This document shows, piece after piece, positions 1 to 64,000 of a DNA stretch of 64,000 nucleotides. Where the stretch lies: NCBI RefSeq assembly GCF_014196835.1, contig NZ_JACIEK010000001.1, forward strand, positions 1,252,283-1,316,282. Reading direction: 5' to 3'. The notes under the pieces were generated by a model. It had not been told where the DNA came from. It saw nothing but the letters and a program-made list of their open reading frames with translations, and made no database searches. The translations under genes and the position numbers were made by a program. Every line of letters starts with the position of its first letter. Positions within the stretch are counted from its first letter, which is position 1. This DNA comes from Aureimonas pseudogalii (GTDB lineage Bacteria > Pseudomonadota > Alphaproteobacteria > Rhizobiales > Rhizobiaceae).

Positions 1-137
1 CGACGATCCAGTCCGACACGGCCGGCGACTTCGCGCGGTCCGACCCCTCGGTGTTGAACCAGAGCGGCGTCACCCGGGCGATCTCGCCGCCGACGCGAGC
101 GCGGATCGTGCCGAACAAGGCCGGCCCGGCGCGCTGA
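1..137 (+). CDS. C-terminal end of an unidentified protein (cut by window edge)
   Basis: An open frame runs in from the left edge (codons in phase with base 3) and stops at TGA 135-137, giving about 44 residues ending in KAGPAR. The tail is polar with many Thr, Ser, Asp and Arg, and shows no motif I recognise. It is not the end of UreC, which matters because the urease genes start on the opposite strand at 875. No terminator is obvious before the next gene. The reading frame is the only evidence, so the identity stays open. Confidence 0.5.
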   Translation, partial: TIQSDTAGDFARSDPSVLNQSGVTRAISPPTRARIVPNKAGPAR

Positions 138-182
138 GCGCCGCGGCTTAACCGTTCCGAAGGGAAAGGCGGTTTTCTGCCT

Positions 183-207
183 GGAACGAGCTGGCGGCCG
201 AAAGGTT
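183..207 (+). promoter_or_regulatory. Candidate EcfG (general stress response) promoter
   Basis: GGAAC at 183-187, a 17-base spacer, then GTT at 205-207. This matches the alphaproteobacterial sigma-EcfG consensus (GGAAC, 16-17 bases, cGTT). It lies about 58 bases before the start at 265, which leaves room for a short leader with the AGGAGG ribosome site. It would place the secreted Gly/Ser-rich protein under general stress control. This is a motif match only. Confidence 0.5.
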
Positions 208-264
208 TAGCGGTCAAGACGACGCGAACATGCACGAATCGCCACGGGCGACCAGGAGGCCGAG

Positions 265-762
265 ATGACCATTTCGACACGTTGGGCGGCAGCCGCCCTG
301 ACGCTGAGCCTTCTAGCAACCCCGGCCCTCGCCCAGTCGATCGGTGGTTCGTCGATCGGCGGCGGCAGCGTCGGCGGCTCGTCCGGCGGCGTTGGTGGCG
401 GCGGCTCTTCCTCGCCCAGCCTCGGCGGCGCCTCCAATTCGGTCGGATCGTCCGGCGGCGCCATCGGTTCCAGCGCGACATCGACCCAGCAGCGCGCCAC
501 GGCGGGGTCCTCGACGATCAATTCCACCAACGCGGACGCCGTGGCGCGCTCGGGCAATGTCGGCGCCGCCTCCACGATCGGCGGCACGTCGTCGGGCATC
601 GGCGGCGCGGGTACCGGCGCGGGCGGGTTCCAGAGCGTGTCGGGCGCTGGACCGGCCGCGCTCTACAACATTCCGAAGGCGCGCGTGAATGTCGATCTCG
701 ATGCCATCCGCTCGGCCCTGCGCCAGGGACCGAACGCGACGCCGGACCGCTACGGCAACTGA
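265..762 (+). CDS. Gly/Ser-rich secreted protein of unknown function
   Basis: 165 residues with a clear Sec signal peptide (Arg at 6, hydrophobic core, cleavage after ALA around residue 23). The mature part is of low complexity: residues 25-70 are mostly Gly and Ser, with repeats of the IGGSS / VGGSS type, and Thr/Ala/Gly continue to about 130. Only the last 30 residues (ALYNIPKARVNVDLDAIRSA) look like a folded or binding segment. ATG follows an AGGAGG ribosome site at good spacing. A stem-loop terminator follows and an EcfG-like promoter precedes, so the gene is probably monocistronic. It resembles flexible exported linker proteins of Rhizobiales; function unknown. Confidence 0.75.
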   Translation: MTISTRWAAAALTLSLLATPALAQSIGGSSIGGGSVGGSSGGVGGGGSSSPSLGGASNSVGSSGGAIGSSATSTQQRATAGSSTINSTNADAVARSGNVGAASTIGGTSSGIGGAGTGAGGFQSVSGAGPAALYNIPKARVNVDLDAIRSALRQGPNATPDRYGN

Positions 763-782
763 AACCGACGACACCGCAACAG

Positions 783-806
783 AAAAGGCGCCGCGAGGCG
801 CCTTTT
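783..806 (+). terminator. Rho-independent terminator, usable in both directions
   Basis: Perfect 10-base stem AAAAGGCGCC / GGCGCCTTTT around a GCGA loop. The stem ends in four A and four T, so it reads as a terminator on both strands. It sits between the secreted-protein gene and the convergent ureB, and so marks the 3' end of the urease gene group here. Confidence 0.85.
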
Positions 807-874
807 CCATGAGTTGGTCCGTCGGCCGGATGGGCTCGACCCGTAGAGCAAGGTTCGGCGGCCCGGCCTGACGA

Positions 875-1186
875 TCACACGTCCAGCGGACCCGTGACCT
901 TCGCGTTGAAACCGAACACCTGCCGCGCCCCCGACAGCGCCACGAGATCGACGTCGCGCGACTGACCGGGTTCGAAGCGGACGGCGGTGCCGGCGGCGAT
1001 GTCGAGGCGATAGCCGCGCGCCCGCGCCCGGTCGAAGTCGAGCGCGGGATTGGTCTCGGCGAAGTGGTAGTGCGAGCCGACCTGGATCGGCCGGTCGCCC
1101 CGGTTGGCGACGTGCAGCGTCAGCCCCTCGCGCCCTTCGTTGAGAATGATCTCGCCGTCGCGAACGAAGACCTCGCCGGGGATCAT
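875..1186 (-). CDS. ureB: Urease subunit beta
   Basis: 103 residues, the usual length for a separate UreB. It opens with the family start [17 protein letters not shown] and carries the signature [19 protein letters not shown], followed by [26 protein letters not shown]. UreB packs with UreA and UreC in the (alpha-beta-gamma)3 urease that hydrolyses urea to ammonia and carbamate. The ATG at 1186 directly abuts the ureJ stop at 1187-1189, so the two are cotranscribed. In most bacteria ureC follows ureB; here only the terminator at 783-806 follows, then a gene on the other strand. The catalytic subunit must be elsewhere or absent. Confidence 0.93.
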
Positions 1187-1762
1187 TCAGGCCACCATCA
1201 GCGCAAGGCCGGCCGCGGCCGTGGCGCCGCCTGCGAGACGTGCGCCCCACGTGCCGCCGGTGCGCGCCAGCGCCATGCCGAGACCGAGGCCCACGGCATG
1301 GAGGATCGCGGTCGAGACGGCGAAGCCGAGCGCGAAGCGCCAAGCCCCGGCGCCGCCGAGTTCGCCGCCATGGGCGAAGCCGTGGAACAGTGCGAAGACG
1401 CCGACGACCGATGCGCAGAGCGCGACGGGCAGGCGCACGGCAAGCGCCACGAGTAGGCCGAGCGCCACCACGGAGGCGAGGATCGCCGGCTCCACGAAGG
1501 GCAGCGACGCCCCACCGAGGGCCAGCGCGAACCCGGCCGTCATCACCACGACGAAGGAGGCCGGCACGATCCAGACGGCGCGCCCGCCGATCGTCGCCGC
1601 CCAGAGGCCGACGGCCACCATGGCCAGGATATGGTCGAGGCCGAAGAACGGATGGCTGGCGCCGGCAAGCATCGAGCCATGCGCGGCGGGGTCGAGATGG
1701 GCGAGAGCCGGCGCGGAGGCGGCCAGCGTCAGGGCGGCGGTGACGGAGATGCGACGGAGCAT
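1187..1762 (-). CDS. ureJ: HupE/UreJ-type nickel transport membrane protein
   Basis: 191 residues from ATG 1762, chosen because AGAGGG lies at good spacing upstream and the signal-like N-terminus (LRRISVTAALTLAASAPALA) starts there; the open frame extends further up but not plausibly. The mature protein begins HLDPAAHG and carries the HupE/UreJ hallmark HPFFGLDHILAMVAVGLWAA, followed by about six hydrophobic helices with a second His-rich stretch (FHGFAHGGE). The family imports nickel or cobalt for urease or hydrogenase. Its end touches ureB, which fits supply of nickel to urease. Confidence 0.88.
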   Translation of the reverse strand: MLRRISVTAALTLAASAPALAHLDPAAHGSMLAGASHPFFGLDHILAMVAVGLWAATIGGRAVWIVPASFVVVMTAGFALALGGASLPFVEPAILASVVALGLLVALAVRLPVALCASVVGVFALFHGFAHGGELGGAGAWRFALGFAVSTAILHAVGLGLGMALARTGGTWGARLAGGATAAAGLALMVA

Positions 1763-2388
1763 GCGTGTCCCTCTTTCAGGTCGACAGGCGCCCGGAGATC
1801 GGTCGCGCCGCCTCCCGCTTGCCACGGACGCGCCGCCCTTGGCAACGCCCGGTGCAGAGCGCGATCATGAAGTGCGCCGTTCGCCCTGTCAAAGCCGGGA
1901 TCGGCCGACACCGCGAAGATCGAATGTCGTCGGCATCCTTTGGAACGGTTGCCCCACCGGCGAGCCCGAGCGCGCACGAGCCACCGCTGAACGACACGCC
2001 ATGGGCACATCGCCCCTGCCCCGAGTCCTGCGCCGCGCCGCGGCGACCGGTTTGCCGACCGTCCGACGATCCGCGGTCGGTGACGCCGTCGAGGAGATGT
2101 GGAACTCGGTCCCATGCGCCTCCGGCCGCCCCGACGCAGGCGCCCGGATCGTCATCACGCATCCCGCAGCGACCGCGCCAGTGCCGGCGCACAGGCTGGT
2201 CCGCGCCTCACCGTCGCGACGCACTGCCGTCCACTTCGCAAGTCCCAACGCTCTGCGATTGGCGACAATTGTCGCGGCGCACGACACCGGGCGGCAACAT
2301 CGCGGTGCTAGAAACGCGATCACGGCGAGCGGGCCGGAGGGCGCCCGGCAAGCGGCGTTTCCGTCGCCGCAGACGGGACACGCGCGAC
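1763..2388. other. 626-base stretch without a convincing gene
   Basis: This lies inside the urease gene group, between ureJ and the small plus-strand ORF. The open frames here are all Arg/Pro-rich, lack ribosome sites and overlap one another, as expected for chance frames in GC-rich DNA. I see no hairpin with a T run. The ureJ-ureB promoter should lie near its left end, but I could not identify one. Confidence 0.5.
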
Positions 2389-2604
2389 ATGACAGGGCAT
2401 TCCACTGTGGGAACGGTCGTCCTCGGCATCCTCCTCGCGGTGCTCGCGGTCGGTCCAGCCGGCCCCTTCGATCCCTTCCGGGTGCGGCCCGTCACGATGC
2501 AGGGGCGCAGCGGGCTCGCCTACTATTCCAGCGTCTCGCGGACCTACCGATTCACCGCCGAACCCTCCCGGGCCGATATCCCCCAGTTGGACGCGGCCCG
2601 CTGA
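2389..2604 (+). CDS. Small putative exported or membrane protein
   Basis: 71 residues from ATG 2389. Residues 7-24 form one hydrophobic segment (VGTVVLGILLAVLAVG) that could be a signal peptide or anchor; the rest is polar (PFDPFRVRPVTMQGRSGLAYY). It lies between ureJ and ureA on the opposite strand, so it interrupts the urease group. The ribosome site is weak. A longer upstream frame exists but is Arg/Pro-rich and unlikely. I recognise no family; it could be a chance ORF. Confidence 0.4.
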   Translation: MTGHSTVGTVVLGILLAVLAVGPAGPFDPFRVRPVTMQGRSGLAYYSSVSRTYRFTAEPSRADIPQLDAAR

Positions 2605-2782
2605 CCTCACCGCTCGCGCGACACACGCGATCGACTACCCTGATCCGCACGACCTACTCCTGCCGCACGCGCGAGGCACGCATTGCGAGCGCCTGCTGGC
2701 ATGGTCGGAGAAGATGAAAGGCGGCGGCGTTCGAGCCTCGTGCGATCTCGGCTCTTGCAGGGGCCTGACGGTATGGGTCCGA

Positions 2783-3085
2783 TCAGCGGATGGGTTCGTG
2801 GACCGTCACGAGCTTGGTGCCGTCGGGAAAGGTCGCCTCGACCTGCACATCGTGGATCATCTCGGCGATACCCTCCATCACCTGCCCCCGGCCGACGACA
2901 TGCGCCCCGGCCTCCATGAGGTCGGCGACGGAGCGACCGTCGCGCGCGCCCTCGACCACGAAGTCGGTGATGAGCGCGATCGCTTCCGGGTGGTTCAGCT
3001 TGACGCCGCGTTCGAGCCGGCGCCGCGCCACGTTGGCGGCCATCGCCACGAGAAGCTTGTCCTTTTCGCGCGGGGTCAGGTTCAT
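2783..3085 (-). CDS. ureA: Urease subunit gamma
   Basis: 100 residues, the normal UreA length. Family landmarks are [21 protein letters not shown] at the start, [21 protein letters not shown] in the middle (cut here by family-typical spacing) and [18 protein letters not shown] at the end. It is a structural subunit of urease. AAGGAT lies about 8 bases before the ATG. ureD lies 45 bases upstream on the same strand, so ureD-ureA are likely one transcript. The next urease genes (ureJ-ureB) begin only about 1 kb further on. Confidence 0.93.
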
Positions 3086-3130
3086 CGGGCGGGATCCTTC
3101 GGCATCGCAGATCAGATTCGCGGGAGCGGC

Positions 3131-4000
3131 TCAGAGCGACCATACCCGCGGAAGGCCAGCCTGCGCCAGACGGGCGAGCAGCGGCACGAGACGCCGGCGC
3201 AGCGCGTAGCCACCGGGCGCGGCGAGCCGGGCGACCCCGAGGCCCGAGACGACGCTGGCGCCGCCCGTCCCCTCGCTCTCCCGGTCGAGGATCGCGCGCA
3301 CGTCCGCGAGGTCGGTTCCCGGTGTCGCGTTCTGCCAGAGCACGGTGGCGAAGGCGCGGTAGGGCCCGAGCGCTGCCGGCACTGCCAGAAGCCCGGTCTC
3401 GTCGGCGTCGATGTCGAGATCCTCGGCGAAGACGAGGCGCCCGTCGCGGCGGATGCGCCAACGGTCGCGCAGCCGACCGCTCGCGACCGTCTCGCCCATG
3501 GCGTGGCGACCGAGGATCGCGGCCTCGACGAGAAGCAGACGGCTGGAGCCCTCGCACTCGACCTGAAGCGAGCGCCGCAGCCGCCCGCCGTCGAAGAGGA
3601 TCGTCTCCTGCGGCAGATAGGCGAAGGCGGCCCCCGCGCCGACCTCGATCCGCGTCTCCACGGTGGCGTCGCCGTCGATCGACCGGTAGACGCGCTCGCA
3701 GGCCTGCGTCGTCACCGCCAGAGCGCCGGCGGGCTCGACGGTGAAGCGCTGGCGCAGGCGATCGCCGCCCGCGAGGCCCCCGGCCGTGTTGACGAGGACC
3801 GCCTCGGCGGCGGCACCCGGCAGCCGGGGAAAGCGCAGCTTGAGGCATCCGGCCTGGTGCAGAGTGCGAATGCGCGTTGCCGAGCCGGACGCGCCGGCGA
3901 CCGGACCGAAGGTCACCGACGCCTCGCCGACCGCCCGCTGCGGGCGAGGCGGCAGGGTTTGGCTCGCGGGATCGAACGCGAGCGCGCCGGTCGCGATCAT
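3131..4000 (-). CDS. ureD: Urease accessory protein UreD
   Basis: 289 residues, typical for UreD/UreH. Family blocks are visible: LHQAGCLKLRFPR near residue 47, VNTAGGLAGGDRLRQRF near 70, TQACERVYRS near 98, and FAYLPQETILFDGGRLRRS near 130. UreD binds apo-urease with UreF and UreG and helps deliver nickel to the active site held in UreC. It is the first gene of the minus-strand group, as in other Rhizobiales (ureD-ureA-...). UreF, UreG and UreE are not in the window. Confidence 0.92.
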   Translation of the reverse strand: MIATGALAFDPASQTLPPRPQRAVGEASVTFGPVAGASGSATRIRTLHQAGCLKLRFPRLPGAAAEAVLVNTAGGLAGGDRLRQRFTVEPAGALAVTTQACERVYRSIDGDATVETRIEVGAGAAFAYLPQETILFDGGRLRRSLQVECEGSSRLLLVEAAILGRHAMGETVASGRLRDRWRIRRDGRLVFAEDLDIDADETGLLAVPAALGPYRAFATVLWQNATPGTDLADVRAILDRESEGTGGASVVSGLGVARLAAPGGYALRRRLVPLLARLAQAGLPRVWSL

Positions 4001-4054
4001 GCGAGCGCCAAGGGCAATGCGGGCTTCACGAAAAGTCGGGGCCGGTCTGCCGGC

Positions 4055-4702
4055 CTACTGGGCCGCTTCCACGAAGCTGGCGCCCCGCGCCTCGGAGCCG
4101 ATCTCGCGACCGGGCGCGACGCCCTCGGCGAGACGGCGCGCCGCCAGCGGCAGGTCGGAGGGGCCGGCGACGAAGACGCGCGTCGAGGGGTGGAGCAGCG
4201 CGGCAAAGGCGGAATCGACGACGCCGGCGGCCGAGATCGCCTGGATGCTCGATCCCGCGGGCAGGTCGATCTGCTTGATGAGGCAGAGGGTCGAGCCGGG
4301 AATGCGGCTGGCGAGCCAGGCGGCGAGGCTGTCGGAGGTGACGCTCCAGGTGTGCTCGATCTCCTCGGCCCGCAGCACGAGCTTGGCGGGCATCCAGACG
4401 GGGACCTGCCCACGCCCCTGCGCCGCCTCGATCGCCTCGATCGTGCTGGCGGCGACGAGCTTCTCGCCGAGGCTCACCAGCGCGTGGCCGAACTGCTCGA
4501 TCGCCAGAATCGCCATGCGATGCGCGGCGTCGGCGTCGTAGCCGATGCGGGTCTGGAACTGGCGTACCGTGTTGGCGAAGGGGCCACCGCCCGGCACGAC
4601 GACGAGAGGACGGGTCGAGCGCTCGATCGACTGCACCCATTTGCGAAGATCGGGAGAGGCGATCGAGCTTCCGCCGAACTTGACGATCAGCATGTCCTTC
4701 AT
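4055..4702 (-). CDS. Amino-acid-kinase-fold protein, probably MfnE-like kinase for methylofuran synthesis
   Basis: 215 residues from ATG 4702, which has GGAG nine bases upstream; the longer frame has no ribosome site. The glycine-rich kinase start VKFGGSSIAS lies at residues 7-16, and VVVPGGGPFANTVRQF at about 34-49. The AHRMAILAIEQFG segment follows; it is typical of the MfnE-like branch of the aspartokinase/uridylate kinase fold. In methanogens MfnE phosphorylates aminomethylfuran-methyl phosphate during methanofuran synthesis, and methylotrophic bacteria keep homologues with their C1-cofactor genes. The MfnB-like/FolB gene lies 128 bases upstream on the same strand, which supports this role. 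General assignment to the kinase fold is firm; the substrate is inferred. Confidence 0.72.
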   Translation of the reverse strand: MKDMLIVKFGGSSIASPDLRKWVQSIERSTRPLVVVPGGGPFANTVRQFQTRIGYDADAAHRMAILAIEQFGHALVSLGEKLVAASTIEAIEAAQGRGQVPVWMPAKLVLRAEEIEHTWSVTSDSLAAWLASRIPGSTLCLIKQIDLPAGSSIQAISAAGVVDSAFAALLHPSTRVFVAGPSDLPLAARRLAEGVAPGREIGSEARGASFVEAAQ

Positions 4703-4830
4703 CACCGCTTCTCCGATCTTTCCGTCATACGCCACAGCAAGCACACGTCGCGCGCCCACTTTGGACAAATTTCCGGCGCTTTGCAAAGTTCCAACCGAAC
4801 GTCGCTGCGCTACAGCATTCTCTCGTCGTT

Positions 4831-5703
4831 TCAAGCCGTTATCCGGTCGTCCCTATCGCGCCGGATCTCGATACCGACGGCTTCGGGGCCGAGATCGAGC
4901 TTCTCGACGCGCACCGTCACGGCGGCCACCCGCCCGTCCATCAGAAGCTCGGCCGCCAGTTCCTCGGCCAGCGTCTCCACCAGATCGGTGTGGCCGCGCT
5001 CGGCGAGGCGGCGGATCGCGTCGGTCACGATGTCGTAGGAATAGACCTCGTCCATGCGGCGCGGCACGCCGCCGGGGCGGCGCACGTCGGCCTCGACGCA
5101 GAAGCGCAGGCGCTGCGTACGGGCGTGCTCGAACCCGTAGGCCCCGATCTGGAAAGGCACGGTGAAGTTGGTGACGAGCACCCGGTCGGTCGGCGCCGCG
5201 GCGTCGAAGCGCCGGTCGGCCGAGACGATGCGCCCGGCCGCGGCCAGCGTCTCGCCGTCCAGCCCCTCGAAGACGAGGGCGCCCGGCCGCACTACGAGAA
5301 GCCGCGGCACGTCGGGCAGCTCGAGCGCGCCGCCGAGCCAGGCCTCGACGCCGGCGCGCGCGCAGGCCGCGACGAAGCCGGCCACCTGCTCCAGCGTGAA
5401 GACGCGCAGCAACGCGCGTTCGGGATCGAGAAGCACGGCGGCATAGCCCCCGCCCTCCACGCCGGCGAGCGCCTGCAGGCTGCGGATGCGCGCCACGCGC
5501 AAGGGCTCGGCCGGCATCGTCTCGTCGCCGGCGATGGCGAAAAGCAGTTCGGGCTCGTCCGGCTCGGCGAGGCGATCGGGCACCGCGAAGCGCGGGCGCT
5601 CGCGCCGCGCTGGCGCCAGCACCAAGTCCGCGCCGTTCTCAAGCGCTTGGCGCGCCTCCTCGGGCGAGCCGACCGCGACGGCGAGACGCGAGCGCCGGCT
5701 CAT
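4831..5703 (-). CDS. Fusion of a degenerate MfnB-like domain with dihydroneopterin aldolase (FolB)
   Basis: 290 residues in two parts. Residues 1-170 follow the layout of the MfnB (4-HFC-P synthase) TIM barrel: AVAVGSPEEARQALENGAD, a central AAVLLDPERALLRVF and a C-terminal glycine-rich end. They contain no lysine at all, so the Schiff-base lysine of MfnB is missing. Residues 174-290 are a full FolB domain: FQIGAYGFEHARTQRLRF, YSYD (tyrosine of the pterin site), LVETLAEELAAEL and VRVEKLDLG keep the expected Tyr, Glu and Lys. FolB makes 6-hydroxymethyl-dihydropterin for folate and tetrahydromethanopterin. With the MfnE-like kinase downstream, a C1-cofactor role is likely. The first domain may be regulatory or structural. 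Confidence 0.72.
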   Translation of the reverse strand: MSRRSRLAVAVGSPEEARQALENGADLVLAPARRERPRFAVPDRLAEPDEPELLFAIAGDETMPAEPLRVARIRSLQALAGVEGGGYAAVLLDPERALLRVFTLEQVAGFVAACARAGVEAWLGGALELPDVPRLLVVRPGALVFEGLDGETLAAAGRIVSADRRFDAAAPTDRVLVTNFTVPFQIGAYGFEHARTQRLRFCVEADVRRPGGVPRRMDEVYSYDIVTDAIRRLAERGHTDLVETLAEELAAELLMDGRVAAVTVRVEKLDLGPEAVGIEIRRDRDDRITA

Positions 5704-5745
5704 GCGGCACGGCCCCGGCGGGAGCGGCGGATAGGGCGCGTGCGC

Positions 5746-5994
5746 TCAGCCACGTCCGAAGGCCTTGAAGGCGACGGTGGTGAACGTGTCGGACACGCCG
5801 TCGAGCGTCTGCAGCCGCTCGGTGACGAAATGGCCGATGTCGCGGTCGGGCGCGAGGTAGAACTTGGCGAGGAGATCGTACTGGCCGGAGGTCGAGTAGA
5901 CCTCGGAAATCTCCTCGACGCCTTCCACGAGCGCGTCGGCGACGGCATAGGCACGCCCCGGACGGCATTTGAACTGAACGAAGATGGCTTGCAC
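5746..5994 (-). CDS. Stand-alone Lrp/AsnC ligand-binding (RAM) domain protein
   Basis: 82 residues from GTG 5994, chosen because GGGGAG lies seven bases upstream; a longer frame to 6036 has an atypical Arg-rich start. The sequence (AIFVQFKCRPGRAYAVADAL... SGQYDLLAKFYLA... RLQTLDGVSDTFTTVAFKAF) matches the alpha-beta sandwich RAM domain of Lrp/AsnC regulators. There is no helix-turn-helix, so it is a SraA-like single-domain protein. Such proteins form small-molecule-binding oligomers and may bind amino acids or partner with full Lrp proteins. Confidence 0.82.
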   Translation of the reverse strand: MQAIFVQFKCRPGRAYAVADALVEGVEEISEVYSTSGQYDLLAKFYLAPDRDIGHFVTERLQTLDGVSDTFTTVAFKAFGRG

Positions 5995-6061
5995 GACGGC
6001 GCTCCCCGAAAGACGGCGCGAGGCGCCGCGCCTCATGGCCCGGCCCTGATGGCGCTCCCTA

Positions 6062-6910
6062 TCAGAGCGTCGCGCCCCCCGTCAAAAGCCGGGTGATCTG
6101 CGAGGCAGCGTTCTCGAGATCCTCGACGATGTCGAGATGGTGGCGGCCGGGAATTTCCGTCGCCCCGGCGCGCGCGCCAAGCCCGGCCCACGAGGAGCCG
6201 AGAAGCGCCGTCTGGCGGCGCAGTTCCGGCAGCTCGTCGCCGCCGACGACGGCCACGATGCGGGCATCCACTAGCGGGTCGTTGAGGAGCGGGCTCTCGG
6301 CCCGCGCCTCCGCGGCATCGATGGCGAGAATGTCGTTCATCCGGGTGCGGCGGATCGGCCGGAGGTCGTGGAGGCCCGAGATCGGCAAGACGAGCTCGAC
6401 GCGCTGCGCCACGGGGTCGGCGAGCGACGAGCCGGTGGCGACGAGCCGCGCCGCGAGCTGGCCGCCGGCCGAATGGCCCGCGAGGCGGATCGGCCCGTCG
6501 ACCATCCGCGCGGCCTCGCCGACGGCCCGCGCGGCGTCCTCGGCGATGTCTGCGAGCCGCACCTCCGGCGCGAGACGGTAGGTCGGAATCGCCACCGCGA
6601 AGCCGGCATCGAGCGCGCCGCGCGCGACATGCGAAAAGGCGTCGCCGTCGTTGGCCTTCCAGTAGCAGCCGTGCAGGAAGACCACGAGCCCGAGCGGCGT
6701 GTCGCGTTTGGGCCGGAAGAGATCGAGGCGCTGGCGCTCGTGCGGCCCGTAGACCCGGGCAAGCTCGGCGAGGCCGCGGGCGGCCTGGACCTCGCGGAAC
6801 GCCGCCGCACGGGACCGCCATCTCGGCGCGAAGGCGGCGGAACCGGGAACCGCCGCGAGATTGTCGTAGGCGACGTCGAAATCCACGAGGCGTGCCTGCG
6901 GCTGCGTCAT
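6062..6910 (-). CDS. Alpha/beta hydrolase, kynurenine-formamidase type
   Basis: 282 residues. The oxyanion-hole motif HGCYW is at 80-84 (family HGGYW), the nucleophile elbow AGHSAGG at 144-150 with Ser147, and the catalytic His lies in GRHHLD near 264. This arrangement is that of arylformamidase/KynB-like and related carboxylesterases that hydrolyse N-formylkynurenine or small esters. ATG 6910 has AGGAGA at good spacing. No tryptophan-catabolism genes are near, so the substrate is uncertain. Confidence 0.82.
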   Translation of the reverse strand: MTQPQARLVDFDVAYDNLAAVPGSAAFAPRWRSRAAAFREVQAARGLAELARVYGPHERQRLDLFRPKRDTPLGLVVFLHGCYWKANDGDAFSHVARGALDAGFAVAIPTYRLAPEVRLADIAEDAARAVGEAARMVDGPIRLAGHSAGGQLAARLVATGSSLADPVAQRVELVLPISGLHDLRPIRRTRMNDILAIDAAEARAESPLLNDPLVDARIVAVVGGDELPELRRQTALLGSSWAGLGARAGATEIPGRHHLDIVEDLENAASQITRLLTGGATL

Positions 6911-6999
6911 TCCATCATCTCCTGCCGATGCGATGCCGGGAGAGATAGGCGAGGCCCGCCCCGAGCGAAGGTCGTGCAGACCGGGAAGGCCGCGCCTTG

Positions 7000-7836
7000 T
7001 CAGTCGACGAAGGCGCGCTCCACCACGTAGGTGCCGGGCTTGGAATTGGCGCCCTCCTCCAGGCCGAAGCGCTCGCAGAGCGCCGCGGTGTCCTTCAGCA
7101 TGTCCATCGAGCCGCAGATCATCGCGCGGTCCACCGCCGGGTCGATCGGCGGCAGGCCGAGATCGGCGAAGAGCTTGCCGGTCTCGAGCAGCGTGGTGAT
7201 GCGCTCGCCCTTGTGCTCGCCCTCGCGGGTGGCCGAGCCGTGATAGAGCAGCTTGTCGCCGACGATCTCGGCGAGGATTTCGTCGGTCTTGATCGCCTCC
7301 ACCAGCTCTTCGCCATAGTGCAGCTCGGCTAGGGTGCGGGTGGTGTGGGTGAGGATGACCTGCTCGAACTTCTCGTAGGTCTCGGGGTCGCGGATGACCC
7401 CGGCGAAGGGCGCGACGCCGGTGCCGGTGGAGAAGAGGTAGAGTCGGCGACCGGGGATCAGCGCGTCGAGCACGAGGGTGCCCGTGGGCTTCTTGCGCAT
7501 CAGGACCGTGTCGCCCGGCTGGATCTTTTGCAGGTGCTCGGTGAGCGGGCCGTTCGGCACCTTGATCGAGAAGAACTCGAGTTCCTCGTCCCAGGCGGGG
7601 CTGGCGATCGAATAGGCGCGGAACACCGGCTTCTCGGCGTTGGGCAGGCCGATCATGGCGAATTCGCCGGTGCGGAAGCGGAAGCTCGCGGGCCGCGTCA
7701 TGCGGAACTTGAAGAGACTGTCCGTGTAGTGCTTCACCTCCGTCACCGTCTCGGCGAAGACGTTGGCGGGAATCGGGAAGACGGGGGGCGCGGCAGACGT
7801 GTCGTCGATCCCAGCGGTCTGGACGGTGGCGTTCAT
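7000..7836 (-). CDS. fpr: Ferredoxin/flavodoxin-NADP+ reductase
   Basis: 278 residues, with an N-terminal FAD-binding barrel and a C-terminal NADP domain. RAYSIAS at 73-79 is the FAD-binding motif, STGTGVAPF at 136-144 the pyrophosphate-binding motif, and MICGSMDML near 238 the conserved C(G)S motif. The tail ends VVERAFVD, as in the bacterial (subclass I) FPRs. It moves electrons between NADPH and ferredoxin or flavodoxin in the cytoplasm, often for oxidative stress and biosynthesis. AAGGGC precedes the ATG. About 20 extra residues lead the usual start. Confidence 0.92.
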   Translation of the reverse strand: MNATVQTAGIDDTSAAPPVFPIPANVFAETVTEVKHYTDSLFKFRMTRPASFRFRTGEFAMIGLPNAEKPVFRAYSIASPAWDEELEFFSIKVPNGPLTEHLQKIQPGDTVLMRKKPTGTLVLDALIPGRRLYLFSTGTGVAPFAGVIRDPETYEKFEQVILTHTTRTLAELHYGEELVEAIKTDEILAEIVGDKLLYHGSATREGEHKGERITTLLETGKLFADLGLPPIDPAVDRAMICGSMDMLKDTAALCERFGLEEGANSKPGTYVVERAFVD

Positions 7837-7948
7837 CGAGCGGCCCTTTTCGAGGCGGAAGGTCGGTGTCGGCCCGGAAGATAGGCCTGTTGCGGCGCGC
7901 CGGAAGACGCGCGGCCGGTTCAGGCCCTCGTTTGCCGCATCGCGGCGC

Positions 7949-7977
7949 CGGTTTGAAGGTCGGATTTGCTCAAACCG
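7949..7977 (-). terminator. Hairpin overlapping the pncB stop codon
   Basis: CGGTTTGA (7949-7956) pairs with TCAAACCG (7970-7977), and the pncB stop codon lies in the right arm. There is no T run on the minus strand, so it may slow or protect the 3' end rather than act as a classic terminator. Confidence 0.35.
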
Positions 7978-9274
7978 CGACGGCGCGGGGAATTTCCGCC
8001 GCCGTGCCGAAGACGCGGCGATAGCGTTCGATCTCGGCGGCCGTGCCGGTGGCCTTGGCCGGATTGTCGGAGAGCTTCACCGCCGGGCGTCCGTCGGCGT
8101 CCATCACCTTGCAGACCAGCGAGATCGGATGGAGGCTCGGCCGCTCGTCGGGCGCGACGCCCCGGAAGTCGTTGGTGAGGTTGGTGCCCCAGCCGAAGCT
8201 CATGCGCACCCGGCCCTCGAAATGGCGGTAGGTCTCCTCGATCGTGTCGACGTCCATGCCGTCGGAGAAGACGAGGAGCTTCTCGCGCGGGTCGATGCCG
8301 AGGCTGCGCCACCACGCGATGATCGCCTCGCCGCCCTCGATCGGGGGCGCGGAATCGGGCCGGAAGCCCGTCCAGTCGCCGACCCAGGTCGGCGCGTTCT
8401 TCAGGAAGGCGCCGGTGCCGAACGTGTCGGGCAGCACCACGAGAAGGTTGCCGCCGTACCAGCTCTGCCATTCCTTCAGGATCTCGTAGGGCGCGGCGCG
8501 CAGCGCCTCCTCGGTGCGCGCCAGCGCGGCGGCCACCATCGGCAGCTCGTGGGCGTTGGTGCCGATGGCCTCGAGATCGGTTTCCATCGCCAGCAGCACG
8601 TTGGAGGAGCCGATGAAGCGGTTGCCGAGCTTCTCCTTCAGCGCCTCCACGCACCAGCGCTGCCACAGGAAGGAGTGGCGGCGGCGGGTGCCGAAGTCGG
8701 AGATGCGGATGGAGGGCAGCTTGTCGAGCCGCTCCACCTTCTCCCACATCTTGGCCTTGGCGCGGGCATAGAGAACGTCGAGCTCGAAGCGGCCGCAATC
8801 CTTCATCGCCGAGCGCGAGCGCAGCTCGTTGATGATGGCGAGCGCGGGGATCTCCCACATCATCGTGTCGGTCCAGGCGCCGCGGAACATCAGCTCGTAC
8901 TGGCCGTCGCGATGGCTGAGCTCGTAGGGCGGAAGCTGGAAGTCCGTCAGCCATTCGAGGAAGGCCGGCCGGAAGATCTGCCGCTCGCCGTAGAAGGTGT
9001 TGCCGGCGAGCCAGATCATCTCGCGCTTGGAGAAGCGCACCGTGCGGGCGTGGTCGAGCTGGGCGCGCAGCTCGCCCTCGTCGATCTCGTCGGCGATGCG
9101 CACGCTCTTCGTGCGGTTGATCAGGCGGAAGGTCACGCGGCGGTCGCGATGGAGACCCCAGATCATCTGCAGCATCAGGAGCTTGTAGAAGTCGGTGTCG
9201 AGCAGCGAGCGCACGATCGGGTCGAGCTTGAACGTGTGGTTCCAGACCCGCGTGGCGATATCGGTGGCGACCAT
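7970..9274 (-). CDS. pncB: Nicotinate phosphoribosyltransferase
   Basis: 434 residues, the expected PncB length. The start ([29 protein letters not shown]) is the family substrate region. [14 protein letters not shown] near 200 and STG-type GSSNVLLA near 222 lie in the PRPP/nicotinate site, and [18 protein letters not shown] near 340 is conserved. It joins nicotinate to PRPP with ATP to give nicotinate mononucleotide in the NAD salvage (Preiss-Handler) pathway. AAGGGAC lies before the ATG. It appears to be transcribed alone. Confidence 0.95.
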
Positions 9275-9485
9275 GCTTTGGTCCCTTTCGAGAGCCGATT
9301 TCGGACAGCGGGCCGATGCTTAGCCGATGGCGGGCGCGGGAAACAGGGGCGTGCGCGGCTTTCGGACGCAGCGACGGCCCCGCCGCCGGGGGACGCAGGA
9401 AGCACCGAACCCGCGAGGCGGCCATCATGCCGGCGGGTTTGCGCGGGATGGGCACGCGGGCAGGACCGCCATCGGAGACCCCGCC

Positions 9486-10529
9486 ATGACCACGCGCCCG
9501 CCGCTCGCCCGCCTCGCCGCCCGGTTCCACCCGCGCATCCGCCTCGCGTCCGCCGCCGCGCTCCTCGCCGCGCTCGCCGGCCCGGCGGCGGCGCAGGCGC
9601 TGCCCCCGCTCGAACTTCCCGTCACCTGCGCCGTCGGCATCGACTGCTTCGTGCAGCAGCTGCCGGACATGGATCCCGGTCCCGGCGCGAGCGACCCGTT
9701 CTGCGGCTCGGCCGCCTATGACGGGCACGACGGCGTCGACATTCGCCTGCGCTCGATGCGCGACGTCGCGGGCGGCGTGCCGGTGGTGGCGAGCGCGGCG
9801 GGCACGGTGCGCGGCGTTCGCGACGAGAAGCCCGACCGGCTGGCCTCGACCCCGCAGGCGCGCGACGCCGTGAAGGGCACCGAATGCGGCAACGGCGTCG
9901 TGGTCGATCACGGCGACGGCTGGGAGACGCAGTACTGCCACATGCGGCGCGGCAGCGTCGCGGTGAAGCCCGGAGAGCTCGTGGCGGCGGGCACGAAGCT
10001 CGGCGAGATCGGCGCTTCCGGCCTGGCCGAGTTCCCGCATGTCCACCTCTCGGTGCGCCGCAACGGCGAGAAGATCGACCCGGTGAGCGGGCGCACGGTC
10101 GGCGGCGGATGCCTCGCCACCGCGACGGAAGCCGCGACGCTCTTCGCCCCCGCGCCGGCGGCCATTCTCGCGCGCTCCACCACGGCGATCCTCGACGCGG
10201 GGCTCGCAGGTGGGCCGATCGACTACGCCAGACTGGTGATGGAGGGCGCGCCGCCAGTGCCGAAGGCCGGCGGCGAGGCTTCGATCGTCTGGGGCTGGTT
10301 CGCCAACCTTCGCGCCGGCGACACCGTCGCCTTCCGCATGAGCGACCCCGCGGGCGCCGTCTTCTTCGAGGGATCGAGCGAGCCGCTGCCGGGCAACAAG
10401 GCCGCCTATTCCGCCTTTGCCGGCCGCAAGCGCCCGCTCCAAGCCGGGCGCTGGAGCGTGGCGGTGGAGGTGCTGCGCGAGGGCGTCGCGGTGGCGCGCA
10501 CCGAGCGCACGATCGACGTCGCGGGCTAG
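9486..10529 (+). CDS. Secreted M23 (LytM-type) metallopeptidase
   Basis: 347 residues from ATG 9486. The first 37 residues form a signal peptide (Arg-rich start, then LASAAALLAALAGPAAAQA). The zinc ligands of the LytM fold are present: His and Asp in GHDGVDI near residue 80, and HVHLS near 186. This type cleaves peptide cross-links in peptidoglycan, or acts as an activator of amidases when inactive; here the ligands look intact. A C-terminal domain of about 120 residues of unknown fold follows. Cysteines in the mature part suggest disulfides in the periplasm. Confidence 0.87.
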   Translation: MTTRPPLARLAARFHPRIRLASAAALLAALAGPAAAQALPPLELPVTCAVGIDCFVQQLPDMDPGPGASDPFCGSAAYDGHDGVDIRLRSMRDVAGGVPVVASAAGTVRGVRDEKPDRLASTPQARDAVKGTECGNGVVVDHGDGWETQYCHMRRGSVAVKPGELVAAGTKLGEIGASGLAEFPHVHLSVRRNGEKIDPVSGRTVGGGCLATATEAATLFAPAPAAILARSTTAILDAGLAGGPIDYARLVMEGAPPVPKAGGEASIVWGWFANLRAGDTVAFRMSDPAGAVFFEGSSEPLPGNKAAYSAFAGRKRPLQAGRWSVAVEVLREGVAVARTERTIDVAG

Positions 10530-10654
10530 GGGCGTACGCCCGGCGCGGGCCAAAACCCGCCGCCGCGTGGCCGGGGCGGGGTGACACGGCGGCCATCCTG
10601 TCGCAGTCTCGCCCCCTCACCCTCGACCGCGAGGGCGAAACGGGGAGACACGCC

Positions 10655-12400
10655 ATGGGCCACCGATCCCTCACCGCGCGGCTGACGGGCGGTTTTCTCG
10701 CCGCCCTTCTCGCGCTGCCGATCCCCGCGCTCGCCGCCTCGCCCGCCCCGGTCGCCGCCGAAAACGGCATGGTGGTGACGGCGCAGCGGCTCGCGAGCGA
10801 GGTCGGCGTCGCCGTGCTGAAGGACGGCGGCAACGCGGTGGATGCGGCGGTGGCGGTCGGCTACGCGCTCGCCGTGGTCTATCCCACCGCCGGCAATCTC
10901 GGCGGCGGCGGCTTCATGACGATCCGCCTGAAGGACGGCCGCACGACCTTCCTCGACTTTCGTGAGCGCGCCCCCGGCCGCGCCACGAAGGACATGTATC
11001 TCGGACCCGACGGCAATCCCGTCGACGGCCTCTCCACCGACGGCTATCTCGCGGTCGGCGTGCCCGGCTCGGTCGCCGGGTTCGAATATGCGCGGGAGCA
11101 TTACGGCACGAAGGAGCGCGCCGCGCTGATCGCGCCCTCGATCGCGCTGGCGCGGGACGGGTTCGCGCTGTCGCCCGGCGACGTCGAGAGCTTCCTCGCG
11201 GGCAACGCGGATCTCGCCAAGGATCCGGCCGCGGCCGCCGTGTTCCTGAAGGACGGCACCGAGCCCTACCGCGTCGGCGAGCGGCTGGTGCAGGCCGATC
11301 TCGCCGCCACGCTCCAGACGATCTCCGACCGCGGGCCGGACGGCTTCTACCGCGGCCCGGCGGCGTCCGCGATCGCGCAGGCGAGCGCCGCGAACGGCGG
11401 CATCCTCGAGGCGCAGGACTTCGCCGACTACAAGGTGCGCGAGCTCGCCCCCGTCACCTGCGACTACAAGGGATACCGCATCGATAGTTCGCCCCCGCCG
11501 AGTTCGGGCGGCGTCATCATCTGCGAGATCCTCAACATCCTCGAAGGCTATCCGCTCGCCCATACCGGCTTCGGCTCGGCCGAGACCGTGCACTGGATGG
11601 TGGAGGCGATGCGCCATGCCTTCGTCGACCGCAACTCGGCGCTCGGCGACCCCGACTTCGTGACGAACCCGGTCGAGACGCTCCTGTCGGACGACTACGC
11701 CGCTTCGATCCGCGCGAAGATCTCGCCCTACCGCGCCGGCGTCTCGGCCGATCTCAAGCCTGCCGGCATGGGCGAGAGCTTTGAGACCACGCATTATTCG
11801 ATCATCGACCGCGACGGCAACGCGGCGGCCGTCACCTACACGCTGAACGGCTCCTTCGGCGCGCGGGTGATGGCGGCGGGCACGGGCGTCCTCCTCAACA
11901 ACGAGATGGACGACTTCACCCAGAAGCCGGGCGTGCCCAACCTCTACGGCCTCGTGCAGGGCGAGGCGAACGCGATTCAACCCCGAAAGACGCCGCTCTC
12001 CTCAATGAGCCCGACCATCCTCTCGAAGGACGGCGCGCCGGTGATGGTGATCGGCAGCCCCGGCGGCTCGCGCATCATCACCATCACGCTGGAGGCCATC
12101 CTCAACGTGGTCGAACACGGCATGACGATCTCCGAGGCGATCGACGCGCCGCGCATCCACCACCAGTGGCAGCCCGACCGCGTCACGATCGAGCCGCGCG
12201 CCCTCTCGCCCGACACGATGCGGCTTCTCGCCGACATGGGCTACGACGTCCGCGAGGACCCGGACTGGCCGATTTGGGGCGAGGCAGCCGGCATCCTCGT
12301 CGGCGGCCCCAGCCTGCGCGCGCCCTCACCGAACGGCACCGACCGCTATTTCGGCGCCATCGACAGCCGCGCCACGGCCGGGGCGGCGATCGGGTATTGA
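10655..12400 (+). CDS. ggt: Gamma-glutamyltransferase (glutathione hydrolase)
   Basis: 581 residues from ATG 10655 with GGGGAG upstream. A signal peptide of about 24 residues (LTGGFLAALLALPIPALA) sends it to the periplasm. The autocleavage/catalytic Thr is T378 in ETTHYSIIDRDGN, the start of the small subunit. GNLGGGGFM and FRERAPGRA in the large subunit and PRKTPLSSMSPTI and GSPGGSRIIT in the small subunit are substrate-site motifs. It removes or transfers the gamma-glutamyl group of glutathione. It follows the peptidase on the same strand after 125 bases. Confidence 0.96.
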   Translation: MGHRSLTARLTGGFLAALLALPIPALAASPAPVAAENGMVVTAQRLASEVGVAVLKDGGNAVDAAVAVGYALAVVYPTAGNLGGGGFMTIRLKDGRTTFLDFRERAPGRATKDMYLGPDGNPVDGLSTDGYLAVGVPGSVAGFEYAREHYGTKERAALIAPSIALARDGFALSPGDVESFLAGNADLAKDPAAAAVFLKDGTEPYRVGERLVQADLAATLQTISDRGPDGFYRGPAASAIAQASAANGGILEAQDFADYKVRELAPVTCDYKGYRIDSSPPPSSGGVIICEILNILEGYPLAHTGFGSAETVHWMVEAMRHAFVDRNSALGDPDFVTNPVETLLSDDYAASIRAKISPYRAGVSADLKPAGMGESFETTHYSIIDRDGNAAAVTYTLNGSFGARVMAAGTGVLLNNEMDDFTQKPGVPNLYGLVQGEANAIQPRKTPLSSMSPTILSKDGAPVMVIGSPGGSRIITITLEAILNVVEHGMTISEAIDAPRIHHQWQPDRVTIEPRALSPDTMRLLADMGYDVREDPDWPIWGEAAGILVGGPSLRAPSPNGTDRYFGAIDSRATAGAAIGY

Positions 12401-12690
12401 GGAGGTGATCGACTGAGGGTCTTGCAACGCTGAGTGACAGGCAGGTTTAGACCCATGGAGGGGCTCGTCGGCCCCAGGCGCCATGAGCGGACATCCGTCC
12501 CCCACGATCGCCATTCGACAGAGCGGGCATGGTGCATGCCCGGAACGACATCGGAGCAACCGTCACCAAGCCGAGCCTGAAATGCAGGTAGAATCGCCAA
12601 GCGGTTCGCCACTTGTCCGCAACGCTCATTTTTCAACAATGATTTCCAGCTAATGATTGCTAGCTAACGATAGGATCGGTGTGAGGGGCA

Positions 12691-13407
12691 ATGTTCAGGG
12701 TCAAGAGCTGGCTTGACGTTTTGATCTACGCGAGCTTGATCAGCCTCGTGGCGATGAGCTGTACCGGCGGCTTCGTCCACCTCGTGACCTACTCGTTGCT
12801 TCCTCCCCCTGAATACGCTTTCGCCATGCTTCTGGCGGTCGGTCTGCCACTGATCATCGCCTTTCCGATCTCGATCCTGGCGCTGCGCATCGTCAAAATC
12901 ATCACGGATGCCGTCGAGCGGATCGAGACGTTCGTTAAGTTTGACGCCTTGACCGGGGTCCTCGCCCGTTCCTATTTCATCGAGACGGCCCGCCAGCGCT
13001 TCGCCGAAGGCGGCGCCCTGTTGCTCATCGATGCCGACCACTTCAAGCGCATCAACGACACGCACGGCCACGATGTCGGCGACGAAGCGTTGAAGGTCAT
13101 CGGTTCGACGTTGTCGCGCACCGTACCGCTGGAAGGGCTCGTCGGCCGTATCGGCGGCGAGGAATTCGCTGTCTTCCTGCCCGGCGTCGCCCATACCGAG
13201 GCGCATCGCGTCGCGGCAGCCATCTGCGCCGAGATGCGACGCAGCGGCAAGGTCGTCGCAGGCAAGCCGCTGGAGATGACGCTCTCCATCGGTCTGGCTC
13301 TGGTCGAGCCGGGCTCGACGGTGGCGATCATCCTGAAGCGAGCGGACGACGGTCTCTATCTCGCGAAGGCAGAAGGACGCGATCGTGTCGTGCAGATCCA
13401 CCCGTGA
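12691..13407 (+). CDS. Membrane diguanylate cyclase (GGDEF)
   Basis: 238 residues. Two hydrophobic helices fill residues 8-30 and 45-68, followed by a short linker and a GGDEF domain starting at FDALTGVLARSYF (about 84). The active-site signature is GGEEF near residue 152, with the magnesium/GTP residues LIDADHFKRINDTHGHDVGD near 112. No RxxD inhibitory site is apparent five residues before GGEEF (LVGRIGGEEF). It should make cyclic di-GMP from GTP at the inner membrane. GAGGGG lies before the ATG. The sensing part is only the two helices, so the input is unclear. Confidence 0.9.
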   Translation: MFRVKSWLDVLIYASLISLVAMSCTGGFVHLVTYSLLPPPEYAFAMLLAVGLPLIIAFPISILALRIVKIITDAVERIETFVKFDALTGVLARSYFIETARQRFAEGGALLLIDADHFKRINDTHGHDVGDEALKVIGSTLSRTVPLEGLVGRIGGEEFAVFLPGVAHTEAHRVAAAICAEMRRSGKVVAGKPLEMTLSIGLALVEPGSTVAIILKRADDGLYLAKAEGRDRVVQIHP

Positions 13408-13581
13408 ACGAGGCGATGACGTGTTCACGGGAAAGCAGACCGTCGTCGTTCCACCCGTCTCCCGCACCGGCGGACGTCGCCCCACGACGATCGGCTTGGT
13501 CAAGGCCGGCACCACGGTCGGCGTGACACCGTCGATCCGTGCAACACCCCGCCTCGCTGACTTCCGCCCCGAAATGCCGTA

Positions 13582-13609
13582 GGTCCGGCGCTCCCGTCGT
13601 CGCCGGACC
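13582..13609 (+). repeat. Inverted repeat between diguanylate cyclase and DUF2161 gene
   Basis: Perfect 9-base arms GGTCCGGCG / CGCCGGACC with a 10-base loop, ending 12 bases before the start at 13621. No T run follows. It may be an attenuator-like 3' hairpin or an operator; I cannot tell which. Confidence 0.35.
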
Positions 13610-13620
13610 ACAAGCCGCCT

Positions 13621-14310
13621 ATGCTCGAGACCAGCCTCTACCTGCCCGTGAAGCGCTTTCTCGAAGGGCTCGGCTACGCGGTGAAGGGCGAGATCGGCGG
13701 CTGCGATCTTCTGGCCCTCGGCGAAGGCGAGCCGCCGGTGGCGGTGGTGTGCGAGTTGAAGCTGCAGTTCAATCTCGAACTCGTGCTGCAGGGCGTGGAG
13801 CGGGCGGCGGTGGCCGACGAGGTGTGGCTGGCCGCGCGGCTCTCGCTGCGCGGCAAGGGGCGCGAGGGCGACGCGCGGTTTCGCGGGCTCTGCCGACGCC
13901 TCGGCTTCGGGCTGCTGGCGGTGGATGGCGGGGGCACGGTGCATTTGCTGCTCTCGCCGGCGGCGCCCGCGCCGCGCCGCGATCCGCGCCGGCGCTCGCG
14001 CCTCGTCGACGAGCATCGCCGCCGCAAGGGCGACCCGGCGCTCGGCGGCTCGACGCGGGCGCCGATCATGACCGTCTACCGGCAGGAGGCGCTCGCCTGC
14101 GCCCGCGCGCTCGAAGCCGGGCCCTTACGCCCGCGCGACCTGAAAGCGGAGTCGGCGCGCGCGCAGACCATCCTCAAGCGCAACGTCTACGGCTGGTTCG
14201 CCAACCCCACGCGGGGGCTCTACGAGCTGACCGCCACGGGCCGCGAAGCGCTCGCGCGCTGGCCGGGCGAGGCGAAGCCGCCACAAGACTCCACGGAATC
14301 AAACCCTTGA
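13621..14310 (+). CDS. DUF2161 protein, PD-(D/E)XK nuclease-like
   Basis: 229 residues. The N-terminal 130 residues match the DUF2161 fold: LYLPVKRFLEGLGYAVKGEIGGCDLLAL followed by VCELKLQFNLELVLQG, where the Asp and the E-x-K (ELK) form a PD-(D/E)XK catalytic core. A basic segment at 120-145 (RRDPRRRSRLVDEHRRRKGD) is suited to nucleic-acid binding. The C-terminal 80 residues look like a winged helix (LRPRDLKAESARAQTILKRN). A nuclease role is predicted for the family but has not been shown as far as I know. Transcribed singly or with the cyclase upstream. Confidence 0.8.
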   Translation: MLETSLYLPVKRFLEGLGYAVKGEIGGCDLLALGEGEPPVAVVCELKLQFNLELVLQGVERAAVADEVWLAARLSLRGKGREGDARFRGLCRRLGFGLLAVDGGGTVHLLLSPAAPAPRRDPRRRSRLVDEHRRRKGDPALGGSTRAPIMTVYRQEALACARALEAGPLRPRDLKAESARAQTILKRNVYGWFANPTRGLYELTATGREALARWPGEAKPPQDSTESNP

Positions 14311-14471
14311 TCCCGATTCGTTTTTTCCGCTGAAACCCGTCGCGCGCGATGCGTAGCCGCGAGCGGAAATCGGGCGGCTCGGCGGGGGAACGCCGCCCCC
14401 TCTCGGCCCCTTCCCTGCCCATGGAAAACGCCGCGGAGGGCCGCGGCGACCGACATGGGGATACGACGGAC

Positions 14472-15074
14472 ATGGCCAAGGAAAAGACCCTCGCGGACGC
14501 CTTCTACGAGACCTTGAAGGACGTCTACTATGCCGAGAAGCAGTCGGTTAAGGCGCTGAAGAAATCCGCCAAGGCGGCGCAGGACGACGAGCTGAAACAG
14601 GCCTTCACCGACCATGCCGAGGAGAGCGCCACGCAGGTCGAGCGCCTGACGCAGGTCTTCGAGCTGATCGGCAAGCCGGCGCGCGCCAAGACCTGCGAGG
14701 CGATGACCGGCATCGTCTCGGAGATGGAGGAGGATCTCGAGGAGTTCGGTGGCACGCAAGCCGCCGACCAGGTCCTCATCGGCTGCGCGCAGGCGGTGGA
14801 GCACTACGAGATCGCCCGCTACGGCCTGTTGAAGACCTGGGCGACGAAGCTCGGCCATGACGAGGCGGCGGCGCTCTTCGCCGAGACGCTCGCCGAGGAG
14901 AAGGCCGCCGACCAGCGCCTCACCGAGATCGCCGAAGGGCTCGGCGACGCGGTGGCGGAGGCGGACGACACGGAGGCCGACGACGATCTCGAGATCGAAG
15001 GCGAGGACGACGACGCGGCGGACGAGACGCCGGTGAAGGCGAAGAAGCCGGCGCCGAAGAAGAAGGCGGCCTGA
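14472..15074 (+). CDS. DUF892 (YciE/YciF) ferritin-like protein with charged tail
   Basis: 200 residues from ATG 14472. Residues 1-160 are a four-helix ferritin-like DUF892 domain: ADAFYETLKDVYYAEKQSVKALKK, DHAEESATQVERL, CEAMTGIVSEMEE and AQAVEHYEIARYGLLKTWA carry the Glu and His that could bind metal. The tail at 160-200 is first very acidic (DDTEADDDLEIEGEDDDAADE) and then Lys/Pro/Ala-rich (KAKKPAPKKKAA), like histone-type tails. The family is stress-induced in many bacteria; its reaction is unknown. The tail suggests contact with DNA or polyanions. Confidence 0.85.
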   Translation: MAKEKTLADAFYETLKDVYYAEKQSVKALKKSAKAAQDDELKQAFTDHAEESATQVERLTQVFELIGKPARAKTCEAMTGIVSEMEEDLEEFGGTQAADQVLIGCAQAVEHYEIARYGLLKTWATKLGHDEAAALFAETLAEEKAADQRLTEIAEGLGDAVAEADDTEADDDLEIEGEDDDAADETPVKAKKPAPKKKAA

Positions 15075-15121
15075 TCCCAGGCTCCTCCGGGCGCCCTTCG
15101 CGCCATCAATGAAAAAATCGC

Positions 15122-15151
15122 GATGGCGGTGGATGGAAGTCCGCCGCCATC
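15122..15151 (+). promoter_or_regulatory. Inverted repeat in front of the ECF sigma gene
   Basis: GATGGCGG (15122-15129) pairs with CCGCCATC (15144-15151), 12 bases before the ATG at 15164. GGAAG occurs in the loop and CGTAT at the right edge, but their spacing (12 bases) does not fit a normal ECF promoter. It may be an operator or an RNA hairpin near the ribosome site. Confidence 0.35.
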
Positions 15152-15163
15152 CGTATACGGGGC

Positions 15164-15715
15164 ATGAGCGATCCCTCGCCCCGTCCCGACATCCTCTCGC
15201 AGCTGGCGCCGCTGCGCCGCTATGCGCTGTCGCTGACGCGCAACCGCGAGGATGCCGAGGATCTCGTGCACGACACGCTGCTGCGCGCCATCGAGCGCGA
15301 GGAGCAGTTCCGCCCCGGTCGCAACCTCCGCACCTGGCTCCTCTCCATCCTGCACAACCGCTTCGTCGACGGCGCGAGAGCCCGGCGCAGCGAAGCCGCC
15401 CGCGACGCCGAGTTCGCGCAAGGCACCCCGGCCGCAATGCCGGGGGCGCAGGAGCCCGCGCTGCGGCTGGCCGAACTTCGCCGCAGCTTCGCGGCGCTGC
15501 CCGAGGAGCAGCGCGCCGCGCTCCATCTCGTGGTGGTCGAGGGGCTGTCCTACGAGGAGGCCGCCGAGACGCTGGGCATTCCGCAGGGCACGCTCGTCTC
15601 GCGCCTGTCGCGCGCCCGCGTCCGGCTGCGCGCCGCCGACGAAGGCGAGGCGGAGAGCGAGACCGTCACGAACGTCATCCCGCTGAAAACGAGAGGAGGC
15701 CCGGATGTCTCTTGA
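15164..15715 (+). CDS. ECF-type RNA polymerase sigma factor
   Basis: 183 residues with both DNA-contact regions. Region 2 (RRYALSLTRNREDAEDLVHDTLLRA, then LRTWLLSILHNRFVD) is at 20-70; region 4 (LPEEQRAALHLVVVEGLSYEEAAETLGIPQGTLVSRLSRAR) is at 107-150. The anti-sigma gene starts at 15705 inside its last codons, so the two are made together and coupled. It is not an EcfG, as no NepR partner is present. Target genes and signal are unknown; the following membrane gene at 16540 may be cotranscribed. Confidence 0.92.
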   Translation: MSDPSPRPDILSQLAPLRRYALSLTRNREDAEDLVHDTLLRAIEREEQFRPGRNLRTWLLSILHNRFVDGARARRSEAARDAEFAQGTPAAMPGAQEPALRLAELRRSFAALPEEQRAALHLVVVEGLSYEEAAETLGIPQGTLVSRLSRARVRLRAADEGEAESETVTNVIPLKTRGGPDVS

Positions 15716-16481
15716 GACCGACCCGATCCTCGAAGCCGATCTCGTCGCCTTCGTCGACCGGCAGCTCGCACCCGAGCGCCGCGTCGCCGTCGCCGCGCAT
15801 CTCGCCGCCCACCCGGGTGAGGCCGCGCGGGTGATGGCCGATCTCGGCGATCGCGAGGCCCTGCGGCTGGCGCTCGCCGGCATGCCCTTCGTCGGCCGTG
15901 CCGCGACCGCCCAGGCCGCGCGCCGGCTGGAAGGGCGCCTGCGCCGTCGCCCGATCATGCGCCGCGTCCGCCAGATGGCGGCGCTCGCCTCGCTGGTCGC
16001 GATCGGCTGGTTCGCCCATGCCGAGATCGGCCCCCTCGGCATTCGCGAGAGCGTCGCTTCGGCGCCGGCGCCCGCCTTCGTGGCCGAGGCCGTCGCGGCG
16101 CACCGCACGGCGGCGCTGCGCGCCGGCATGAGCTCGCAGCCGGAAGCCACCCGGTTCGACGCCGCCGAGATCCTCGCGGCCACCGCCATCGCGATGCCGG
16201 CCCTGCCGGGCGACTGGCGGGTGCGCGACGTGCAGATCTTCCCCTCGCCGGGGGGCCCGAGCGTCGAGATGGCGGTGGAGACCGAGGATTTCGGTGCGCT
16301 GTCGCTCTTCGCCGTGCGGCCCGGCCGCTTCGACGTGATCGCCGCCGACGTCACCGCCGCCGAGGGCGCCACCGCCGCCTACTGGCAGATCGGCGACGTC
16401 GCCTATGCGCTGGTCGCCGACCGCGCGGAGCGTCGCGACCTGGAGCGCGCCGCGCAGACGCTGGCCGGCACGCTCTACTGA
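15705..16481 (+). CDS. Transmembrane anti-sigma factor
   Basis: 258 residues overlapping the sigma gene by 11 bases. The N-terminal part (EADLVAFVDRQLAPERRVAVAAHLAAHPGEAARVMAD) is the helical sigma-binding domain with the zinc ligands of ZAS proteins absent. One helix (MAALASLVAIGWFAHA, about 89-104) crosses the membrane, and about 150 residues lie in the periplasm. It should hold the sigma factor at the membrane until a periplasmic signal releases it. Confidence 0.87.
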   Translation: MSLETDPILEADLVAFVDRQLAPERRVAVAAHLAAHPGEAARVMADLGDREALRLALAGMPFVGRAATAQAARRLEGRLRRRPIMRRVRQMAALASLVAIGWFAHAEIGPLGIRESVASAPAPAFVAEAVAAHRTAALRAGMSSQPEATRFDAAEILAATAIAMPALPGDWRVRDVQIFPSPGGPSVEMAVETEDFGALSLFAVRPGRFDVIAADVTAAEGATAAYWQIGDVAYALVADRAERRDLERAAQTLAGTLY

Positions 16482-16539
16482 CCCCGCGCGCCGCGTTCGC
16501 GCTCGCGTTTCCTTCCCCCCGCATGATGGAGATTGACCC

Positions 16540-17256
16540 ATGAACACACCGCACCAGGGCTGGGGCGTTCGCGCCGCGCCGGTCGATGGCGCCCTCTTCG
16601 ACGAGGGCCTGCGCCAGCACATGCTGCGCGTCTTCAACTATATGGGTCTCGGCCTCGTGGTCACCGGGCTCGTGGCCTTCGTGGTCGGCACCACGCCGGC
16701 GCTCTACGTGCCGATCTTCTCCTCGCCGCTCAAATGGGTGGTGATGCTGGCGCCGCTCGCCTTCGTGCTGGTCTTCTCGTTCAAGATCCAGACGATGTCG
16801 GCCGGCGCGGCGCAGGCCGCGTTCTGGGCCTTCTGCGCTGTCATGGGCCTGTCGCTCGCCTCGGTGTTCCTCGTCTTCACGGGCACGAGCATCGCCAACA
16901 CGTTCTTCATCGCAGCTGCGATGTTCGGCGCCACCAGTCTCTACGGCTACACCACCAAGCGCGACCTCACCAAGATGGGCTCGCTCCTGATCATGGGCCT
17001 CATCGGCGTGGTGATCGCCTCGATCGCCAACATCTTCATCGGCTCTTCGGCGCTGCAGTTCGCGGTGTCGGTGATCGGCATCATCGTCTTCGTCGGCCTC
17101 ACCGCCTGGGACACGCAGACGATCAAGGAGCAGTACGCCGAGAACGTCTCGGCCGAGTCGCGCCAGAAGATGGCGGTGTTCGGGGCGTTCTCGCTGTTCC
17201 TGAACTTCGTCAACATCTTCCAGCTGCTGCTGAACTTCACCGGCGAGCGCGAGTAG
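16540..17256 (+). CDS. Bax inhibitor-1 / YccA family membrane protein
   Basis: 238 residues with seven hydrophobic helices between residues 32 and 233. The family features are LRQHMLRVFNYMGLGLVVTGLVAF near the start and VFVGLTAWDTQTIKEQY near residue 185, where the acidic residues of the proposed pH-sensing site lie. The bacterial relatives (YccA, YetJ) act as calcium leak channels or modulate the FtsH protease. The Asp pair in the last part is kept. The start follows a spacer after the anti-sigma gene; a GATGGAG ribosome site is visible. Confidence 0.93.
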   Translation: MNTPHQGWGVRAAPVDGALFDEGLRQHMLRVFNYMGLGLVVTGLVAFVVGTTPALYVPIFSSPLKWVVMLAPLAFVLVFSFKIQTMSAGAAQAAFWAFCAVMGLSLASVFLVFTGTSIANTFFIAAAMFGATSLYGYTTKRDLTKMGSLLIMGLIGVVIASIANIFIGSSALQFAVSVIGIIVFVGLTAWDTQTIKEQYAENVSAESRQKMAVFGAFSLFLNFVNIFQLLLNFTGERE

Positions 17257-17331
17257 CACCGCCGTCGGCCAAGCTCCCACGGCGGGCCGTCGCTTCCGGT
17301 GGCCCGCCGCTCAGACGAGAAGGATCCGAGA

Positions 17332-17991
17332 ATGGACATGAACGACCGTCAGGCCATCGAAGGCCTGTTCACCAAGCTCGACACGGTCGAGCGCCAGGGC
17401 GCCGGCCGCGACGCGGAAGCCGAGCGCTTCATCTCCGAGCGCATCGCGCGCCAGCCCGCCGCGCCCTACCTGATGGCGCAGACGATCGTGATGCAGGAGA
17501 TGGCGCTGGAGAACCAGGCACGCGAGATGGAGGCCCTGCGTGAGCAGGCGTCGAGGCCGCAGGCTCAGAGCGGCGGCTTCCTGTCGCGCATGTTCGGCGG
17601 CGACAGCACGCCGCCGCGTGCCGCCACGCCGCCGCGCGAGGGCTACGGCGCGGCGGCCGGAGCTGCGGGCGCGGCGGCCGGCGGCGCCTGGGGCGCCTCG
17701 CAGGGCCGGCCCGGCGGTGGGCCGATGGGCGGTGGAATGATGAGCGGCGGCGCGGGCGGCATGATGGCCGGTCGCGGCGGTGGCGGCGGTTTCCTTGCGG
17801 GTGCCGCGCAGACGGCGATGGGCGTCGCTGGCGGCGTCCTCCTCGGCAACGCGCTCGGCTCGATGTTCGCCGGCGACGCGCAGGCCGCCGAGACCCCGGT
17901 CGCCGAGCCGACCGAGCCCGCCGTCGAGGAGACGGCGGCCGAGGACGAAGGCGGCTTCCTCGACGGCGGCGGCTTCGACGAGGAGATCTGA
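17332..17991 (+). CDS. DUF2076 protein
   Basis: 219 residues. The first 80 form an alpha-helical DUF2076 part (DRQAIEGLFTKLDTVERQGAGRDAEAERFISERIARQPAAPYLMAQTIVMQE, given in family-typical order). The middle (90-165) is of low complexity, rich in Gly, Ala and Met, and could be a membrane-associated segment (AGAAGAAAGGAWG, GAAQTAMGVAGGVLLGNALG). The tail is acidic. Known as a periplasmic/membrane-linked family in Proteobacteria with no assigned role. Start ATG 17332 follows AGGAT; the terminator at 18043 follows. Confidence 0.85.
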   Translation: MDMNDRQAIEGLFTKLDTVERQGAGRDAEAERFISERIARQPAAPYLMAQTIVMQEMALENQAREMEALREQASRPQAQSGGFLSRMFGGDSTPPRAATPPREGYGAAAGAAGAAAGGAWGASQGRPGGGPMGGGMMSGGAGGMMAGRGGGGGFLAGAAQTAMGVAGGVLLGNALGSMFAGDAQAAETPVAEPTEPAVEETAAEDEGGFLDGGGFDEEI

Positions 17992-18042
17992 CCCGCCGGC
18001 ACCGGGCGGCTGAAACGCGGCTACCCCGCTAGCGCATGGGAG

Positions 18043-18072
18043 AAGGGGCGTCCGACCGGGCGCCCCCTTTTT
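18043..18072 (+). terminator. Rho-independent terminator after the DUF2076 gene
   Basis: AAGGGGCG (18043-18050) pairs with CGCCCCC (18060-18067) followed by a run of five T. One base is bulged. It closes the plus-strand gene group that began with the sigma factor or the Bax-inhibitor gene. Confidence 0.75.
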
Positions 18073-18399
18073 CTTCCGGGTCCGATGCCTCGAGCATTCC
18101 GCCCGGCGGTGCTGGCGGACGAGGCAACGAACGGCGACGCACGAGAAGCGAACGGCCACGGTGTTTGCCGAAGCCGACATCGACAGACGTCGAGGGTCGG
18201 CGGCTGCTATCGGCCGACACGAGCGCCACGTCATCGACAGCCATTTCGCGAGCACGGTCGACCTGCGATCACGACGAAGGCACGCCGTGTGGTTTCAGAG
18301 CCTATTCGGCCAATCAACATTTGCCGGCTCGGCTTCGGGCATCCCGTCTCGCACAGCGGTCAGCACGCGGAAGCGGACCCGGCCTCCGCCGGAGGCGCC
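18073..18399. other. About 330 bases without a recognisable gene
   Basis: It lies between the terminator after DUF2076 and the end of the small CrpP-like gene. It has several overlapping Arg-rich open frames on both strands, none with a ribosome site. GC is somewhat lower than in the genes around (for example 18290-18330). I see nothing else. Confidence 0.5.
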
Positions 18400-18588
18400 C
18401 TAGTGGCGCACCTCGGACGGGGACTGCCGATCGTCCGGAGTGTCATGGGCCGGACGGGCGTTCAGCCCCTGTGTCCAGCCGTCCATCCACTGGGTTCGCA
18501 GGGTCGAGCCCTTCGGATATTCGCAGGCGGATTTCGGAATGTTGTGGGCGAACGCGGTTCGCCCCTGCTGGAATGCGTCGGTTGCCAT
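18400..18588 (-). CDS. Small protein of the ribosome-modulation-factor / CrpP-like fold
   Basis: 62 residues from ATG 18588, which follows AGGAGCC at good spacing. The pattern AFQQGRTAF, then CEYPKGSTLRTQWMDGW, is that of the Rmf/CrpP-like family (QGR...CPYP...R..W..GW). Rmf dimerises ribosomes in stationary phase, and CrpP-like proteins have been linked to other functions on mobile elements. No phage or transposon genes are near, so a chromosomal ribosome-related role is the simpler guess. The longer frame further upstream lacks a ribosome site. Confidence 0.7.
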   Translation of the reverse strand: MATDAFQQGRTAFAHNIPKSACEYPKGSTLRTQWMDGWTQGLNARPAHDTPDDRQSPSEVRH

Positions 18589-18778
18589 GATCCTGGCTCC
18601 TTCCCCGTTTCCACTCGCCGTCCATGCCGGCATGAGGGAAAAAACGGGGTCGAGGCCGATCCGTTCCCGGTCGGTCGATCGGCTTCGGCCAAAGTCGGGG
18701 CGAAGCATGGCCCGGCGGCGAGACCGCGAGGGCGAAGCCCGGACCAGCCCGGTGGATGGCCGGGCCGATGCGCGCCCG

Positions 18779-19045
18779 TCAGATGCGCAGGCCGGTTCCC
18801 AATCCCATCGAGGCGAGCATCACGGCGCTGTCGGGCTCGGGGCCGACGACCGGCGTCGCCAAGCCATCGCGCACCGCCATGACGGCGATCTCGGCGTCGT
18901 CGGTGTCGGGCACGTCGAAGAGTTCGATCAGGTCGTCGCCGGCGTCGAGGCGTTCGACCTCGCGCATGTAGAACCGCGCGTCGCGGAGTTGGCGGAAGGC
19001 CCGGAACGTGCGGGCATCATCGGTATCCATTCTCACGACGAACAT
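18779..19045 (-). CDS. Small conserved-looking acidic protein, function unknown
   Basis: 88 residues, ATG with GGAGGT eight bases upstream. The sequence is a mix of charged and hydrophobic residues (ARFYMREVERLDAGDDLIELFDVPDTDDAEIAVMAV) and could form a small alpha/beta domain. It has no signal peptide and no helix-turn-helix. I recognise no family. It stands alone, next to the CrpP-like gene. Confidence 0.6.
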   Translation of the reverse strand: MFVVRMDTDDARTFRAFRQLRDARFYMREVERLDAGDDLIELFDVPDTDDAEIAVMAVRDGLATPVVGPEPDSAVMLASMGLGTGLRI

Positions 19046-19154
19046 GGCGGCACCTCCGTTCGAATTGAGGAAAAGTTAAGCACGAGTCTTACACGCCGCC
19101 AAGTCAGGCAAACCGATTCTTTTCCGTCCGCTTTTCGCTCTTCGAGGAGCCGGC

Positions 19155-19194
19155 GACGAGGAGGGCGGGCCCTCGCGAACCCGCCCTCCTCGTC
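19155..19194 (-). terminator. Strong hairpin downstream of the PepSY gene
   Basis: Fifteen perfectly paired bases (GACGAGGAGGGCGGG / CCCGCCCTCCTCGTC) around a 10-base loop, 18 bases past the PepSY stop. The minus strand has no T run after it, so it may stabilise the mRNA end as well as stop transcription. Confidence 0.6.
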
Positions 19195-19212
19195 TCGATC
19201 GCCAGTGTCGAA

Positions 19213-20241
19213 TTAGCTGTCGAAGCGCTCCTTGCGCAGCGAGCCGTCCGCGTTGATCTCGACGCGCACCGACTTGCCGGCACCGTCCTTGGCATCGGCT
19301 TCGACGTGATCCTTCCGGGTCTCGAACTCGCCGACATAGGTGTAGCCGAGCCGTTCGATCGCGGCCTTGGCGGCCTCCTCGGTCATCGGCGCCCGGTAGG
19401 GCTCGCGCTCCGCCACGGCGTTGTCCTCGTCGACCTTCACCCGCCACGTCGCGCCGGCCGCATCCTTGGCGGTGAACTCGGCATGGTGCTTCAGCGTGTC
19501 GACGAGCTGGACGTCGGCATAGCCGGCATCGGTCAGCGCCTTGGCCGCTGCGTCCTCGTCGACGCCGCCGGAGAACCAGCCGCCGCGCGCCTCGGCGCGC
19601 TCGCCCTCCGGGCCGGGGCCACGCTCGTCGCCGGGCCGCGGGCCACCGTGGCGGCCGGGGCCGCGCTCGCCGTCCGGTCCGCGCTCCCCGCGGGGCCCAC
19701 GCTCGCCGTCGGGGCCGCCACGCTCGAAGCCGGGACCGCGCGGGCCGTCACGGCCGGGCCCGTCGCGCCCCGGACCTTCGGGGCCGCGCAGCGCCACGCG
19801 CTCGCCGCCGGCCGGCGTCAGCGCGCTCGCCCGCACTTCGCCGCGACCATAGCGCCCCTCCACCGAGACGGTGTCGCCGACCTTGACGAGACCCTCGCGG
19901 GCCTCCGGGCCGGTGGTCACCAGCGTGCGGCCGGTGGCATCCTCGAGGACGAAGCGTTCGCCGAAGATCTCGACGACCCGTCCCTCCAAGCGGATGGCGT
20001 TCATGTCGCGCAGCTGGTTCACGGTGACGGCCTCGGTTCGGGGAGCGGCGGGAGCCGGCATCGTCGGCTGCGACGCGGCGGCGGGGGAAGCGGGAGGGGC
20101 GGCCGGCGCAGCGGGCGTCTGCGCGAAGGCCAGCGCCGAGCTCAGCACCAGCGGCGCGAGGATGGAGGCGGCCATCAGGCGGCGGCGGGTGGAGGCGGTC
20201 TTGGGGGTCGTCGTCACGGTCGATTTCCTTGTGGTGTGCAT
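19213..20241 (-). CDS. Secreted PepSY-domain protein with collagen-like linker
   Basis: 342 residues. After a long n-region a signal peptide lies at about 19-41 (RRRLMAASILAPLVLSSALAFAQ), then a Pro/Ala linker. Residues 68-148 look like an OB-type domain (NAIRLEGRVVEIFGERFVLEDATGRTLV...). Residues 152-222 are Gly-Pro rich in G-x-y triplets such as GPDGERGPRGERG, collagen-like. Residues 228-342 hold two PepSY-like repeats (AAAKALTDAGYADVQLV...AEFTAKDAAGATWRVKV and AAKAAIERLGYTYVGEF...VEADAKDGAGKSVRVEI). PepSY proteins are usually periplasmic and modulate peptidases or sensors. It is divergent from the response regulator, suggesting it is a target of that system. Confidence 0.8.
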   Translation of the reverse strand: MHTTRKSTVTTTPKTASTRRRLMAASILAPLVLSSALAFAQTPAAPAAPPASPAAASQPTMPAPAAPRTEAVTVNQLRDMNAIRLEGRVVEIFGERFVLEDATGRTLVTTGPEAREGLVKVGDTVSVEGRYGRGEVRASALTPAGGERVALRGPEGPGRDGPGRDGPRGPGFERGGPDGERGPRGERGPDGERGPGRHGGPRPGDERGPGPEGERAEARGGWFSGGVDEDAAAKALTDAGYADVQLVDTLKHHAEFTAKDAAGATWRVKVDEDNAVAEREPYRAPMTEEAAKAAIERLGYTYVGEFETRKDHVEADAKDGAGKSVRVEINADGSLRKERFDS

Positions 20242-20278
20242 CGATGACCGGTTTCTAGCGCCCTGCCCGAAACCGCCC

Positions 20279-20307
20279 CTGAACGGCGCGGTTCAGATTG
20301 GGTTCAG
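20279..20307 (-). promoter_or_regulatory. Candidate response-regulator box (three GTTCAG half-sites)
   Basis: GGTTCAG occurs at 20290-20296 and 20301-20307, an 11-base repeat that fits the PhoP-type arrangement of hexamers five bases apart. An inverted half-site CTGAAC lies at 20279-20284. The box is 38-66 bases before the PepSY start and about 145 before the response-regulator gene. It is the natural binding site for the regulator encoded next door, by inference. Confidence 0.5.
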
Positions 20308-20450
20308 CCGCCACGCCTAGAGCGGCGACACGTCTTGCCCACGCCCCTCGCGCGGCCGGGCGCATCCGCAGCGCCTTTCCATCTTGGCGCGGCCGACGCC
20401 GACGCCACCTTCCCGCCCGTGCGTTTCTCCCAGCCGAAAGCCCGCCGCCC

Positions 20451-21122
20451 ATGCGTGTTCTCCTCGTCGAAGACGACGCCGCCCTCGCCGGCGAGATCGC
20501 GAGCGCGCTGCGCGCGGAAAACTTCGCGGTGGACCGCGCGGCCGACGGCGAGGACGGGCTGCATCTCGGCGACACCGAACTCTTTGATGCCGCGGTGCTC
20601 GATCTCGGCCTGCCCAAGCTCGGCGGCATCCAGGTGCTGAAGGGCTGGCGCGCGGCGGGACGCAACCTGCCGGTGCTCATTCTTACCGCTCGCGACGGCT
20701 GGTCGGACAAGGTCGAGGGCTTCAAGGCGGGGGCCGACGACTATCTGGTGAAGCCCTTCCGGGTGGAGGAACTGGTGATGCGCCTGCGCGCCCTCGTGCG
20801 CCGCTCGCGCGGGCACGGCGACGCGCGCATCGTCTGCGGCCCCATCAGCTTCGACGCGCAGGTCGGCACGTTCGAGCGCGACGGGCTGCCGCTCAAGCTC
20901 ACGGCGCTGGAATGGCGGGTGCTCTCCTGCCTGATGCTGCGCAAGGAGATCGTGGTCGCCCGCGCCGATCTCATCGAGCGCGTCTACGAGGGCGACGCCG
21001 ACGTCGACAGCAATTCCGTCGAGGTCATCATCGCGCGGCTGCGCCGCAAGATCGGCCATGCGATGATCGAGACCTCGCGCGGGCTCGGCTACCGGCTGAC
21101 CGCCGAAGGCACGGCCCGGTGA
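20451..21122 (+). CDS. OmpR/PhoP-family response regulator
   Basis: 223 residues. The receiver domain has the acidic pair EDD at 7-9, the phospho-acceptor D51 in AAVLDLGLPKLGG, Thr near 79 (LILTARD) and Lys near 101 (VKPF). The C-terminal winged helix (LTALEWRVLSCLMLRKEIVVARADLIERVY, SVEVIIARLRRKI) binds DNA. It overlaps the kinase start by GTGA, so the two are translationally coupled. The nearest family members are QseB/PhoP/TctD types, often responding to divalent metals or peptides. Confidence 0.93.
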   Translation: MRVLLVEDDAALAGEIASALRAENFAVDRAADGEDGLHLGDTELFDAAVLDLGLPKLGGIQVLKGWRAAGRNLPVLILTARDGWSDKVEGFKAGADDYLVKPFRVEELVMRLRALVRRSRGHGDARIVCGPISFDAQVGTFERDGLPLKLTALEWRVLSCLMLRKEIVVARADLIERVYEGDADVDSNSVEVIIARLRRKIGHAMIETSRGLGYRLTAEGTAR

Positions 21123-22690
21123 AGCCCCCGGCCCGCCCGCCCGCCGCTCCCGCGCCGCCGAAGCCGGCTGCAAACGAAGGCGCCGGCTTGGCAAGACCGG
21201 CTGGCCGCAAGGACAGGCCGGCCGACTCCGGTCCGCCGCGCCCCTTGCGCTTTCGCTCCTTGCGCTCGCGGCTGGTGCTCTCGGCGGCGGTGTTCGTGCT
21301 CGCGGCAATCGTCGTCACCGGGCTGGTGATCTCCACCGTGCTCGATCGCTTCGTACGCGGCGAGGTGACGGGACGTCTCGATCTGCAGGTGGCGACGATC
21401 GCCGGCATCCTCGCCGCGCCCCCGCCCCCGCCGGAGGCACGCCGGGCATGGCCGCCCGCCGAGGCCGAGCCGGAGGCGCGCCGCGAGCCGGGCCGCCGCG
21501 AGGCGCGCGAGCGCCGACGCGACGCGCCGCCCCCCATCGCCAGCCTCGCCGATCTCGACGGGCCGCCCTTCGACCGGCGCCGCTCCGGCTGGTACTGGCG
21601 CGTGACGCGCGACGGGGTCGTGATCGCAAGCTCGCGGTCGCTCGGCGGCGGCGAGCTCGCCGATGTCGAGACGCCGCGCGAGGAGGGCCCCGCCCACCGG
21701 CTCGGCAGCGCCACCGGTCCGGGCGGCGAGGCGCTGGTGACGCGCAGCGCCCTGCTCGCCCTGCCCGGCGGCGCGGTGGAGATCGTCGCCAGCGCCCCGC
21801 ACGCGGCGATCGCCGACCCCTTGCGCGACGCGACCCTCACGGTCGCGGCGACGCTGGCGCTCCTCGGCGCGGCGCTCATCGCGGCCATCGTAGTGCAGGT
21901 GCGCTTCGGCCTGGCGCCGCTCGAGCATCTGCGTCATGCGCTGGGCGCCGTGCGCCGCGGCGAGGCCGAGCGCATCGAGGGGCCGCAGCCCACCGAACTC
22001 GCGCCGCTCGCCGACGAACTCAATGCGCTGATCGAGCAGGACGCGGCGACGCTGCGCCAGGCGCGCCTGCACGTCGCCAATCTCGCGCATGGGCTGAAGA
22101 CGCCGCTGGCGACGCTCTCGGCGGCAGCCGAGCGAATGCCCGACGAGGCCGCGCGCGCCGACCTTCTCGCCCTCACCGGGCTGATGGACCGCCGCATCCG
22201 GCATCATCTGCGCCGCGCCCGCTCGGCCGCGCTCGGCGGCCCGACGCGCCAGCGCAGCGATCTCGCCGCCCATGCCGGCGATCTCGCGGCGATGCTCGCC
22301 AAGTTCCATGCCGGCGCCGGCATCGCGATCGAGACCGGGCTGGAGCCGGGGCTCGCGGTCGCCGTCGACCCCGAGGATTGCGACGAGATGCTCGGCAATC
22401 TCCTCGACAATGCCTGCCGTCACGCCCGAAGCCGCGTCGTTCTGGCGACGGGCCGCGAGGGGCGCGAGGCCTTCGCGGAGGTGCGCGACGACGGCGCGGG
22501 GCTCACCGAAGGCGAGATCGAGGCGGTGCTGCAGCCCGGCCGGCGGCTGGACGAGACCACCGCCGGACACGGCTTCGGCCTGCCGATCACCGCCGAGATC
22601 GTGGAGCTCTACGGCGGCCGGCTGACGCTCTCGCGCGCGGCGGAGGGCGGCCTTTCGGCCCGACTGACGCTGCCCGTTCCCGCGGGCTGA
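21119..22690 (+). CDS. Sensor histidine kinase of the PhoQ/QseC type
   Basis: 523 residues from GTG 21119, overlapping the regulator's stop. The N-terminal 45 residues are Pro/Lys/Arg-rich cytoplasm, then TM1 (LVLSAAVFVLAAIVVTGLVI). The periplasmic part includes an unusually Arg/Pro/Ala-rich stretch at about 97-140 (RREPGRREARERRRDAPPP). TM2 (LTVAATLALLGAALIAAIVV) is followed by HAMP-like residues. The H-box is ANLAHGLKTPL with H324, N-box NLLDNACRHA near 435, and GxG-type DDGAGL and GHGFGLPI near 460-485. It should phosphorylate the regulator above. Confidence 0.92.
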   Translation: MKPPARPPAAPAPPKPAANEGAGLARPAGRKDRPADSGPPRPLRFRSLRSRLVLSAAVFVLAAIVVTGLVISTVLDRFVRGEVTGRLDLQVATIAGILAAPPPPPEARRAWPPAEAEPEARREPGRREARERRRDAPPPIASLADLDGPPFDRRRSGWYWRVTRDGVVIASSRSLGGGELADVETPREEGPAHRLGSATGPGGEALVTRSALLALPGGAVEIVASAPHAAIADPLRDATLTVAATLALLGAALIAAIVVQVRFGLAPLEHLRHALGAVRRGEAERIEGPQPTELAPLADELNALIEQDAATLRQARLHVANLAHGLKTPLATLSAAAERMPDEAARADLLALTGLMDRRIRHHLRRARSAALGGPTRQRSDLAAHAGDLAAMLAKFHAGAGIAIETGLEPGLAVAVDPEDCDEMLGNLLDNACRHARSRVVLATGREGREAFAEVRDDGAGLTEGEIEAVLQPGRRLDETTAGHGFGLPITAEIVELYGGRLTLSRAAEGGLSARLTLPVPAG

Positions 22691-22811
22691 GACGAGCGCT
22701 CGGGCGCGAACGTCGGAGACGTCCTGCGCCGGCTCCGTCGCCTCACGGCGGCAGTCGCACGCTTGCGCCTCTGTTGGCGTCCACCAAAGCGGGCGCCTTG
22801 GCTGCGGCTTT

Positions 22812-22846
22812 CAGCTGAATCCGCTCCTTCGCGCTGGATTCAGCTG
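22812..22846. terminator. Bidirectional hairpin between convergent genes
   Basis: CAGCTGAATCC (22812-22822) pairs with GGATTCAGCTG (22836-22846). The right arm contains the stop codon of the minus-strand transporter, and the kinase gene ends to the left. No T run is present on either side; function as a terminator is likely from position only. Confidence 0.5.
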
Positions 22847-24192
22847 AGGAACCAAGCCCCGAAGGCCAGCGTCGCGATCGTCACGGGAGCGCCCACCGCG
22901 AAGTAGGTCCAGAAGCCGATCTCGATGTTGTTCGCCGCCGCGCGCTCGGCCACGATGAGGTTGGCGACGGAGCCGAGCAGCGTGAAGTTGCCCGCCAGCG
23001 TCGAGGCCATGGCCACCGTGATCCAGGCCTTCGCGGGGTCGGCCAGCACCTCCACGAAGGGCCGGACGATCAGCACCGCCGGCACGTTGGAGACGATGTT
23101 GGAGAGCACCGCGGTGACGCCGGTCAGCACCCACACGTCGTCGAGGCTGAACGAGGAGACGCGCTGGATGATGTCGGGCGTCAGCACCGTGTGCTCGATC
23201 GCGGCGACCACCACGAAGAGCCCGGCGAACATGATGAGCAGCGCCCCGTCGATCTCGGCATAGACGCGCGAAGGCTTGACGCGGCGCGTGAGCATCAGCA
23301 GCCCGCCGCAGATGATCGCGACCTTGGCCACCGGCTGGCCGAGGAAGAACAGAACGATCATCGCGAGCGTCAGAAGCGTCGCCTTGATAGCCAGGGGCTT
23401 GTTCACATGGGCCTTGAGCCGAACCTCCGGCATCGTCGTCTTCGTCAGGAATTCCGAGCGATAGGCGACGACGACGATCGCGACGATGATCGCCAGCCCG
23501 ACCAGCGCCACCGGCGCCAGCGATCCCGCGAACTGGCCGTAGGGGATCTTCGACACCGTGCCGATGATCATGTTCTGCGGATTGCCGGTGATGGTGGCGG
23601 TGGAGCCGACATTGGCGGCGAGCGCCACGCCGAGGAGATAGGGCACGGGATTGCGCTCCAGCGCCTTGGTCAGCTCGATCACAAGCGGCGTCATCACGAG
23701 GCAGATCGCGTCGTTGACGAGGAAAGCCGACAGGATGCCGGTCGCCAGCACCACCGCGACGAGCACCACCGCCGGCGAATGCGCCTTCGACACGGCGAAG
23801 GCGTTGACGAGGCGAAAGACGCCGGAAATGCGAAGGTTCGCCACCACGATCATCATCCCGAGCAGCAGCGCGATCGTGTCGAGGTCGATGGCCGCGAAGG
23901 CCTCCTCCATCGTCATCGCGCCGACGCCGACCATCAGCCCGGCGCCGAGCAGCGCCGCGCCCGCCCGGTCGAGCCGGGTGCCCGGCAGCTTGCCGATGGC
24001 GATCACCGCGTAGGTGGCGACGAAGATCGCCACCGCCGCTTGGGTGCGCCAGGGCGTCTGCGTCACCAGCGTCGTGAGTGCGCCGCGATAGACGAGCGCA
24101 AGCCCCGCGAGCACGAGGAGCGGCAGCGCGATCGCGACGATCGCCCCGGTGGAAAGGCCGCGAGCGCGCGGCGTCTCGAGGGTTTCGGTCAT
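22840..24192 (-). CDS. SLC13-type anion transporter (ArsB/CitM superfamily)
   Basis: 450 residues from ATG 24192 with GAGGAC upstream; the frame extends further but only as Arg/Pro-rich noise. About 11-12 hydrophobic helices. Family motifs are LGMMIVVANLRISGVFRLVNAFA, ILSAFLVNDAICLVMTPLVIELT and STATITGNPQNMIIGTVS, the last being the second anion/Na+ site, with a later VLSNIVSNVPAVLIVRPF repeat. It carries di- or tricarboxylates, arsenite or sulfate-like anions; substrate not set. The MFS gene lies 13 bases upstream on the same strand, so they are likely cotranscribed. Confidence 0.85.
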   Translation of the reverse strand: MTETLETPRARGLSTGAIVAIALPLLVLAGLALVYRGALTTLVTQTPWRTQAAVAIFVATYAVIAIGKLPGTRLDRAGAALLGAGLMVGVGAMTMEEAFAAIDLDTIALLLGMMIVVANLRISGVFRLVNAFAVSKAHSPAVVLVAVVLATGILSAFLVNDAICLVMTPLVIELTKALERNPVPYLLGVALAANVGSTATITGNPQNMIIGTVSKIPYGQFAGSLAPVALVGLAIIVAIVVVAYRSEFLTKTTMPEVRLKAHVNKPLAIKATLLTLAMIVLFFLGQPVAKVAIICGGLLMLTRRVKPSRVYAEIDGALLIMFAGLFVVVAAIEHTVLTPDIIQRVSSFSLDDVWVLTGVTAVLSNIVSNVPAVLIVRPFVEVLADPAKAWITVAMASTLAGNFTLLGSVANLIVAERAAANNIEIGFWTYFAVGAPVTIATLAFGAWFLS

Positions 24193-24205
24193 GGCGCCGC
24201 CGTCC

Positions 24206-25474
24206 TCAGGCCGCGCTCGGTTCGGCGACGCCGGCACCGGGTGTCTTGCCGCTCTCCGCCGCGTTCTCGCCGAGATGCGCGGTTTCCGGCATCGCGAAGA
24301 AGAAGACGAGGAGGCCGACCGCGGCGGAAGCGGCAAGGAAGAGGAAGGCCGGGCTGTAGCCGAGCTGCACCACGATGAAGCCGGCGACGGCGGTGGAGAG
24401 CGAGGCGCCGACGCCCTGCGCGGTGGAGATCGCGCCCTGCGTCACGTTGAAGCGGCCGGTGCCGCGAGTGAGGTCGGCCACGACCAGCGGGAAGAGCGCG
24501 CCGAAGATGCCCGCGCCGATGCCGTCGAGCACCTGGACGCCCACGAGCCAATAGGCGTTGTCGGAGAGGGTGAAGAGGAAGCCGCGCAGCGGCAGGATGG
24601 CGAAGCCGACGAGGAAGATCGGCTTGCGGCCCCAGACGTCGGCCTTGGCGCCGACGATCATCGCCACCGGCACCATCACCAGCTGCGCCGCGACGATGCA
24701 GGCGGCCACCAGCGTGGTGCCGAGGCCGGGAAGCTGCAGCGCCAGCTTCTGGCCGACGAGCGGCAGCATCGAGGCGTTGGCGAAGTGGAAGAGCGTGCAG
24801 CAGGCCGCGAAGATCAGCAGCGGCTTGGACTTCAGCAGCATGGCGAAGCCGGAGGGCGCGTCCGGGTCGTCGCCCTTGTCCTCCTCGCCCTTCTTCAGGC
24901 CGCGCGCGACCCCGTGGTCGATGGCGCCTGCGGGGATCTTCAGCGTCGCGGCGATCGACAGCACGGCGAGGCCGGCCATCAGCCAGAACACCACGATCGG
25001 CCCGAAGTAATAGGCAAGGACGCCGGCGAGCGTCGCGGCCACGGCATTGCCGGCATGGTTGAAGGCCTCGTTGCGCCCCACCCGTTTGGCGAAGGCCTTG
25101 GGGCCGACGATGCCCAGCGTCACCGCGGCGATGGCGGGGGCGAAGATGGCGCCGGCGCCCCCCGAGATCGCCTGCGTGATCGCCACGAAGGTGAAGTTCG
25201 GCAGCAGTGGCAGCGCGATCGAGGAAAGGGTGACGAGGATCGCGGCGATCACCAGCACCGTGCGCTTGCGCCGGGTCTTGTCGACGATGGCGCCGGCCGG
25301 CACCTGTGCCAGAAGTCCTGCGATGCCGCCGATCGTCAGCACCAGGCCGATGCTCGCCGCGTTCCAGTCCTGTTGGGAAATCAGATAGATCGCGAGATAG
25401 GGGCCGAGACCGTCGCGCACGTCGGCGAGAAAGAAGTTCAGGGCATCCAGCGGGCGTCGCGCGGTTTCGGCCAT
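24206..25474 (-). CDS. MFS transporter
   Basis: 422 residues from ATG 25474, about 12 hydrophobic helices. The A-loop motif lies in GAIVDKTRRKRTVLV near residue 75, and the second-half counterpart in GAKADVWGRKPIFLVG near 283. A central charged loop (KKGEEDKGDDPDAPSG) separates the halves. It is an MFS permease or exporter of no clear subfamily. It is divergent from lutABC with shared regulatory DNA and upstream of the SLC13 gene; import of a carboxylate (for example lactate) is possible but not shown. Confidence 0.85.
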   Translation of the reverse strand: MAETARRPLDALNFFLADVRDGLGPYLAIYLISQQDWNAASIGLVLTIGGIAGLLAQVPAGAIVDKTRRKRTVLVIAAILVTLSSIALPLLPNFTFVAITQAISGGAGAIFAPAIAAVTLGIVGPKAFAKRVGRNEAFNHAGNAVAATLAGVLAYYFGPIVVFWLMAGLAVLSIAATLKIPAGAIDHGVARGLKKGEEDKGDDPDAPSGFAMLLKSKPLLIFAACCTLFHFANASMLPLVGQKLALQLPGLGTTLVAACIVAAQLVMVPVAMIVGAKADVWGRKPIFLVGFAILPLRGFLFTLSDNAYWLVGVQVLDGIGAGIFGALFPLVVADLTRGTGRFNVTQGAISTAQGVGASLSTAVAGFIVVQLGYSPAFLFLAASAAVGLLVFFFAMPETAHLGENAAESGKTPGAGVAEPSAA

Positions 25475-25799
25475 GCGGCAGTCCTTCGGCCGGACATCAG
25501 GAGTGCGATCGCGGTCCGGCCGACCGTGAACACCGTCAGGGAACATTATCGTCTCGAGAGAACTTCATCATTCGGCATGGTCAACGATTTTCGACCATGG
25601 AACGCGCCTTTCAATTGCTCGTGATCGTAATTCGTTCCCGGCGTCGGATCGTCGAATTGAATTTCGACGCCGTTCGACGGGTCGAACAGTGCTCCGGCTT
25701 GGTTCGTACGCCCCATCTTGCGCGGCGCCCCCGCTCGTTCCACAACGCCGGGGCGGGGGCCGGATGAGTTGCCGCGGCGACGACCGGGAGACGAGCGCC
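25475..25799. promoter_or_regulatory. Divergent control region between MFS gene and lutABC, with three inverted repeats
   Basis: Three perfect palindromes lie in 112 bases: CATGGTC / GACCATG at 25576-25599 (10-base spacer), CGTCGAA / TTCGACG at 25650-25669 (6-base spacer), and GTTCGAC / GTCGAAC at 25672-25687 (2-base spacer). The last two share the TCGAA core. FadR/LldR-type GntR regulators of lactate genes bind palindromes of the first type (TGGT...ACCA). Lower GC (25540-25640) fits promoters. No regulator gene is next to it. Confidence 0.5.
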
Positions 25800-26609
25800 A
25801 TGCCACCTGAGATGCCAGCCGCCGCCCGGCCAGTCCCCGCCAATCCCGCACCCACCCCGCCCCGCGTGGCTCTCTTCGTCACCTGCCTCGTCAACGTCAT
25901 GCGCCCGCAGATCGCCGAAGCGACGCGCGACCTGCTGGTCTCCGCCGGCTGCGCGGTCGAGGTGCCGCTCGCGCAGACCTGCTGCGGCCAGCCCGCCTTC
26001 AATTCCGGTGACGAGGACGGCGGGCGCGCGATGGCCCGCCACCAGATCGCCGCGCTCGAAGGCTACGACTACGTGGTGGCGCCGTCGGGCTCCTGCGCCG
26101 GGACGATCCGGCACGAATACCCCGCGACGTTCCGCCGCGACCCCGCCTGGAGCGCGCGGGCCGAGGCGCTGGCGGCGCGCACCCACGAGATCACGTCCTT
26201 CCTCGTCGACGTGATGGGCTTCACGCCCGCGCCGACCCGATTTTCGGGCACCGCGACCTACCACGACACCTGCTCGGGCCTTCGCGAGCTCGGCGTCCAC
26301 GACCAGCCCCGCCGCCTGATGCGCAGCGTCGAGGGGCTGGCGCTGGTGCCGCTGCCCGACGCCAACGTCTGCTGCGGCTTCGGCGGCACGTTCTGCGTCA
26401 AGTATCCCGCGATCGCCAACGCCATCGTCGACGAGAAGGCGGCGACGATCGAGGCGACGGGCGCCGACATCCTCCTCGGCGGCGATCTCGGCTGCCTCAT
26501 GAACATAGCCGGCAAGCTGCAGCGGCGCGGCTCGCGCGTGCGCGCCTTCCACACGGTGGAGGCGCTGGCCGGGGGCCTTGCGGGCGCCGCGATCGGAGAG
26601 CGGCGATGA
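25800..26609 (+). CDS. lutA: L-lactate utilization protein LutA (Fe-S oxidoreductase, CCG domain)
   Basis: 269 residues from ATG 25800 (GGGAG upstream; another ATG lies 36 bases before). It has two CCG-type cluster motifs: QTCCGQPAFNSGD near residue 60 with upstream Cys in TCLVN, and NVCCGFGGTFCVKYP near 195. These hold a non-cubane or 4Fe-4S cluster and carry electrons from L-lactate oxidation. The three-gene lutA-lutB-lutC set with 4-base overlaps is the standard lactate dehydrogenase complex of bacteria without LldD. The first 15 residues are Pro-rich and may not belong. Confidence 0.93.
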   Translation: MPPEMPAAARPVPANPAPTPPRVALFVTCLVNVMRPQIAEATRDLLVSAGCAVEVPLAQTCCGQPAFNSGDEDGGRAMARHQIAALEGYDYVVAPSGSCAGTIRHEYPATFRRDPAWSARAEALAARTHEITSFLVDVMGFTPAPTRFSGTATYHDTCSGLRELGVHDQPRRLMRSVEGLALVPLPDANVCCGFGGTFCVKYPAIANAIVDEKAATIEATGADILLGGDLGCLMNIAGKLQRRGSRVRAFHTVEALAGGLAGAAIGERR

Positions 26610-28057
26610 TCGCAGCCCCCTTGCGTCCCGCCGCCGCCACGCCGGACTTCACCGCCCGCACCACCGACGCGCTCGCCGACGCCTGGCTGAAGACCGCGAT
26701 CGACCGCACCACCGGCACCGCCCGCGCCAAGCGCGCCGCGATCGTCGGGCAATGGCCGGACTTCGCGGTGGCGCGCGAGCGCGGCAAGGCGATCAAGGAT
26801 CATGTCGTCGCCCATCTCGGCCACTACCTCGCCGAGTTCGAGCGCAACGCGGCCGCCAGCGGTTCGGTGGTCCACTATGCCGCCACCGCGGACGAGGCCT
26901 GCCGCATCGTGGTCGAGATCTGCCGGAGTGCCGGGGCGCGCGAGGTGACGCGCTCGAAATCCATGCTCGGCGAAGAGATCGGCCTGCCGCATGCGCTGGA
27001 GGAGGCCGGCATCGGACGCACCGAGACCGATCTCGCCGAGCATATCGTGCAGCTCGCGGGCGAGCGCCCCAGCCACATCATCTGGCCGGCCATGCACAAG
27101 ACGCGCGAGCAGATCTCTGTGCTCTTCAAGGCCCATCACACGGCCCCGCACGAGGAGGAGACGCCGGAGGCCATGGCCGCCTCGGCGCGTCGGCATCTGC
27201 GCCGGCGCTTCCTCGAAGCCGACGTCGGCATTTCCGGCGCCAACTTCCTCGTCGCCGACACCGGCTCGGTCTGCACGGTGACGAACGAGGGCAATGCCGA
27301 GATGACGACGACGCCGCCGCGCGTCCACATCGTCACGGCCGGCATCGAGAAGCTGGTGCCTTCGATGGGCCACGCCGCGATGATGCTGCGCCTTCTCGTG
27401 CGCTCGGCCACCGGCGCGGCGCTGACCCAGTACACGACCTTCCACACCGGGCCGAAGCGGGCCGGCGACCGGGACGGGCCGGACGCCTTCCACATCGTGC
27501 TCGTCGACAACGGGCGCACCGAGATGCTGGCGGGCGAGGAGATGCGCGCCATGCTCCGCTGCATCCGCTGCGGCGCCTGCATGAACCATTGCCCGGTGTT
27601 CAACCATATCGGCGGCCACGCCTATGGCGGCACCTATCCCGGCCCGATGGGCGCGGTGCTGACCCCCGTCTTCGACGGGCTGACGATGCAGACGCGCGAC
27701 CTCGCCCATGCCTGCACGCTCAACGGGCGCTGCCGAGAGGTCTGCCCGGTCGACATTCCGCTGCCGACCCTCATCAAGGGCTGGCGCACGCGCTCGTGGC
27801 GCGAGGGGCTGGAGCCGCGCTCGATGCGCTCCGGGCTCGGCGTCTGGCGATTCCTTGCGCTGCACCCCGCGCTGTTTCGCTGGACGCTCGGTATCGGCGC
27901 GCGGGCGCTGCGGCTTCTCGGGCGCGGGCGCGGGCGCATCCATGCGCTGCCGGCGCTCGGCGCCGGCTGGACGCGCTACCGCGACATGCCCGAGCCCCCG
28001 CCCGGCCCGACCTTCCTCCAGGCCGAGGCCGCACGCCGGCGGGCGGCCGCGCGATGA
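26606..28057 (+). CDS. lutB: L-lactate utilization protein LutB (4Fe-4S)
   Basis: 483 residues, starting on the ATG of an ATGA overlap with lutA. The N-terminal 300 residues are the LUD domain (TRSKSMLGEEIGLPHALEEAGI, GANFLVADTGSVCTVTNEGNAEM). Two ferredoxin motifs follow: CIRCGACMNHCPVFNHIGGH near 314 and CTLNGRCREVCPVDIPLP near 370. With LutA and LutC it oxidises L-lactate to pyruvate at the cytoplasmic membrane. It ends in an Arg/Ala-rich tail overlapping lutC by ATGA. Confidence 0.95.
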   Translation: MIAAPLRPAAATPDFTARTTDALADAWLKTAIDRTTGTARAKRAAIVGQWPDFAVARERGKAIKDHVVAHLGHYLAEFERNAAASGSVVHYAATADEACRIVVEICRSAGAREVTRSKSMLGEEIGLPHALEEAGIGRTETDLAEHIVQLAGERPSHIIWPAMHKTREQISVLFKAHHTAPHEEETPEAMAASARRHLRRRFLEADVGISGANFLVADTGSVCTVTNEGNAEMTTTPPRVHIVTAGIEKLVPSMGHAAMMLRLLVRSATGAALTQYTTFHTGPKRAGDRDGPDAFHIVLVDNGRTEMLAGEEMRAMLRCIRCGACMNHCPVFNHIGGHAYGGTYPGPMGAVLTPVFDGLTMQTRDLAHACTLNGRCREVCPVDIPLPTLIKGWRTRSWREGLEPRSMRSGLGVWRFLALHPALFRWTLGIGARALRLLGRGRGRIHALPALGAGWTRYRDMPEPPPGPTFLQAEAARRRAAAR

Positions 28058-28695
28058 GCGCGCGCGAGACGATCTTCGCCGCGATCGAGCGCGCCCTCGG
28101 CCCGGCGGGCGACGCACAAGCCATCCGCCGCGAGGCCGATGCGTTGCTCGCCGAGCCCGAGCGTGTGCGCCCGCGCCTGCCGGAGGGCGACCTCGTAGCG
28201 CTCTTCGCCGCCGCAGTGGCGCGCCTGCCGCCCGGCGCCAGCGTCGAGCGCATCGACTCGATCGAGGCGCTGCCGGCTGCCGTGGCAGCGCGGCTGGCTT
28301 CGCTGAACCTGCCGCCGGCGCTGAAGCTGCAGCCTGATCCCGCCATTCTAGCTCTCGACTGGGCGGGCGCCGGCCTCACGGCGCAGGAGGAAGTGGACGA
28401 CCGCGTGGCGCTGTCGCTGGCGCGCACCGGCATCGCCGAGACCGCGAGCCTCGTGCTGCGGTCGGGACCGACCATGCCGATCCTCGACGCCTTTCTGCCG
28501 CTGCATCACATCGTGGCGCTGCCGACGTCCGGCATCGTGCCGCATCTGGAGGAGGCGGTGGCGGGCGCCGATCTCGCGGCCGTGCGCAATCTCGTGGTGG
28601 TCACGGGCCCGAGCGGCACCACCGACATCGAGGGCAGCCTGGTGATCGGCGTGCACGGCCCGGCGACGCTGCACATCGTCGTCTTCGAGGGATGA
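28054..28695 (+). CDS. lutC: L-lactate utilization protein LutC
   Basis: 213 residues from the ATG of an ATGA overlap with lutB. It is an LUD-domain protein: after about 100 variable residues come VALSLARTGIAETASLVLRSGP, PTSGIVPHLEEAV and VVVTGPSGTTDIEGSLVIGVHGP, all typical of LutC. It is needed for lactate oxidation with LutA and LutB, probably as an assembly or catalytic subunit. A terminator begins at its stop codon, so the operon ends here. Confidence 0.93.
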   Translation: MSARETIFAAIERALGPAGDAQAIRREADALLAEPERVRPRLPEGDLVALFAAAVARLPPGASVERIDSIEALPAAVAARLASLNLPPALKLQPDPAILALDWAGAGLTAQEEVDDRVALSLARTGIAETASLVLRSGPTMPILDAFLPLHHIVALPTSGIVPHLEEAVAGADLAAVRNLVVVTGPSGTTDIEGSLVIGVHGPATLHIVVFEG

Positions 28696-28742
28696 CGCGC
28701 CCCGCGCGGCGCGATCCGCAGGCCCGAGCGGCGCGTCTTTTT
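28694..28742 (+). terminator. Rho-independent terminator of lutABC
   Basis: GACGCGCC (28694-28701) pairs with GGCGCGTC (28730-28737), followed directly by five T. The left arm begins within the lutC stop codon. The loop holds a further small GC-rich hairpin. Confidence 0.75.
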
Positions 28743-28752
28743 CACTAGCCGG

Positions 28753-29151
28753 CTAAGCGGACGGCCCACCGAGAAGCGCGGCGAGCGACTGGTTGAGATC
28801 GCGCGTCGAATAGGGCTTGCGCAGGATCTCGGTGCCGCCTTCGCCGCGCCACACCTCGTCGAGAAGACCGGGATTGCCGGTGGCGAAGAGCACGGGAAGT
28901 CCTGGACGGATCTCGCGAAGCCGGGCCGCGAGCGAGGCGCCGTCCATGTCGGGAAGCGTCACGTCGAGGACGGCCGCGACGAAGGTATCGCCCGCTTCGA
29001 GACAGGCGATGGCCTCCGCCGCCTCGCCGGCCTCGCGCACCTCGAAGCCGGCCTCCTCCACCCATTCGGCCGAGAGGGCGCGGATCATCGGATCGTCCTC
29101 CACGAGAAGGATCTTGCCCCGGCGATCGGCTTCGTGTTCGGAGGCTGACAT
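28753..29151 (-). CDS. Single-domain response regulator (receiver only)
   Basis: 132 residues, a lone CheY-like domain. Acidic pair EDD at 18-20, phospho-acceptor D63 in [15 protein letters not shown] near 91 (LFATGN) and K near 113 (LRKPYS). No output domain. It is divergent from the LOV histidine kinase, with start codons 119 bases apart. In Rhizobiales, LOV-HK genes often sit with such single receivers, which may be phosphate sinks or partners of the kinase. Pairing here is inferred from position. Confidence 0.92.
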
Positions 29152-29270
29152 CGGCGATCACCATTCCCATCTGTGGCGGCGAACCGATCGCGGCACTGAG
29201 TTTTTGCGGGGCTGTGGGGGGAGGCATAGGCTCTTCGCAGGCCCGAAGGCAACGACATCACAAGGCTTTC

Positions 29271-30914
<1,644 letters not shown>

Positions 30915-31002
30915 CGCGGCCCGAGCCGCGATGCCGTCAGGATCCTCGTTCCCCGGCTTCGGGCTTTGACGGCGACCGCCGGCTCGGGCATGGGATCGCC
31001 CC

Positions 31003-32409
31003 ATGTGGTTCCGCCCCCTCGCCTGGTCCTTGCCGCCGGACGCCGCCGCCCGCCTGCGGCCGCTCGGCGGCCTCGCCTTTCTCGACAGCGCCGCGCCGGG
31101 CGGCCCGAACGGGCGCTGGAGCCTCGTTGCGGCCGCCCCTTCGGCCGAGTTCACCGCGAGCCTCGCCGAGACGCGTTTTGCCGGACGCCGCCTCGCCGCC
31201 GCGCCCTTCGTCGCGCTCGACACCGTGCTCGCGCGCTATCGGCTCGCCCCGCCGCCGGGCGCCCCGCCCTTCTGCGGCGGGCTGGTGGGCTTCCTCGCCT
31301 TCGAGGCGGCGCATCTTCTCGAAACGCTGGCGCGCCCGCGCGATCTCGGCGACGACCGGGCGCTCGTCTCGCTCGGGCTCTACGACACCGCGCTCGTCTT
31401 CGACCACGACAACGCCAGCGCCTGCCTCGTCTCCGCCGGCTTCGACGAGACGCTCGACGCGAGCGCGCCCGAGCCCGCGCGGCGCCGCCGCGCCGAGGCG
31501 CGGATGGACGCGTTCGAGGCGGCGCTCGCGAACCCCACGCCGGTCGAGACCGGCGGTCCGGTCACGCTCGACCCCGCCGGCTGGCGCAGCGACCGCGACG
31601 CGAGCGCCTATGCCGCGATGGTGGAGGCGGTGCGCGAGACGATCCTCGACGGCGACATCTTCCAGGCCAACATGGCGCGCCGGCTCGAGGCCGACCTGCC
31701 GCCGGACTTCGACGCCTTCGGCTTCTACCGCCGGCTGCGGGGCGCCAACCCCGCGCCCTACGGCGCCTATCTGGAACGGCCCGACCGGATCGTCGCCTCG
31801 TCGTCGCCGGAACTGTTCCTGCGCCTTCGCGGCGGGCTCGTCGAGACGCGCCCGATCAAGGGCACGGCGCGGCGCGGCGCCGACCAGGCCGCGGATGCCG
31901 CCGCCGCCGCCGCGCTCCAGACCTCGGAGAAAGACCGCGCCGAGAACGTGATGATCGTCGATCTCCTGCGCAACGACCTGTCGCGGGTCTGCGAACCTGA
32001 GAGCGTCGAGGTGCCCCTCCTCTGCGCGCTCGAAAGCTTCGCCGGCCTGCACCATCTCGTCTCCGCGGTCACCGGCCGGCTGAAGCCCGGCGTCGGCGCC
32101 GGCGCGCTGCTCGCGGCGAGCTTTCCCGGCGGCTCGATCACCGGGGCGCCGAAGATCCGGGCGATCGACGTGATCACCGAACACGAAGAGCGCTCGCGCT
32201 CGCTCTATTGCGGGTCGATCGCCGCGCTGTCGTTCACAGGCGACGCCGACCTGTCGATCGCCATCCGCACCGTGGAGTTCGCCGGCAACCGCGTCGTCTT
32301 CGGCACCGGCGGCGGCGTCACCGTCCTCTCGAACGGTGCGGACGAGTATCGCGAGACGGAAACGAAGGCGGCGCGCATCCTCGCCGCCTTCGCACCCGAC
32401 CCCGCATGA
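31003..32409 (+). CDS. pabB: Aminodeoxychorismate synthase component I (or anthranilate synthase-like)
   Basis: 468 residues of the chorismate-binding fold. The N-terminal 160 residues are the variable part; FQANMARRLEAD near 223, SSSPELFLRL near 267, TRPIKGTARRGADQ near 283, and AASFPGGSITGAPKIRAIDVI near 370 are core motifs. PIKGT rather than PIAGT points to PabB. It makes 4-amino-4-deoxychorismate from chorismate and ammonia provided by the next gene (ATGA overlap). Product PABA feeds folate and, if present, tetrahydromethanopterin. Confidence 0.85.
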   Translation: MWFRPLAWSLPPDAAARLRPLGGLAFLDSAAPGGPNGRWSLVAAAPSAEFTASLAETRFAGRRLAAAPFVALDTVLARYRLAPPPGAPPFCGGLVGFLAFEAAHLLETLARPRDLGDDRALVSLGLYDTALVFDHDNASACLVSAGFDETLDASAPEPARRRRAEARMDAFEAALANPTPVETGGPVTLDPAGWRSDRDASAYAAMVEAVRETILDGDIFQANMARRLEADLPPDFDAFGFYRRLRGANPAPYGAYLERPDRIVASSSPELFLRLRGGLVETRPIKGTARRGADQAADAAAAAALQTSEKDRAENVMIVDLLRNDLSRVCEPESVEVPLLCALESFAGLHHLVSAVTGRLKPGVGAGALLAASFPGGSITGAPKIRAIDVITEHEERSRSLYCGSIAALSFTGDADLSIAIRTVEFAGNRVVFGTGGGVTVLSNGADEYRETETKAARILAAFAPDPA

Positions 32410-33065
32410 TCCTCGTCCTCGACAACCGCGACAGCTTCGTCTTCAACCTCGCGCGCTATCTCGAACGGCTGGGCACGAGGACGCATGTCGTGCGCTCCGA
32501 CGCACTCGACCTCGCCGCGATCGAGGCGATGGCTCCGGCGGCGCTCGTCGTCTCGCCCGGTCCCTGCGGCCCGGCCGAGGCCGGCATCTCCGCGGCGGCC
32601 GTGCGCGGCTTTTCCGGGCGCATCCCGGTGCTCGGCGTCTGCCTCGGCCATCAGGTGATCGGCGCCGTGTTCGGCGGGCGGGTGGAGCGCGCCCGCGAGC
32701 CGATGCACGGGCGCGCCTCGCCCATCCTGCACGAGGGGGCCGGGCTTTTCGCCGGGCTCCCCGCCTCGCTTTCCGCCGGGCGCTACCATTCGCTGATCGT
32801 CACGCAGACGCCGGCCATGGAACACGCGCTCGCGGTCGATGCGCGCTCGCCGGCGGGCGAGATCATGGCGCTGCGCCACCGCCGCCATCCGACCTTCGGC
32901 GTGCAGTTCCATCCCGAGTCGATTCTGACGCCGGACGGCGCCGCGCTGCTCGCTGCCTTCGTGCAGCGGATCGCCCCCCGAAGCCGATCGAGCGAGCCTG
33001 ACGGCGCGGCAGCGACCGGTCCCGCGCGTCATGTCGCAGGGCTTGCCGACAGAATCGTTGGTTAG
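32406..33065 (+). CDS. pabA: Glutamine amidotransferase component (PabA/TrpG type)
   Basis: 219 residues, start on the ATG of an ATGA overlap. The class I triad is present: Cys in GVCLGHQVIGA near 80, and His/Glu in GVQFHPESILTPDG near 170. SPGPCGPAEAGIS near 50 is the glutamine-site motif. It gives ammonia from glutamine to PabB. The last 25 residues (PRSRSSEPDGAAATGPARHVAGLADRIVG) are an extra tail not seen in most PabA proteins. Coupling to pabB rather than trpE supports the PabA role. Confidence 0.87.
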   Translation: MILVLDNRDSFVFNLARYLERLGTRTHVVRSDALDLAAIEAMAPAALVVSPGPCGPAEAGISAAAVRGFSGRIPVLGVCLGHQVIGAVFGGRVERAREPMHGRASPILHEGAGLFAGLPASLSAGRYHSLIVTQTPAMEHALAVDARSPAGEIMALRHRRHPTFGVQFHPESILTPDGAALLAAFVQRIAPRSRSSEPDGAAATGPARHVAGLADRIVG

Positions 33066-33116
33066 CTGATAAATGGTTTAATGCAGTCGGGCAGGTTCGT
33101 CGGGCATAGACTCGGG

Positions 33117-33623
33117 ATGAACGAACGCTTCCCGCCTCTGGACATGCCTGTAACGAACGTCTTGAACGCACCGGCGCTCGCCGCCGACGTCGGCGGAGGG
33201 CTCGTTCCTTCGCTCCTCTCCATCTCCAAGTCGACGCGCGCCTTTCTGGCACTGCTGCTCGTCGAGATCGATCTGCATCCCGGCCAGGACCAGCTCCTGA
33301 TGCGGCTCGACCCCGGCGAGCCCGTGAGCGTCTCGGCGCTCGCCGAACTCCTGGCGGTGCGCCCCTCCACCGTCTCCAAGATGCTCGACCGGCTGATCGA
33401 GAAGCATCTCGTGCAGCGGGCCTCCAACAGCGCCGACGCCCGGCGCACCATGGTGTCGCTGACGCCGGCCGGCGAAGAGGTGAAGGCGCAGGTCGGCGCC
33501 GTCTGGGCCAAGCTCGAGACGGAACTCGCCTCGGCTCTTTCGTCGGACGACGCCGCGCGCATGGTCAGCGCGCTGCACCAGGCCGACCAGCTTCTGGCGA
33601 CGAAGCTGCGACGGCTTCGGTGA
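33117..33623 (+). CDS. MarR-family transcriptional regulator
   Basis: 168 residues from ATG 33117 (another start lies at 33081; neither has a good ribosome site). The winged helix is plain: SVSALAELLAVRPSTVSKMLDRLIEKHLVQRASNSADARRTMVSLTPAGEEV. Flanking helices at both ends form the dimer. Family members bind phenolic or oxidative signals. It follows pabA by about 50 bases and is followed by a hairpin; the target is unknown. Confidence 0.87.
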   Translation: MNERFPPLDMPVTNVLNAPALAADVGGGLVPSLLSISKSTRAFLALLLVEIDLHPGQDQLLMRLDPGEPVSVSALAELLAVRPSTVSKMLDRLIEKHLVQRASNSADARRTMVSLTPAGEEVKAQVGAVWAKLETELASALSSDDAARMVSALHQADQLLATKLRRLR

Positions 33624-33628
33624 GGTGG

Positions 33629-33657
33629 GGACGTCCGCGCCGAGGCGCGGGACGTCC
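33629..33657 (+). terminator. Hairpin after the MarR gene
   Basis: GGACGTCCGCGCC pairs with GGCGCGGGACGTCC (one extra G) around a 2-base loop, about six bases past the stop codon. It lacks a T run, so termination is likely but not certain. Confidence 0.45.
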
Positions 33658-33822
33658 TCGCATCCTTCGGTGGACGGCCATAGTTTGGCTGCCTCGTTCG
33701 TCCTAAAGACCTTTGACAGGAATCGCGCGACCGGCGAAGGGTCAACGCGACGTCGAAGCGTCGTGCCGCCCGCGAGGGTGGCGCGGCGGTGGATGAGCTA
33801 GGCAGCTTCGGGCTTCTCGCAT

Positions 33823-35517
33823 ATGCTCAGTGACCTCGCGCTGCCGAACAGGAAGAAGACCGACATTTCCGTGACGAGATCGACCCTCACCTCCCGACGC
33901 ACGACGCTGAAATACGGTCTGGGCGGCGTGATCGCCCTTCTGTGGCGCCAAGCCCACGCCCAGACGCCGGCGGCGCCCGAGCCCGCGCCGCCCGTCGACC
34001 CCGCCGCGCCACCGGCGGCCGAGGTGCCCGCGGCGCCGCCCGTCGCCGTCGATCCCGGCCAGTTCAGCTTCGACGCCCTCTCGGCCGCCATGCGCAACCG
34101 CGCCGCCGTGCCCTATCAGGCGCCCTCCGACACGTTGCCCCAGCCGATCGAGGATCTCGACTACGACGGCTACCGGCGCATCCTCTATCGCCGCGACCAG
34201 ACGATCTGGGCGAACGAGCCGCTGAACTTCCAGATGCAGGCCTACTTCCCGGGCTTTCTCTACAAGGACACGGCGCGGGTCTTCATCGGCAACGGCACGC
34301 AGTTCCAGCCACAGGTCTTCTCCGGCGCCAATTTCGAGTTCCTCGCCCCGCTCGACCCCTCGAACTACCAGAGCCTACAGCTTCCCGGCGTCGCGGGCTT
34401 TCGTCTGAACTATCCGCTGGACCGGCCCGACCTCTACGACGAGCTCGTGTCCTTCCTCGGCGCGTCCTATTTCCGCGCGCTCGGCATGAACAACCGCTAC
34501 GGCCTGTCGGCGCGGGGTCTGGCCATCAACACCGCGACTTCGGTGGCCGAGGAGTTCCCGCGCTTCACCGCCTTCTACATCGTCAAGCCGCAGCCGGGCG
34601 AGGAGACGATCCAGATCTTCGCCGAGCTCGACAGCCCGAGCCTGGCCGGCGCCTATTCCTTCGTGCTGCGGCCGGGCACGCAGACCGTGATCGACGTGGT
34701 CGCCCGGCTCTACTTCCGCAACGAGGTGGAGCGGCTCGGCGTGGCGCCGCTCACCTCGATGTACCATTTCGGCGAGAACGACCACAACAACCGCGAGGAC
34801 TTCCGGCCCGAGGTGCACGACAGCGACGGATTGTTCCTGCTGCGGCCGAACGGCGAGCGGCTGTGGCGTCCGCTGAAGAACCCGGACGAGCTCGCCCTCT
34901 CCTATTTCGGCGAGACCTCGCCGAAGATGTTCGGCCTCCTGCAGCGCGACCGCGACTTCACGCACTACCAGGACGTCGAGGCTCATTACGAACTGCGGCC
35001 CTCGCTGATGATCGAGCCGATGGGCGACTGGGGCCGCGGCCTCGTGCAGCTCGTGGAGATCCCGACCGAGTCCGAGATCAACGACAACATCGTCGCCTTC
35101 TGGGTTCCCGAGGAACGGCCGAAGGCGGGCTCGCAATTCGAGTTCCGCTACCGGATGCACTGGGGCTTCCTCGACGAGATGACGAACCATCAGGCGACCG
35201 TCGCGGGCACCTATGCCGGCGTCGGCGGCAACGGCGCCGACACGGTGGACACGGCGTTGCGCCGGTTCGAGATCAACTTCGCGGGCGGCACCGCCGAGAA
35301 CCTGCCGCCGGACGCTGTGGTGGTGCCGGTGGTCGACGTGCCCGACAGCGCGCGCTTGGTCCATAGCGGCATCGCGCGGCTGCCCGGCGGCGGCTGGCGC
35401 CTGTCGATCGAGCTCGAGAAGCTCGACGCCCTGCCGGTGGAGCTGCGTGCCAAGCTCACCTTCGGCCAGCGCATCGTCAGCGAGACCTGGCTCTACCAGT
35501 GGACGGGCCGGCCGTGA
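33823..35517 (+). CDS. opgG: Periplasmic glucan biosynthesis protein OpgG/OpgD
   Basis: 564 residues. The N-terminus holds a twin-arginine signal (SRRTTLKYGLGGVIALLWRQAHAQ), so the protein is exported folded by Tat, as is OpgD. A GTG at 33871 nearer this signal is another possible start. The rest is a full MdoG domain: SFDALSAAMRNRA, YRRILYRRDQTIWANE, YFRALGMNNRYGLSARGLAI, MYHFGEND and the late GRGLVQLVEIPTESEINDN. It shapes branched osmoregulated glucans in the periplasm, acting on the chain made by OpgH. Confidence 0.93.
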   Translation: MLSDLALPNRKKTDISVTRSTLTSRRTTLKYGLGGVIALLWRQAHAQTPAAPEPAPPVDPAAPPAAEVPAAPPVAVDPGQFSFDALSAAMRNRAAVPYQAPSDTLPQPIEDLDYDGYRRILYRRDQTIWANEPLNFQMQAYFPGFLYKDTARVFIGNGTQFQPQVFSGANFEFLAPLDPSNYQSLQLPGVAGFRLNYPLDRPDLYDELVSFLGASYFRALGMNNRYGLSARGLAINTATSVAEEFPRFTAFYIVKPQPGEETIQIFAELDSPSLAGAYSFVLRPGTQTVIDVVARLYFRNEVERLGVAPLTSMYHFGENDHNNREDFRPEVHDSDGLFLLRPNGERLWRPLKNPDELALSYFGETSPKMFGLLQRDRDFTHYQDVEAHYELRPSLMIEPMGDWGRGLVQLVEIPTESEINDNIVAFWVPEERPKAGSQFEFRYRMHWGFLDEMTNHQATVAGTYAGVGGNGADTVDTALRRFEINFAGGTAENLPPDAVVVPVVDVPDSARLVHSGIARLPGGGWRLSIELEKLDALPVELRAKLTFGQRIVSETWLYQWTGRP

Positions 35518-35891
35518 CGATCCGTTCATCGCACCTCGCGCAGGGCGCCGGGATCGCGCCGGAAACGCCGGGCTCGACGGGCACGCCCCCCGCCGAGGCG
35601 CTGGCGCCACCGATGGAGCGGCCCTTCGACACGCGCCCGGTGGGCGACCTCGTCGGCCGCCCCGACCTCTCGGAGGAGACGGTGCTGAAGGCGATCGCCG
35701 AGCGTCTCGCCTTCGACGGGCGCACCGGACCCGAGCCGCAGGTGGTGATCGAGGCGGCGCGGCTCGGCAAGCGCAAGGCGCTGGCCTTCCTGCGCAAGCT
35801 CGTGCTGCCGCCGCCGCGCGGCAGCCTGGCGATGCCCGTGCAGCCGATCCTGCGCGAGCACCTGACGCAGGGAACCGATGGCTCGCACTGA
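35514..35891 (+). CDS. Small cytoplasmic protein inserted between opgG and opgH
   Basis: 125 residues from GTG 35514, which overlaps the opgG stop by four bases. It is soluble; the second half is helical (LSEETVLKAIAERLAFDGRTG, EAARLGKRKALAFLRKLVLP), and the first is Pro/Ala/Thr-rich. OpgH just downstream starts directly at its first membrane helix and lacks the cytoplasmic N-terminal region of E. coli OpgH. This small protein might replace it, but I see no clear sequence match. Its place inside the operon makes a glucan-related role likely. Confidence 0.65.
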   Translation: MTIRSSHLAQGAGIAPETPGSTGTPPAEALAPPMERPFDTRPVGDLVGRPDLSEETVLKAIAERLAFDGRTGPEPQVVIEAARLGKRKALAFLRKLVLPPPRGSLAMPVQPILREHLTQGTDGSH

Positions 35892-35936
35892 GAGCCCCGG
35901 CCGCCCGATTACCGTCCCGCCCGCCGGGACGGCTCC

Positions 35937-37763
35937 ATGCCCCTATCCGCGAGACCGCCCGTGATCGCCATCGCCCGCCTTCTGTTCGCCCTCACGGCCG
36001 TCGTCCTGGCGGTGGTGGCGGGCGTCCTCTTCGCCGTGGTGATCACCGCCAACGGCACGACCTGGCTGCATGTCGTGCAGGTGCTGCTGCTGATCGTCTG
36101 CTGCCTCTGGCTCGCCTGGGGCTTCAACACCGCGGTGGTCGGCATCTTCTCGCGCCGCGGCGTGCGCTGGACGGCCGAGACGCCGACGCGCCGCTCGGCC
36201 AGCCGCACAGCCATTCTCATGCCCGTCTACAACGAGGACGCCGAGGCCGTGCTGGCGCGCGTCGCCGCGATGATCGAGGGCCTGCAGTCGATCCGCCGCA
36301 TGGGGCAGTTCGACGTGCACGTGCTCTCCGACAGCACCAAGCCCGAATGCGTCGTGGCCGAGCGCCGCGCCACCTTCCTCGTCGCGGCCGGCCTCGAATG
36401 CGGCGGTCAGATCTTCTATCGCAACCGCACGAAGAACACCGGGCGCAAGGCCGGCAACATCGCCGACTTCGTGACCAACAGCGGCGGCGCCTACGACTAC
36501 ATGCTCATCCTCGACGCCGACTCGCTGATGCGGCCCGAGACGATGCTTGAGATGGTGGCGCGCATGGACGCCGACACCGAACTCGCGCTCCTGCAGACGC
36601 AGCCGCTCATCATCGGGCGCCGCACCCTCTTTGGGCGCGCGCTGCAGTTCTCGGCGGCGCTCTACTCGCCCATCTTCTCGCGCGGCATCGCCTCGCTGCA
36701 GGGGCGCGAGGGGCCGTTCTGGGGCCACAACGCGATCATCCGCACCCGTGCCTTCGCCGACCATTGCGGCCTGCCCAACCTTTCGGGCAAGCCGCCCTTC
36801 GGCGGCCACATCCTCTCCCACGACTTCGTCGAGGCCGCGCTGCTCGCCCGCTCGGGCTTCAAGGTGCGCGTCGATCCCGACCTCCAGGGCTCCTTCGAGG
36901 AGGCGCCGACCAACCTCATCGAATACGCCAAGCGCGACCGGCGCTGGTGCCAGGGCAACCTGCAGCATGGCCGGCTCATTCCCGCGCCGCGTATCCGGCT
37001 GTGGAGCCGCATCGCCATGGTCTCGGGGATCATGGCCTATGCGGCCTCGCCGATCTGGCTGATGTTTCTCGTGGTCTCGCTGCTCGACCCGATCATGGGG
37101 CCGCAGCCCAACTACTTCCCGGCCGACTCGCTCTTCCCCGTCTTCCCGCAGCCCGAGACCGGCAAGGCGCTGCTGCTGCTGCTCGGCATCTTCCTGCTTC
37201 TGCTGCTGCCCAAGACCCTGATCGCCTTCTCCACCGCCTTCTCGCGGCGCGGGCGCACCTTCGGCGGCGCGCTGACGGTGCTCGGTGGGGCGACGCTGGA
37301 ACTCGCCATGACCAGCGCCCTCGCGCCGATCATGATGATGTTCCAGTCGAAGGCCGTGGCCGAGATCCTGCTCGGCCTCGACAGTGGTTGGCCCTCCACC
37401 GACCGCGACGACGAAGGCTTGCCCTTGAAGCCGGCCTTCCAGGCGTCCTGGTGGATGGTGATCGCCGGCGCGGCACTCCTCTTCACCACCTTCTTCTACG
37501 CCTTCGAGCTGTTCTTCTGGGTCTGCCCGATCGCCATCCCGCTGCTCGTGGCACCGCTCTTCATTTCGCTGACCGCCGATCCCGCGCTCGGCGACCGGGT
37601 GCGTGTCACGCGGCTGCTCTCGACCCCCTTCGAGCTCGATCCCGAGCCGGTGATCCGCGCCTCCGAGCGCTGGCGCCACCGCCTGATGGACGAGGTGGCC
37701 GCCCGCCTGTCCGCGCCCGCGGGCGAGAGCGCGCCGGCACGGGTTCCCCTTCCCGCGCACTGA
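35937..37763 (+). CDS. opgH: Glucan biosynthesis glucosyltransferase OpgH
   Basis: 608 residues, family 2 glycosyltransferase with about seven hydrophobic helices. Catalytic motifs are ILDADSLM near residue 192 (DxD), GHNAIIRTRAF near 263, HILSHDFVEAALL near 290, and KRDRRWCQGNLQHG near 330 (QxxRW type). It links UDP-glucose into the beta-1,2 backbone and moves it across the inner membrane. The protein is shorter than E. coli OpgH because it lacks the long cytoplasmic N-terminus. GGGACGG lies before the ATG. Confidence 0.94.
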   Translation: MPLSARPPVIAIARLLFALTAVVLAVVAGVLFAVVITANGTTWLHVVQVLLLIVCCLWLAWGFNTAVVGIFSRRGVRWTAETPTRRSASRTAILMPVYNEDAEAVLARVAAMIEGLQSIRRMGQFDVHVLSDSTKPECVVAERRATFLVAAGLECGGQIFYRNRTKNTGRKAGNIADFVTNSGGAYDYMLILDADSLMRPETMLEMVARMDADTELALLQTQPLIIGRRTLFGRALQFSAALYSPIFSRGIASLQGREGPFWGHNAIIRTRAFADHCGLPNLSGKPPFGGHILSHDFVEAALLARSGFKVRVDPDLQGSFEEAPTNLIEYAKRDRRWCQGNLQHGRLIPAPRIRLWSRIAMVSGIMAYAASPIWLMFLVVSLLDPIMGPQPNYFPADSLFPVFPQPETGKALLLLLGIFLLLLLPKTLIAFSTAFSRRGRTFGGALTVLGGATLELAMTSALAPIMMMFQSKAVAEILLGLDSGWPSTDRDDEGLPLKPAFQASWWMVIAGAALLFTTFFYAFELFFWVCPIAIPLLVAPLFISLTADPALGDRVRVTRLLSTPFELDPEPVIRASERWRHRLMDEVAARLSAPAGESAPARVPLPAH

Positions 37764-37778
37764 TCCATCTTCGTCAGC

Positions 37779-38975
37779 ATGACTGAGCAACGAACGGGTC
37801 CCGCGGCGGGAACGCGCGACCATCGGGTCGATTTCTATCGGGGCATCGCGCTCCTGATGATCTTCGTGAACCATGTTCCCGGCATCACGCTGGAACAGTT
37901 CACGACGCGCAATTTCGGCTTCTCCGATTCCGCCGAACTCTTCGTCTTCCTCGCCGGCTTCGCCTCGGCCTTCGCCTATGGACGCGGGTTCCTGACGCGC
38001 TCGCGGCTGGTCTTCACGCTGAAGGCGATGCGGCGGGCGGGCGTGCTCTATCTCGTCCACATCACCCTGACGATGCTCGCCGTCTCGCTCTTCGCCCTGG
38101 TGACGCTCGCCACCGGCGACGGGCGCTACATGATGCAGCTCGGTCTCGGCACCTTCATGACCCAGCCGCTCGACGCGCTGGCGGGCGTGGCGCTGCTCGG
38201 GCACCAGCTCGCCTATCTCAACATCCTGCCGCTCTACTGCGTGCTCCTCCTGCTCCTGCCGCTGCAGCTCGCCGTCGCCCGGCGCTTCGGGCTGGCGGCG
38301 ATGCTCGGCGCCTCCGGAGCCCTATGGCTGGCGGCCGGCCTGTGGCGCCTCAATCTGCCGAGCCATCCCGACGCCGGCGGCTGGCACTTCGCGCCCTTCG
38401 CCTGGCAGTTCGTCTTCGCGATCGGCCTCGCCTGCGGCCTCGCCAAGCTCGGGCGCCAGTCGCTCGTGCCCTTCCGGCGCGGGCTCTACATCCTCGCGGC
38501 GCTCTATCTCGGCTGCGCCTACGGCTACATGGCGCTCGCCATGCAGGGCGTCGAACAGGCGCTGCCGCTGCCGGCCTTCGTGCGCGACATCGACAAGACC
38601 TTCGTGTCGCTGCCGCGCCTCCTGCATCTCCTGGCGCTCGTCTACGTCTTCGCCCATGCGCCAGCGAGCTCGCCCTTCCAGCGCATCGCGGCCGGCAACC
38701 CGCTGGCGCGACTCGGCCGCCATGCGCTGCCGGTCTTCGCCACCGGCACGATGCTGTCGCTTGTGTGCCAGATCGCGCGGCTCGACCGCGACAACGGCCC
38801 CCGGATGGACGTCGCGCTGATCGCGATCGGGATCGCCGTCCAGTTCGGGCTCGCCGCCGTCCTGGACTGGTGGCGGCAGGCCAGCGCCACCGCGAGCGGC
38901 ACCCGTGCCCGCATCGAGAACCGCATCGAGGCGCCCGCCGGCTCCGAGCGCGCCTTCGCGCGCACCACTCGCTAG
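37779..38975 (+). CDS. opgC: OpgC family membrane acyltransferase
   Basis: 398 residues, about ten hydrophobic helices. The start HRVDFYRGIALLMIFVNHVPG and GFSDSAELFVFLAGFASAFAYG are typical of OpgC, which succinylates periplasmic glucans in alphaproteobacteria. It lies 15 bases after opgH, completing an opgG-orf-opgH-opgC operon. The His in VNHVPG is the probable active-site residue of this acyltransferase group. Confidence 0.9.
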   Translation: MTEQRTGPAAGTRDHRVDFYRGIALLMIFVNHVPGITLEQFTTRNFGFSDSAELFVFLAGFASAFAYGRGFLTRSRLVFTLKAMRRAGVLYLVHITLTMLAVSLFALVTLATGDGRYMMQLGLGTFMTQPLDALAGVALLGHQLAYLNILPLYCVLLLLLPLQLAVARRFGLAAMLGASGALWLAAGLWRLNLPSHPDAGGWHFAPFAWQFVFAIGLACGLAKLGRQSLVPFRRGLYILAALYLGCAYGYMALAMQGVEQALPLPAFVRDIDKTFVSLPRLLHLLALVYVFAHAPASSPFQRIAAGNPLARLGRHALPVFATGTMLSLVCQIARLDRDNGPRMDVALIAIGIAVQFGLAAVLDWWRQASATASGTRARIENRIEAPAGSERAFARTTR

Positions 38976-39096
38976 CCGATACCAACCGCCGATCCCGCTC
39001 GGCGCGTTTTCCCCGCGTCGCATTTCATCGTGCGAAAGGCATTGAGGCCGCCGGCGAAAGATGAAACGCTCGCCGAAAAATGGGAGGATACGCATC

Positions 39097-40482
39097 GTGA
39101 CGACTTTGACGGGGGAACACGGGTCGGCCGGCTGGCTGTCGCGCGAGCGCACGGTGGCCGAGCCCGGCTTCAATCGCTGGATGGTGCCCCCGGCCGCGCT
39201 CTGCGTGCATCTGTGCATCGGGCAAGCCTACGCCTTCAGCGTCTTCAACCTGCCGATGACCAAGCTGCTCGGCATCACCGAGCCGGCGCCGGGCGACTGG
39301 GCGCTGACGCAGATCGGCTGGATCTTCTCCATCGCGATCGTCTTTCTCGGTCTCTCGGCGGCGTTCGGCGGCGCCTGGGTGGAGCGGGTGGGCCCGCGCC
39401 GCACCATGGCAACCGCCGCGGCCTTCTTCGGCGGCGGTTTCCTCGTGGCTGCGGCGGGCATCGCCACGCACCAGCTCTGGCTGGTCTTCCTCGGCTACGG
39501 GGTGCTCGGCGGCACCGGCCTCGGCCTCGGCTACATCTCGCCGGTGAAGACGCTGATGACCTGGTTCCCGGATCGGCCGGGCATGGCCACGGGCATGGCG
39601 ATCATGGGCTTCGGCGGCGGCGCCTTCATCGCCTCGCCCCTGTCGGTCTGGCTCATGGGCCTCTACGCCTCGCCGACCTCCGCGGGCGTCTTCGAGACCT
39701 TCGTGACGCTCGGGATCGGCTATTTCCTGTTCATGATGGTGGGCGCTGCGATCGTGCGCGTGCCGCGCGCCGGCTGGGCCCCGGCGGGCTTCGTGCCGAA
39801 GACCGTCTCGTCCGGCCTCGTCACGGCCGCCAACGTCCACGTGGACGAGGCGATGAAGACGCGCCAGTTCTGGCTGCTCTGGGGCATTCTCTGCCTCAAC
39901 GTCACCGCCGGCATCGGCGTGCTCGGCCAGGCCTCGGCGATGATCCAGGAGATGTTTCCGGGCGTCATCACGGCGGCCGCGGCGGCCGGCTTCGTCGGCC
40001 TGCTCTCGCTCTTCAACATGGGCGGGCGCTTCGTCTGGGCCTCGACCTCCGACTATATCGGCCGGCGCGCCACCTACATGATCTTCTTCGCGCTCGGCCT
40101 CGTGCTCTACGCCTTCGTGCCGACCTCGGGCCGCATGGGCTCGGTGGTGCTCTTCGTCGCCTTCTACGCCGTGATCATGTCGATGTATGGCGGGGGCTTC
40201 GCGACCATCCCCGCCTATCTCAAGGACATTTTCGGGGTGCGCTACGTCGGCGCCATCCACGGGCGCCTGCTCACCGCGTGGTCGGTCGCCGGCGTCCTCG
40301 GCCCGGTGCTGGTGAACTACATCCGCCAGTACCAGATCGACCAGGGCGTCGCGAAGGCCGACGCCTACACGGTGACCATGTACATCATGGCCGGACTTCT
40401 CGCCGTCGGCCTCGTGCTCAACCTGATGATGACGCCGGTGGACGCCAAGCATCACCTGCCGCCCGAGCCGGCGCGGACCTGA
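39097..40482 (+). CDS. OFA-family MFS transporter (oxalate/formate antiporter type)
   Basis: 461 residues from GTG 39097, chosen for GGGAGG ten bases upstream; an ATG at 39061 is upstream but without a site. About 12 helices. The start (FNRWMVPPAALCVHLCIGQAYAFSVFNLPMTK) and GYGVLGGTGLGLGYISPVKTLMTWFPDRPGMATGMAIMGFGGG (given in family order) are OFA hallmarks. The charged pair in the last half (ASTSDYIGRRATYM) is conserved. It may exchange oxalate for formate or carry a monocarboxylate such as pyruvate or formate. A 40-residue partner follows. Confidence 0.9.
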   Translation: MTTLTGEHGSAGWLSRERTVAEPGFNRWMVPPAALCVHLCIGQAYAFSVFNLPMTKLLGITEPAPGDWALTQIGWIFSIAIVFLGLSAAFGGAWVERVGPRRTMATAAAFFGGGFLVAAAGIATHQLWLVFLGYGVLGGTGLGLGYISPVKTLMTWFPDRPGMATGMAIMGFGGGAFIASPLSVWLMGLYASPTSAGVFETFVTLGIGYFLFMMVGAAIVRVPRAGWAPAGFVPKTVSSGLVTAANVHVDEAMKTRQFWLLWGILCLNVTAGIGVLGQASAMIQEMFPGVITAAAAAGFVGLLSLFNMGGRFVWASTSDYIGRRATYMIFFALGLVLYAFVPTSGRMGSVVLFVAFYAVIMSMYGGGFATIPAYLKDIFGVRYVGAIHGRLLTAWSVAGVLGPVLVNYIRQYQIDQGVAKADAYTVTMYIMAGLLAVGLVLNLMMTPVDAKHHLPPEPART

Positions 40483-40495
40483 AAGGACGACGACC

Positions 40496-40618
40496 ATGGC
40501 GCACGAACCCTCCACCACGCCCACGCCCAAGATCGCCCTCGCCTGGGGCTTCGTCGGCATTCCCCTCCTCTGGGGCATCGTGATGACGCTGCGCAACGCG
40601 CTGCAGCTCTTCCAGTAG
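40496..40618 (+). CDS. Small single-helix partner of the OFA transporter
   Basis: 40 residues: polar MAHEPSTTPTPK, then one membrane helix IALAWGFVGIPLLWGIVMTL and a short RNALQLFQ tail. GAAAGGACG lies before the ATG, and the gene begins 13 bases after the transporter stop. Tiny proteins of this form follow OFA-type genes in many Proteobacteria, annotated as MFS small subunits, and probably stabilise the transporter. It is too short for most gene finders. Confidence 0.8.
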   Translation: MAHEPSTTPTPKIALAWGFVGIPLLWGIVMTLRNALQLFQ

Positions 40619-40755
40619 ACGTCGGGCTCGCCCGGCCGCCCCCATCACGAGGGCTTGCCCGCCGGCGCGATGGCGCCGGGGGCTGCCGGCGCGCTATAAG
40701 CGGAGCGAACGAGCCAGGATCGGCCCGCCGACGACACGGGCGGGCCGCCACACGA

Positions 40756-41004
40756 ATGCGAGCGACGATGGCCTTCAAGGATGCCCAACACCCTTTCTTC
40801 CGCCCGCTCTGGCGGCGGATCGCCGTCGTCGCGGCCTGCCTCGTCTGGGCTGGCGTCGAAGCGGTGGCGGGCGACCCGACCTGGATGGTGATGACGCTCG
40901 CCATCGGCGCCTACGCAGCCTGGACCTTCCTCCTGCGCTATGAGCCACCGGCCGAGACCGCACCATCAGTGGATGCGTCCGACGCGGGGACGCCGCGAAG
41001 CTGA
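40756..41004 (+). CDS. Small membrane protein (DUF3329-like)
   Basis: 82 residues from ATG 40756 (a second ATG at 40768 gives a cleaner start MAFKDAQHPFFRPLWRR). Two hydrophobic segments, IAVVAACLVWAGVEAVAG and WMVMTLAIGAYAAWTFLL, with an HPFFRPLWRR lead. The pattern fits the DUF3329-type small membrane proteins found in Rhizobiales. The tail is acidic and polar. No function is known. Confidence 0.7.
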   Translation: MRATMAFKDAQHPFFRPLWRRIAVVAACLVWAGVEAVAGDPTWMVMTLAIGAYAAWTFLLRYEPPAETAPSVDASDAGTPRS

Positions 41005-41101
41005 CCGGCGAGCCCTTGCCGGCCCAGCGGAACCTGCCCTATGCCTCGGGTGGCCCACCGGCGCTCGGTCAGGCTTGGCGGATGGCGGGAAGGCTTGAGC
41101 G

Positions 41102-42091
41102 ATGACGGTTCTGGTGACGGGCGGCGCGGGCTACATCGGCAGCCACATGGTCTGGGATCTCCTCGACGCCGGCGAACGCGTGGTGGTCCTCGACCGGCTT
41201 TCCACCGGTTTCGAATGGGCGGTGGCGCCTGAGGCGACGCTGGTGGTCGGCGAGATCTCCGACCAGCTCCTGGTCGAAGGGCTGATCCGCGAGCACGGGA
41301 TTTCCGAGATCATCCATTTCGCCGGCTCGATCGTGGTGCCGGAATCGGTGGCCGACCCGCTCGGCTACTACGCCAACAACACGGTGGCCTCGCGCGCGCT
41401 TCTCGAATCGGCCGTTCGCTGCGGCGTGAAGCACTTCATCTTCTCCTCAACCGCCGCGGTCTACGGCTCGCCGCCGCACATGCCGGTGGCCGAAGATCAG
41501 CGGCCGGCGCCGGAATCGCCCTACGGCACCTCGAAATGGATGACCGAGATGATGCTGCGCGACACCGCCGCAGCCCATCCGATCACCTACGCCGTGTTGC
41601 GCTATTTCAACGTCGCGGGGGCCGACCCGAAGGGCCGCACGGGCCAGTCCACCAAGGGCGCGACGCATCTGATCAAGGTCGCCAGCGAGACCGCGCTCGG
41701 CAAGCGCGGGCATATCGACGTGTTCGGCACCGACTACGACACGCCCGACGGCACCTGCGTGCGCGACTACATCCACGTCTCCGACCTCGCCGATGCCCAC
41801 CGTCAGGCGCTCGGCTACCTGCGCGCCGGCGGCGCCTCGATCACCGCCAATTGCGGCTACGGCCACGGCTATTCCGTGCTGGAGGTGCTCGACACCGTGC
41901 GCCGCGTCGCCGGCCATGATTTCGACGTGCGGATCGCCGGCCGCCGGGCAGGCGACGCCAGCGCGATCGTCGCCGATGCCGCTCTCGCCCGCCGGGCCTT
42001 CGGCTGGACCCCGCGGCACGACGATCTCACCGGCATCGTGGAGGACGCCTTCCGCTGGGAGCGCGATCTGGAGCGTCGCAACGCACGCTAG
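41102..42091 (+). CDS. galE: UDP-glucose 4-epimerase
   Basis: 329 residues of the short-chain dehydrogenase fold. NAD-binding TGGAGYIGSHM at 6-16; catalytic SSTAAVYG near 117 and YGTSK with Y141 and K145; RYFNVAGADPKGRTGQS near 167 and CVRDYIHVSDLA near 220 set the UDP-sugar site. It interconverts UDP-glucose and UDP-galactose for surface sugars. Its TAG stop lies inside the dispersed repeat at 42086-42141. Confidence 0.93.
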   Translation: MTVLVTGGAGYIGSHMVWDLLDAGERVVVLDRLSTGFEWAVAPEATLVVGEISDQLLVEGLIREHGISEIIHFAGSIVVPESVADPLGYYANNTVASRALLESAVRCGVKHFIFSSTAAVYGSPPHMPVAEDQRPAPESPYGTSKWMTEMMLRDTAAAHPITYAVLRYFNVAGADPKGRTGQSTKGATHLIKVASETALGKRGHIDVFGTDYDTPDGTCVRDYIHVSDLADAHRQALGYLRAGGASITANCGYGHGYSVLEVLDTVRRVAGHDFDVRIAGRRAGDASAIVADAALARRAFGWTPRHDDLTGIVEDAFRWERDLERRNAR

Positions 42092-42141
42092 AGCACGTCC
42101 CGGCGTGAAGGCCGGGTGGGCTTTCACGCCCGGCCGATGCG
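42086..42141 (+). repeat. Dispersed repeat element, copy 1 (galE 3' end)
   Basis: The element begins CGCTAGAGCACGTCC and ends TTTCACGCCCGG plus CGATGCG, with a GGCGTGAA / TTCACGCC hairpin at 42102-42130. An inverted copy is at 45060-45112. The TAG of its first bases is the galE stop codon. The hairpin could help end the transcript; no T run follows. Confidence 0.7.
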
Positions 42142-42177
42142 CCGACACGGCAATCGCAGCCCGGCGCGGCGTCGGCG

Positions 42178-43719
42178 TCATGCCGCGTCGGCGACCACCG
42201 GCGTCGCCATCTCGTCCGGCCGGGCCGCGGTCGGCAGCGGCGCCTGGCACACGCAGTTGCGCCCCTCGGCCTTGGCCCGGTAGAGCGCCTCGTCGGCCGC
42301 CTTCACCAGTTGGGCCAGACCGTCCGCGCCGGCCTCGCGCGGAACGATCGACGCGACGCCGATGCTGACGGTGGCGACGCCTTCCAGATTGCCCCGGTGT
42401 GGCAGTTCGAGATTGCGCACGGCGATGCGGACATGATCGGCGAGGAGCAATGCAACCGATGGGGTCACGTCGATGAGGAGGAGCGCGAACTCCTCGCCGC
42501 CGTAGCGCGCCAGCCGGCCGAGAACGCCGAACACGGTGGTTCCCAGCGTCTGCGCGATCCGCCGCAGGCAGGCGTCGCCCGCAGGATGCCCGTAGGTGTC
42601 GTTGAACGACTTGAAGTGATCGACGTCGAGAAGCAGCAGCGACACCCCCTGCCCTTCTGCCGCGGCGCGTTCCCATTCCTCCCTGCAGGCTTCGTCGAAC
42701 GCGCGCCGGTTGCCGAGCCCCGTCAGCGCGTCGGTGACGGCCAGATGCTGCATCTCGACCGTCGCCGAGCGGTTCGAGGCGAGGTAGCGCTCGAGGAAGA
42801 GGCTTCCGCCGACGAGCAGCACGACGAGGCAGACCGTGCCCGTCGCTACCAGCAAGGTGGACGGCAGCCAGCCGGCGAGAACCGTTTCGTAGCTGAGGCC
42901 CGCGAACACGACGAGCGGCAGGTTGCCGACATGCTGGTAGGCCTGGATCCGCCAGACCCCGTCGATCGGCGACGGCCGGCGGAACGTTCCCCTCTCGTAG
43001 AGACGCACGTCGTCGAGCGACGGCGAGAGCCCCTTCAGGCGCCCGATGCGCTCCGGCGCGAACGGGTATCGGGCGAGAAGCGTGCCGGTCTCCGTCATCA
43101 GCGAGATGCCCGCATGCCCGTCGACGTCGAACTCGTGATAGAAGAGGGCGAGCGCCTCCGAGGAGAGGCTGGCGACGACGACGCCGCCGAAGCTGCCGTC
43201 GGCCTTGTTCCACCGCCTCGACAGCGGAATGATCCAGCCGTCGCCGTTCGCCGCCTGGATGGGCTCCCCGATGACGAGGCCGCTGCCGGGAGAGAAGCGC
43301 CGCTCCAGAAAGAACGGCGCCTCGGCAATTCCGGTCCACTCCGAGAGACCGGGCTTCGGCCGGGTCAGGCGTTGCCCCTCGGCGTCGTAGGCTTCCAGCG
43401 ATCGAACGAGCGGGAAACGCGCGAGTTCGTGTCGCACGCGCAGATCGACGGTGCGGTCGGGATCGGCATCGGCGGAGGCCGCCTGTGCGGCGTCCGCGAG
43501 ATCGGAGGACATCAGGTCGGCGATGAGGAAGAGGTCGGCGGCATGGCGGGCGAGCGAGCGCGCCAGGATGCCCGCGTCCCCCTCGGCCTTGGCGACGCGG
43601 TGCTCGCGGTCCGCCCACCGGGTCCAGCCCGCGCTCGCCAGCAGCAGCACGCAGAGCGAGGCCACCACGAGGCGGAGCCAGACGGTCGGCAAGTGGGAGG
43701 GGCGGGTGTTCAGCGTCAT
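42178..43719 (-). CDS. Membrane diguanylate cyclase with periplasmic sensor domain
   Basis: 513 residues from ATG 43719. TM1 (LVVASLCVLLLASAGW) and TM2 (LLVATGTVCLVVLLVGGSLFL, about 285-305) flank a 260-residue periplasmic domain of the Cache type seen in such cyclases (YDAEGQRLTR...GLVIGEPIQAANGDGWIIPLSRR). The GGDEF domain has LLLDVDHFKSFNDTYGHPAGD near 380 and GGEEF near 423. Cyclic di-GMP production is expected. The C-terminal 20 residues are disordered. Monocistronic. Confidence 0.92.
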   Translation of the reverse strand: MTLNTRPSHLPTVWLRLVVASLCVLLLASAGWTRWADREHRVAKAEGDAGILARSLARHAADLFLIADLMSSDLADAAQAASADADPDRTVDLRVRHELARFPLVRSLEAYDAEGQRLTRPKPGLSEWTGIAEAPFFLERRFSPGSGLVIGEPIQAANGDGWIIPLSRRWNKADGSFGGVVVASLSSEALALFYHEFDVDGHAGISLMTETGTLLARYPFAPERIGRLKGLSPSLDDVRLYERGTFRRPSPIDGVWRIQAYQHVGNLPLVVFAGLSYETVLAGWLPSTLLVATGTVCLVVLLVGGSLFLERYLASNRSATVEMQHLAVTDALTGLGNRRAFDEACREEWERAAAEGQGVSLLLLDVDHFKSFNDTYGHPAGDACLRRIAQTLGTTVFGVLGRLARYGGEEFALLLIDVTPSVALLLADHVRIAVRNLELPHRGNLEGVATVSIGVASIVPREAGADGLAQLVKAADEALYRAKAEGRNCVCQAPLPTAARPDEMATPVVADAA

Positions 43720-43938
43720 GGCGCCGCGGTTCGCTCTCGAGGAACGGTCACGGTAACGGCCGGCCTTTAAGAATGCGTTCGTAGACCATGTCCGCCGGTG
43801 ATTCTTTCTGTCGCCAACCTCTCCCCCGCCAACCATTTCGTCACGACGTTGCGAGGCAGGGAGGCCGGACATGGATCCACCCGGCGAATGCTGCGACAAC
43901 CGAGATCCCGTCGTCCTCGATGAGCGAGCGTGCCCGTG

Positions 43939-44454
43939 ATGCCGAAATCGATCGTCCTTGCAGGGCTTCTGTTCGCCGCCGCACCCGGCGCCACCCTCGC
44001 CCAGAATGCCGAGGAGACCGCTGCCTTCCTCCTGTTCGGCCTCGAAGACATGGAAGCGCCCGGTCCGAACGGCCTCGTGCGCGTCACCCAGACCGCCAAG
44101 TCGCCGGCCGAATACGTCGTGGATCTCGCCGGCCGCACCGGCGTGATCAAGGTGGCGCAGATCTCCGACGAGAAGTGCCGGTTCACGGCCGAGCGCACGA
44201 GCGCGGGCGGCGAGACGCCGGTGCGCACCAATTTCAGCTTCGAGCGCGCGACATTGGTCGAGGAGACGCGTCCGGGACTGGCGCCGCGTCTCGTCTTCGC
44301 GGGCCTCCAGTGCCGCGCGCTCGACGAGACCACGCGCGGCCTGACGAAGTCCTGCCCGGCGGACGCGGCGACGCCGCCCTACGGCGACGCGACCCGCCTG
44401 CGACGCGCCTTCGACTTCTTCCGCTCGTCCTTCTGCCGCCCGCTGGCGTTCTAG
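43939..44454 (+). CDS. Periplasmic protein of unknown function
   Basis: 171 residues from ATG 43939 (a GTG at 43930 is also possible). A signal peptide ends near residue 21 (MPKSIVLAGLLFAAAPGATLAQ). The mature part is a soluble domain with Cys near 79, 122, 136 and 163, possibly two disulfides (DEKCRFTAE, GLQCRALDE, KSCPADAA, SFCRPLAF). It matches no family I recognise. It stands between the cyclase and the DUF1127 region, on the plus strand. Confidence 0.7.
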   Translation: MPKSIVLAGLLFAAAPGATLAQNAEETAAFLLFGLEDMEAPGPNGLVRVTQTAKSPAEYVVDLAGRTGVIKVAQISDEKCRFTAERTSAGGETPVRTNFSFERATLVEETRPGLAPRLVFAGLQCRALDETTRGLTKSCPADAATPPYGDATRLRRAFDFFRSSFCRPLAF

Positions 44455-44555
44455 AATCCCCGTGGGGCGGCCTCCGGCGTCAACTGGTTCGCCGGCAAAT
44501 CACCGGTGGGTAACGGCCGACAATACATGGCTCTGCGCCCATCACCGCGTTCGCG

Positions 44556-44605
44556 CATGGCAGCTTCGCAGCTGCGAGATAGCTGGGAACGCGAGGGCTG
44601 CCATG
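44556..44605 (+). promoter_or_regulatory. Inverted repeat upstream of the DUF1127 gene
   Basis: CATGGCAGC (44556-44564) pairs with GCTGCCATG (44597-44605) across 32 bases that hold a further GCAGCTGC palindrome. It is 110-160 bases before the start at 44715. It could fold in the leader RNA or bind a regulator. Some DUF1127 genes have structured leaders, but this is only a shape match. Confidence 0.35.
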
Positions 44606-44714
44606 ACGAGCGAGCGCTGCTGCATCGCGAGCGGTTGGGCTAGTGTGTCCTTGTCGAAACGAACCAAGCCGAACCGGCATCCACCGACGAGATGCCGCCG
44701 AGAGGACCACACCG

Positions 44715-44858
44715 ATGAACCTGACCCGCTCTTTCCAGACCTGGCGCCAGATGCGCAACACGGCCGCCGAGCTGAACCGCCTGTCGCAGCGCGAGCTCGC
44801 CGATCTCGGCCTGTCGCGCTCCGACATCCCGACCGTCGCCCGCCAGTCGGTGCGCTGA
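44715..44858 (+). CDS. DUF1127 small protein (YjiS-like)
   Basis: 47 residues from ATG 44715 with GAGAGGACC upstream. The sequence is the classic DUF1127: TWRQMRNTAAELNRLSQRELADLGLSRSDIPTVARQSVR, mostly basic, with the conserved L-x-x-LGL-x-R-x-DI core. In Agrobacterium and related bacteria these tiny Arg-rich proteins affect RNA turnover, phosphate and stress responses. A terminator follows at 44946. Confidence 0.92.
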   Translation: MNLTRSFQTWRQMRNTAAELNRLSQRELADLGLSRSDIPTVARQSVR

Positions 44859-44945
44859 ACGATTTTTCATTCGCTGCGGCCGATCCTCCCGACGGCCGAC
44901 GCGGACATGCCACGCGGGTTCCTCCCACCCGCAAGGCGACCCAAG

Positions 44946-44986
44946 GCGCCCTCCCGGTCCTCCCCCGGTGAGGGCGCTTTCGTTTT
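44946..44986 (+). terminator. Rho-independent terminator after DUF1127
   Basis: GCGCCCTC (44946-44953) pairs with GAGGGCGC (44970-44977), then TTT, CG and TTTT. A clear terminator, though it lies about 90 bases past the stop codon. Confidence 0.8.
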
Positions 44987-45059
44987 GTGCTCGTGCCCCG
45001 GCCTCGGCGCCCTTCCGTCGACACGTCTTCACCGGATGGGCTCCCGAATCCTTTGGCCT

Positions 45060-45112
45060 CGCATCGCCCGGGCGTGAAAGCCGACGCGGCTATCACCGGA
45101 CATGCTCTAGCG
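45060..45112 (-). repeat. Dispersed repeat element, copy 2 (inverted)
   Basis: Read on the minus strand it starts CGCTAGAGCATGTCC and ends GGCTTTCACGCCCGG plus CGATGCG, matching both ends of the copy at 42086-42141. The middle differs and lacks most of the hairpin. Its TAG forms the stop codon of the small gene at 45107-45328, just as the other copy's TAG ends galE. Confidence 0.7.
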
Positions 45113-45328
45113 AAGCCGGCGGCCGCCCGGTGGAATGAACGCGGAGGCGGCCGACGACGGCGCCGCCACCTTGCCGGCCGCTAGCATCGCCAGAACCGCA
45201 TCCAGACTGCGCAGCGCGCGTTTGCGCAGAACACGCGACACCTGCTCCTCGGTGCCGACGCCGAATCGCGGAACCGGCATGGCGGAATGAGGATATCGGG
45301 CAGGCGGCGGAGCGGGCTCGCGGCGCAT
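45107..45328 (-). CDS. Small putative protein, function unknown
   Basis: 73 residues from ATG 45328; the frame is open further upstream without a clear start. The middle is helical (FGVGTEEQVSRVLRKRALRSLDAVLAMLAAG), the ends Pro- and Ser/Ala-rich. No family recognised. The stop codon is supplied by the repeat element, as for galE, which gives modest support that the gene is real. No good ribosome site is seen. Confidence 0.4.
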   Translation of the reverse strand: MRREPAPPPARYPHSAMPVPRFGVGTEEQVSRVLRKRALRSLDAVLAMLAAGKVAAPSSAASAFIPPGGRRLR

Positions 45329-45698
45329 GATGGTTTCCAAAGCGTTGACGACGCATCGATATCTACCCCGGCGAACCGGAGAAGAGGAGTCGGGCCCGCC
45401 CCTCTTCGTTCCGCAAGGTAAAGACCGGCCGTACCGTCGAGAGAAAGCCCGAGCCGAAGATGGGCGTCCGGGTCGAAACGCTCGCGGCGCGCAGCGGATC
45501 GCCGCACCATCGCAGATTGCCCCGGTCGCGGGACGGCCCGGCACCCGTCATGACGGCATTCAACCACGCGCTTAGCCGGGCCGCGCGCTTGACGGAGCGA
45601 CGCGGCAGGACCATGACAGGGCCGTCGATGGCCATGGCATCCCTGCGAATGGCCGATCGCCGCCCGGTCCCATCCCGCTCTCCCGTTCGAAGCAGCCC
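45329..45698. other. 370 bases without a convincing gene
   Basis: It separates the small minus-strand gene from the MFS exporter. Both strands have Arg-rich open frames that mirror each other. Promoters for both flanking genes should be here, but I could not pick out clear -35/-10 elements or a strong palindrome. Confidence 0.45.
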
Positions 45699-46979
45699 TT
45701 GACGTCGTCCGATCCGCTCACGGCCCGAACCGACCCCGAAGCGGGCGGCCCTCCCGTTCCCGACGAGGACCGGTTCGCCGCATTTCGCAACCCGCGGTTC
45801 CGGCGCTACTGGCTGGCGCGTTTCTTCGGCTCCTTCGCCACGCAGATCGTCTCCGTCTCGGTCGGATGGCAGATCTACGAACTGACGCGCAATCCCCTCG
45901 ATCTCGGCTTCGTCGGCCTCTGCCAGTTCCTGCCCGCCCTCCTCCTGGTGCTCGTCACGGGCGCGGCGGCCGACCGCTATTCGCGGCGCTGGATCATGGG
46001 CCTGTCGCTGGCGGTGGAGACCGCGGCGGGCGCGGCGCTTCTGGCGCTCACCTTCTTCGAGCTCGTCTCGCCGGCGCCGGTCTTCGCGCTGCTCGTGGTC
46101 TTCGGGGTCGCCCGCGCCTTCTTCGGGCCGTCGGCCTCCTCGCTCGTGGTCAATCTCGTCAGCCGCGACGAACTCGCCAACGCCATCGCCTGGAATTCCT
46201 CGTCCTGGCAGATCGCATCGATCGTCGGGCCGGTGGCGGGCGGGCTGCTCTACGGCGTCTCGGCGCATCTCTCCTACGGCGTCGCCGTGGCGATGTTCGC
46301 GGTGGGCGCCGCGCTCGTGCTCTCGATCCATGCGCCGGCCCAGCGCGGCACGGGCGAGCCCGCCAGCCTCGAGACGGTAGTGGCGGGCTTCCGCTACATC
46401 TTCCGCGAAAAGGTGGTGCTCGGTGCGATCTCGCTCGATCTCTTCGCCGTGCTCCTCGGCGGCGCTGTGGCGCTGATGCCGGTCTTCGCGCACGACATCC
46501 TCGCCGTCGGCCCCTGGGGCCTCGGGCTGATGCGCGCCGCACCCGGCGTCGGGGCGCTTGCAGTGGCGCTCTGGCTCGCCGCCCATCCGGTGAAGGACCG
46601 CGCCGGCCTCATCATGTTCGCCTTCGTCGCCCTGTTCGGCGCCTTCACGGTGATTTTCGGACTCTCCACCGTGCCCTGGCTCTCGATCGGGGCGCTGGCG
46701 CTGATGGGCGCCTCCGACATGATCTCCGTCTACATCCGCGAGATCCTACTGCAGCTCTGGACGCCCGACGACGTGCGCGGGCGCGTCAACGCCGTCAACA
46801 TGGTGTTCGTCGGCGCCTCCAACGAGCTCGGCGAGTTCCGCGCCGGCGTCATGGCGCACGGCATCGGCACCGTGCCGGCGGTGGTGGTGGGGGGCATCGC
46901 GACGATCGGCGTCGCCGCGATCTGGTCGCTCGCCTTCCCGCAGCTGCGACGGGCGCGCAGCCTCGCGGCGCGCACCTGA
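45699..46979 (+). CDS. MFS exporter of the EntS/MFS_3 type
   Basis: 426 residues from TTG 45699 (the only plausible start before the conserved part; weak ribosome site). The pattern FAAFRNPRFRRYWLARFFGSFATQIVSVSVGWQIYELT is typical of EntS-like exporters. Twelve helices, with GAAADRYSRRWIMGL near 90 and SSSWQIASIVGPVAGGLLYG near 168. Family members export siderophores or drugs; no siderophore genes are near. Convergent with the transhydrogenase gene. Confidence 0.87.
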   Translation: MTSSDPLTARTDPEAGGPPVPDEDRFAAFRNPRFRRYWLARFFGSFATQIVSVSVGWQIYELTRNPLDLGFVGLCQFLPALLLVLVTGAAADRYSRRWIMGLSLAVETAAGAALLALTFFELVSPAPVFALLVVFGVARAFFGPSASSLVVNLVSRDELANAIAWNSSSWQIASIVGPVAGGLLYGVSAHLSYGVAVAMFAVGAALVLSIHAPAQRGTGEPASLETVVAGFRYIFREKVVLGAISLDLFAVLLGGAVALMPVFAHDILAVGPWGLGLMRAAPGVGALAVALWLAAHPVKDRAGLIMFAFVALFGAFTVIFGLSTVPWLSIGALALMGASDMISVYIREILLQLWTPDDVRGRVNAVNMVFVGASNELGEFRAGVMAHGIGTVPAVVVGGIATIGVAAIWSLAFPQLRRARSLAART

Positions 46980-46992
46980 CGCCGCGGCCGCC

Positions 46993-48438
46993 TCAGGCCG
47001 CAGAGGCGCCTTGCACGGCGGGCGCTTCGGGCGGGGGCGCCGCCACGGGCGCGAAGGCCCGGTTCCAGGCGTCGAGCGCGGCGATCTTGTAGGCCTCGGC
47101 CAGCGTCGGATAGTTGAACGTGTTGTCCATGAAATAGTCGATCGTGCCCTTCAGGTTGAGCACGGCCTGGCCGATATGGACGAGTTCCGTCGCCCCCTCG
47201 CCGATGATGTGGACGCCGAGCAGGCGCCGCGTCTTCTTCGAGAAGATCATCTTCATCATGCCGGTCTGCAGGCCCATGATGTGACCGCGCGAGGTCTCCC
47301 GAAACCGGGCCACGCCGCATTCGTAAGGGATGGCGCGCTTGCGCACCTCCTCCTCGCTCATGCCGACCGTCGAGATCTCCGGCACCGAATAGATGCCGTA
47401 GGGGAAGTATTCGGGCGGCGGCGGCGGCTGCAGGCCGAAGGCGTGACAGGCCGCGAGGCGCCCCTGCTCCATCGAGGTCGAGGCGAGCGAGGGAAAGCCG
47501 ATGACGTCGCCGGCGGCATAGATGTGCGGCACCGCCGTCTGCAGCGTCTTGCCGTCGACGGCAAGGCGCCCGCGATGGTCGCTGGAGAGACCGGCCGCCT
47601 CGAGGTTCAACCCCTCCGTCGCGCCCATGCGCCCGGCGGCGAAGAGCAGCACCTCGCTGGTGACGTCGCGGCCGGTGGCGAGATGACAGACGGGCCGGCC
47701 CTGCCCGTCGAAGTCGATCTTCGACACCTCCGCCCCGAGACGCAGGGCGACGTTGCGGTCGCGCAGCTCGTGGACGAACTCCTCCATCAGCTCCTTGTCG
47801 ATGAAGTCGAGAAAGGACGAGCGTGGCTCGATGAGCGTGACCTGCACCTCCAGCGCCGAGAAGATCGTGGCGTATTCGACGCCGATGACGCCCGCGCCGA
47901 TCACCGCCAGCGAGCGCGGCAGCTTGGGAATCGCGACGATCTCGTCGGAATCGAAGACGTTCTCACCGTTGAAGGGTACGTAGTCCGGGCGGAACGGATG
48001 GGTGCCGACGGCGATGAGGACGTGATGGCCCGTCACGATCCGCTCCTCGCCGTCCGGCAGGGCCACCGCAATTTCGTGCGCCGAGCGGAACGACGCCGCG
48101 CCGCGCAACGTGCGCACGCCGTTGCGCGCGAACTGGTGTTCGAGCACGTCGACCTCGTGCTCCAGCGTCATCTCCATGCGCGACTGGATGTCCGCGGCCG
48201 AGATGTCCTGCTTCACGCGATAGGCGCGCCCGTAGAAGCCGCGCTCGCGCCAGCCCGACAGGTTGAGCACGGTCTCGCGCATCGTCTTGGAGGGAATGGT
48301 GCCGGTGTGCACCGAGACGCCGCCGACCTTGGCGTGGCGCTCGATCACCAGCACGGACCGGCCGAGCTTGGCGGCCTGGATGGCGGCGCGCCGGCCCGAC
48401 GGCCCGCTTCCGATCACGACGAGGTCGAAGGTCGACAT
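46993..48438 (-). CDS. sthA: Soluble (Si-specific) NAD(P)+ transhydrogenase
   Basis: 481 residues of the flavoprotein disulfide reductase fold. FAD-binding VVIGSGPSGRRAAIQAAKLG at about 7-26, NAD(P)-binding VIGAGVIGVEYATIF near 182, and YAAGDVIGFPSLASTSMEQGR near 315. The redox Cys pair is replaced by VSVHTGTIPSKT, which separates SthA from lipoamide and glutathione reductases. It transfers hydride between NADPH and NAD+ in the cytoplasm. The Pro/Ala-rich tail of about 20 residues is extra. Confidence 0.9.
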   Translation of the reverse strand: MSTFDLVVIGSGPSGRRAAIQAAKLGRSVLVIERHAKVGGVSVHTGTIPSKTMRETVLNLSGWRERGFYGRAYRVKQDISAADIQSRMEMTLEHEVDVLEHQFARNGVRTLRGAASFRSAHEIAVALPDGEERIVTGHHVLIAVGTHPFRPDYVPFNGENVFDSDEIVAIPKLPRSLAVIGAGVIGVEYATIFSALEVQVTLIEPRSSFLDFIDKELMEEFVHELRDRNVALRLGAEVSKIDFDGQGRPVCHLATGRDVTSEVLLFAAGRMGATEGLNLEAAGLSSDHRGRLAVDGKTLQTAVPHIYAAGDVIGFPSLASTSMEQGRLAACHAFGLQPPPPPEYFPYGIYSVPEISTVGMSEEEVRKRAIPYECGVARFRETSRGHIMGLQTGMMKMIFSKKTRRLLGVHIIGEGATELVHIGQAVLNLKGTIDYFMDNTFNYPTLAEAYKIAALDAWNRAFAPVAAPPPEAPAVQGASAA

Positions 48439-48548
48439 GGCTGGGGATCCCGGTTCCGCGCTGGGGGACGCCGCGTTGAGGCGTCGCGTCTGCTGCATAG
48501 CGAAAGAGGCTTTCGCGAGGCGATCTTGCGAAGCGCCGGAGCCGCCGC

Positions 48549-49325
48549 CTAGGCGGCGGGCCGGCCGAAGATGCGGGCGAGGAACTGCCCGAGCCAGCGC
48601 TTCACCGCGGCATCGTGAAGAGCACGGCCGTCGAAATGCTGGCGCCGCGCCTGCGCGCCCGGGAGCGAGAGCCGCGCGTGGCCGTGCGTCGTCCAGCGAT
48701 GCATCATCGCCAGCGTCAGCTCGGCGTGGAACTGCACGCCGAAGGCCTGGTCGCCATAGCGGATCGCCTGGTTCGGAAAGCGCTCGCCGGTGGCGAGCAG
48801 CGTCGCGCCCTGCGGCAGCGAGAAGCCCTCGCGGTGCCACTGATAGACCATGTCCGGCCAGTCCGGCAGCAGCGCCCGGCCCTCCGGCGTCGCTTCCAGC
48901 GGATAGTAGCCGACCTCGACCAACGCCTCGGGATGCGGGGCGACGGTGCCGCCGAGATGCTTCACCAGCATCTGCGCGCCGAGGCAGATGCCGAGAAACG
49001 GCCGGTCCTCGCGCAGCGGCACGTCGAGCCAGTCGATCTCGTGGCGTAGATGCGCATCCGGGTCATTGGCGCTCGGCGGGCCGCCGAAGAGGATGGCGCC
49101 GCGATGCGCGTCGAGCGTCGGCGGCAGCCGCTCGCCGAGCACGGGGCGGCGGATGTCGAGCGCGATGCCGGCGGCCTCGAGCACCTGCCCGACCCGGCCC
49201 GGCGTCGAGGTTTCCTGATGCAGGACCACGAGCATGGGTCGACGTTCGCCGGGATCGCGCAGGGCGAAGGACGGTGTGGTCGAAGGCCCCGCGGCCGGCG
49301 GCCGTTCGAGAGCGGCCTCAGACAT
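48549..49325 (-). CDS. Class I glutamine amidotransferase-like protein
   Basis: 258 residues from ATG 49325, which overlaps the TerB gene's end by eight bases; ATG at MLVVLHQETS inside is another start. The triad is complete: Cys in LGICLGAQML near 122, His and Glu in GVQFHAELTL near 203. It resembles the GMP-synthase-like amidotransferases of unknown target (for example YfeJ type). Cotranscribed with TerB. The protein has a 30-residue variable N-terminus. Confidence 0.87.
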   Translation of the reverse strand: MSEAALERPPAAGPSTTPSFALRDPGERRPMLVVLHQETSTPGRVGQVLEAAGIALDIRRPVLGERLPPTLDAHRGAILFGGPPSANDPDAHLRHEIDWLDVPLREDRPFLGICLGAQMLVKHLGGTVAPHPEALVEVGYYPLEATPEGRALLPDWPDMVYQWHREGFSLPQGATLLATGERFPNQAIRYGDQAFGVQFHAELTLAMMHRWTTHGHARLSLPGAQARRQHFDGRALHDAAVKRWLGQFLARIFGRPAA

Positions 49326-49782
49326 CGCGCTCCTGCCGCCGCGCCGCGGCCTCGCGCTTTCCCAGCATCCGATCGCGGGCGGAAACGCCGAGAAGCTCGG
49401 AGATCCGCCAGACCACGTTGTCCTCGAGCTCGTGGACGGTGCCGTCGACGAAGACGACCTCCCACAGGAGCTCGACGAAGCGGACACGCTCGGTCTCCGA
49501 GAGATGCTGCATGAGCACCTGCGTGAAGCGGAAGAGATCGACGGCATCCTGGTCGGCCTCGCGCCCGGCCGCCACGACCTCCACCGCCCGCGCGGGCTCG
49601 ATGCCATAGGCCTCGACGAGCAGGGACTGAAGCCGGATGCGCTCCTGCGCACTCACCGCCCCATCTGCCTCGCAAACGTGGTGGAGAAGCGCGGCGGCGG
49701 CGATCACCGGATCGTCGCCGGCCGAGCGGGCGTCGTCGATCGGCGCGATGGAGCGCAGGAAGTCCTTCAGCGTGTCGAACAT
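49318..49782 (-). CDS. TerB-like tellurite-resistance family protein
   Basis: 154 residues. Helical TerB domain: AAALLHHVCEADGAVSAQERIRLQSLL and VVFVDGTVHELEDNVVWRISELLGVS each carry the DG-x-(V/x)-x-x-x-E pattern typical of the fold, where acidic residues may bind metal. It overlaps the next gene's start by eight bases. Although named after tellurite resistance, such single-domain proteins are widespread and their role is unclear. Confidence 0.88.
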   Translation of the reverse strand: MFDTLKDFLRSIAPIDDARSAGDDPVIAAAALLHHVCEADGAVSAQERIRLQSLLVEAYGIEPARAVEVVAAGREADQDAVDLFRFTQVLMQHLSETERVRFVELLWEVVFVDGTVHELEDNVVWRISELLGVSARDRMLGKREAAARRQERDV

Positions 49783-49798
49783 GTCCGCCTTCGCGCCG

Positions 49799-51280
49799 TC
49801 AGACGCCGGCCGGCATCTCGCGCCGATCCGTCTCCGACCCCGCGACGAGCGGAGCGACGATCACGGGACGCGCATCCGACGATGTGGAGGACGGGGCGAC
49901 GGGCCTGCCCGCGGCCGGCGCGGACTCGGCGGAGCGTGGGTAATGGTCGGTGATGACGCGCATGGGATCGCCACCCGGTGCGGCGGACGGGGCGGTAGCC
50001 TTCGGCGTCGACCACTGGAAGGCGTCGAGCCGCCCGGTCGTCGGCGACACCGGCAGCCACTGCGCCCCCGGCGCGCCTTCGGCGCTCCAGGACGGGTCCT
50101 TCGGCGCATGCAGGGCGCGGCTCATCCACTGACGGACGAGTGCCTCGTTGCCGGTCTCGCCGTCCTCGATGTCGGCCAGGAGGAGGTAGACGCTCTCGCG
50201 CGGTCCCTTGTCGGCCGCCGCCAGCGCCTCGGTGCGGGCGAGTTCGAACTCGCGCGCGTCGAGCGCCGCATGCGCGACGGCGAGATGCGACTCGACATGG
50301 CCGGGCTGCAGCGCGGCCAACGCGCGGGCGCGCTTCAGGCGCTCGGCCACCCCATCGCCGGGCCGTACGTGAATGTAGAGCGCGGCGAGTTCGGGATGCG
50401 GCTCGGCCTTCCAGGCCGTCTCCAGCGCCTTGGTGGCACCCTTGGCGTCGCCGAGACGGATCATCGCCTTGGCGGCGACGACCGCTGCGGGCACGAGCTC
50501 GGGGGCAAGCTTCTGCGCCTCGCGGGCTGCAGTCTTGGCGCCCGTCGGATCGGCGTCGGCGAGCTCCAACGCCTTGCCGGTGAGGAGCACGGCGCGCAGT
50601 CGCCGGCTCTCGGCCTTGTCCACGAGCCGCGAATCGCGCTGTGCTTCGAGAATGGCGAGCGCGCCGTCGTAGTCGCCCTGCGCAGCCTTCAAGTCGAGCA
50701 CGGCGCCGCCGGCCCAGGGCACGTGCGGCGCGATGCGCACGGCGCGCTCGGCGTAATTTCGGGCCGCCTCGCGGTCGCCGAGGCGCTCGGCCTCGAGGAA
50801 GAGCCCGCGAAGGCCGACGAGCCGGGTCTCGGGATCAGATTCCAGCGTCTCGAAGATCGAACGGGCGCGGGCATGGTCGCCTTCGATCAGCGCCGTCTGC
50901 GCATCGAGGAAGCGCAGCATCGGCTCGCGCCGGTTGACCAGCAGCTTCTCGGCCTGCTTCGTCATGCGCCGCGCGATCAGCGCGTCGCCCGCGCCGGCGG
51001 CGATCATGCCGGCCGAAAGCGCCCGGTAGCCCTTGTCGCGACGCCGGTTGGAGAAGAAGCGCGAGACGCGGTCGGGCGCCTTGAAGAAGCCGCGCACCAG
51101 CCAGAACGCGAAGGCGGCGGCCACCACGAGCGCCAGCTCGAGGATCACGAAGACGGTGAAGCTCGTGCCGACCTCCTGGCCCTGCCAGACCAGCGAGACG
51201 GAACCGGGATTGTCGGCGAGCCAGGCGAAGCCGAGACCGGCCGCGAGGACGATGAGGAAGAAGGCGAGGATACGCAGCAT
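49799..51280 (-). CDS. hemY: HemY-type membrane protein with TPR repeats
   Basis: 493 residues from ATG 51280. Two N-terminal helices (LRILAFFLIVLAAGLGFAWLA and FVILELALVVAAAFAFWLVRGFF), then a HemY_N region (RRRDKGYRALSAGMIAAGAGD), then five or more TPR-like helices up to about residue 390. The last 100 residues are disordered and Pro/Ser-rich. It is the alphaproteobacterial HemY (not protoporphyrinogen oxidase), which follows mic60 in the usual order and is linked to heme synthesis. The genes are one base apart. Confidence 0.88.
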   Translation of the reverse strand: MLRILAFFLIVLAAGLGFAWLADNPGSVSLVWQGQEVGTSFTVFVILELALVVAAAFAFWLVRGFFKAPDRVSRFFSNRRRDKGYRALSAGMIAAGAGDALIARRMTKQAEKLLVNRREPMLRFLDAQTALIEGDHARARSIFETLESDPETRLVGLRGLFLEAERLGDREAARNYAERAVRIAPHVPWAGGAVLDLKAAQGDYDGALAILEAQRDSRLVDKAESRRLRAVLLTGKALELADADPTGAKTAAREAQKLAPELVPAAVVAAKAMIRLGDAKGATKALETAWKAEPHPELAALYIHVRPGDGVAERLKRARALAALQPGHVESHLAVAHAALDAREFELARTEALAAADKGPRESVYLLLADIEDGETGNEALVRQWMSRALHAPKDPSWSAEGAPGAQWLPVSPTTGRLDAFQWSTPKATAPSAAPGGDPMRVITDHYPRSAESAPAAGRPVAPSSTSSDARPVIVAPLVAGSETDRREMPAGV

Positions 51281-51281
51281 G

Positions 51282-52982
51282 TCAGCCCTGCGACGCGGAG
51301 GCGCCGACGGCGCTGTTGATGGTCTGCTCGATGATGCCATCGGCCGCCACGCGCGCCTTCACGCGGGTCGCGAAGCTCTCGGTGGCCGATCGCGCGGTGT
51401 CCGGCAGCCCTTCCCACTCGCGGATCCAGGCGGCGTAGTCGCCCTGCGAGATCGCCGTATCCATGCGGGCGACCGCGGCCTGCGGGCCCGGCGCGTCGGC
51501 CGAGACCGCCGTGCCGGCGGGTCGCACGGTGACGAGCGAGCGCAGGCCGGAAAGAACCTGCGACCCCATGTCGGCGGTCGGGTCGGCGGGGCGGAGCGCG
51601 GCGAGGATCTCGCCCTCGGCCTCGCTCCAGCCCGCGTTCAACGTCGCGGCGGTCGGCACGCCCGCGGCGGCGAAGTCGCGCAGCGAGGCGACGGCGGCCG
51701 GATCGCCGGAGGCGCCGGCAAAGCTTTCGAGCTCGGCCATGAAGGGCGTTCCGCGGTCGATCGCGGTCTTCAGCGCAGCCGCCGAGAGCGCGATGCCGGC
51801 GCGGCGATTGCCCTCCTCGATCGCCGCGAGGCGCGTCGCAAAGCCCTCGACCTGCGTGCGTGCCTCGCCCGCGGCGGTCTGGGCGTTCGCAGCGGCCTGC
51901 TGGGCCGATTGCGAGGCCTGCTGAGCGCTGTCGGCTGCGGTCCGCGCGCCATCGGCGGTCTCACGCGCCGCGTTGGCGGCCTGCAGCGCCTGGCCTGCGG
52001 CGTCGCGCGCGGCATTGGCGGTCTCGCCGGCCGAAGCGGCGGCGCTCGAAGCGTCGCCCGCCGAGGCGCCGCCGGTCTGCACGGCGCGCTCGGTGGCGGC
52101 CACGCGATCGGCGAGCTGCGTGAAGTCGGAGGACGAGACCATGCCGGACCCGGCGCCGCCGGCCGCCTGCGCCGACTGCAGCTGCTCCACCGTGCCGCGC
52201 AGGGTCTGCACGTCGCCGCCGATCTGCTGTACCTCGCCGGCCGTGGCGAACTGCTGGGGATTGACCGCGGGCGTCTGCGTCGCGGCGACGGGAATGGCGC
52301 CGGAATAGAGAAGCGCGCTCCCGGCCGCGACGGCGATCGCGGCGCCGAGAAGGCCGGCTCCAAGGAGCGAACCGAAGCCGGGACCGCGAGAATGCTCGTC
52401 GGGCGCCGCGCGATAGGGGCTGGTGGCCAGCGGATCGGGCCCGGCGGGCTCTGCCTCGGCATGGGGAACTGCCACGTCGTCGTCTTCGAACTCGCCGAGA
52501 TCGCGGCGCGGCAGTGCATCGCCGCCGCCGATCGGCTCGTGCGCCTCGGTCTCGGGATGGATGCGGTCGGGGCCGGTCTCCGCGGCGGCCGGAGCCACGA
52601 AGCCTTCTTCGCGCGCGAAGTCCTGCTCCGCGGCGCCCGCCGGGTCGTCTCCCGAAAGCTCCGGCGCAACGCCCGCCTGAGCGGCGGGAGACGAGCTCGC
52701 GACGCTCTGGCCGAGCATGGCCGGCGATCCGACGCTGGCCGCCGGTGCGATCGCCGCGTCGTCGCGCTCGGGCTTCAGGGGGGACCGATCGGTTCCGGTG
52801 TCACCGCTCATCGTCTCGATCTGCCCTTTCTCGGCCATGATGGGATCCGTCGCCTCCCCGATTTCAACCGACCCGCCGCGTTCACCGATCGGCGCATTCG
52901 AAGGCGCGACCCTCTCGGCACCGAGATCGATCGTGGTGTCCGGCCTGCCGCCGGATTTCGATCGCCGTGGGCGATTGGCCAT
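51282..52982 (-). CDS. Mic60/mitofilin family protein (HemX-like)
   Basis: 566 residues from ATG 52982 with AAGGAG seven bases upstream. An acidic, disordered cytoplasmic part of about 200 residues, one membrane helix (FGSLLGAGLLGAAIAVAAGSALLY), a long coiled coil at about 260-400 rich in Ala/Gln (AAGQALQAANAARETADGARTAADSAQQ...), then a C-terminal mitofilin domain. The place next to hemY is diagnostic of alphaproteobacterial Mic60, which curves intracytoplasmic membranes. Here hemC/hemD do not lie upstream. Confidence 0.85.
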   Translation of the reverse strand: MANRPRRSKSGGRPDTTIDLGAERVAPSNAPIGERGGSVEIGEATDPIMAEKGQIETMSGDTGTDRSPLKPERDDAAIAPAASVGSPAMLGQSVASSSPAAQAGVAPELSGDDPAGAAEQDFAREEGFVAPAAAETGPDRIHPETEAHEPIGGGDALPRRDLGEFEDDDVAVPHAEAEPAGPDPLATSPYRAAPDEHSRGPGFGSLLGAGLLGAAIAVAAGSALLYSGAIPVAATQTPAVNPQQFATAGEVQQIGGDVQTLRGTVEQLQSAQAAGGAGSGMVSSSDFTQLADRVAATERAVQTGGASAGDASSAAASAGETANAARDAAGQALQAANAARETADGARTAADSAQQASQSAQQAAANAQTAAGEARTQVEGFATRLAAIEEGNRRAGIALSAAALKTAIDRGTPFMAELESFAGASGDPAAVASLRDFAAAGVPTAATLNAGWSEAEGEILAALRPADPTADMGSQVLSGLRSLVTVRPAGTAVSADAPGPQAAVARMDTAISQGDYAAWIREWEGLPDTARSATESFATRVKARVAADGIIEQTINSAVGASASQG

Positions 52983-53260
52983 CGGGAACTCCTTCGCATC
53001 ACGGTCGGTCCGGGCGGTCCGCAAGGCGGCGCCGCTCGGGTGACACGCCGGTCGGGCACGTCGGTGAACATGATTTAGCGTGCGCCGCGCAAGCTGCAAC
53101 GGAGATTATCCAACTTGGCGCACGCAGAGCGTGGCCGGATCGACCGCCGGGCGTGTCGGAGCCCCGCGGCGGCATGGCGAAAGCCCGACGATGCGGGCCG
53201 TGCGCCACGCGACGCGGCCAGCTTGCGGGCAGCGAAGATCGGCGAAGTCGGCGGCAGCGC

Positions 53261-54322
53261 TCAGGCGGCCACGGGGTTCCCCACCCGTTCGGGCACCGCC
53301 CGCTCGATCAACCGCCCGACGATCCGCACGAACCCGATGAAGAGCAGCGCGCCGCCGAGGTTGAAGGCGACATGGGCGTTGGCGATCTGCTGCGCGACGT
53401 CGTCGGAGGTCCAGCTCGCGAAAAGGACGATCTGTTCCACCAGCACAGCACCGATCAACACGGTGACGACGTTGAACAGAAGGTGGAACAGGCCCACTCG
53501 CAGCGCATCGCGCGAGCGCCCGATCGTGGCGACGAGCGTATCGGCGCAGGTGCCGATCTCCGCCCCCAGCATCATCGCGATCCCGGCCTCGAGCGGAATG
53601 ATCCCCTGCCCCGCGAGCGTGATGACGATGCCGAGCATGGCCGAGGAGGACTGGATGGCGACCGTGATCGCCGCGCCCGCGAGAATGCCGTAGACGGGCG
53701 TCGCCATCGTCTTCAACCAGTCCGTCACGGCCGGCTGGTCCTTAAGCGGCTCGGCCGCATCGCCGATCGTGTGGAGCCCGAAAAGCACGAGACCGAGGCC
53801 GAACAGCGCCGCGCCCCAATCCTTGGCGTGGTGCTTCTTCACCGTCATCCGCAGCAGGAACCCGGCGAGCATCAGCACGGGCGCGTACGCGTCGATGCCG
53901 ATCGCGAAGACCTGGCTCGAGAAGGTCGTGCCGATATTGGCGCCGAGGACGACGGGAAGCGCCTGCACGAAACTCGCCAGGCCGGCATCGACGAAGGTGA
54001 TGAGGAGGATGATCGTCAGCGACGAGGAATCGAGAAGGACGGTCGCGAGCGTGCCGGCACCGAGGCCGCGGAAGCGATCGCCCGTCGCCCGGCCGATCAC
54101 CGCCTTCATTCGCTCGCCCGCCACCGCCTTCAGCGCATGCGAAAGCTCGTGGACGCCGTAGAGGAAGAGAACGAGGCCGCCGACCGCGCCCATCGCCAGC
54201 TCGATCCAGTCGACCGCCTCGGGCGCCGCGCCCGGCGCCTGCGCGAACGCCGCTCCTGGCACCAGCAGGGACACGAGAGCGAGGAGGGCGGATCGTTGCA
54301 GGATCGACATCGGCGGTCTCAT
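53261..54322 (-). CDS. Na+/phosphate symporter family protein (no PhoU domain)
   Basis: 353 residues with about nine hydrophobic helices. Each half has the family repeat: LLDSSSLTIILLITFVDAG with GANIGTTFSS, and AIQSSSAMLGIVITLAGQG with GAEIGTCADT. The second has the QSSSA signature; in the first Gln is Asp. The N-terminal 25 residues are a signal-like segment. Larger relatives carry a PhoU-like tail, missing here. Moves phosphate with sodium, by family. A long palindrome lies 86 bases upstream. Confidence 0.87.
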   Translation of the reverse strand: MRPPMSILQRSALLALVSLLVPGAAFAQAPGAAPEAVDWIELAMGAVGGLVLFLYGVHELSHALKAVAGERMKAVIGRATGDRFRGLGAGTLATVLLDSSSLTIILLITFVDAGLASFVQALPVVLGANIGTTFSSQVFAIGIDAYAPVLMLAGFLLRMTVKKHHAKDWGAALFGLGLVLFGLHTIGDAAEPLKDQPAVTDWLKTMATPVYGILAGAAITVAIQSSSAMLGIVITLAGQGIIPLEAGIAMMLGAEIGTCADTLVATIGRSRDALRVGLFHLLFNVVTVLIGAVLVEQIVLFASWTSDDVAQQIANAHVAFNLGGALLFIGFVRIVGRLIERAVPERVGNPVAA

Positions 54323-54715
54323 CGACGCGGCACTCCCGGGGGATCGGACAAGACGGGGCTCGACGTCGTGACGCGCGAGACCGGCCCCGCATTCGGCAAT
54401 CTTCGACAGAGACCCAGACCTGGGTCTCTACGCCGCCTGCGTGACTGTGGGATGACGCAAGGCCCTCCGGCCATTGGCCTTGGCCTCTCTCGCGAGACGA
54501 TCGGACGATCTTCGCCAAGGAGGCGAACCCGCAGGTCAGCCTCGGTGCGTCCCGACCCGCCGCGTGCGCACGGCGGCGGAGCGGCACCGGCGGCAGTTGG
54601 TGCGGCGATACGAAGGCCGGACCGTTCGGCTGCCACGAACCGACCGAGCGTTCCGGCTGCCGGATCGCGCCTTTGCGGACGGCGGACCGAGAAGGCCACC
54701 GAGCGCCGGCTGTCC
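54323..54715. other. About 390 bases without a gene, holding a long palindrome
   Basis: Contains the 22-base palindrome described separately at 54408-54429, about 86 bases upstream of the symporter start. The rest is GC-rich with chance open frames. The leader of the symporter gene should start here. Confidence 0.5.
54408..54429. promoter_or_regulatory. Perfect 22-base palindrome, probable operator
   Basis: AGAGACCCAG, two bases (AC), CTGGGTCTCT: ten paired bases in each arm. It is the most regular inverted repeat in the window. It sits 86-107 bases before the Na/Pi symporter ATG on the minus strand. Arm length and short centre fit the binding site of a dimeric repressor more than a terminator (no T run). 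The protein that binds is unknown. Confidence 0.5.
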
Positions 54716-55234
54716 TCAATCGCCGCTGCGCCCCTGATCGTCCTCGGCGGGATCGGCGGCCTGGGTCTCCGAGCTGACGCTAAGCCTCTGATAGACGCCG
54801 AGGCCGACGATCAGCAGCGTTCCCGCCAAGAGCAGCAGTGTCGGGTAGATCATCAACCGGGCATCCTCCTTGCCCGCCTCGAAGACGGTGACGAGGGCTT
54901 CGAGCAGGACCGCGATGATGATGGTGGAGACGAACTTCGTCAGGCTCCGCCGCGCCTCGCCGGCGTTGCGCATCTCCCGGCCGCGGATCGCCTCCTCTTC
55001 CAGAAGGTACTTTCCGACGTCGAAGACCGCGATGGCGATCACCGTGTAGCCGACCGCTTCCAGGGCGGTCTGCCCGAGGTCGCGGTCGGGCACGCGGACG
55101 CTCTCCCAGACGCCCGATCCCGCGTAGTAGATGAGCGCGCAGGCCAGCAGCATGAGAGCGAGGCTCGCCACGCCGAACGCAGCCCGGGTCAGAACGTCGA
55201 ATACGCGCATGGCCACCTTCAGGGTTGGAATCAT
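54716..55234 (-). CDS. Membrane protein of unknown function
   Basis: 172 residues with four hydrophobic segments: VASLALMLLACALIYYAGSG, ALEAVGYTVIAIAVFDVG, FVSTIIIAVLLEALVTVF and MIYPTLLLLAGTLLIVGLG. Between them is a charged loop YLLEEEAIRGREMRNAGEARRS. It may be of the YqhA/UPF0114-like group but I am not certain. A second start at MRVFDVL (55210) is possible. Monocistronic. Confidence 0.72.
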   Translation of the reverse strand: MIPTLKVAMRVFDVLTRAAFGVASLALMLLACALIYYAGSGVWESVRVPDRDLGQTALEAVGYTVIAIAVFDVGKYLLEEEAIRGREMRNAGEARRSLTKFVSTIIIAVLLEALVTVFEAGKEDARLMIYPTLLLLAGTLLIVGLGVYQRLSVSSETQAADPAEDDQGRSGD

Positions 55235-55856
55235 GGATCACGCCGACTGCGGCCAGCCCGCGCGGGATCGACGACGGTCGTCGGCTTCTGCCGGGTCCGG
55301 CGAACGGGATCAAGCGCCGCGTCGGTGCCGTGACGGTCCAGGCCTGGCATTTGGCACGAACCGGCGTCTCCCGCGGCGAAGGCACCGATCTCCGCGCCGG
55401 CGAGGATCGACCGCCCGAGAAACCTTGTCCGCGAACGTCGCCTGCCGATCGTCCGCGGCGTTCACTGCGGATGCCGCATGCAGCCGAATAGCCGACACGA
55501 CTCGTCGCATGGATCACTCGTGATCGAAGGAACGAGGTCCGACGACCCCGGCAGCAGCGCTTGTTGCGCCCTGCTTCAAATTTCAGCTCAAGGATTGGTC
55601 CCGCGCCCGGTGGAAATCGAAGCATCGGTTCAACCGATGCCGTCGAGCCATCGCGCCGGGCTTTCGACACGAGAGAGGGTCCACGTCGGCTCGTGAGCCT
55701 TGCGGGACTTGGACCAGCAGCCGAGGCGGTCCGGAGCGCCGTCTCCGGCCTCGACCTTCATTCGGATCGATCGTCACCGCCCTCGGCGGGCATGGTTCGA
55801 CACGGCGCCGGACCATCGTGGGTCCTTCCACGGAGCCATGACGAAGCCTGCGGCGG
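55235..55856. other. 620 bases without a recognisable gene
   Basis: Open frames on both strands are short, Arg/Pro-rich and without ribosome sites. The one structured feature is a perfect palindrome GCATCGGTT-C-AACCGATGC at 55622-55640. The base composition is a little less GC-rich in 55480-55650. The region may hold an RNA gene or a decayed gene, but I cannot show either. Confidence 0.5.
55622..55640. repeat. Perfect palindrome in a gene-free stretch
   Basis: Nine-base arms GCATCGGTT / AACCGATGC around one base. It resembles operators of LacI- or LuxR-type dimers more than a transcript terminator. No gene begins within 200 bases, so its role is open. Confidence 0.35.
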
Positions 55857-56522
55857 TCACGGCGCCAGGAGCGAATCCTCGTAGGAGGCCAGGAGATCCG
55901 CGGGGTCGTCGTAGATCGCGACGGCGCCGGCCGCGGTCAGCACGTCGTCGCCGAACCCGCCGCTCCGCACCGCGATGGTGCGCAGCCCGAGCTTGGCCGC
56001 GGCCTCGATGTCGTAGGGACTGTCGCCGACCACGACAGCGTCGGCGGCTTCGGCTCCAACCTTCTTCAGAGCCGCGGCGAAGATGTCGGGATGCGGCTTG
56101 GAGCGTTCGGCATCGCTGGCCGTCGTCACTTCGTCCACGAGGTCGCGAACCCCCAGCGTCTCCAGATGGGGCTCGACCTCGTGGCTTTCGCCCGACGTGG
56201 CGATGACGATCGCCCAGCCGTCCTGCCGGGCTCTGCGAAAGAGGGCCGCCACCTCGGCGAACGGCTGGACCTGATCGGCATAGCGATCCCGGTAGATGCG
56301 ACTGCGCGCCTTCGAGATCGCCTCGCCGTGCTCGTCCACGATCGTCTCTTCGAGGAGGGCGGGCATGAGGTTGTCACCGCCCTTGCCGATCTGATCGCGG
56401 ACCGCCGCATGCGCGACGACGATGCCGAACTCGGCGAAGGCGTCCATCCAGGCCCGCGCATGCAAGTCGTTGCTGTCGACGAGCGTGCCGTCGACATCGA
56501 ACAGGATGGCTTTGATGGTCAT
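55857..56522 (-). CDS. HAD-superfamily phosphatase (phosphoglycolate phosphatase-like)
   Basis: 221 residues from ATG 56522 with AAGGAC upstream. HAD motif I is LFDVDGTLVDSND at 6-18; motif II IATSGES near 108; motif III KPHPDIF near 140 and motif IV VVVGDSPYDIEAA near 160. The cap is of the helical C1 type, as in beta-phosphoglucomutase and phosphoglycolate phosphatase. Substrate is probably a small sugar phosphate. It ends with chance-like DNA downstream. Confidence 0.9.
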   Translation of the reverse strand: MTIKAILFDVDGTLVDSNDLHARAWMDAFAEFGIVVAHAAVRDQIGKGGDNLMPALLEETIVDEHGEAISKARSRIYRDRYADQVQPFAEVAALFRRARQDGWAIVIATSGESHEVEPHLETLGVRDLVDEVTTASDAERSKPHPDIFAAALKKVGAEAADAVVVGDSPYDIEAAAKLGLRTIAVRSGGFGDDVLTAAGAVAIYDDPADLLASYEDSLLAP

Positions 56523-56613
56523 GATTTCGTCCTTGGGTCTCAAACCCCAGTTCCCGGCATCTGCCCTTGTTCCGCCGCGCTCGCCGGCGGACCGGGGAAA
56601 GGGGCGAAGCGCG

Positions 56614-56841
56614 TCAGTTCGCGGTGCCGAGAAGGCGCCGCAATTCCTGCTGTTCCGGCCCGTTGCCGAGCGTCAGGAAGGCAGGCGCCTCGATCCGCGT
56701 CACGGCGCCGCCCGACGACGGGTTGGCGCTGTGCAGGACGTACTCGTCGCCGGTTCGGTCGTCCCGCACGAAGTGCCATTCGTCGCCGTTCGAGCTACGA
56801 TAGAGAAGAAGCACACCGGGGGCTGCGACGTCGCTCCTCAT
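56614..56841 (-). CDS. Small soluble protein coupled to the upstream gene
   Basis: 75 residues; its ATG (56841) forms an ATGA with the stop of the upstream gene. The order is a beta-rich part (VLLLYRSSNGDEWHFVRDDRTGDEYVLHSANPSSGGAVTRI) and a helical end (FLTLGNGPEQQELRRLLGT). It resembles small Rhizobiales proteins of unknown function. No ribosome site of its own, so translation probably depends on coupling. Confidence 0.6.
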   Translation of the reverse strand: MRSDVAAPGVLLLYRSSNGDEWHFVRDDRTGDEYVLHSANPSSGGAVTRIEAPAFLTLGNGPEQQELRRLLGTAN

Positions 56842-57086
56842 GCGGAAAGCCGCGCGAGGTTGGCCTGGACAACGCCGCGATAGGCCGAGACGACGTCGTC
56901 CACCGAACGCCCGGAGGCGAGACTGAGGACGGCCGAACAGGCGGCCTCGACCTTTTCGGAGACCATCAGCCCGGTTTCCGTGAAGGCTTCGAGCGGTCCC
57001 TGGCGTGGAAGCCCGGCCATCCGCATCCAGATGACCTGCTGGGCCTCGATCGCGAGGCACGTCGCGTTGGCGAACTGTGTGAACAT
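56838..57086 (-). CDS. Small helical protein, first of a coupled pair
   Basis: 82 residues from ATG 57086 with GGAG six bases upstream; two in-frame ATG codons lie 6 and 12 bases earlier. It is fully helical (NATCLAIEAQQVIWMRMAG, EAFTETGLMVSEKVEAACSAVLS, VSAYRGVVQANLARLSA), somewhat like short phasin-type proteins, with which I cannot confirm relationship. Its stop overlaps the next start. Confidence 0.6.
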   Translation of the reverse strand: MFTQFANATCLAIEAQQVIWMRMAGLPRQGPLEAFTETGLMVSEKVEAACSAVLSLASGRSVDDVVSAYRGVVQANLARLSA

Positions 57087-57292
57087 GCGCATCTCCATTC
57101 GGCAGGAGACGCATGATCGCGGTCTGCAAGGGAACAGCGTTCCGCGGCCCCCTTCGTTCCGGTGTCGGGGCGCCGACGACCAAAGATCCCCGTTTTCAAG
57201 CCTGCCGGACGCTTCGAACCGTTGGGATGTGCAAGCTGAGGCGGGCAGGACGAAATGATCTCGCGGCCTGTGCGAGCGCCGGGTGTGAGAGT

Positions 57293-57367
57293 TGGAGCGG
57301 GCGATCGGGATCGAACCGACGACATCCAGCTTGGGAAGCTGGCGTTCTACCGCTGAACTACGCCCGC
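57293..57367 (-). tRNA. tRNA-Gly (CCC)
   Basis: On the minus strand: acceptor GCGGGCG / CGCCCGC, D-arm with AGCGGTAGA, anticodon stem CCAGC / GCTGG with loop TTCCCAA giving anticodon CCC, and a T-arm with GGTTCGATCC. Discriminator T and an encoded CCA follow (57293-57296). All arms pair fully. The gene lies between a small minus-strand gene and dcd. Confidence 0.95.
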
Positions 57368-57514
57368 GCTCCGACTGAAACCGTAGCGAAGGCGGGGTTT
57401 CAGCGCAAGCGGTCCCTGCGGCGAACGGAACGGGGTGGAGAACGAACGGCGTACGGTGGGACGTTCGGGCTGAAAGTCCCACCAAAAGTCCCACGCGGCC
57501 TCGCTGCCATCCGG

Positions 57515-58597
57515 TCAGCGGAAATGCTTGGAGAGCTTGAGGCCCTGCGCCTGGTAGTTCGAGTTGAGGTCGGTGCCGTAGAGGCGCTCGGGCAGCGCGG
57601 CCATGCGCTCGTAGACGAGGCGCCCGACGATCTGTCCATGTTCGAGAATGAAGGGCACGTCGTGCGAGCGCACCTCCAGCACGGCACGACTGCCGCTGCC
57701 CCCCGCCGGCGAATGGCCGAAGCCCGGATCGAAGAAGCCGGCGTAATGCACCCGGAACTCGCCGACCAACGGATCGAACGGCGTCATCTCGGCCGCGAAG
57801 GCCGGCGGCACGTGCACCGCCTCGTGCGAGACGAGGATGTAGAACTCGTCGGGATCGAGCACCAGCTCGCCCGCACCCGCGCGGTGGATCGGCTCCCAGA
57901 AGTCGAGCACGGTCTGCGCCGCGCGCCGGTCGACGTCGACGACGCCGGTGTGCCGCTTGCCGCGATAGCCGACGAGGCCCGCCCCGTCGCCCACGAGATC
58001 GACCGACAGGGCGATGCCGCCGCCCGAGATGTTGGCGTCCGCCGCGCTCGTCAGCCGCTCCCGCTCGTGCAGCGCCGCGAGTTCGGCCTCGCCGAGCTGC
58101 GCATCGCCGGTGCGGAAGCGGATCTGGCTCAGCCGCGAGCCCGGCCGCACCACGATCGGGAAGGTGCGCGGTGAGATCTCCAGGAACAGCGGCCCCCGGT
58201 AGCCCGCCGGCACCTTGTCGAATTCCTGCGCCCCGTCGCTCATCACGCGGGTGAAGATGTCGAGACGCCCGGTGGAGGATTTGGGATTGGCGGCGGCGCG
58301 CACGTCGCCCGGCAGCGCCAGGCTTTCGAGCAACGGCACGATGTAGACGCAGCCCGTCTCCAGCACCGCCCCGCCCTTGAGGTCGATCTCGTGCATCGAG
58401 AAGCGTGCGAGCTTGTCGACCACCGGATGGCCGCGTCCCGGCAGGAAACTGGCCCGCACCCGGTAGGCCACCGTCCCCAGCCGCAGGTCGAGGCTGGCCG
58501 GCTGGATCTGGTCGGCGTCCAGCGCCCGCTCGGCCCGGATGCCGCCGGTGTCGAACAGATGCTGGATCTCGCGATCGGGAAGGATTCCACCGGCCAT
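57515..58597 (-). CDS. dcd: dCTP deaminase, long alphaproteobacterial form
   Basis: 360 residues from ATG 58597, about twice the length of E. coli Dcd, so two dUTPase-like domains. The first half has QPASLDLRLGTVAYRVRASF and AAANPKSSTGRLDIFTRV (catalytic SSxxR); the second has FGHSPAGGSGSRAVLEVRSHDVPFILEHGQIVGRLVYERM. It converts dCTP to dUTP for thymidylate synthesis. Such long forms are usual in alphaproteobacteria. The mRNA is transcribed away from the repeat cluster upstream. Confidence 0.92.
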   Translation of the reverse strand: MAGGILPDREIQHLFDTGGIRAERALDADQIQPASLDLRLGTVAYRVRASFLPGRGHPVVDKLARFSMHEIDLKGGAVLETGCVYIVPLLESLALPGDVRAAANPKSSTGRLDIFTRVMSDGAQEFDKVPAGYRGPLFLEISPRTFPIVVRPGSRLSQIRFRTGDAQLGEAELAALHERERLTSAADANISGGGIALSVDLVGDGAGLVGYRGKRHTGVVDVDRRAAQTVLDFWEPIHRAGAGELVLDPDEFYILVSHEAVHVPPAFAAEMTPFDPLVGEFRVHYAGFFDPGFGHSPAGGSGSRAVLEVRSHDVPFILEHGQIVGRLVYERMAALPERLYGTDLNSNYQAQGLKLSKHFR

Positions 58598-58649
58598 GGG
58601 CCGTCGTAGCGCATCCGTCGTTAGCGCGCGGTTAAATTCGACGGGTGTG

Positions 58650-58835
58650 GCGGGGCGCTGCCCCTGCACCCCGCCAAGGGCCTGAGGCCCTTGGAACCCC
58701 ATCACTTCCTTCGATGATCAAGGAGGGCCGCTGGCCCTCCTCGATCATCGACAAAAAGAAAGCGGGGGTCCGGGGGCGTCAGTCCTCGGGCGGGGCCGGG
58801 GCGGCAGCCCCGCCTCCCCCGTTGATTTCACGCGC
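58650..58835. repeat. Palindromic repeat cluster (dispersed intergenic mosaic)
   Basis: Three inverted repeats in a row: GGGGCGCTGCCCC near 58652, CCAAGGGCC / GGCCCTTGG at 58674-58694, and a 19-base stem TCGATGATC.AGGAGGGCC with one mismatch at 58711-58751. A GGGGCGGCAGCCCC palindrome follows near 58809. Such GC-rich mosaics recur between genes in many alphaproteobacteria. It lies between divergent dcd and metZ, where a terminator is not expected. Confidence 0.75.
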
Positions 58836-58861
58836 GCCGAGGATTATGCGTTCCGCCATTC

Positions 58862-58919
58862 CCGTGGTGATTTTGCCGGCCGGCTTGCAGCCACGTTAAA
58901 CTGAAGTCGCTAAAGGCCG
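58862..58919 (+). promoter_or_regulatory. SAM-II riboswitch (metA element) upstream of metZ
   Basis: The sequence fits the SAM-II consensus: P1 arms CGTGG (58863-58867) and CCACG (58891-58895), TGATTTTGCCGGCCGGC, CTTGCAG, GTTAAAC, and AAGTCGCTAAAGG. The last part pairs back with loop 1 in the pseudoknot. When SAM is abundant, the fold should block translation of metZ, which starts 62 bases later. This is the usual place of SAM-II in alphaproteobacteria. Confidence 0.92.
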
Positions 58920-58981
58920 TTTCCTCTGTTCGAAGCGGTTTCTCGCGTCCTGTCCGAAGTCGGCCGTCGGAGAGCCCTGCC

Positions 58982-60178
58982 ATGCTGAAGACGAACGACG
59001 AGGTGAAGCGCGTGCGGCCCGCGACGGCGATGGTGCATGGCGGAACGATGCGCTCGGGCTTTGGCGAGACGTCGGAGGCGCTCTTCCTGACGCAGGGCTT
59101 CGTCTACGGCTCGGCCGAGGCCGCCGAGGCGCGCTTCAAGGGCGACGAGCCCGGCTTCGTCTATTCGCGCTATTCCAACCCGACGACGCGCATGTTCGAG
59201 GAGCGGATGATGGCGCTGGAAGGCGCCGAGGACGCGCGCGCCACGGCCTCGGGCATGGCGGCGGTGTCGACGGCGCTGCAATGCGCCGTGCAGGCGGGCG
59301 ACCACGTGGTAGCGGCGCGCGCGCTGTTCGGCTCGTGTCGCTACATCATCGAGACCGTGCTCGGGCGCGCCGGCGTCGCCTCGACGCTGGTGGACGGGCG
59401 CGACCTCGACCAGTGGCGCGCGGCGGTGCGGCCGGAGACGAAGGTCTTCTTCCTGGAGAGCCCCACGAACCCGACGCTGGAGGTGATCGACATCGCGGCG
59501 GTGGCGGAGATCGCGCATGCGGCGGGCGCGATCCTCATCGTCGACAACGTCTTCGCGACGCCCATGCAGCAGAAGCCGCTGGAGCTTGGCGCCGACGTGG
59601 TGGTCTATTCGGCCACCAAGCACATCGACGGCCAGGGGCGCTGCCTCGGCGGCGTGGTCCTCTCCACGGCCGAGTGGATCGAGAAGAACCTGCAGGACTT
59701 CTTTCGCCACACCGGCCCTTCGCTCTCGCCCTTCAACGCCTGGACGCTGCTGAAGGGGCTGGAGACGCTGCCGCTGCGCGTCGCCCAGCAGACGGCGAAC
59801 GCGGCGAAACTCGCCGAGGTGCTGGCGGGTTCGCCGAAGGTCGCGAAGGTGATCTATCCCGGCCGCGCCGACCACCCCGACGCCGAGATCATCGCCCGGC
59901 AGATGACGGGCGGCTCGACGCTGCTCGCCTTCGAACTGGAGGGCGGCAAGGCCGGGGCCTTCCGCTTCGCCAACGCGCTGGAGATCGTCAAGATCTCCAA
60001 CAATCTCGGCGACGCCAAGAGCCTCGTCACCCATCCGGCGACGACGACGCACAAAAACCTGACGGAAGAGGCGCGCGCCGAACTCGGCATCGGGCCGGGC
60101 ATGCTGCGGCTCTCGGCGGGTATCGAAGACCCGGCCGACCTCGTGGACGACATCACCCGCGCGCTCGCCGCCGTCTGA
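58982..60178 (+). CDS. metZ: O-succinylhomoserine sulfhydrylase
   Basis: 398 residues of the Cys/Met-metabolism PLP family. PLP lysine K213 in [16 protein letters not shown]; substrate motifs [23 protein letters not shown] near 60, [13 protein letters not shown] near 158 and [17 protein letters not shown] (here [17 protein letters not shown]) near 342. It adds sulfide to O-succinylhomoserine to give homocysteine for methionine synthesis. Control by the SAM-II riboswitch upstream closes the loop from product to gene. Confidence 0.95.
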
Positions 60179-60369
60179 ACCCGCCCTCCCCGGCCGCTCC
60201 CGCCCAAGGCCATGGCGGGGCGGCCGGATCGCCCCGAGGCGCGCCCGGTGGCATGGGCGCGGCATCGTCGATCACCGTCCTGCCGCCGTTTCGTGACCCG
60301 CGGCGCGTTGACCTCGCCGGCCGATGCCGCGAAAGATGCGGCCGGCACCCACCAGCGCAGCCCGGCCCC

Positions 60370-60765
60370 ATGTACCACGCGACCACCCGCCACATCACCG
60401 TCACCGTGACGCCGAGCTTCCTGCCCGAGCAGTCGGCGCCGGCCGAGGGGCGGTGGGTCTTCGCCTATCGTATCGAGATCGCCAACGGATCGCGCGAGAC
60501 GGTGCAGCTGCGCTCGCGCTACTGGCACATCACCGACGGCCACGGACAGGTGGAGGAGGTGCGCGGCCCCGGCGTCGTCGGCGAGGAGCCGATCCTGACG
60601 CCGGGCGACAGCTTCACCTACACGTCCGGCTGCCCGCTCGGCACGCCCTCGGGGATCATGCGCGGCCATTTCCGCATGCAGCGCCCGAACGGCAGCTTCT
60701 TCGAGATCGAGGTGCCCGCCTTCTCGCTGGACGCGCCCGACGCCCGGCCGCGCACGCTGAACTGA
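60370..60765 (+). CDS. apaG: ApaG protein
   Basis: 131 residues of one FN3-like ApaG domain: [72 protein letters not shown] and [22 protein letters not shown], all conserved. In some bacteria it is linked to cobalt/magnesium tolerance and it binds pyrophosphate groups in crystals. The gene stands downstream of metZ, as in many Rhizobiales, and is convergent with hslO. Confidence 0.95.
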
Positions 60766-60823
60766 GGCTTCCGACGCCGGGCTTCACGCCCTCCGGACTC
60801 GCAACACTTGGCGAGCGTCCCGC

Positions 60824-61825
60824 TCAGTCCTGCCGGACGAGTTCATCAGGCTGGAATTCGTAGGCCTCGCCGCAGAATTCGCAGGTGACGTGGATGTGCC
60901 CGTCTTCGACGCTCTCGGCGAGATCCTCGGCCGAAAAATTGGAGAGGACGCCGCGGATCTTCTCGCGCGTGCAGGAGCAGTCGTCGCGCACCGGGGCCGG
61001 CGCGAACACCCGAACGCCGCGCTCGTGGAAGAGGCGGAAGAGCAGCCGCTCGACGCCGACCTCGGGGTCGGCGAGTTCGGAGGGCTCGATCGTGCCGACC
61101 AGCGCCTGCACCTCGGTCCACGCGTCGTCCGGCTCGTAGGCGGCGATGTCATCGGTTCCCGCCGGCGCGTCGCCGCCCGGCAGGTCGGGCCGGCGCATGC
61201 GCTCGGGCGCCTCGGGCAGGAACTGCGCGATGAGGCCGCCGGCCCGCCAGGATTCGCTGAAGCCCCCGGCGGCGTTGCGCCGGGCGATCTTGGCGACCGC
61301 GAGGCGCACCGTGGTCGGGATCTGCTCGGACTGGCGGAAATAGGTCTCGGCCACCGCCTCGAGCGAGGCGCCCGAGAGCTCCACGATCCCCTGGTAGCGC
61401 TGGGTGTGCTCGCCCTGGTCGATGGTGAGCGCCATGATGCCGTTGCCGAGGAGCGCCTCCGGCCCCGTGTCGCCCGCCGCCACCGCCGCCTCGAAGCGCT
61501 CGGCGTCGAAGCGCGCATAGGCGCGCACGCTGGAGGGCATGGTGAAGTCGACCACGAGGAGATCCACCGGGCCGTCGGTCTGCGTCTGCGCGATGAACTT
61601 GCCATCGAACTTCAGCGAGGTGCCGAGCAGCACGGTGAGCACGATCATCTCGGCCAGAAGCTGCGCGACCGGCGCGGGATAGTCGTGGCGCGAGAGGATC
61701 GCGTCCACCATCGAGCCGAGCTGCACCGCCCGCCCGCGCGCGTCCAGCGCGGCCACCGCGTAGGGCACCACGGCGTCGTCGCCGGCGAAGCCGAATTCGC
61801 CGAGTTCCAGGTTCGTCTCAGCCAT
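60824..61825 (-). CDS. hslO: Hsp33 redox-regulated chaperone
   Basis: 333 residues. The zinc cysteines are all present: C283 and C285 in DDCSCTRE and C315 and C318 in TCEFCGE; their oxidation opens the chaperone. The core [21 protein letters not shown] and substrate part [21 protein letters not shown] are typical. Its ATG overlaps the argF stop by eight bases (ATGGCTGA). It holds unfolded proteins during oxidative heat stress. The argD-argF-hslO order is common in Rhizobiales. Confidence 0.95.
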
Positions 61826-62765
61826 GCGTCGCCACGTCTCCGAACACCCAGGCGAGGATCGACTTCTGCGCGTGCAGCCGGTTCTCCGCCTCGTCGAAGA
61901 CCACCGACTGCGGACCGTCGATCACGCCGTCCGTCACCTCCTCGCCGCGATGGGCAGGCAGGCAGTGCATGAACAGCGCGTCGGGCTTGGCGTCCACCAT
62001 CAGCCGCTCGTTGACCTGATAGGGCAGGAACACGTTGTGCCCGCGCGCCTGGTCCTCGCGGCCCATGGAGACCCAGGTGTCGGTCACCACGCAGTCGGCC
62101 CCCTCCACCGCCTCGCGCGCGTCGCGCGTCAGCGTGAGCTTCGTGCCTTCGCGCCTCGCCCGCTCGACGAAGCGCGGGTCGGGCTCGGAGCCCTCGGGCG
62201 TGGCGACGCGTAGCGCGAAGTCGAAGCGCCCGGCCGCCTCGATCAGCGAGTTCAGCACGTTGTTGCCGTCGCCCGTCCAGGCGAAGGTCCGGCCCTTCAC
62301 CGGGCCGCGATGCTCCTCGAAGGTGAGGATGTCGGCCATGATCTGGCACGGATGGGTGTCGTCGGTCAGCGCGTTGATCACCGGCACGGTGGCGCTCTCG
62401 GCCATTTCCAGGAGGCGCGAATGCTCGGTGGTGCGGATCATGATCGCGTCGACGTAGCGCGAGAGGACGCGCGCCGTGTCGGCGATCGTCTCGGCGCGGC
62501 CGAGCTGCATCTCGGAGCCGGAGAGAAACAGCGTCTCGCCGCCGAGCTGGCGCATCGCCACGTCGAAGGAGACGCGGGTTCGCGTCGAGGGCTTCTCGAA
62601 GATCATCGCGAGCACCCGGCCTTCGAGCGGCCGCGGGCCAGTGCGCCCCTGCGCCTTGCGCCGACCGGCGTCGGCGAGGATCGCCCGCAGGTCCGCGGTC
62701 GGAAGATCGGCGAGGTCGAGGAAGTGTCTGACGCCGGGCACGGCCATCCGCTCCAGCGCGCTCAT
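61818..62765 (-). CDS. argF: Ornithine carbamoyltransferase
   Basis: 315 residues from ATG 62765. Carbamoyl-phosphate site [11 protein letters not shown] near 60, [11 protein letters not shown] near 137, ornithine site DTWVSMG near 234 and [12 protein letters not shown] near 273. It makes citrulline from ornithine in arginine synthesis. It overlaps argD by ATGA and hslO by eight bases, so the three are coupled. Confidence 0.96.
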
Positions 62766-63982
62766 GCCGCGGCGCCTTCGGCAGCGCCTTCGGCGGGGCG
62801 GCCCGACAGTTCGGCCGCGGCCGCCTCGATGCGGCGCATCGCCTCGCGCACCTCCTCCGGCGTCACGTTCAACGGCGGCAGGAAGCGGATGACGTTGTCG
62901 CCGGCGGGCGCCGCCAGCATCTCGTGGCCGCGCAGCGCCTCGATGAAGGCGCCGTTCGGCACGCGCGGCTTGATGCCGATGAGCAGCCCCTCGCCGCGCA
63001 CCGCCTCGATCATCTCGGGATAGCGGTCGGCGAGCGAGGCGAGACTCTGCTTGAAAAGCAGCGCCGTGCGCCGCACCTCGGCGAGGAACCCCTCGCCCAG
63101 CACCACGTCGAGCACGGCATTGCCGACCGCCATGGCCAGCGGGTTGCCGCCGAACGTGGTGCCGTGGGTGCCCGGCGTCATGCCCTTGGCGGCCTCCGCG
63201 GTGGCGAGGCACACGCCCATCGGGAAGCCGCCGCCGATGCCCTTGGCCGACGCGAGGATGTCGGGCTCGGCGCCGGAATGCTCGTAGGCGAAGAAGGTGC
63301 CGGTGCGCCCGATGCCGGTCTGCACCTCATCGTAGATGAGGAGGATACCCTTCTCGTCGCAGAGATCGCGCAGGCCCTTGAGGCAGACCTCCGGCACGGC
63401 GCGGATGCCGCCTTCGCCCTGGATCGGCTCGACGAGGATCGCGGCGGTCTCGTCGGTCACGGCGGCGGCGAGCGCCTCGTGGTCGCCGAAGGCCACCTGG
63501 TCGAAGCCCTCGACCTTCGGGCCGAAGCCCTCGAGATACTTCTTCTGGCCGCCGGCGGCGATGGTGGCGAGCGTGCGACCATGGAAGGCGCCCTCGAAGG
63601 TGAGGATGCGATAACGCTCGGGCTGGCCGTTCACGTAGTGGTAGCGCCGCGCCGTCTTGATGGCGCATTCCAGCGCCTCGGCGCCCGAATTGGTGAAGAA
63701 GGCCTTGTCGGCGAAGCTCGCCTCGGTCAGCCGCTCGGCCAACCGCTCCTGCCCGGGAATCTCGAAGAGGTTCGAGACGTGCCAGAGCTTGGAGGCCTGC
63801 GCCGTGATCGCCGCCACGAGATGGGGATGGGCATGGCCGAGCGAGTTCACCGCGATGCCGCCGGTGAAGTCGAGGAAGCGCCGTCCGTCGGACGTGTGCA
63901 GCCAGACGCCCTCGCCTCGCTCCACACGGATCTGCGCACGCGCGAAGGTCGCGAAGAGCGGATTGTCGTCGTGTGGGAGCAT
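62762..63982 (-). CDS. argD: Acetylornithine aminotransferase
   Basis: 406 residues from ATG 63982; a GTG at 63991 near the window edge is also possible. PLP-enzyme motifs: [16 protein letters not shown] near 41, [18 protein letters not shown] near 98, [13 protein letters not shown] near 131, [16 protein letters not shown] near 214 and PLP lysine in [15 protein letters not shown] near 245. It makes N-acetylornithine for arginine synthesis. The end is Ala/Glu-rich. First gene of the argD-argF-hslO operon; the promoter lies at or beyond the right edge. Confidence 0.95.
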
Positions 63983-64000
63983 GGGAAACACTTCTGGCTG

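Follow-up and report, generated by a model that had tools for sequence, protein, structure and literature searches.

The window analyzed here, a stretch of 64,000 nucleotides from Aureimonas pseudogalii, carries a gene (P0001) whose product joins an MfnB-like domain to a dihydroneopterin aldolase (FolB) domain, together with a gene for a kinase-family protein (P0002). The interval 4055-5703 had been treated as one feature in a sequence-only reading of this DNA, which was also the source of several claims considered below. This range actually spans two genes, the fusion and the kinase, both of which are on the minus strand. A small Lrp/AsnC protein gene located near the fusion belongs to the same locus, where its functional membership is putative. 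The coordinates of these features are collected in Table 1.

Table 1. Genes and domains at the fusion/kinase locus, with coordinates numbered from the first nucleotide of the window
Feature	Coordinates	Strand	Remarks
MfnB(pseudo)-FolB fusion gene P0001, 290 aa	4831..5703	-	Genome's only FolB-family match
P0001 N-terminal half, residues 1-171	5191..5703	-	Shortened, remodelled MfnB-like barrel without catalytic lysines
P0001 C-terminal half, residues 172-290	4834..5190	-	Dihydroneopterin aldolase (FolB) domain; E192, Y223, E243, and K268 kept
P0002, MfnE-type amino-acid-kinase-family protein, 215 aa	4055..4702	-	Present in all 21 genomes of the genus
Small Lrp/AsnC ligand-binding (RAM) protein	5746..6036	-	Adjacent upstream gene in all 12 degenerate relatives examined

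The fusion/kinase pair is flanked on one side by the Lrp/AsnC protein, an alpha/beta hydrolase, a flavin reductase-like protein, and a nicotinate phosphoribosyltransferase, and on the other side by urease genes. Gene order was checked in 12 of the 15 other genomes of the genus whose fusions have a degenerate MfnB half (G002, G004, and G015 were left out). In all 12, the order flavin reductase-like, AsnC-type, fusion, kinase, ureD, and ureA is held, and the hydrolase and the phosphoribosyltransferase were each seen in 10 of these loci. In the G007 genome, 3.4 kb lie between the fusion and the kinase.

The N-terminal half of P0001 had been described as following the MfnB barrel in order and length. 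At the level of sequence the resemblance is weak, with the Pfam model for MfnB (4HFCP_synth, PF04476) matching only residues 69-145 at 24.0 bits against a cut-off of 22.4. The structure of P0001 was modelled with AlphaFold2 on a 23-sequence alignment (mean pLDDT of 85.2, pTM of 0.81) and compared with known structures by using VIA-align. Residues 4-161 of the model superimpose on MJ1099 (4rc1_H) with a Z score of 13.8 and an rmsd of 2.9 Å over 136 aligned residues, of which 21% are identical, and this is the best match outside the FolB half among the 50 matches listed. A second MJ1099 structure (4u9p) yields a Z score of 13.5 with the N-terminal half, and other barrels score lower among the matches listed (PdxJ, 11.3; TenI, 11.2; CutC, 11.1). 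A Foldseek search with the P0001 model returned no MfnB chain in its best 50 matches, all of which are FolB-like or GTP-cyclohydrolase I.

The described agreement in order and length is not borne out. P0001 comprises 290 aa, compared with 344-368 aa in the five intact Aureimonas fusions, and is therefore 54-78 residues short. The N-terminal half of the model forms seven strands (residues 6-10, 27-31, 52-58, 68-73, 89-92, 120-123, and 142-146), and there are no helices after strands 2 and 3; residues 34-45 are modelled unreliably (pLDDT below 50). A model of the intact fusion from the G005 genome (pLDDT of 88.8) exhibits a complete barrel with 8 strands and 8 helices. Structure prediction is consistent with a fold homologous to that of MfnB from which one strand and several helices are missing.

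We take D25, K27, K85, D151, and K155 to be the catalytic set of MfnB, following the MfnB literature. K155 is named as an MfnB residue in one report (PMC11365854). The MJ1099 positions were transferred through an alignment to the intact fusion of the G040 genome, and the corresponding columns were read in 112 rows representing 25 genomes, 80 named loci, and 7 further stretches. All five residues are present in 71 of the 112 rows. Intact sets occur in 62 of the 80 named loci, two of the named loci are cut by a contig end (L108 and L111), 12 are copies from the degenerate Aureimonas clade (L093-L104), and four others (L133, L140, L165, and L169) are damaged at catalytic columns.

None of the 16 degenerate copies in the genus carries a lysine in the K27, K85, or K155 column. 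P0001 retains only one of the five catalytic positions, the D151 equivalent (D93), which is kept in 15 of the 16 copies and is lost in G003. The register of the loop containing D25 and K27 differs between alignments, such that either L29 and P31 stand opposite D25 and K27 or a leucine stands opposite K27, and neither arrangement provides a lysine. The absence of the MfnB catalytic lysine, as claimed from the sequence alone, is therefore upheld, and it is also correct that the N-terminal half has no lysine at all, given that the first 175 residues of P0001 contain none. This trait does not define the clade. N-terminal lysines are absent from seven of the 16 degenerate copies, and the other nine hold one or two; the five intact genus copies have 4-8 each.

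In summary, the N-terminal half of P0001 is modelled with an incomplete form of the fold and order of MfnB, or 4-HFC-P synthase (MJ1099, PF04476; Methylorubrum extorquens Orf22), and descends from intact MfnB-FolB fusions. It differs from MfnB at K27, K85, and K155, and by the strand and helices that are gone. Moreover, unlike MfnB systems, it is encoded in a genome without a Fae or Mch match.

This last point emerges from a comparison of 25 genomes, comprising 21 from the genus (G000-G020, where G000 is the genome of P0001), the small genomes G025 and G026 along with G035 from the same family, and G040 from the same order. Mch was found in seven of these genomes (G005, G011, G013, G014, G017, G035, and G040), and Fae was found in the same seven plus G006. 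The Fae of G006 is divergent, with a score of 145 bits versus about 231-234 bits for the best matches of the others, and this genome has no Mch. For PF04476, the seven genomes with Mch, and no others, reach intact scores (198-225 bits); the other 18 score about 20-32 bits. Within the genus, an intact MfnB half (198-209 bits) is restricted to the five of 21 genomes with Mch, and the remaining 16 are degenerate and Mch-less. A search of G000 for intact mfnB, fae, and mch genes found none, and the sole MfnB-family match in this genome is the degenerate half of P0001. The fusion/kinase pair had been proposed to join the furan and pterin arms of C1-cofactor synthesis; the fusion does so in the pathway-bearing relatives but not in this genome.

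The C-terminal half presents a different picture. Pfam FolB (PF02152) matches residues 176-281 with 58.1 bits against a cut-off of 31.8, and residues 172-286 of the model superimpose on dihydroneopterin aldolase with Z scores of up to 16.6 (1sql_C; VIA-align). As had been noticed earlier, the active-site Tyr, Glu, and Lys residues of FolB are kept, and an alignment of P0001 with 22 relatives shows no variation at E192, Y223, E243, or K268. An alignment to 3r2e places Y223 and K268 at Tyr53 and Lys98 of the Yersinia enzyme, which are the residues mutated in 7su4 and 7su6. P0001 does not reach the NCBIfam folB equivalog TIGR00525 (45.3 versus 72.15 bits), which counts against assigning this half as a folate FolB.

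We searched 38 genomes for members of the FolB family (E ≤ 0.01). In all 21 genus genomes the fusion alone matches, and this is also true for G025, G026, and G040. The G035 genome carries the fusion and one further FolB-family match, and the stretch around this extra match holds no match to the G023 queries. The 13 other genomes of the family have one FolB match each (99-122 bits). Within this search, no candidate for the FolB step other than the fusion came to light. Bypass of this step by an unrelated enzyme, for example one of the PTPS-III type, is possible.

The arrangement of other folate genes is informative in this regard. In all 21 genus genomes, folP and folK are separated by -15 to +36 bases and there is no folB between them. 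The two genes are likewise no more than 45 bases apart without folB in G025, G026, and G035; G040 was not counted because the stretch taken contains no folP. The order folP-folB-folK is found in all eight control genera of the family, which are the genera of those among the 13 family genomes for which loci were returned. The adjacency of folP and folK without folB across the genus suggests that the canonical folB had already gone from the ancestor of the genus when one branch lost the C1 pathway. Thus, the C-terminal half of P0001 shares the fold and the Tyr, Lys, and Glu residues of FolB/dihydroneopterin aldolase (PF02152) and is the only match to this family in its genome. In contrast to classical FolB, it sits behind a pseudo-MfnB domain, is encoded away from folP-folK, and falls below the TIGR00525 cut-off.

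MfnB-FolB fusions occur widely across the Alphaproteobacteria, and fae and mch are frequent neighbours. When named genomes were scanned, 136 relatives were found and the best 80 were kept; they come from Aurantimonadaceae, Rhizobiaceae, Phyllobacteriaceae, Methylocystaceae, Beijerinckiaceae, and other groups. At many of these loci the kinase lies downstream of the fusion, and the flank that was fetched contains fae, mch, or further genes of the C1 cluster. On a Phyllobacterium plasmid, for example, a fusion annotated as (5-formylfuran-3-yl)methyl phosphate synthase lies near fae, mch, and formylmethanofuran dehydrogenase genes. In G037, mfnB, folB, and the kinase gene are unfused and occur in the same order as adjacent overlapping open frames, an arrangement that likely represents the ancestral state. 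Orf22 and Orf21 of M. extorquens are described as homologues of MfnB and MfnE, respectively (PMC8141765), and a text search of that paper returned neither FolB nor dihydroneopterin.

The fusions in alphaproteobacterial C1 clusters (Phyllobacterium, Rhizobium, Methylocystis, and Aurantimonas) have the same domain order and the same downstream kinase as the A. pseudogalii locus. In the named C1-cluster loci with fae in the flank, the five catalytic columns are intact except in L111, which is located at a contig end. In contrast, P0001 has a dead MfnB half and no accompanying C1 genes. Five further genomes without Mch (G025, G026, G247, G291, and G431) also retain a fusion with a damaged MfnB site, and the kinase was not found in any of these. 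The fusions in G247, G291, and G431 are full-length with altered sites, reading DERDK, DTKDK, and LKVDK, respectively, versus DKKDK. In a sample of 397 genomes from the order, a PF04476 match without Mch was observed in 19 genomes, including G000 as well as G247, G291, and G431.

A tree of rpoB from the 25 genomes unites the 16 Mch-less genomes of the genus in one clade (85/89) that is sister to the five with the pathway (99/94). G003 and G007 form a pair that branches outside the other 14 degenerate copies, and G025 and G026 form a separate pair beside G035. A kinase tree was also built from 53 rows, which include 31 of the 80 named loci; G007 was left out because its kinase lies beyond the short locus fetched. 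All 20 genus kinases fall in one clade (100/99) within Aurantimonadaceae, where the row of the degenerate G003 joins the intact ones with weak support (86/53). Records labelled A. glaciei, A. endophytica, and Aureimonas strain Leaf427 lie outside the 21-genome genus group. Together, the two trees fit one loss of the C1 pathway within the genus and vertical descent. Horizontal acquisition of the gene pair by the degenerate clade is unsupported by the kinase tree.

The degenerate MfnB half is under purifying selection. We calculated dN/dS by the NG86 method for all degenerate copies except those of G003 and G007 (14 of 16), using the 16 pairs that are most alike in kinase. Values of omega range from 0.048 to 0.344 for the MfnB half, from 0.068 to 0.307 for the FolB half, and from 0.013 to 0.147 for the kinase. 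Bootstrapping of five degenerate pairs gave MfnB-half values from 0.069 (0.025-0.147) to 0.341 (0.222-0.496), wherein all upper bounds are below 0.5. Two intact pairs have MfnB-half values of 0.179 and 0.193. Mean dN for the MfnB and FolB halves is 0.372 and 0.242 among degenerate copies (91 pairs; ratio of 1.53) and 0.312 and 0.200 among intact copies (10 pairs; ratio of 1.56), a comparison that is rough given that many pairs are distant. Mean dN for the kinase is 0.198 against 0.242 for the FolB half in the degenerate genomes and 0.113 against 0.200 in the intact genomes, indicating that the kinase is relatively less constrained in the former.

The 14 degenerate copies agree at 43 of the 171 positions of the MfnB half, and at 19 of these 43 the shared residue does not occur in any of the seven intact copies, although some such fixed residues may be plain inheritance because the 14 copies share ancestry. 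The corresponding numbers for the FolB half are 48 of 119 positions and two residues. The newly fixed set includes L29 and P31 opposite D25 and K27, W122 in place of an invariant glycine, and R100 in place of aspartate, and newly fixed arginines also populate the former active-site loop (R33, R34, R36, and R44). The omega values of 0.069-0.341 and the 19 newly fixed residues argue that the MfnB half is not neutral debris, and neutral decay of this domain is disfavoured by omega. The Leu, Pro, and Trp residues that now occupy or lie close to the former catalytic positions speak for a structural role, whereas the fixed arginines are compatible with a possible phosphate-binding role.

P0002 was earlier recognized as an MfnE-type kinase located just downstream of the fusion, and its position and family resemblance agree with this description. 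The protein belongs to the amino acid kinase family (PF00696; 47.5 bits versus a cut-off of 24.9). Its best NCBIfam match is the MfnE model NF040622 at 75.1 bits versus a cut-off of 300, which is reached in none of the 25 genomes (23 with a match), pathway carriers included. Glycine-rich kinase motifs are present in all 16 aligned copies and a TSD(S/T)-like motif is present in most (TSDS in 15 of 16), and the substrate-side motifs are changed in the kinases of G009 and G012. P0002 therefore shares a family resemblance and core motifs with MfnE ([5-(aminomethyl)furan-3-yl]methyl phosphate kinase; Orf21). Unlike for MfnE, a furan substrate would not be expected in the genome that encodes it. Our best reading is that P0002 is a putative orphan kinase with MfnE-type core motifs. 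A role in replacing FolK was ruled out, as HPPK (FolK) was found in all 25 genomes.

The distribution of the kinase closely follows that of Mch in the order. Among the 397 sampled genomes, in which a kinase was accepted at E ≤ 1e-10 with at most seven candidates scored per genome, Mch occurs in 77, the kinase in 76, and both in 75. The sample includes one genome of this genus, G000, which is the sole genome with the kinase but no Mch; the reverse, Mch without a kinase match, is seen in G156 and G422. The kinase is the least explained part of the locus, because it is kept in all 21 genus genomes though its usual pathway is absent, and this retention would be unaccounted for if only FolB mattered.

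We consider it probable that P0001 is a folate FolB with a repacked pseudo-MfnB domain that was stranded after loss of the C1 pathway, accompanied by an orphan kinase. The ancestor of P0001 would have been an ordinary MfnB-FolB fusion of a methylotrophy (H4MPT/methylofuran) cluster. In the genus ancestor, the FolB half would have become the only FolB of the cell, as judged from gene content, and presumably performed the FolB step. One branch of the genus would afterwards have lost the C1 pathway, for which fae and mch were not found. We infer that the fusion could not be dropped because its FolB half was needed for folate synthesis. The MfnB half, once released from furan synthesis, would have lost the equivalents of D25, K27, K85, and K155, one strand, and several outer helices. 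According to the alignment, residues new to the family would have become fixed around the former active site, including Leu and Pro for Asp-x-Lys, Trp for a barrel Gly, and several Arg residues. Most likely this half was retained to support the structure or assembly of the FolB half, and it may also contact the neighbouring kinase. A scaffold function for the dead barrel, as had been proposed from the sequence, is thus a good guess.

An unlikely but credible alternative is that the MfnB half and the kinase were jointly re-employed to take part in a new reaction or to sense a phosphorylated metabolite, through an Arg-rich loop (R33, R34, R36, R44, and R100) and a new kinase substrate. The solitary position of G000 among the 76 kinase carriers would be explained in this manner, as would the kinase match in every genus genome with core motifs mostly kept, the gene order held in the 12 degenerate relatives examined, and the newly fixed arginines. 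However, the Leu, Pro, and Trp residues at or near former catalytic positions suggest packing, and the substrate-side motifs are altered in some kinases (G009 and G012 in the alignment). It is also conceivable, at rather long odds, that the dead barrel and the kinase constitute a two-gene module, wherein the Arg-rich barrel senses or holds a phosphorylated metabolite (or the kinase) and is tied to the sole FolB.

We find it doubtful that the MfnB half is decaying baggage, kept for want of a fixed clean deletion, and that the kinase is likewise a leftover. Catalytic positions have been lost differently in several separate Mch-less genomes, as relaxed selection predicts, and several helices are gone from the model of the N-terminal half. 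Such decay is difficult to reconcile with the omega values of the degenerate MfnB half in the five bootstrapped pairs, with an MfnB:FolB dN ratio that is no higher in degenerate copies than in intact ones, with the 19 newly fixed residues, or with the low omega of the kinase across all 16 pairs. Finally, the sequence-only reading favoured a modified or regulated branch of methylofuran or methanopterin synthesis that is still active and whose case, by its own account, depends on other C1-cofactor genes in the genome; although the FolB residues and kinase core motifs are kept and the same gene pair lies in the C1 cluster of pathway carriers, this proposal is very improbable and was rejected because, the kinase aside, no Fae, Mch, or second MfnB was found and the MfnB catalytic lysines are missing.

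The MfnB-FolB fusion, both of its protein families, and loss of the C1 gene set are already known, and the last of these is discussed in a previous report (PMC5020050). Our searches of the open-access literature brought up no paper that describes either a pseudo-MfnB domain or FolB capture. The folate FolB with its repacked pseudo-MfnB domain, the reading we prefer, appears to be a natural case in which a housekeeping function, that of FolB, was captured by a fusion belonging to an accessory pathway. The consequence would be traceable, in that the accessory pathway is lost and the fused partner stays as a selected pseudoenzyme. The damaged-MfnB fusions in other Mch-less genomes make capture followed by loss testable by comparison. 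For genome annotation, the fact that such a fusion is called (5-formylfuran-3-yl)methyl phosphate synthase should not be regarded as evidence of methylofuran synthesis. The conserved orphan kinase hints at an unknown reaction and, if the two-gene module were true, folate synthesis in these bacteria would be regulated by that kinase.

The probable origin of the MfnB-FolB fusion is an ancestral operon of the kind present in G037, a relative within the order, where mfnB, folB and the kinase occupy separate, unfused open frames that are adjacent and overlapping. Two plasmid loci call for comment. The Phyllobacterium kinase gene is labelled 'dihydroneopterin aldolase' in its record, which, judged by its kinase-like sequence, is a misannotation, probably caused by the adjoining fusion. 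The fusion open frame of the Sinorhizobium sp. BG8 plasmid, which has fae and mch nearby, lacks the D25/K27 motif (MJ1099 numbering) at its start. This could reflect a frameshift, and the count of catalytic columns leaves this fusion out.

Coordinates of the features discussed.
Feature	Source	Coordinates	Length
Stand-alone Lrp/AsnC ligand-binding (RAM) protein	A. pseudogalii	window 5746-6036	96 aa
Divergent Fae homologue	G006	C23:292611-293087	
Separate PF04476 protein	G279	L203:4052-4816	
Kinase gene	Phyllobacterium plasmid	L002:15792-16430	
Fusion open frame	Sinorhizobium sp. BG8 plasmid	L003:11308-12774	
Unfused mfnB, folB and kinase	G037	L204:3589-5407	

Within the genus, the Lrp/AsnC (RAM) gene lies directly upstream of the fusion in all 12 of the 12 degenerate relatives examined. 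The Aureimonas endophytica locus (L140) carries a fusion with a damaged MfnB half, whose catalytic columns read EALEP in place of DKKDK, together with a divergent kinase and, as a neighbour, a relative of the C1 cluster's hydantoinase-like gene. At the level of this locus, rather than the whole genome, it may represent a separate or half-finished loss. The Fae homologue of G006, a genus member without Mch, scores 145 bits and may function independently of the H4MPT pathway.

Divergent, separate members of the MfnB family (PF04476; 53-70 bits) occur in G279 and others of its genus, in genomes without Mch. Their open frame spans about 255 aa in several of these genomes, and the catalytic lysines are absent from the one protein aligned, that of G279.

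Damaged fusions also persist elsewhere. Two small-genome relatives, G025 (L061; 2.0 Mb) and G026 (L062; 1.1 Mb), yielded no match to the MfnE-type kinase and retain the fusion, with a decayed MfnB half, as their sole FolB-family match. In G247 (L199), G291 (L200) and G431 (L201), where neither an Mch match nor the kinase was found, the fusions are full-length, with catalytic positions changed in each. These three are further instances of the stranding proposed for Aureimonas, wherein the fusion would be kept for FolB after loss of the C1 pathway, perhaps at earlier stages.
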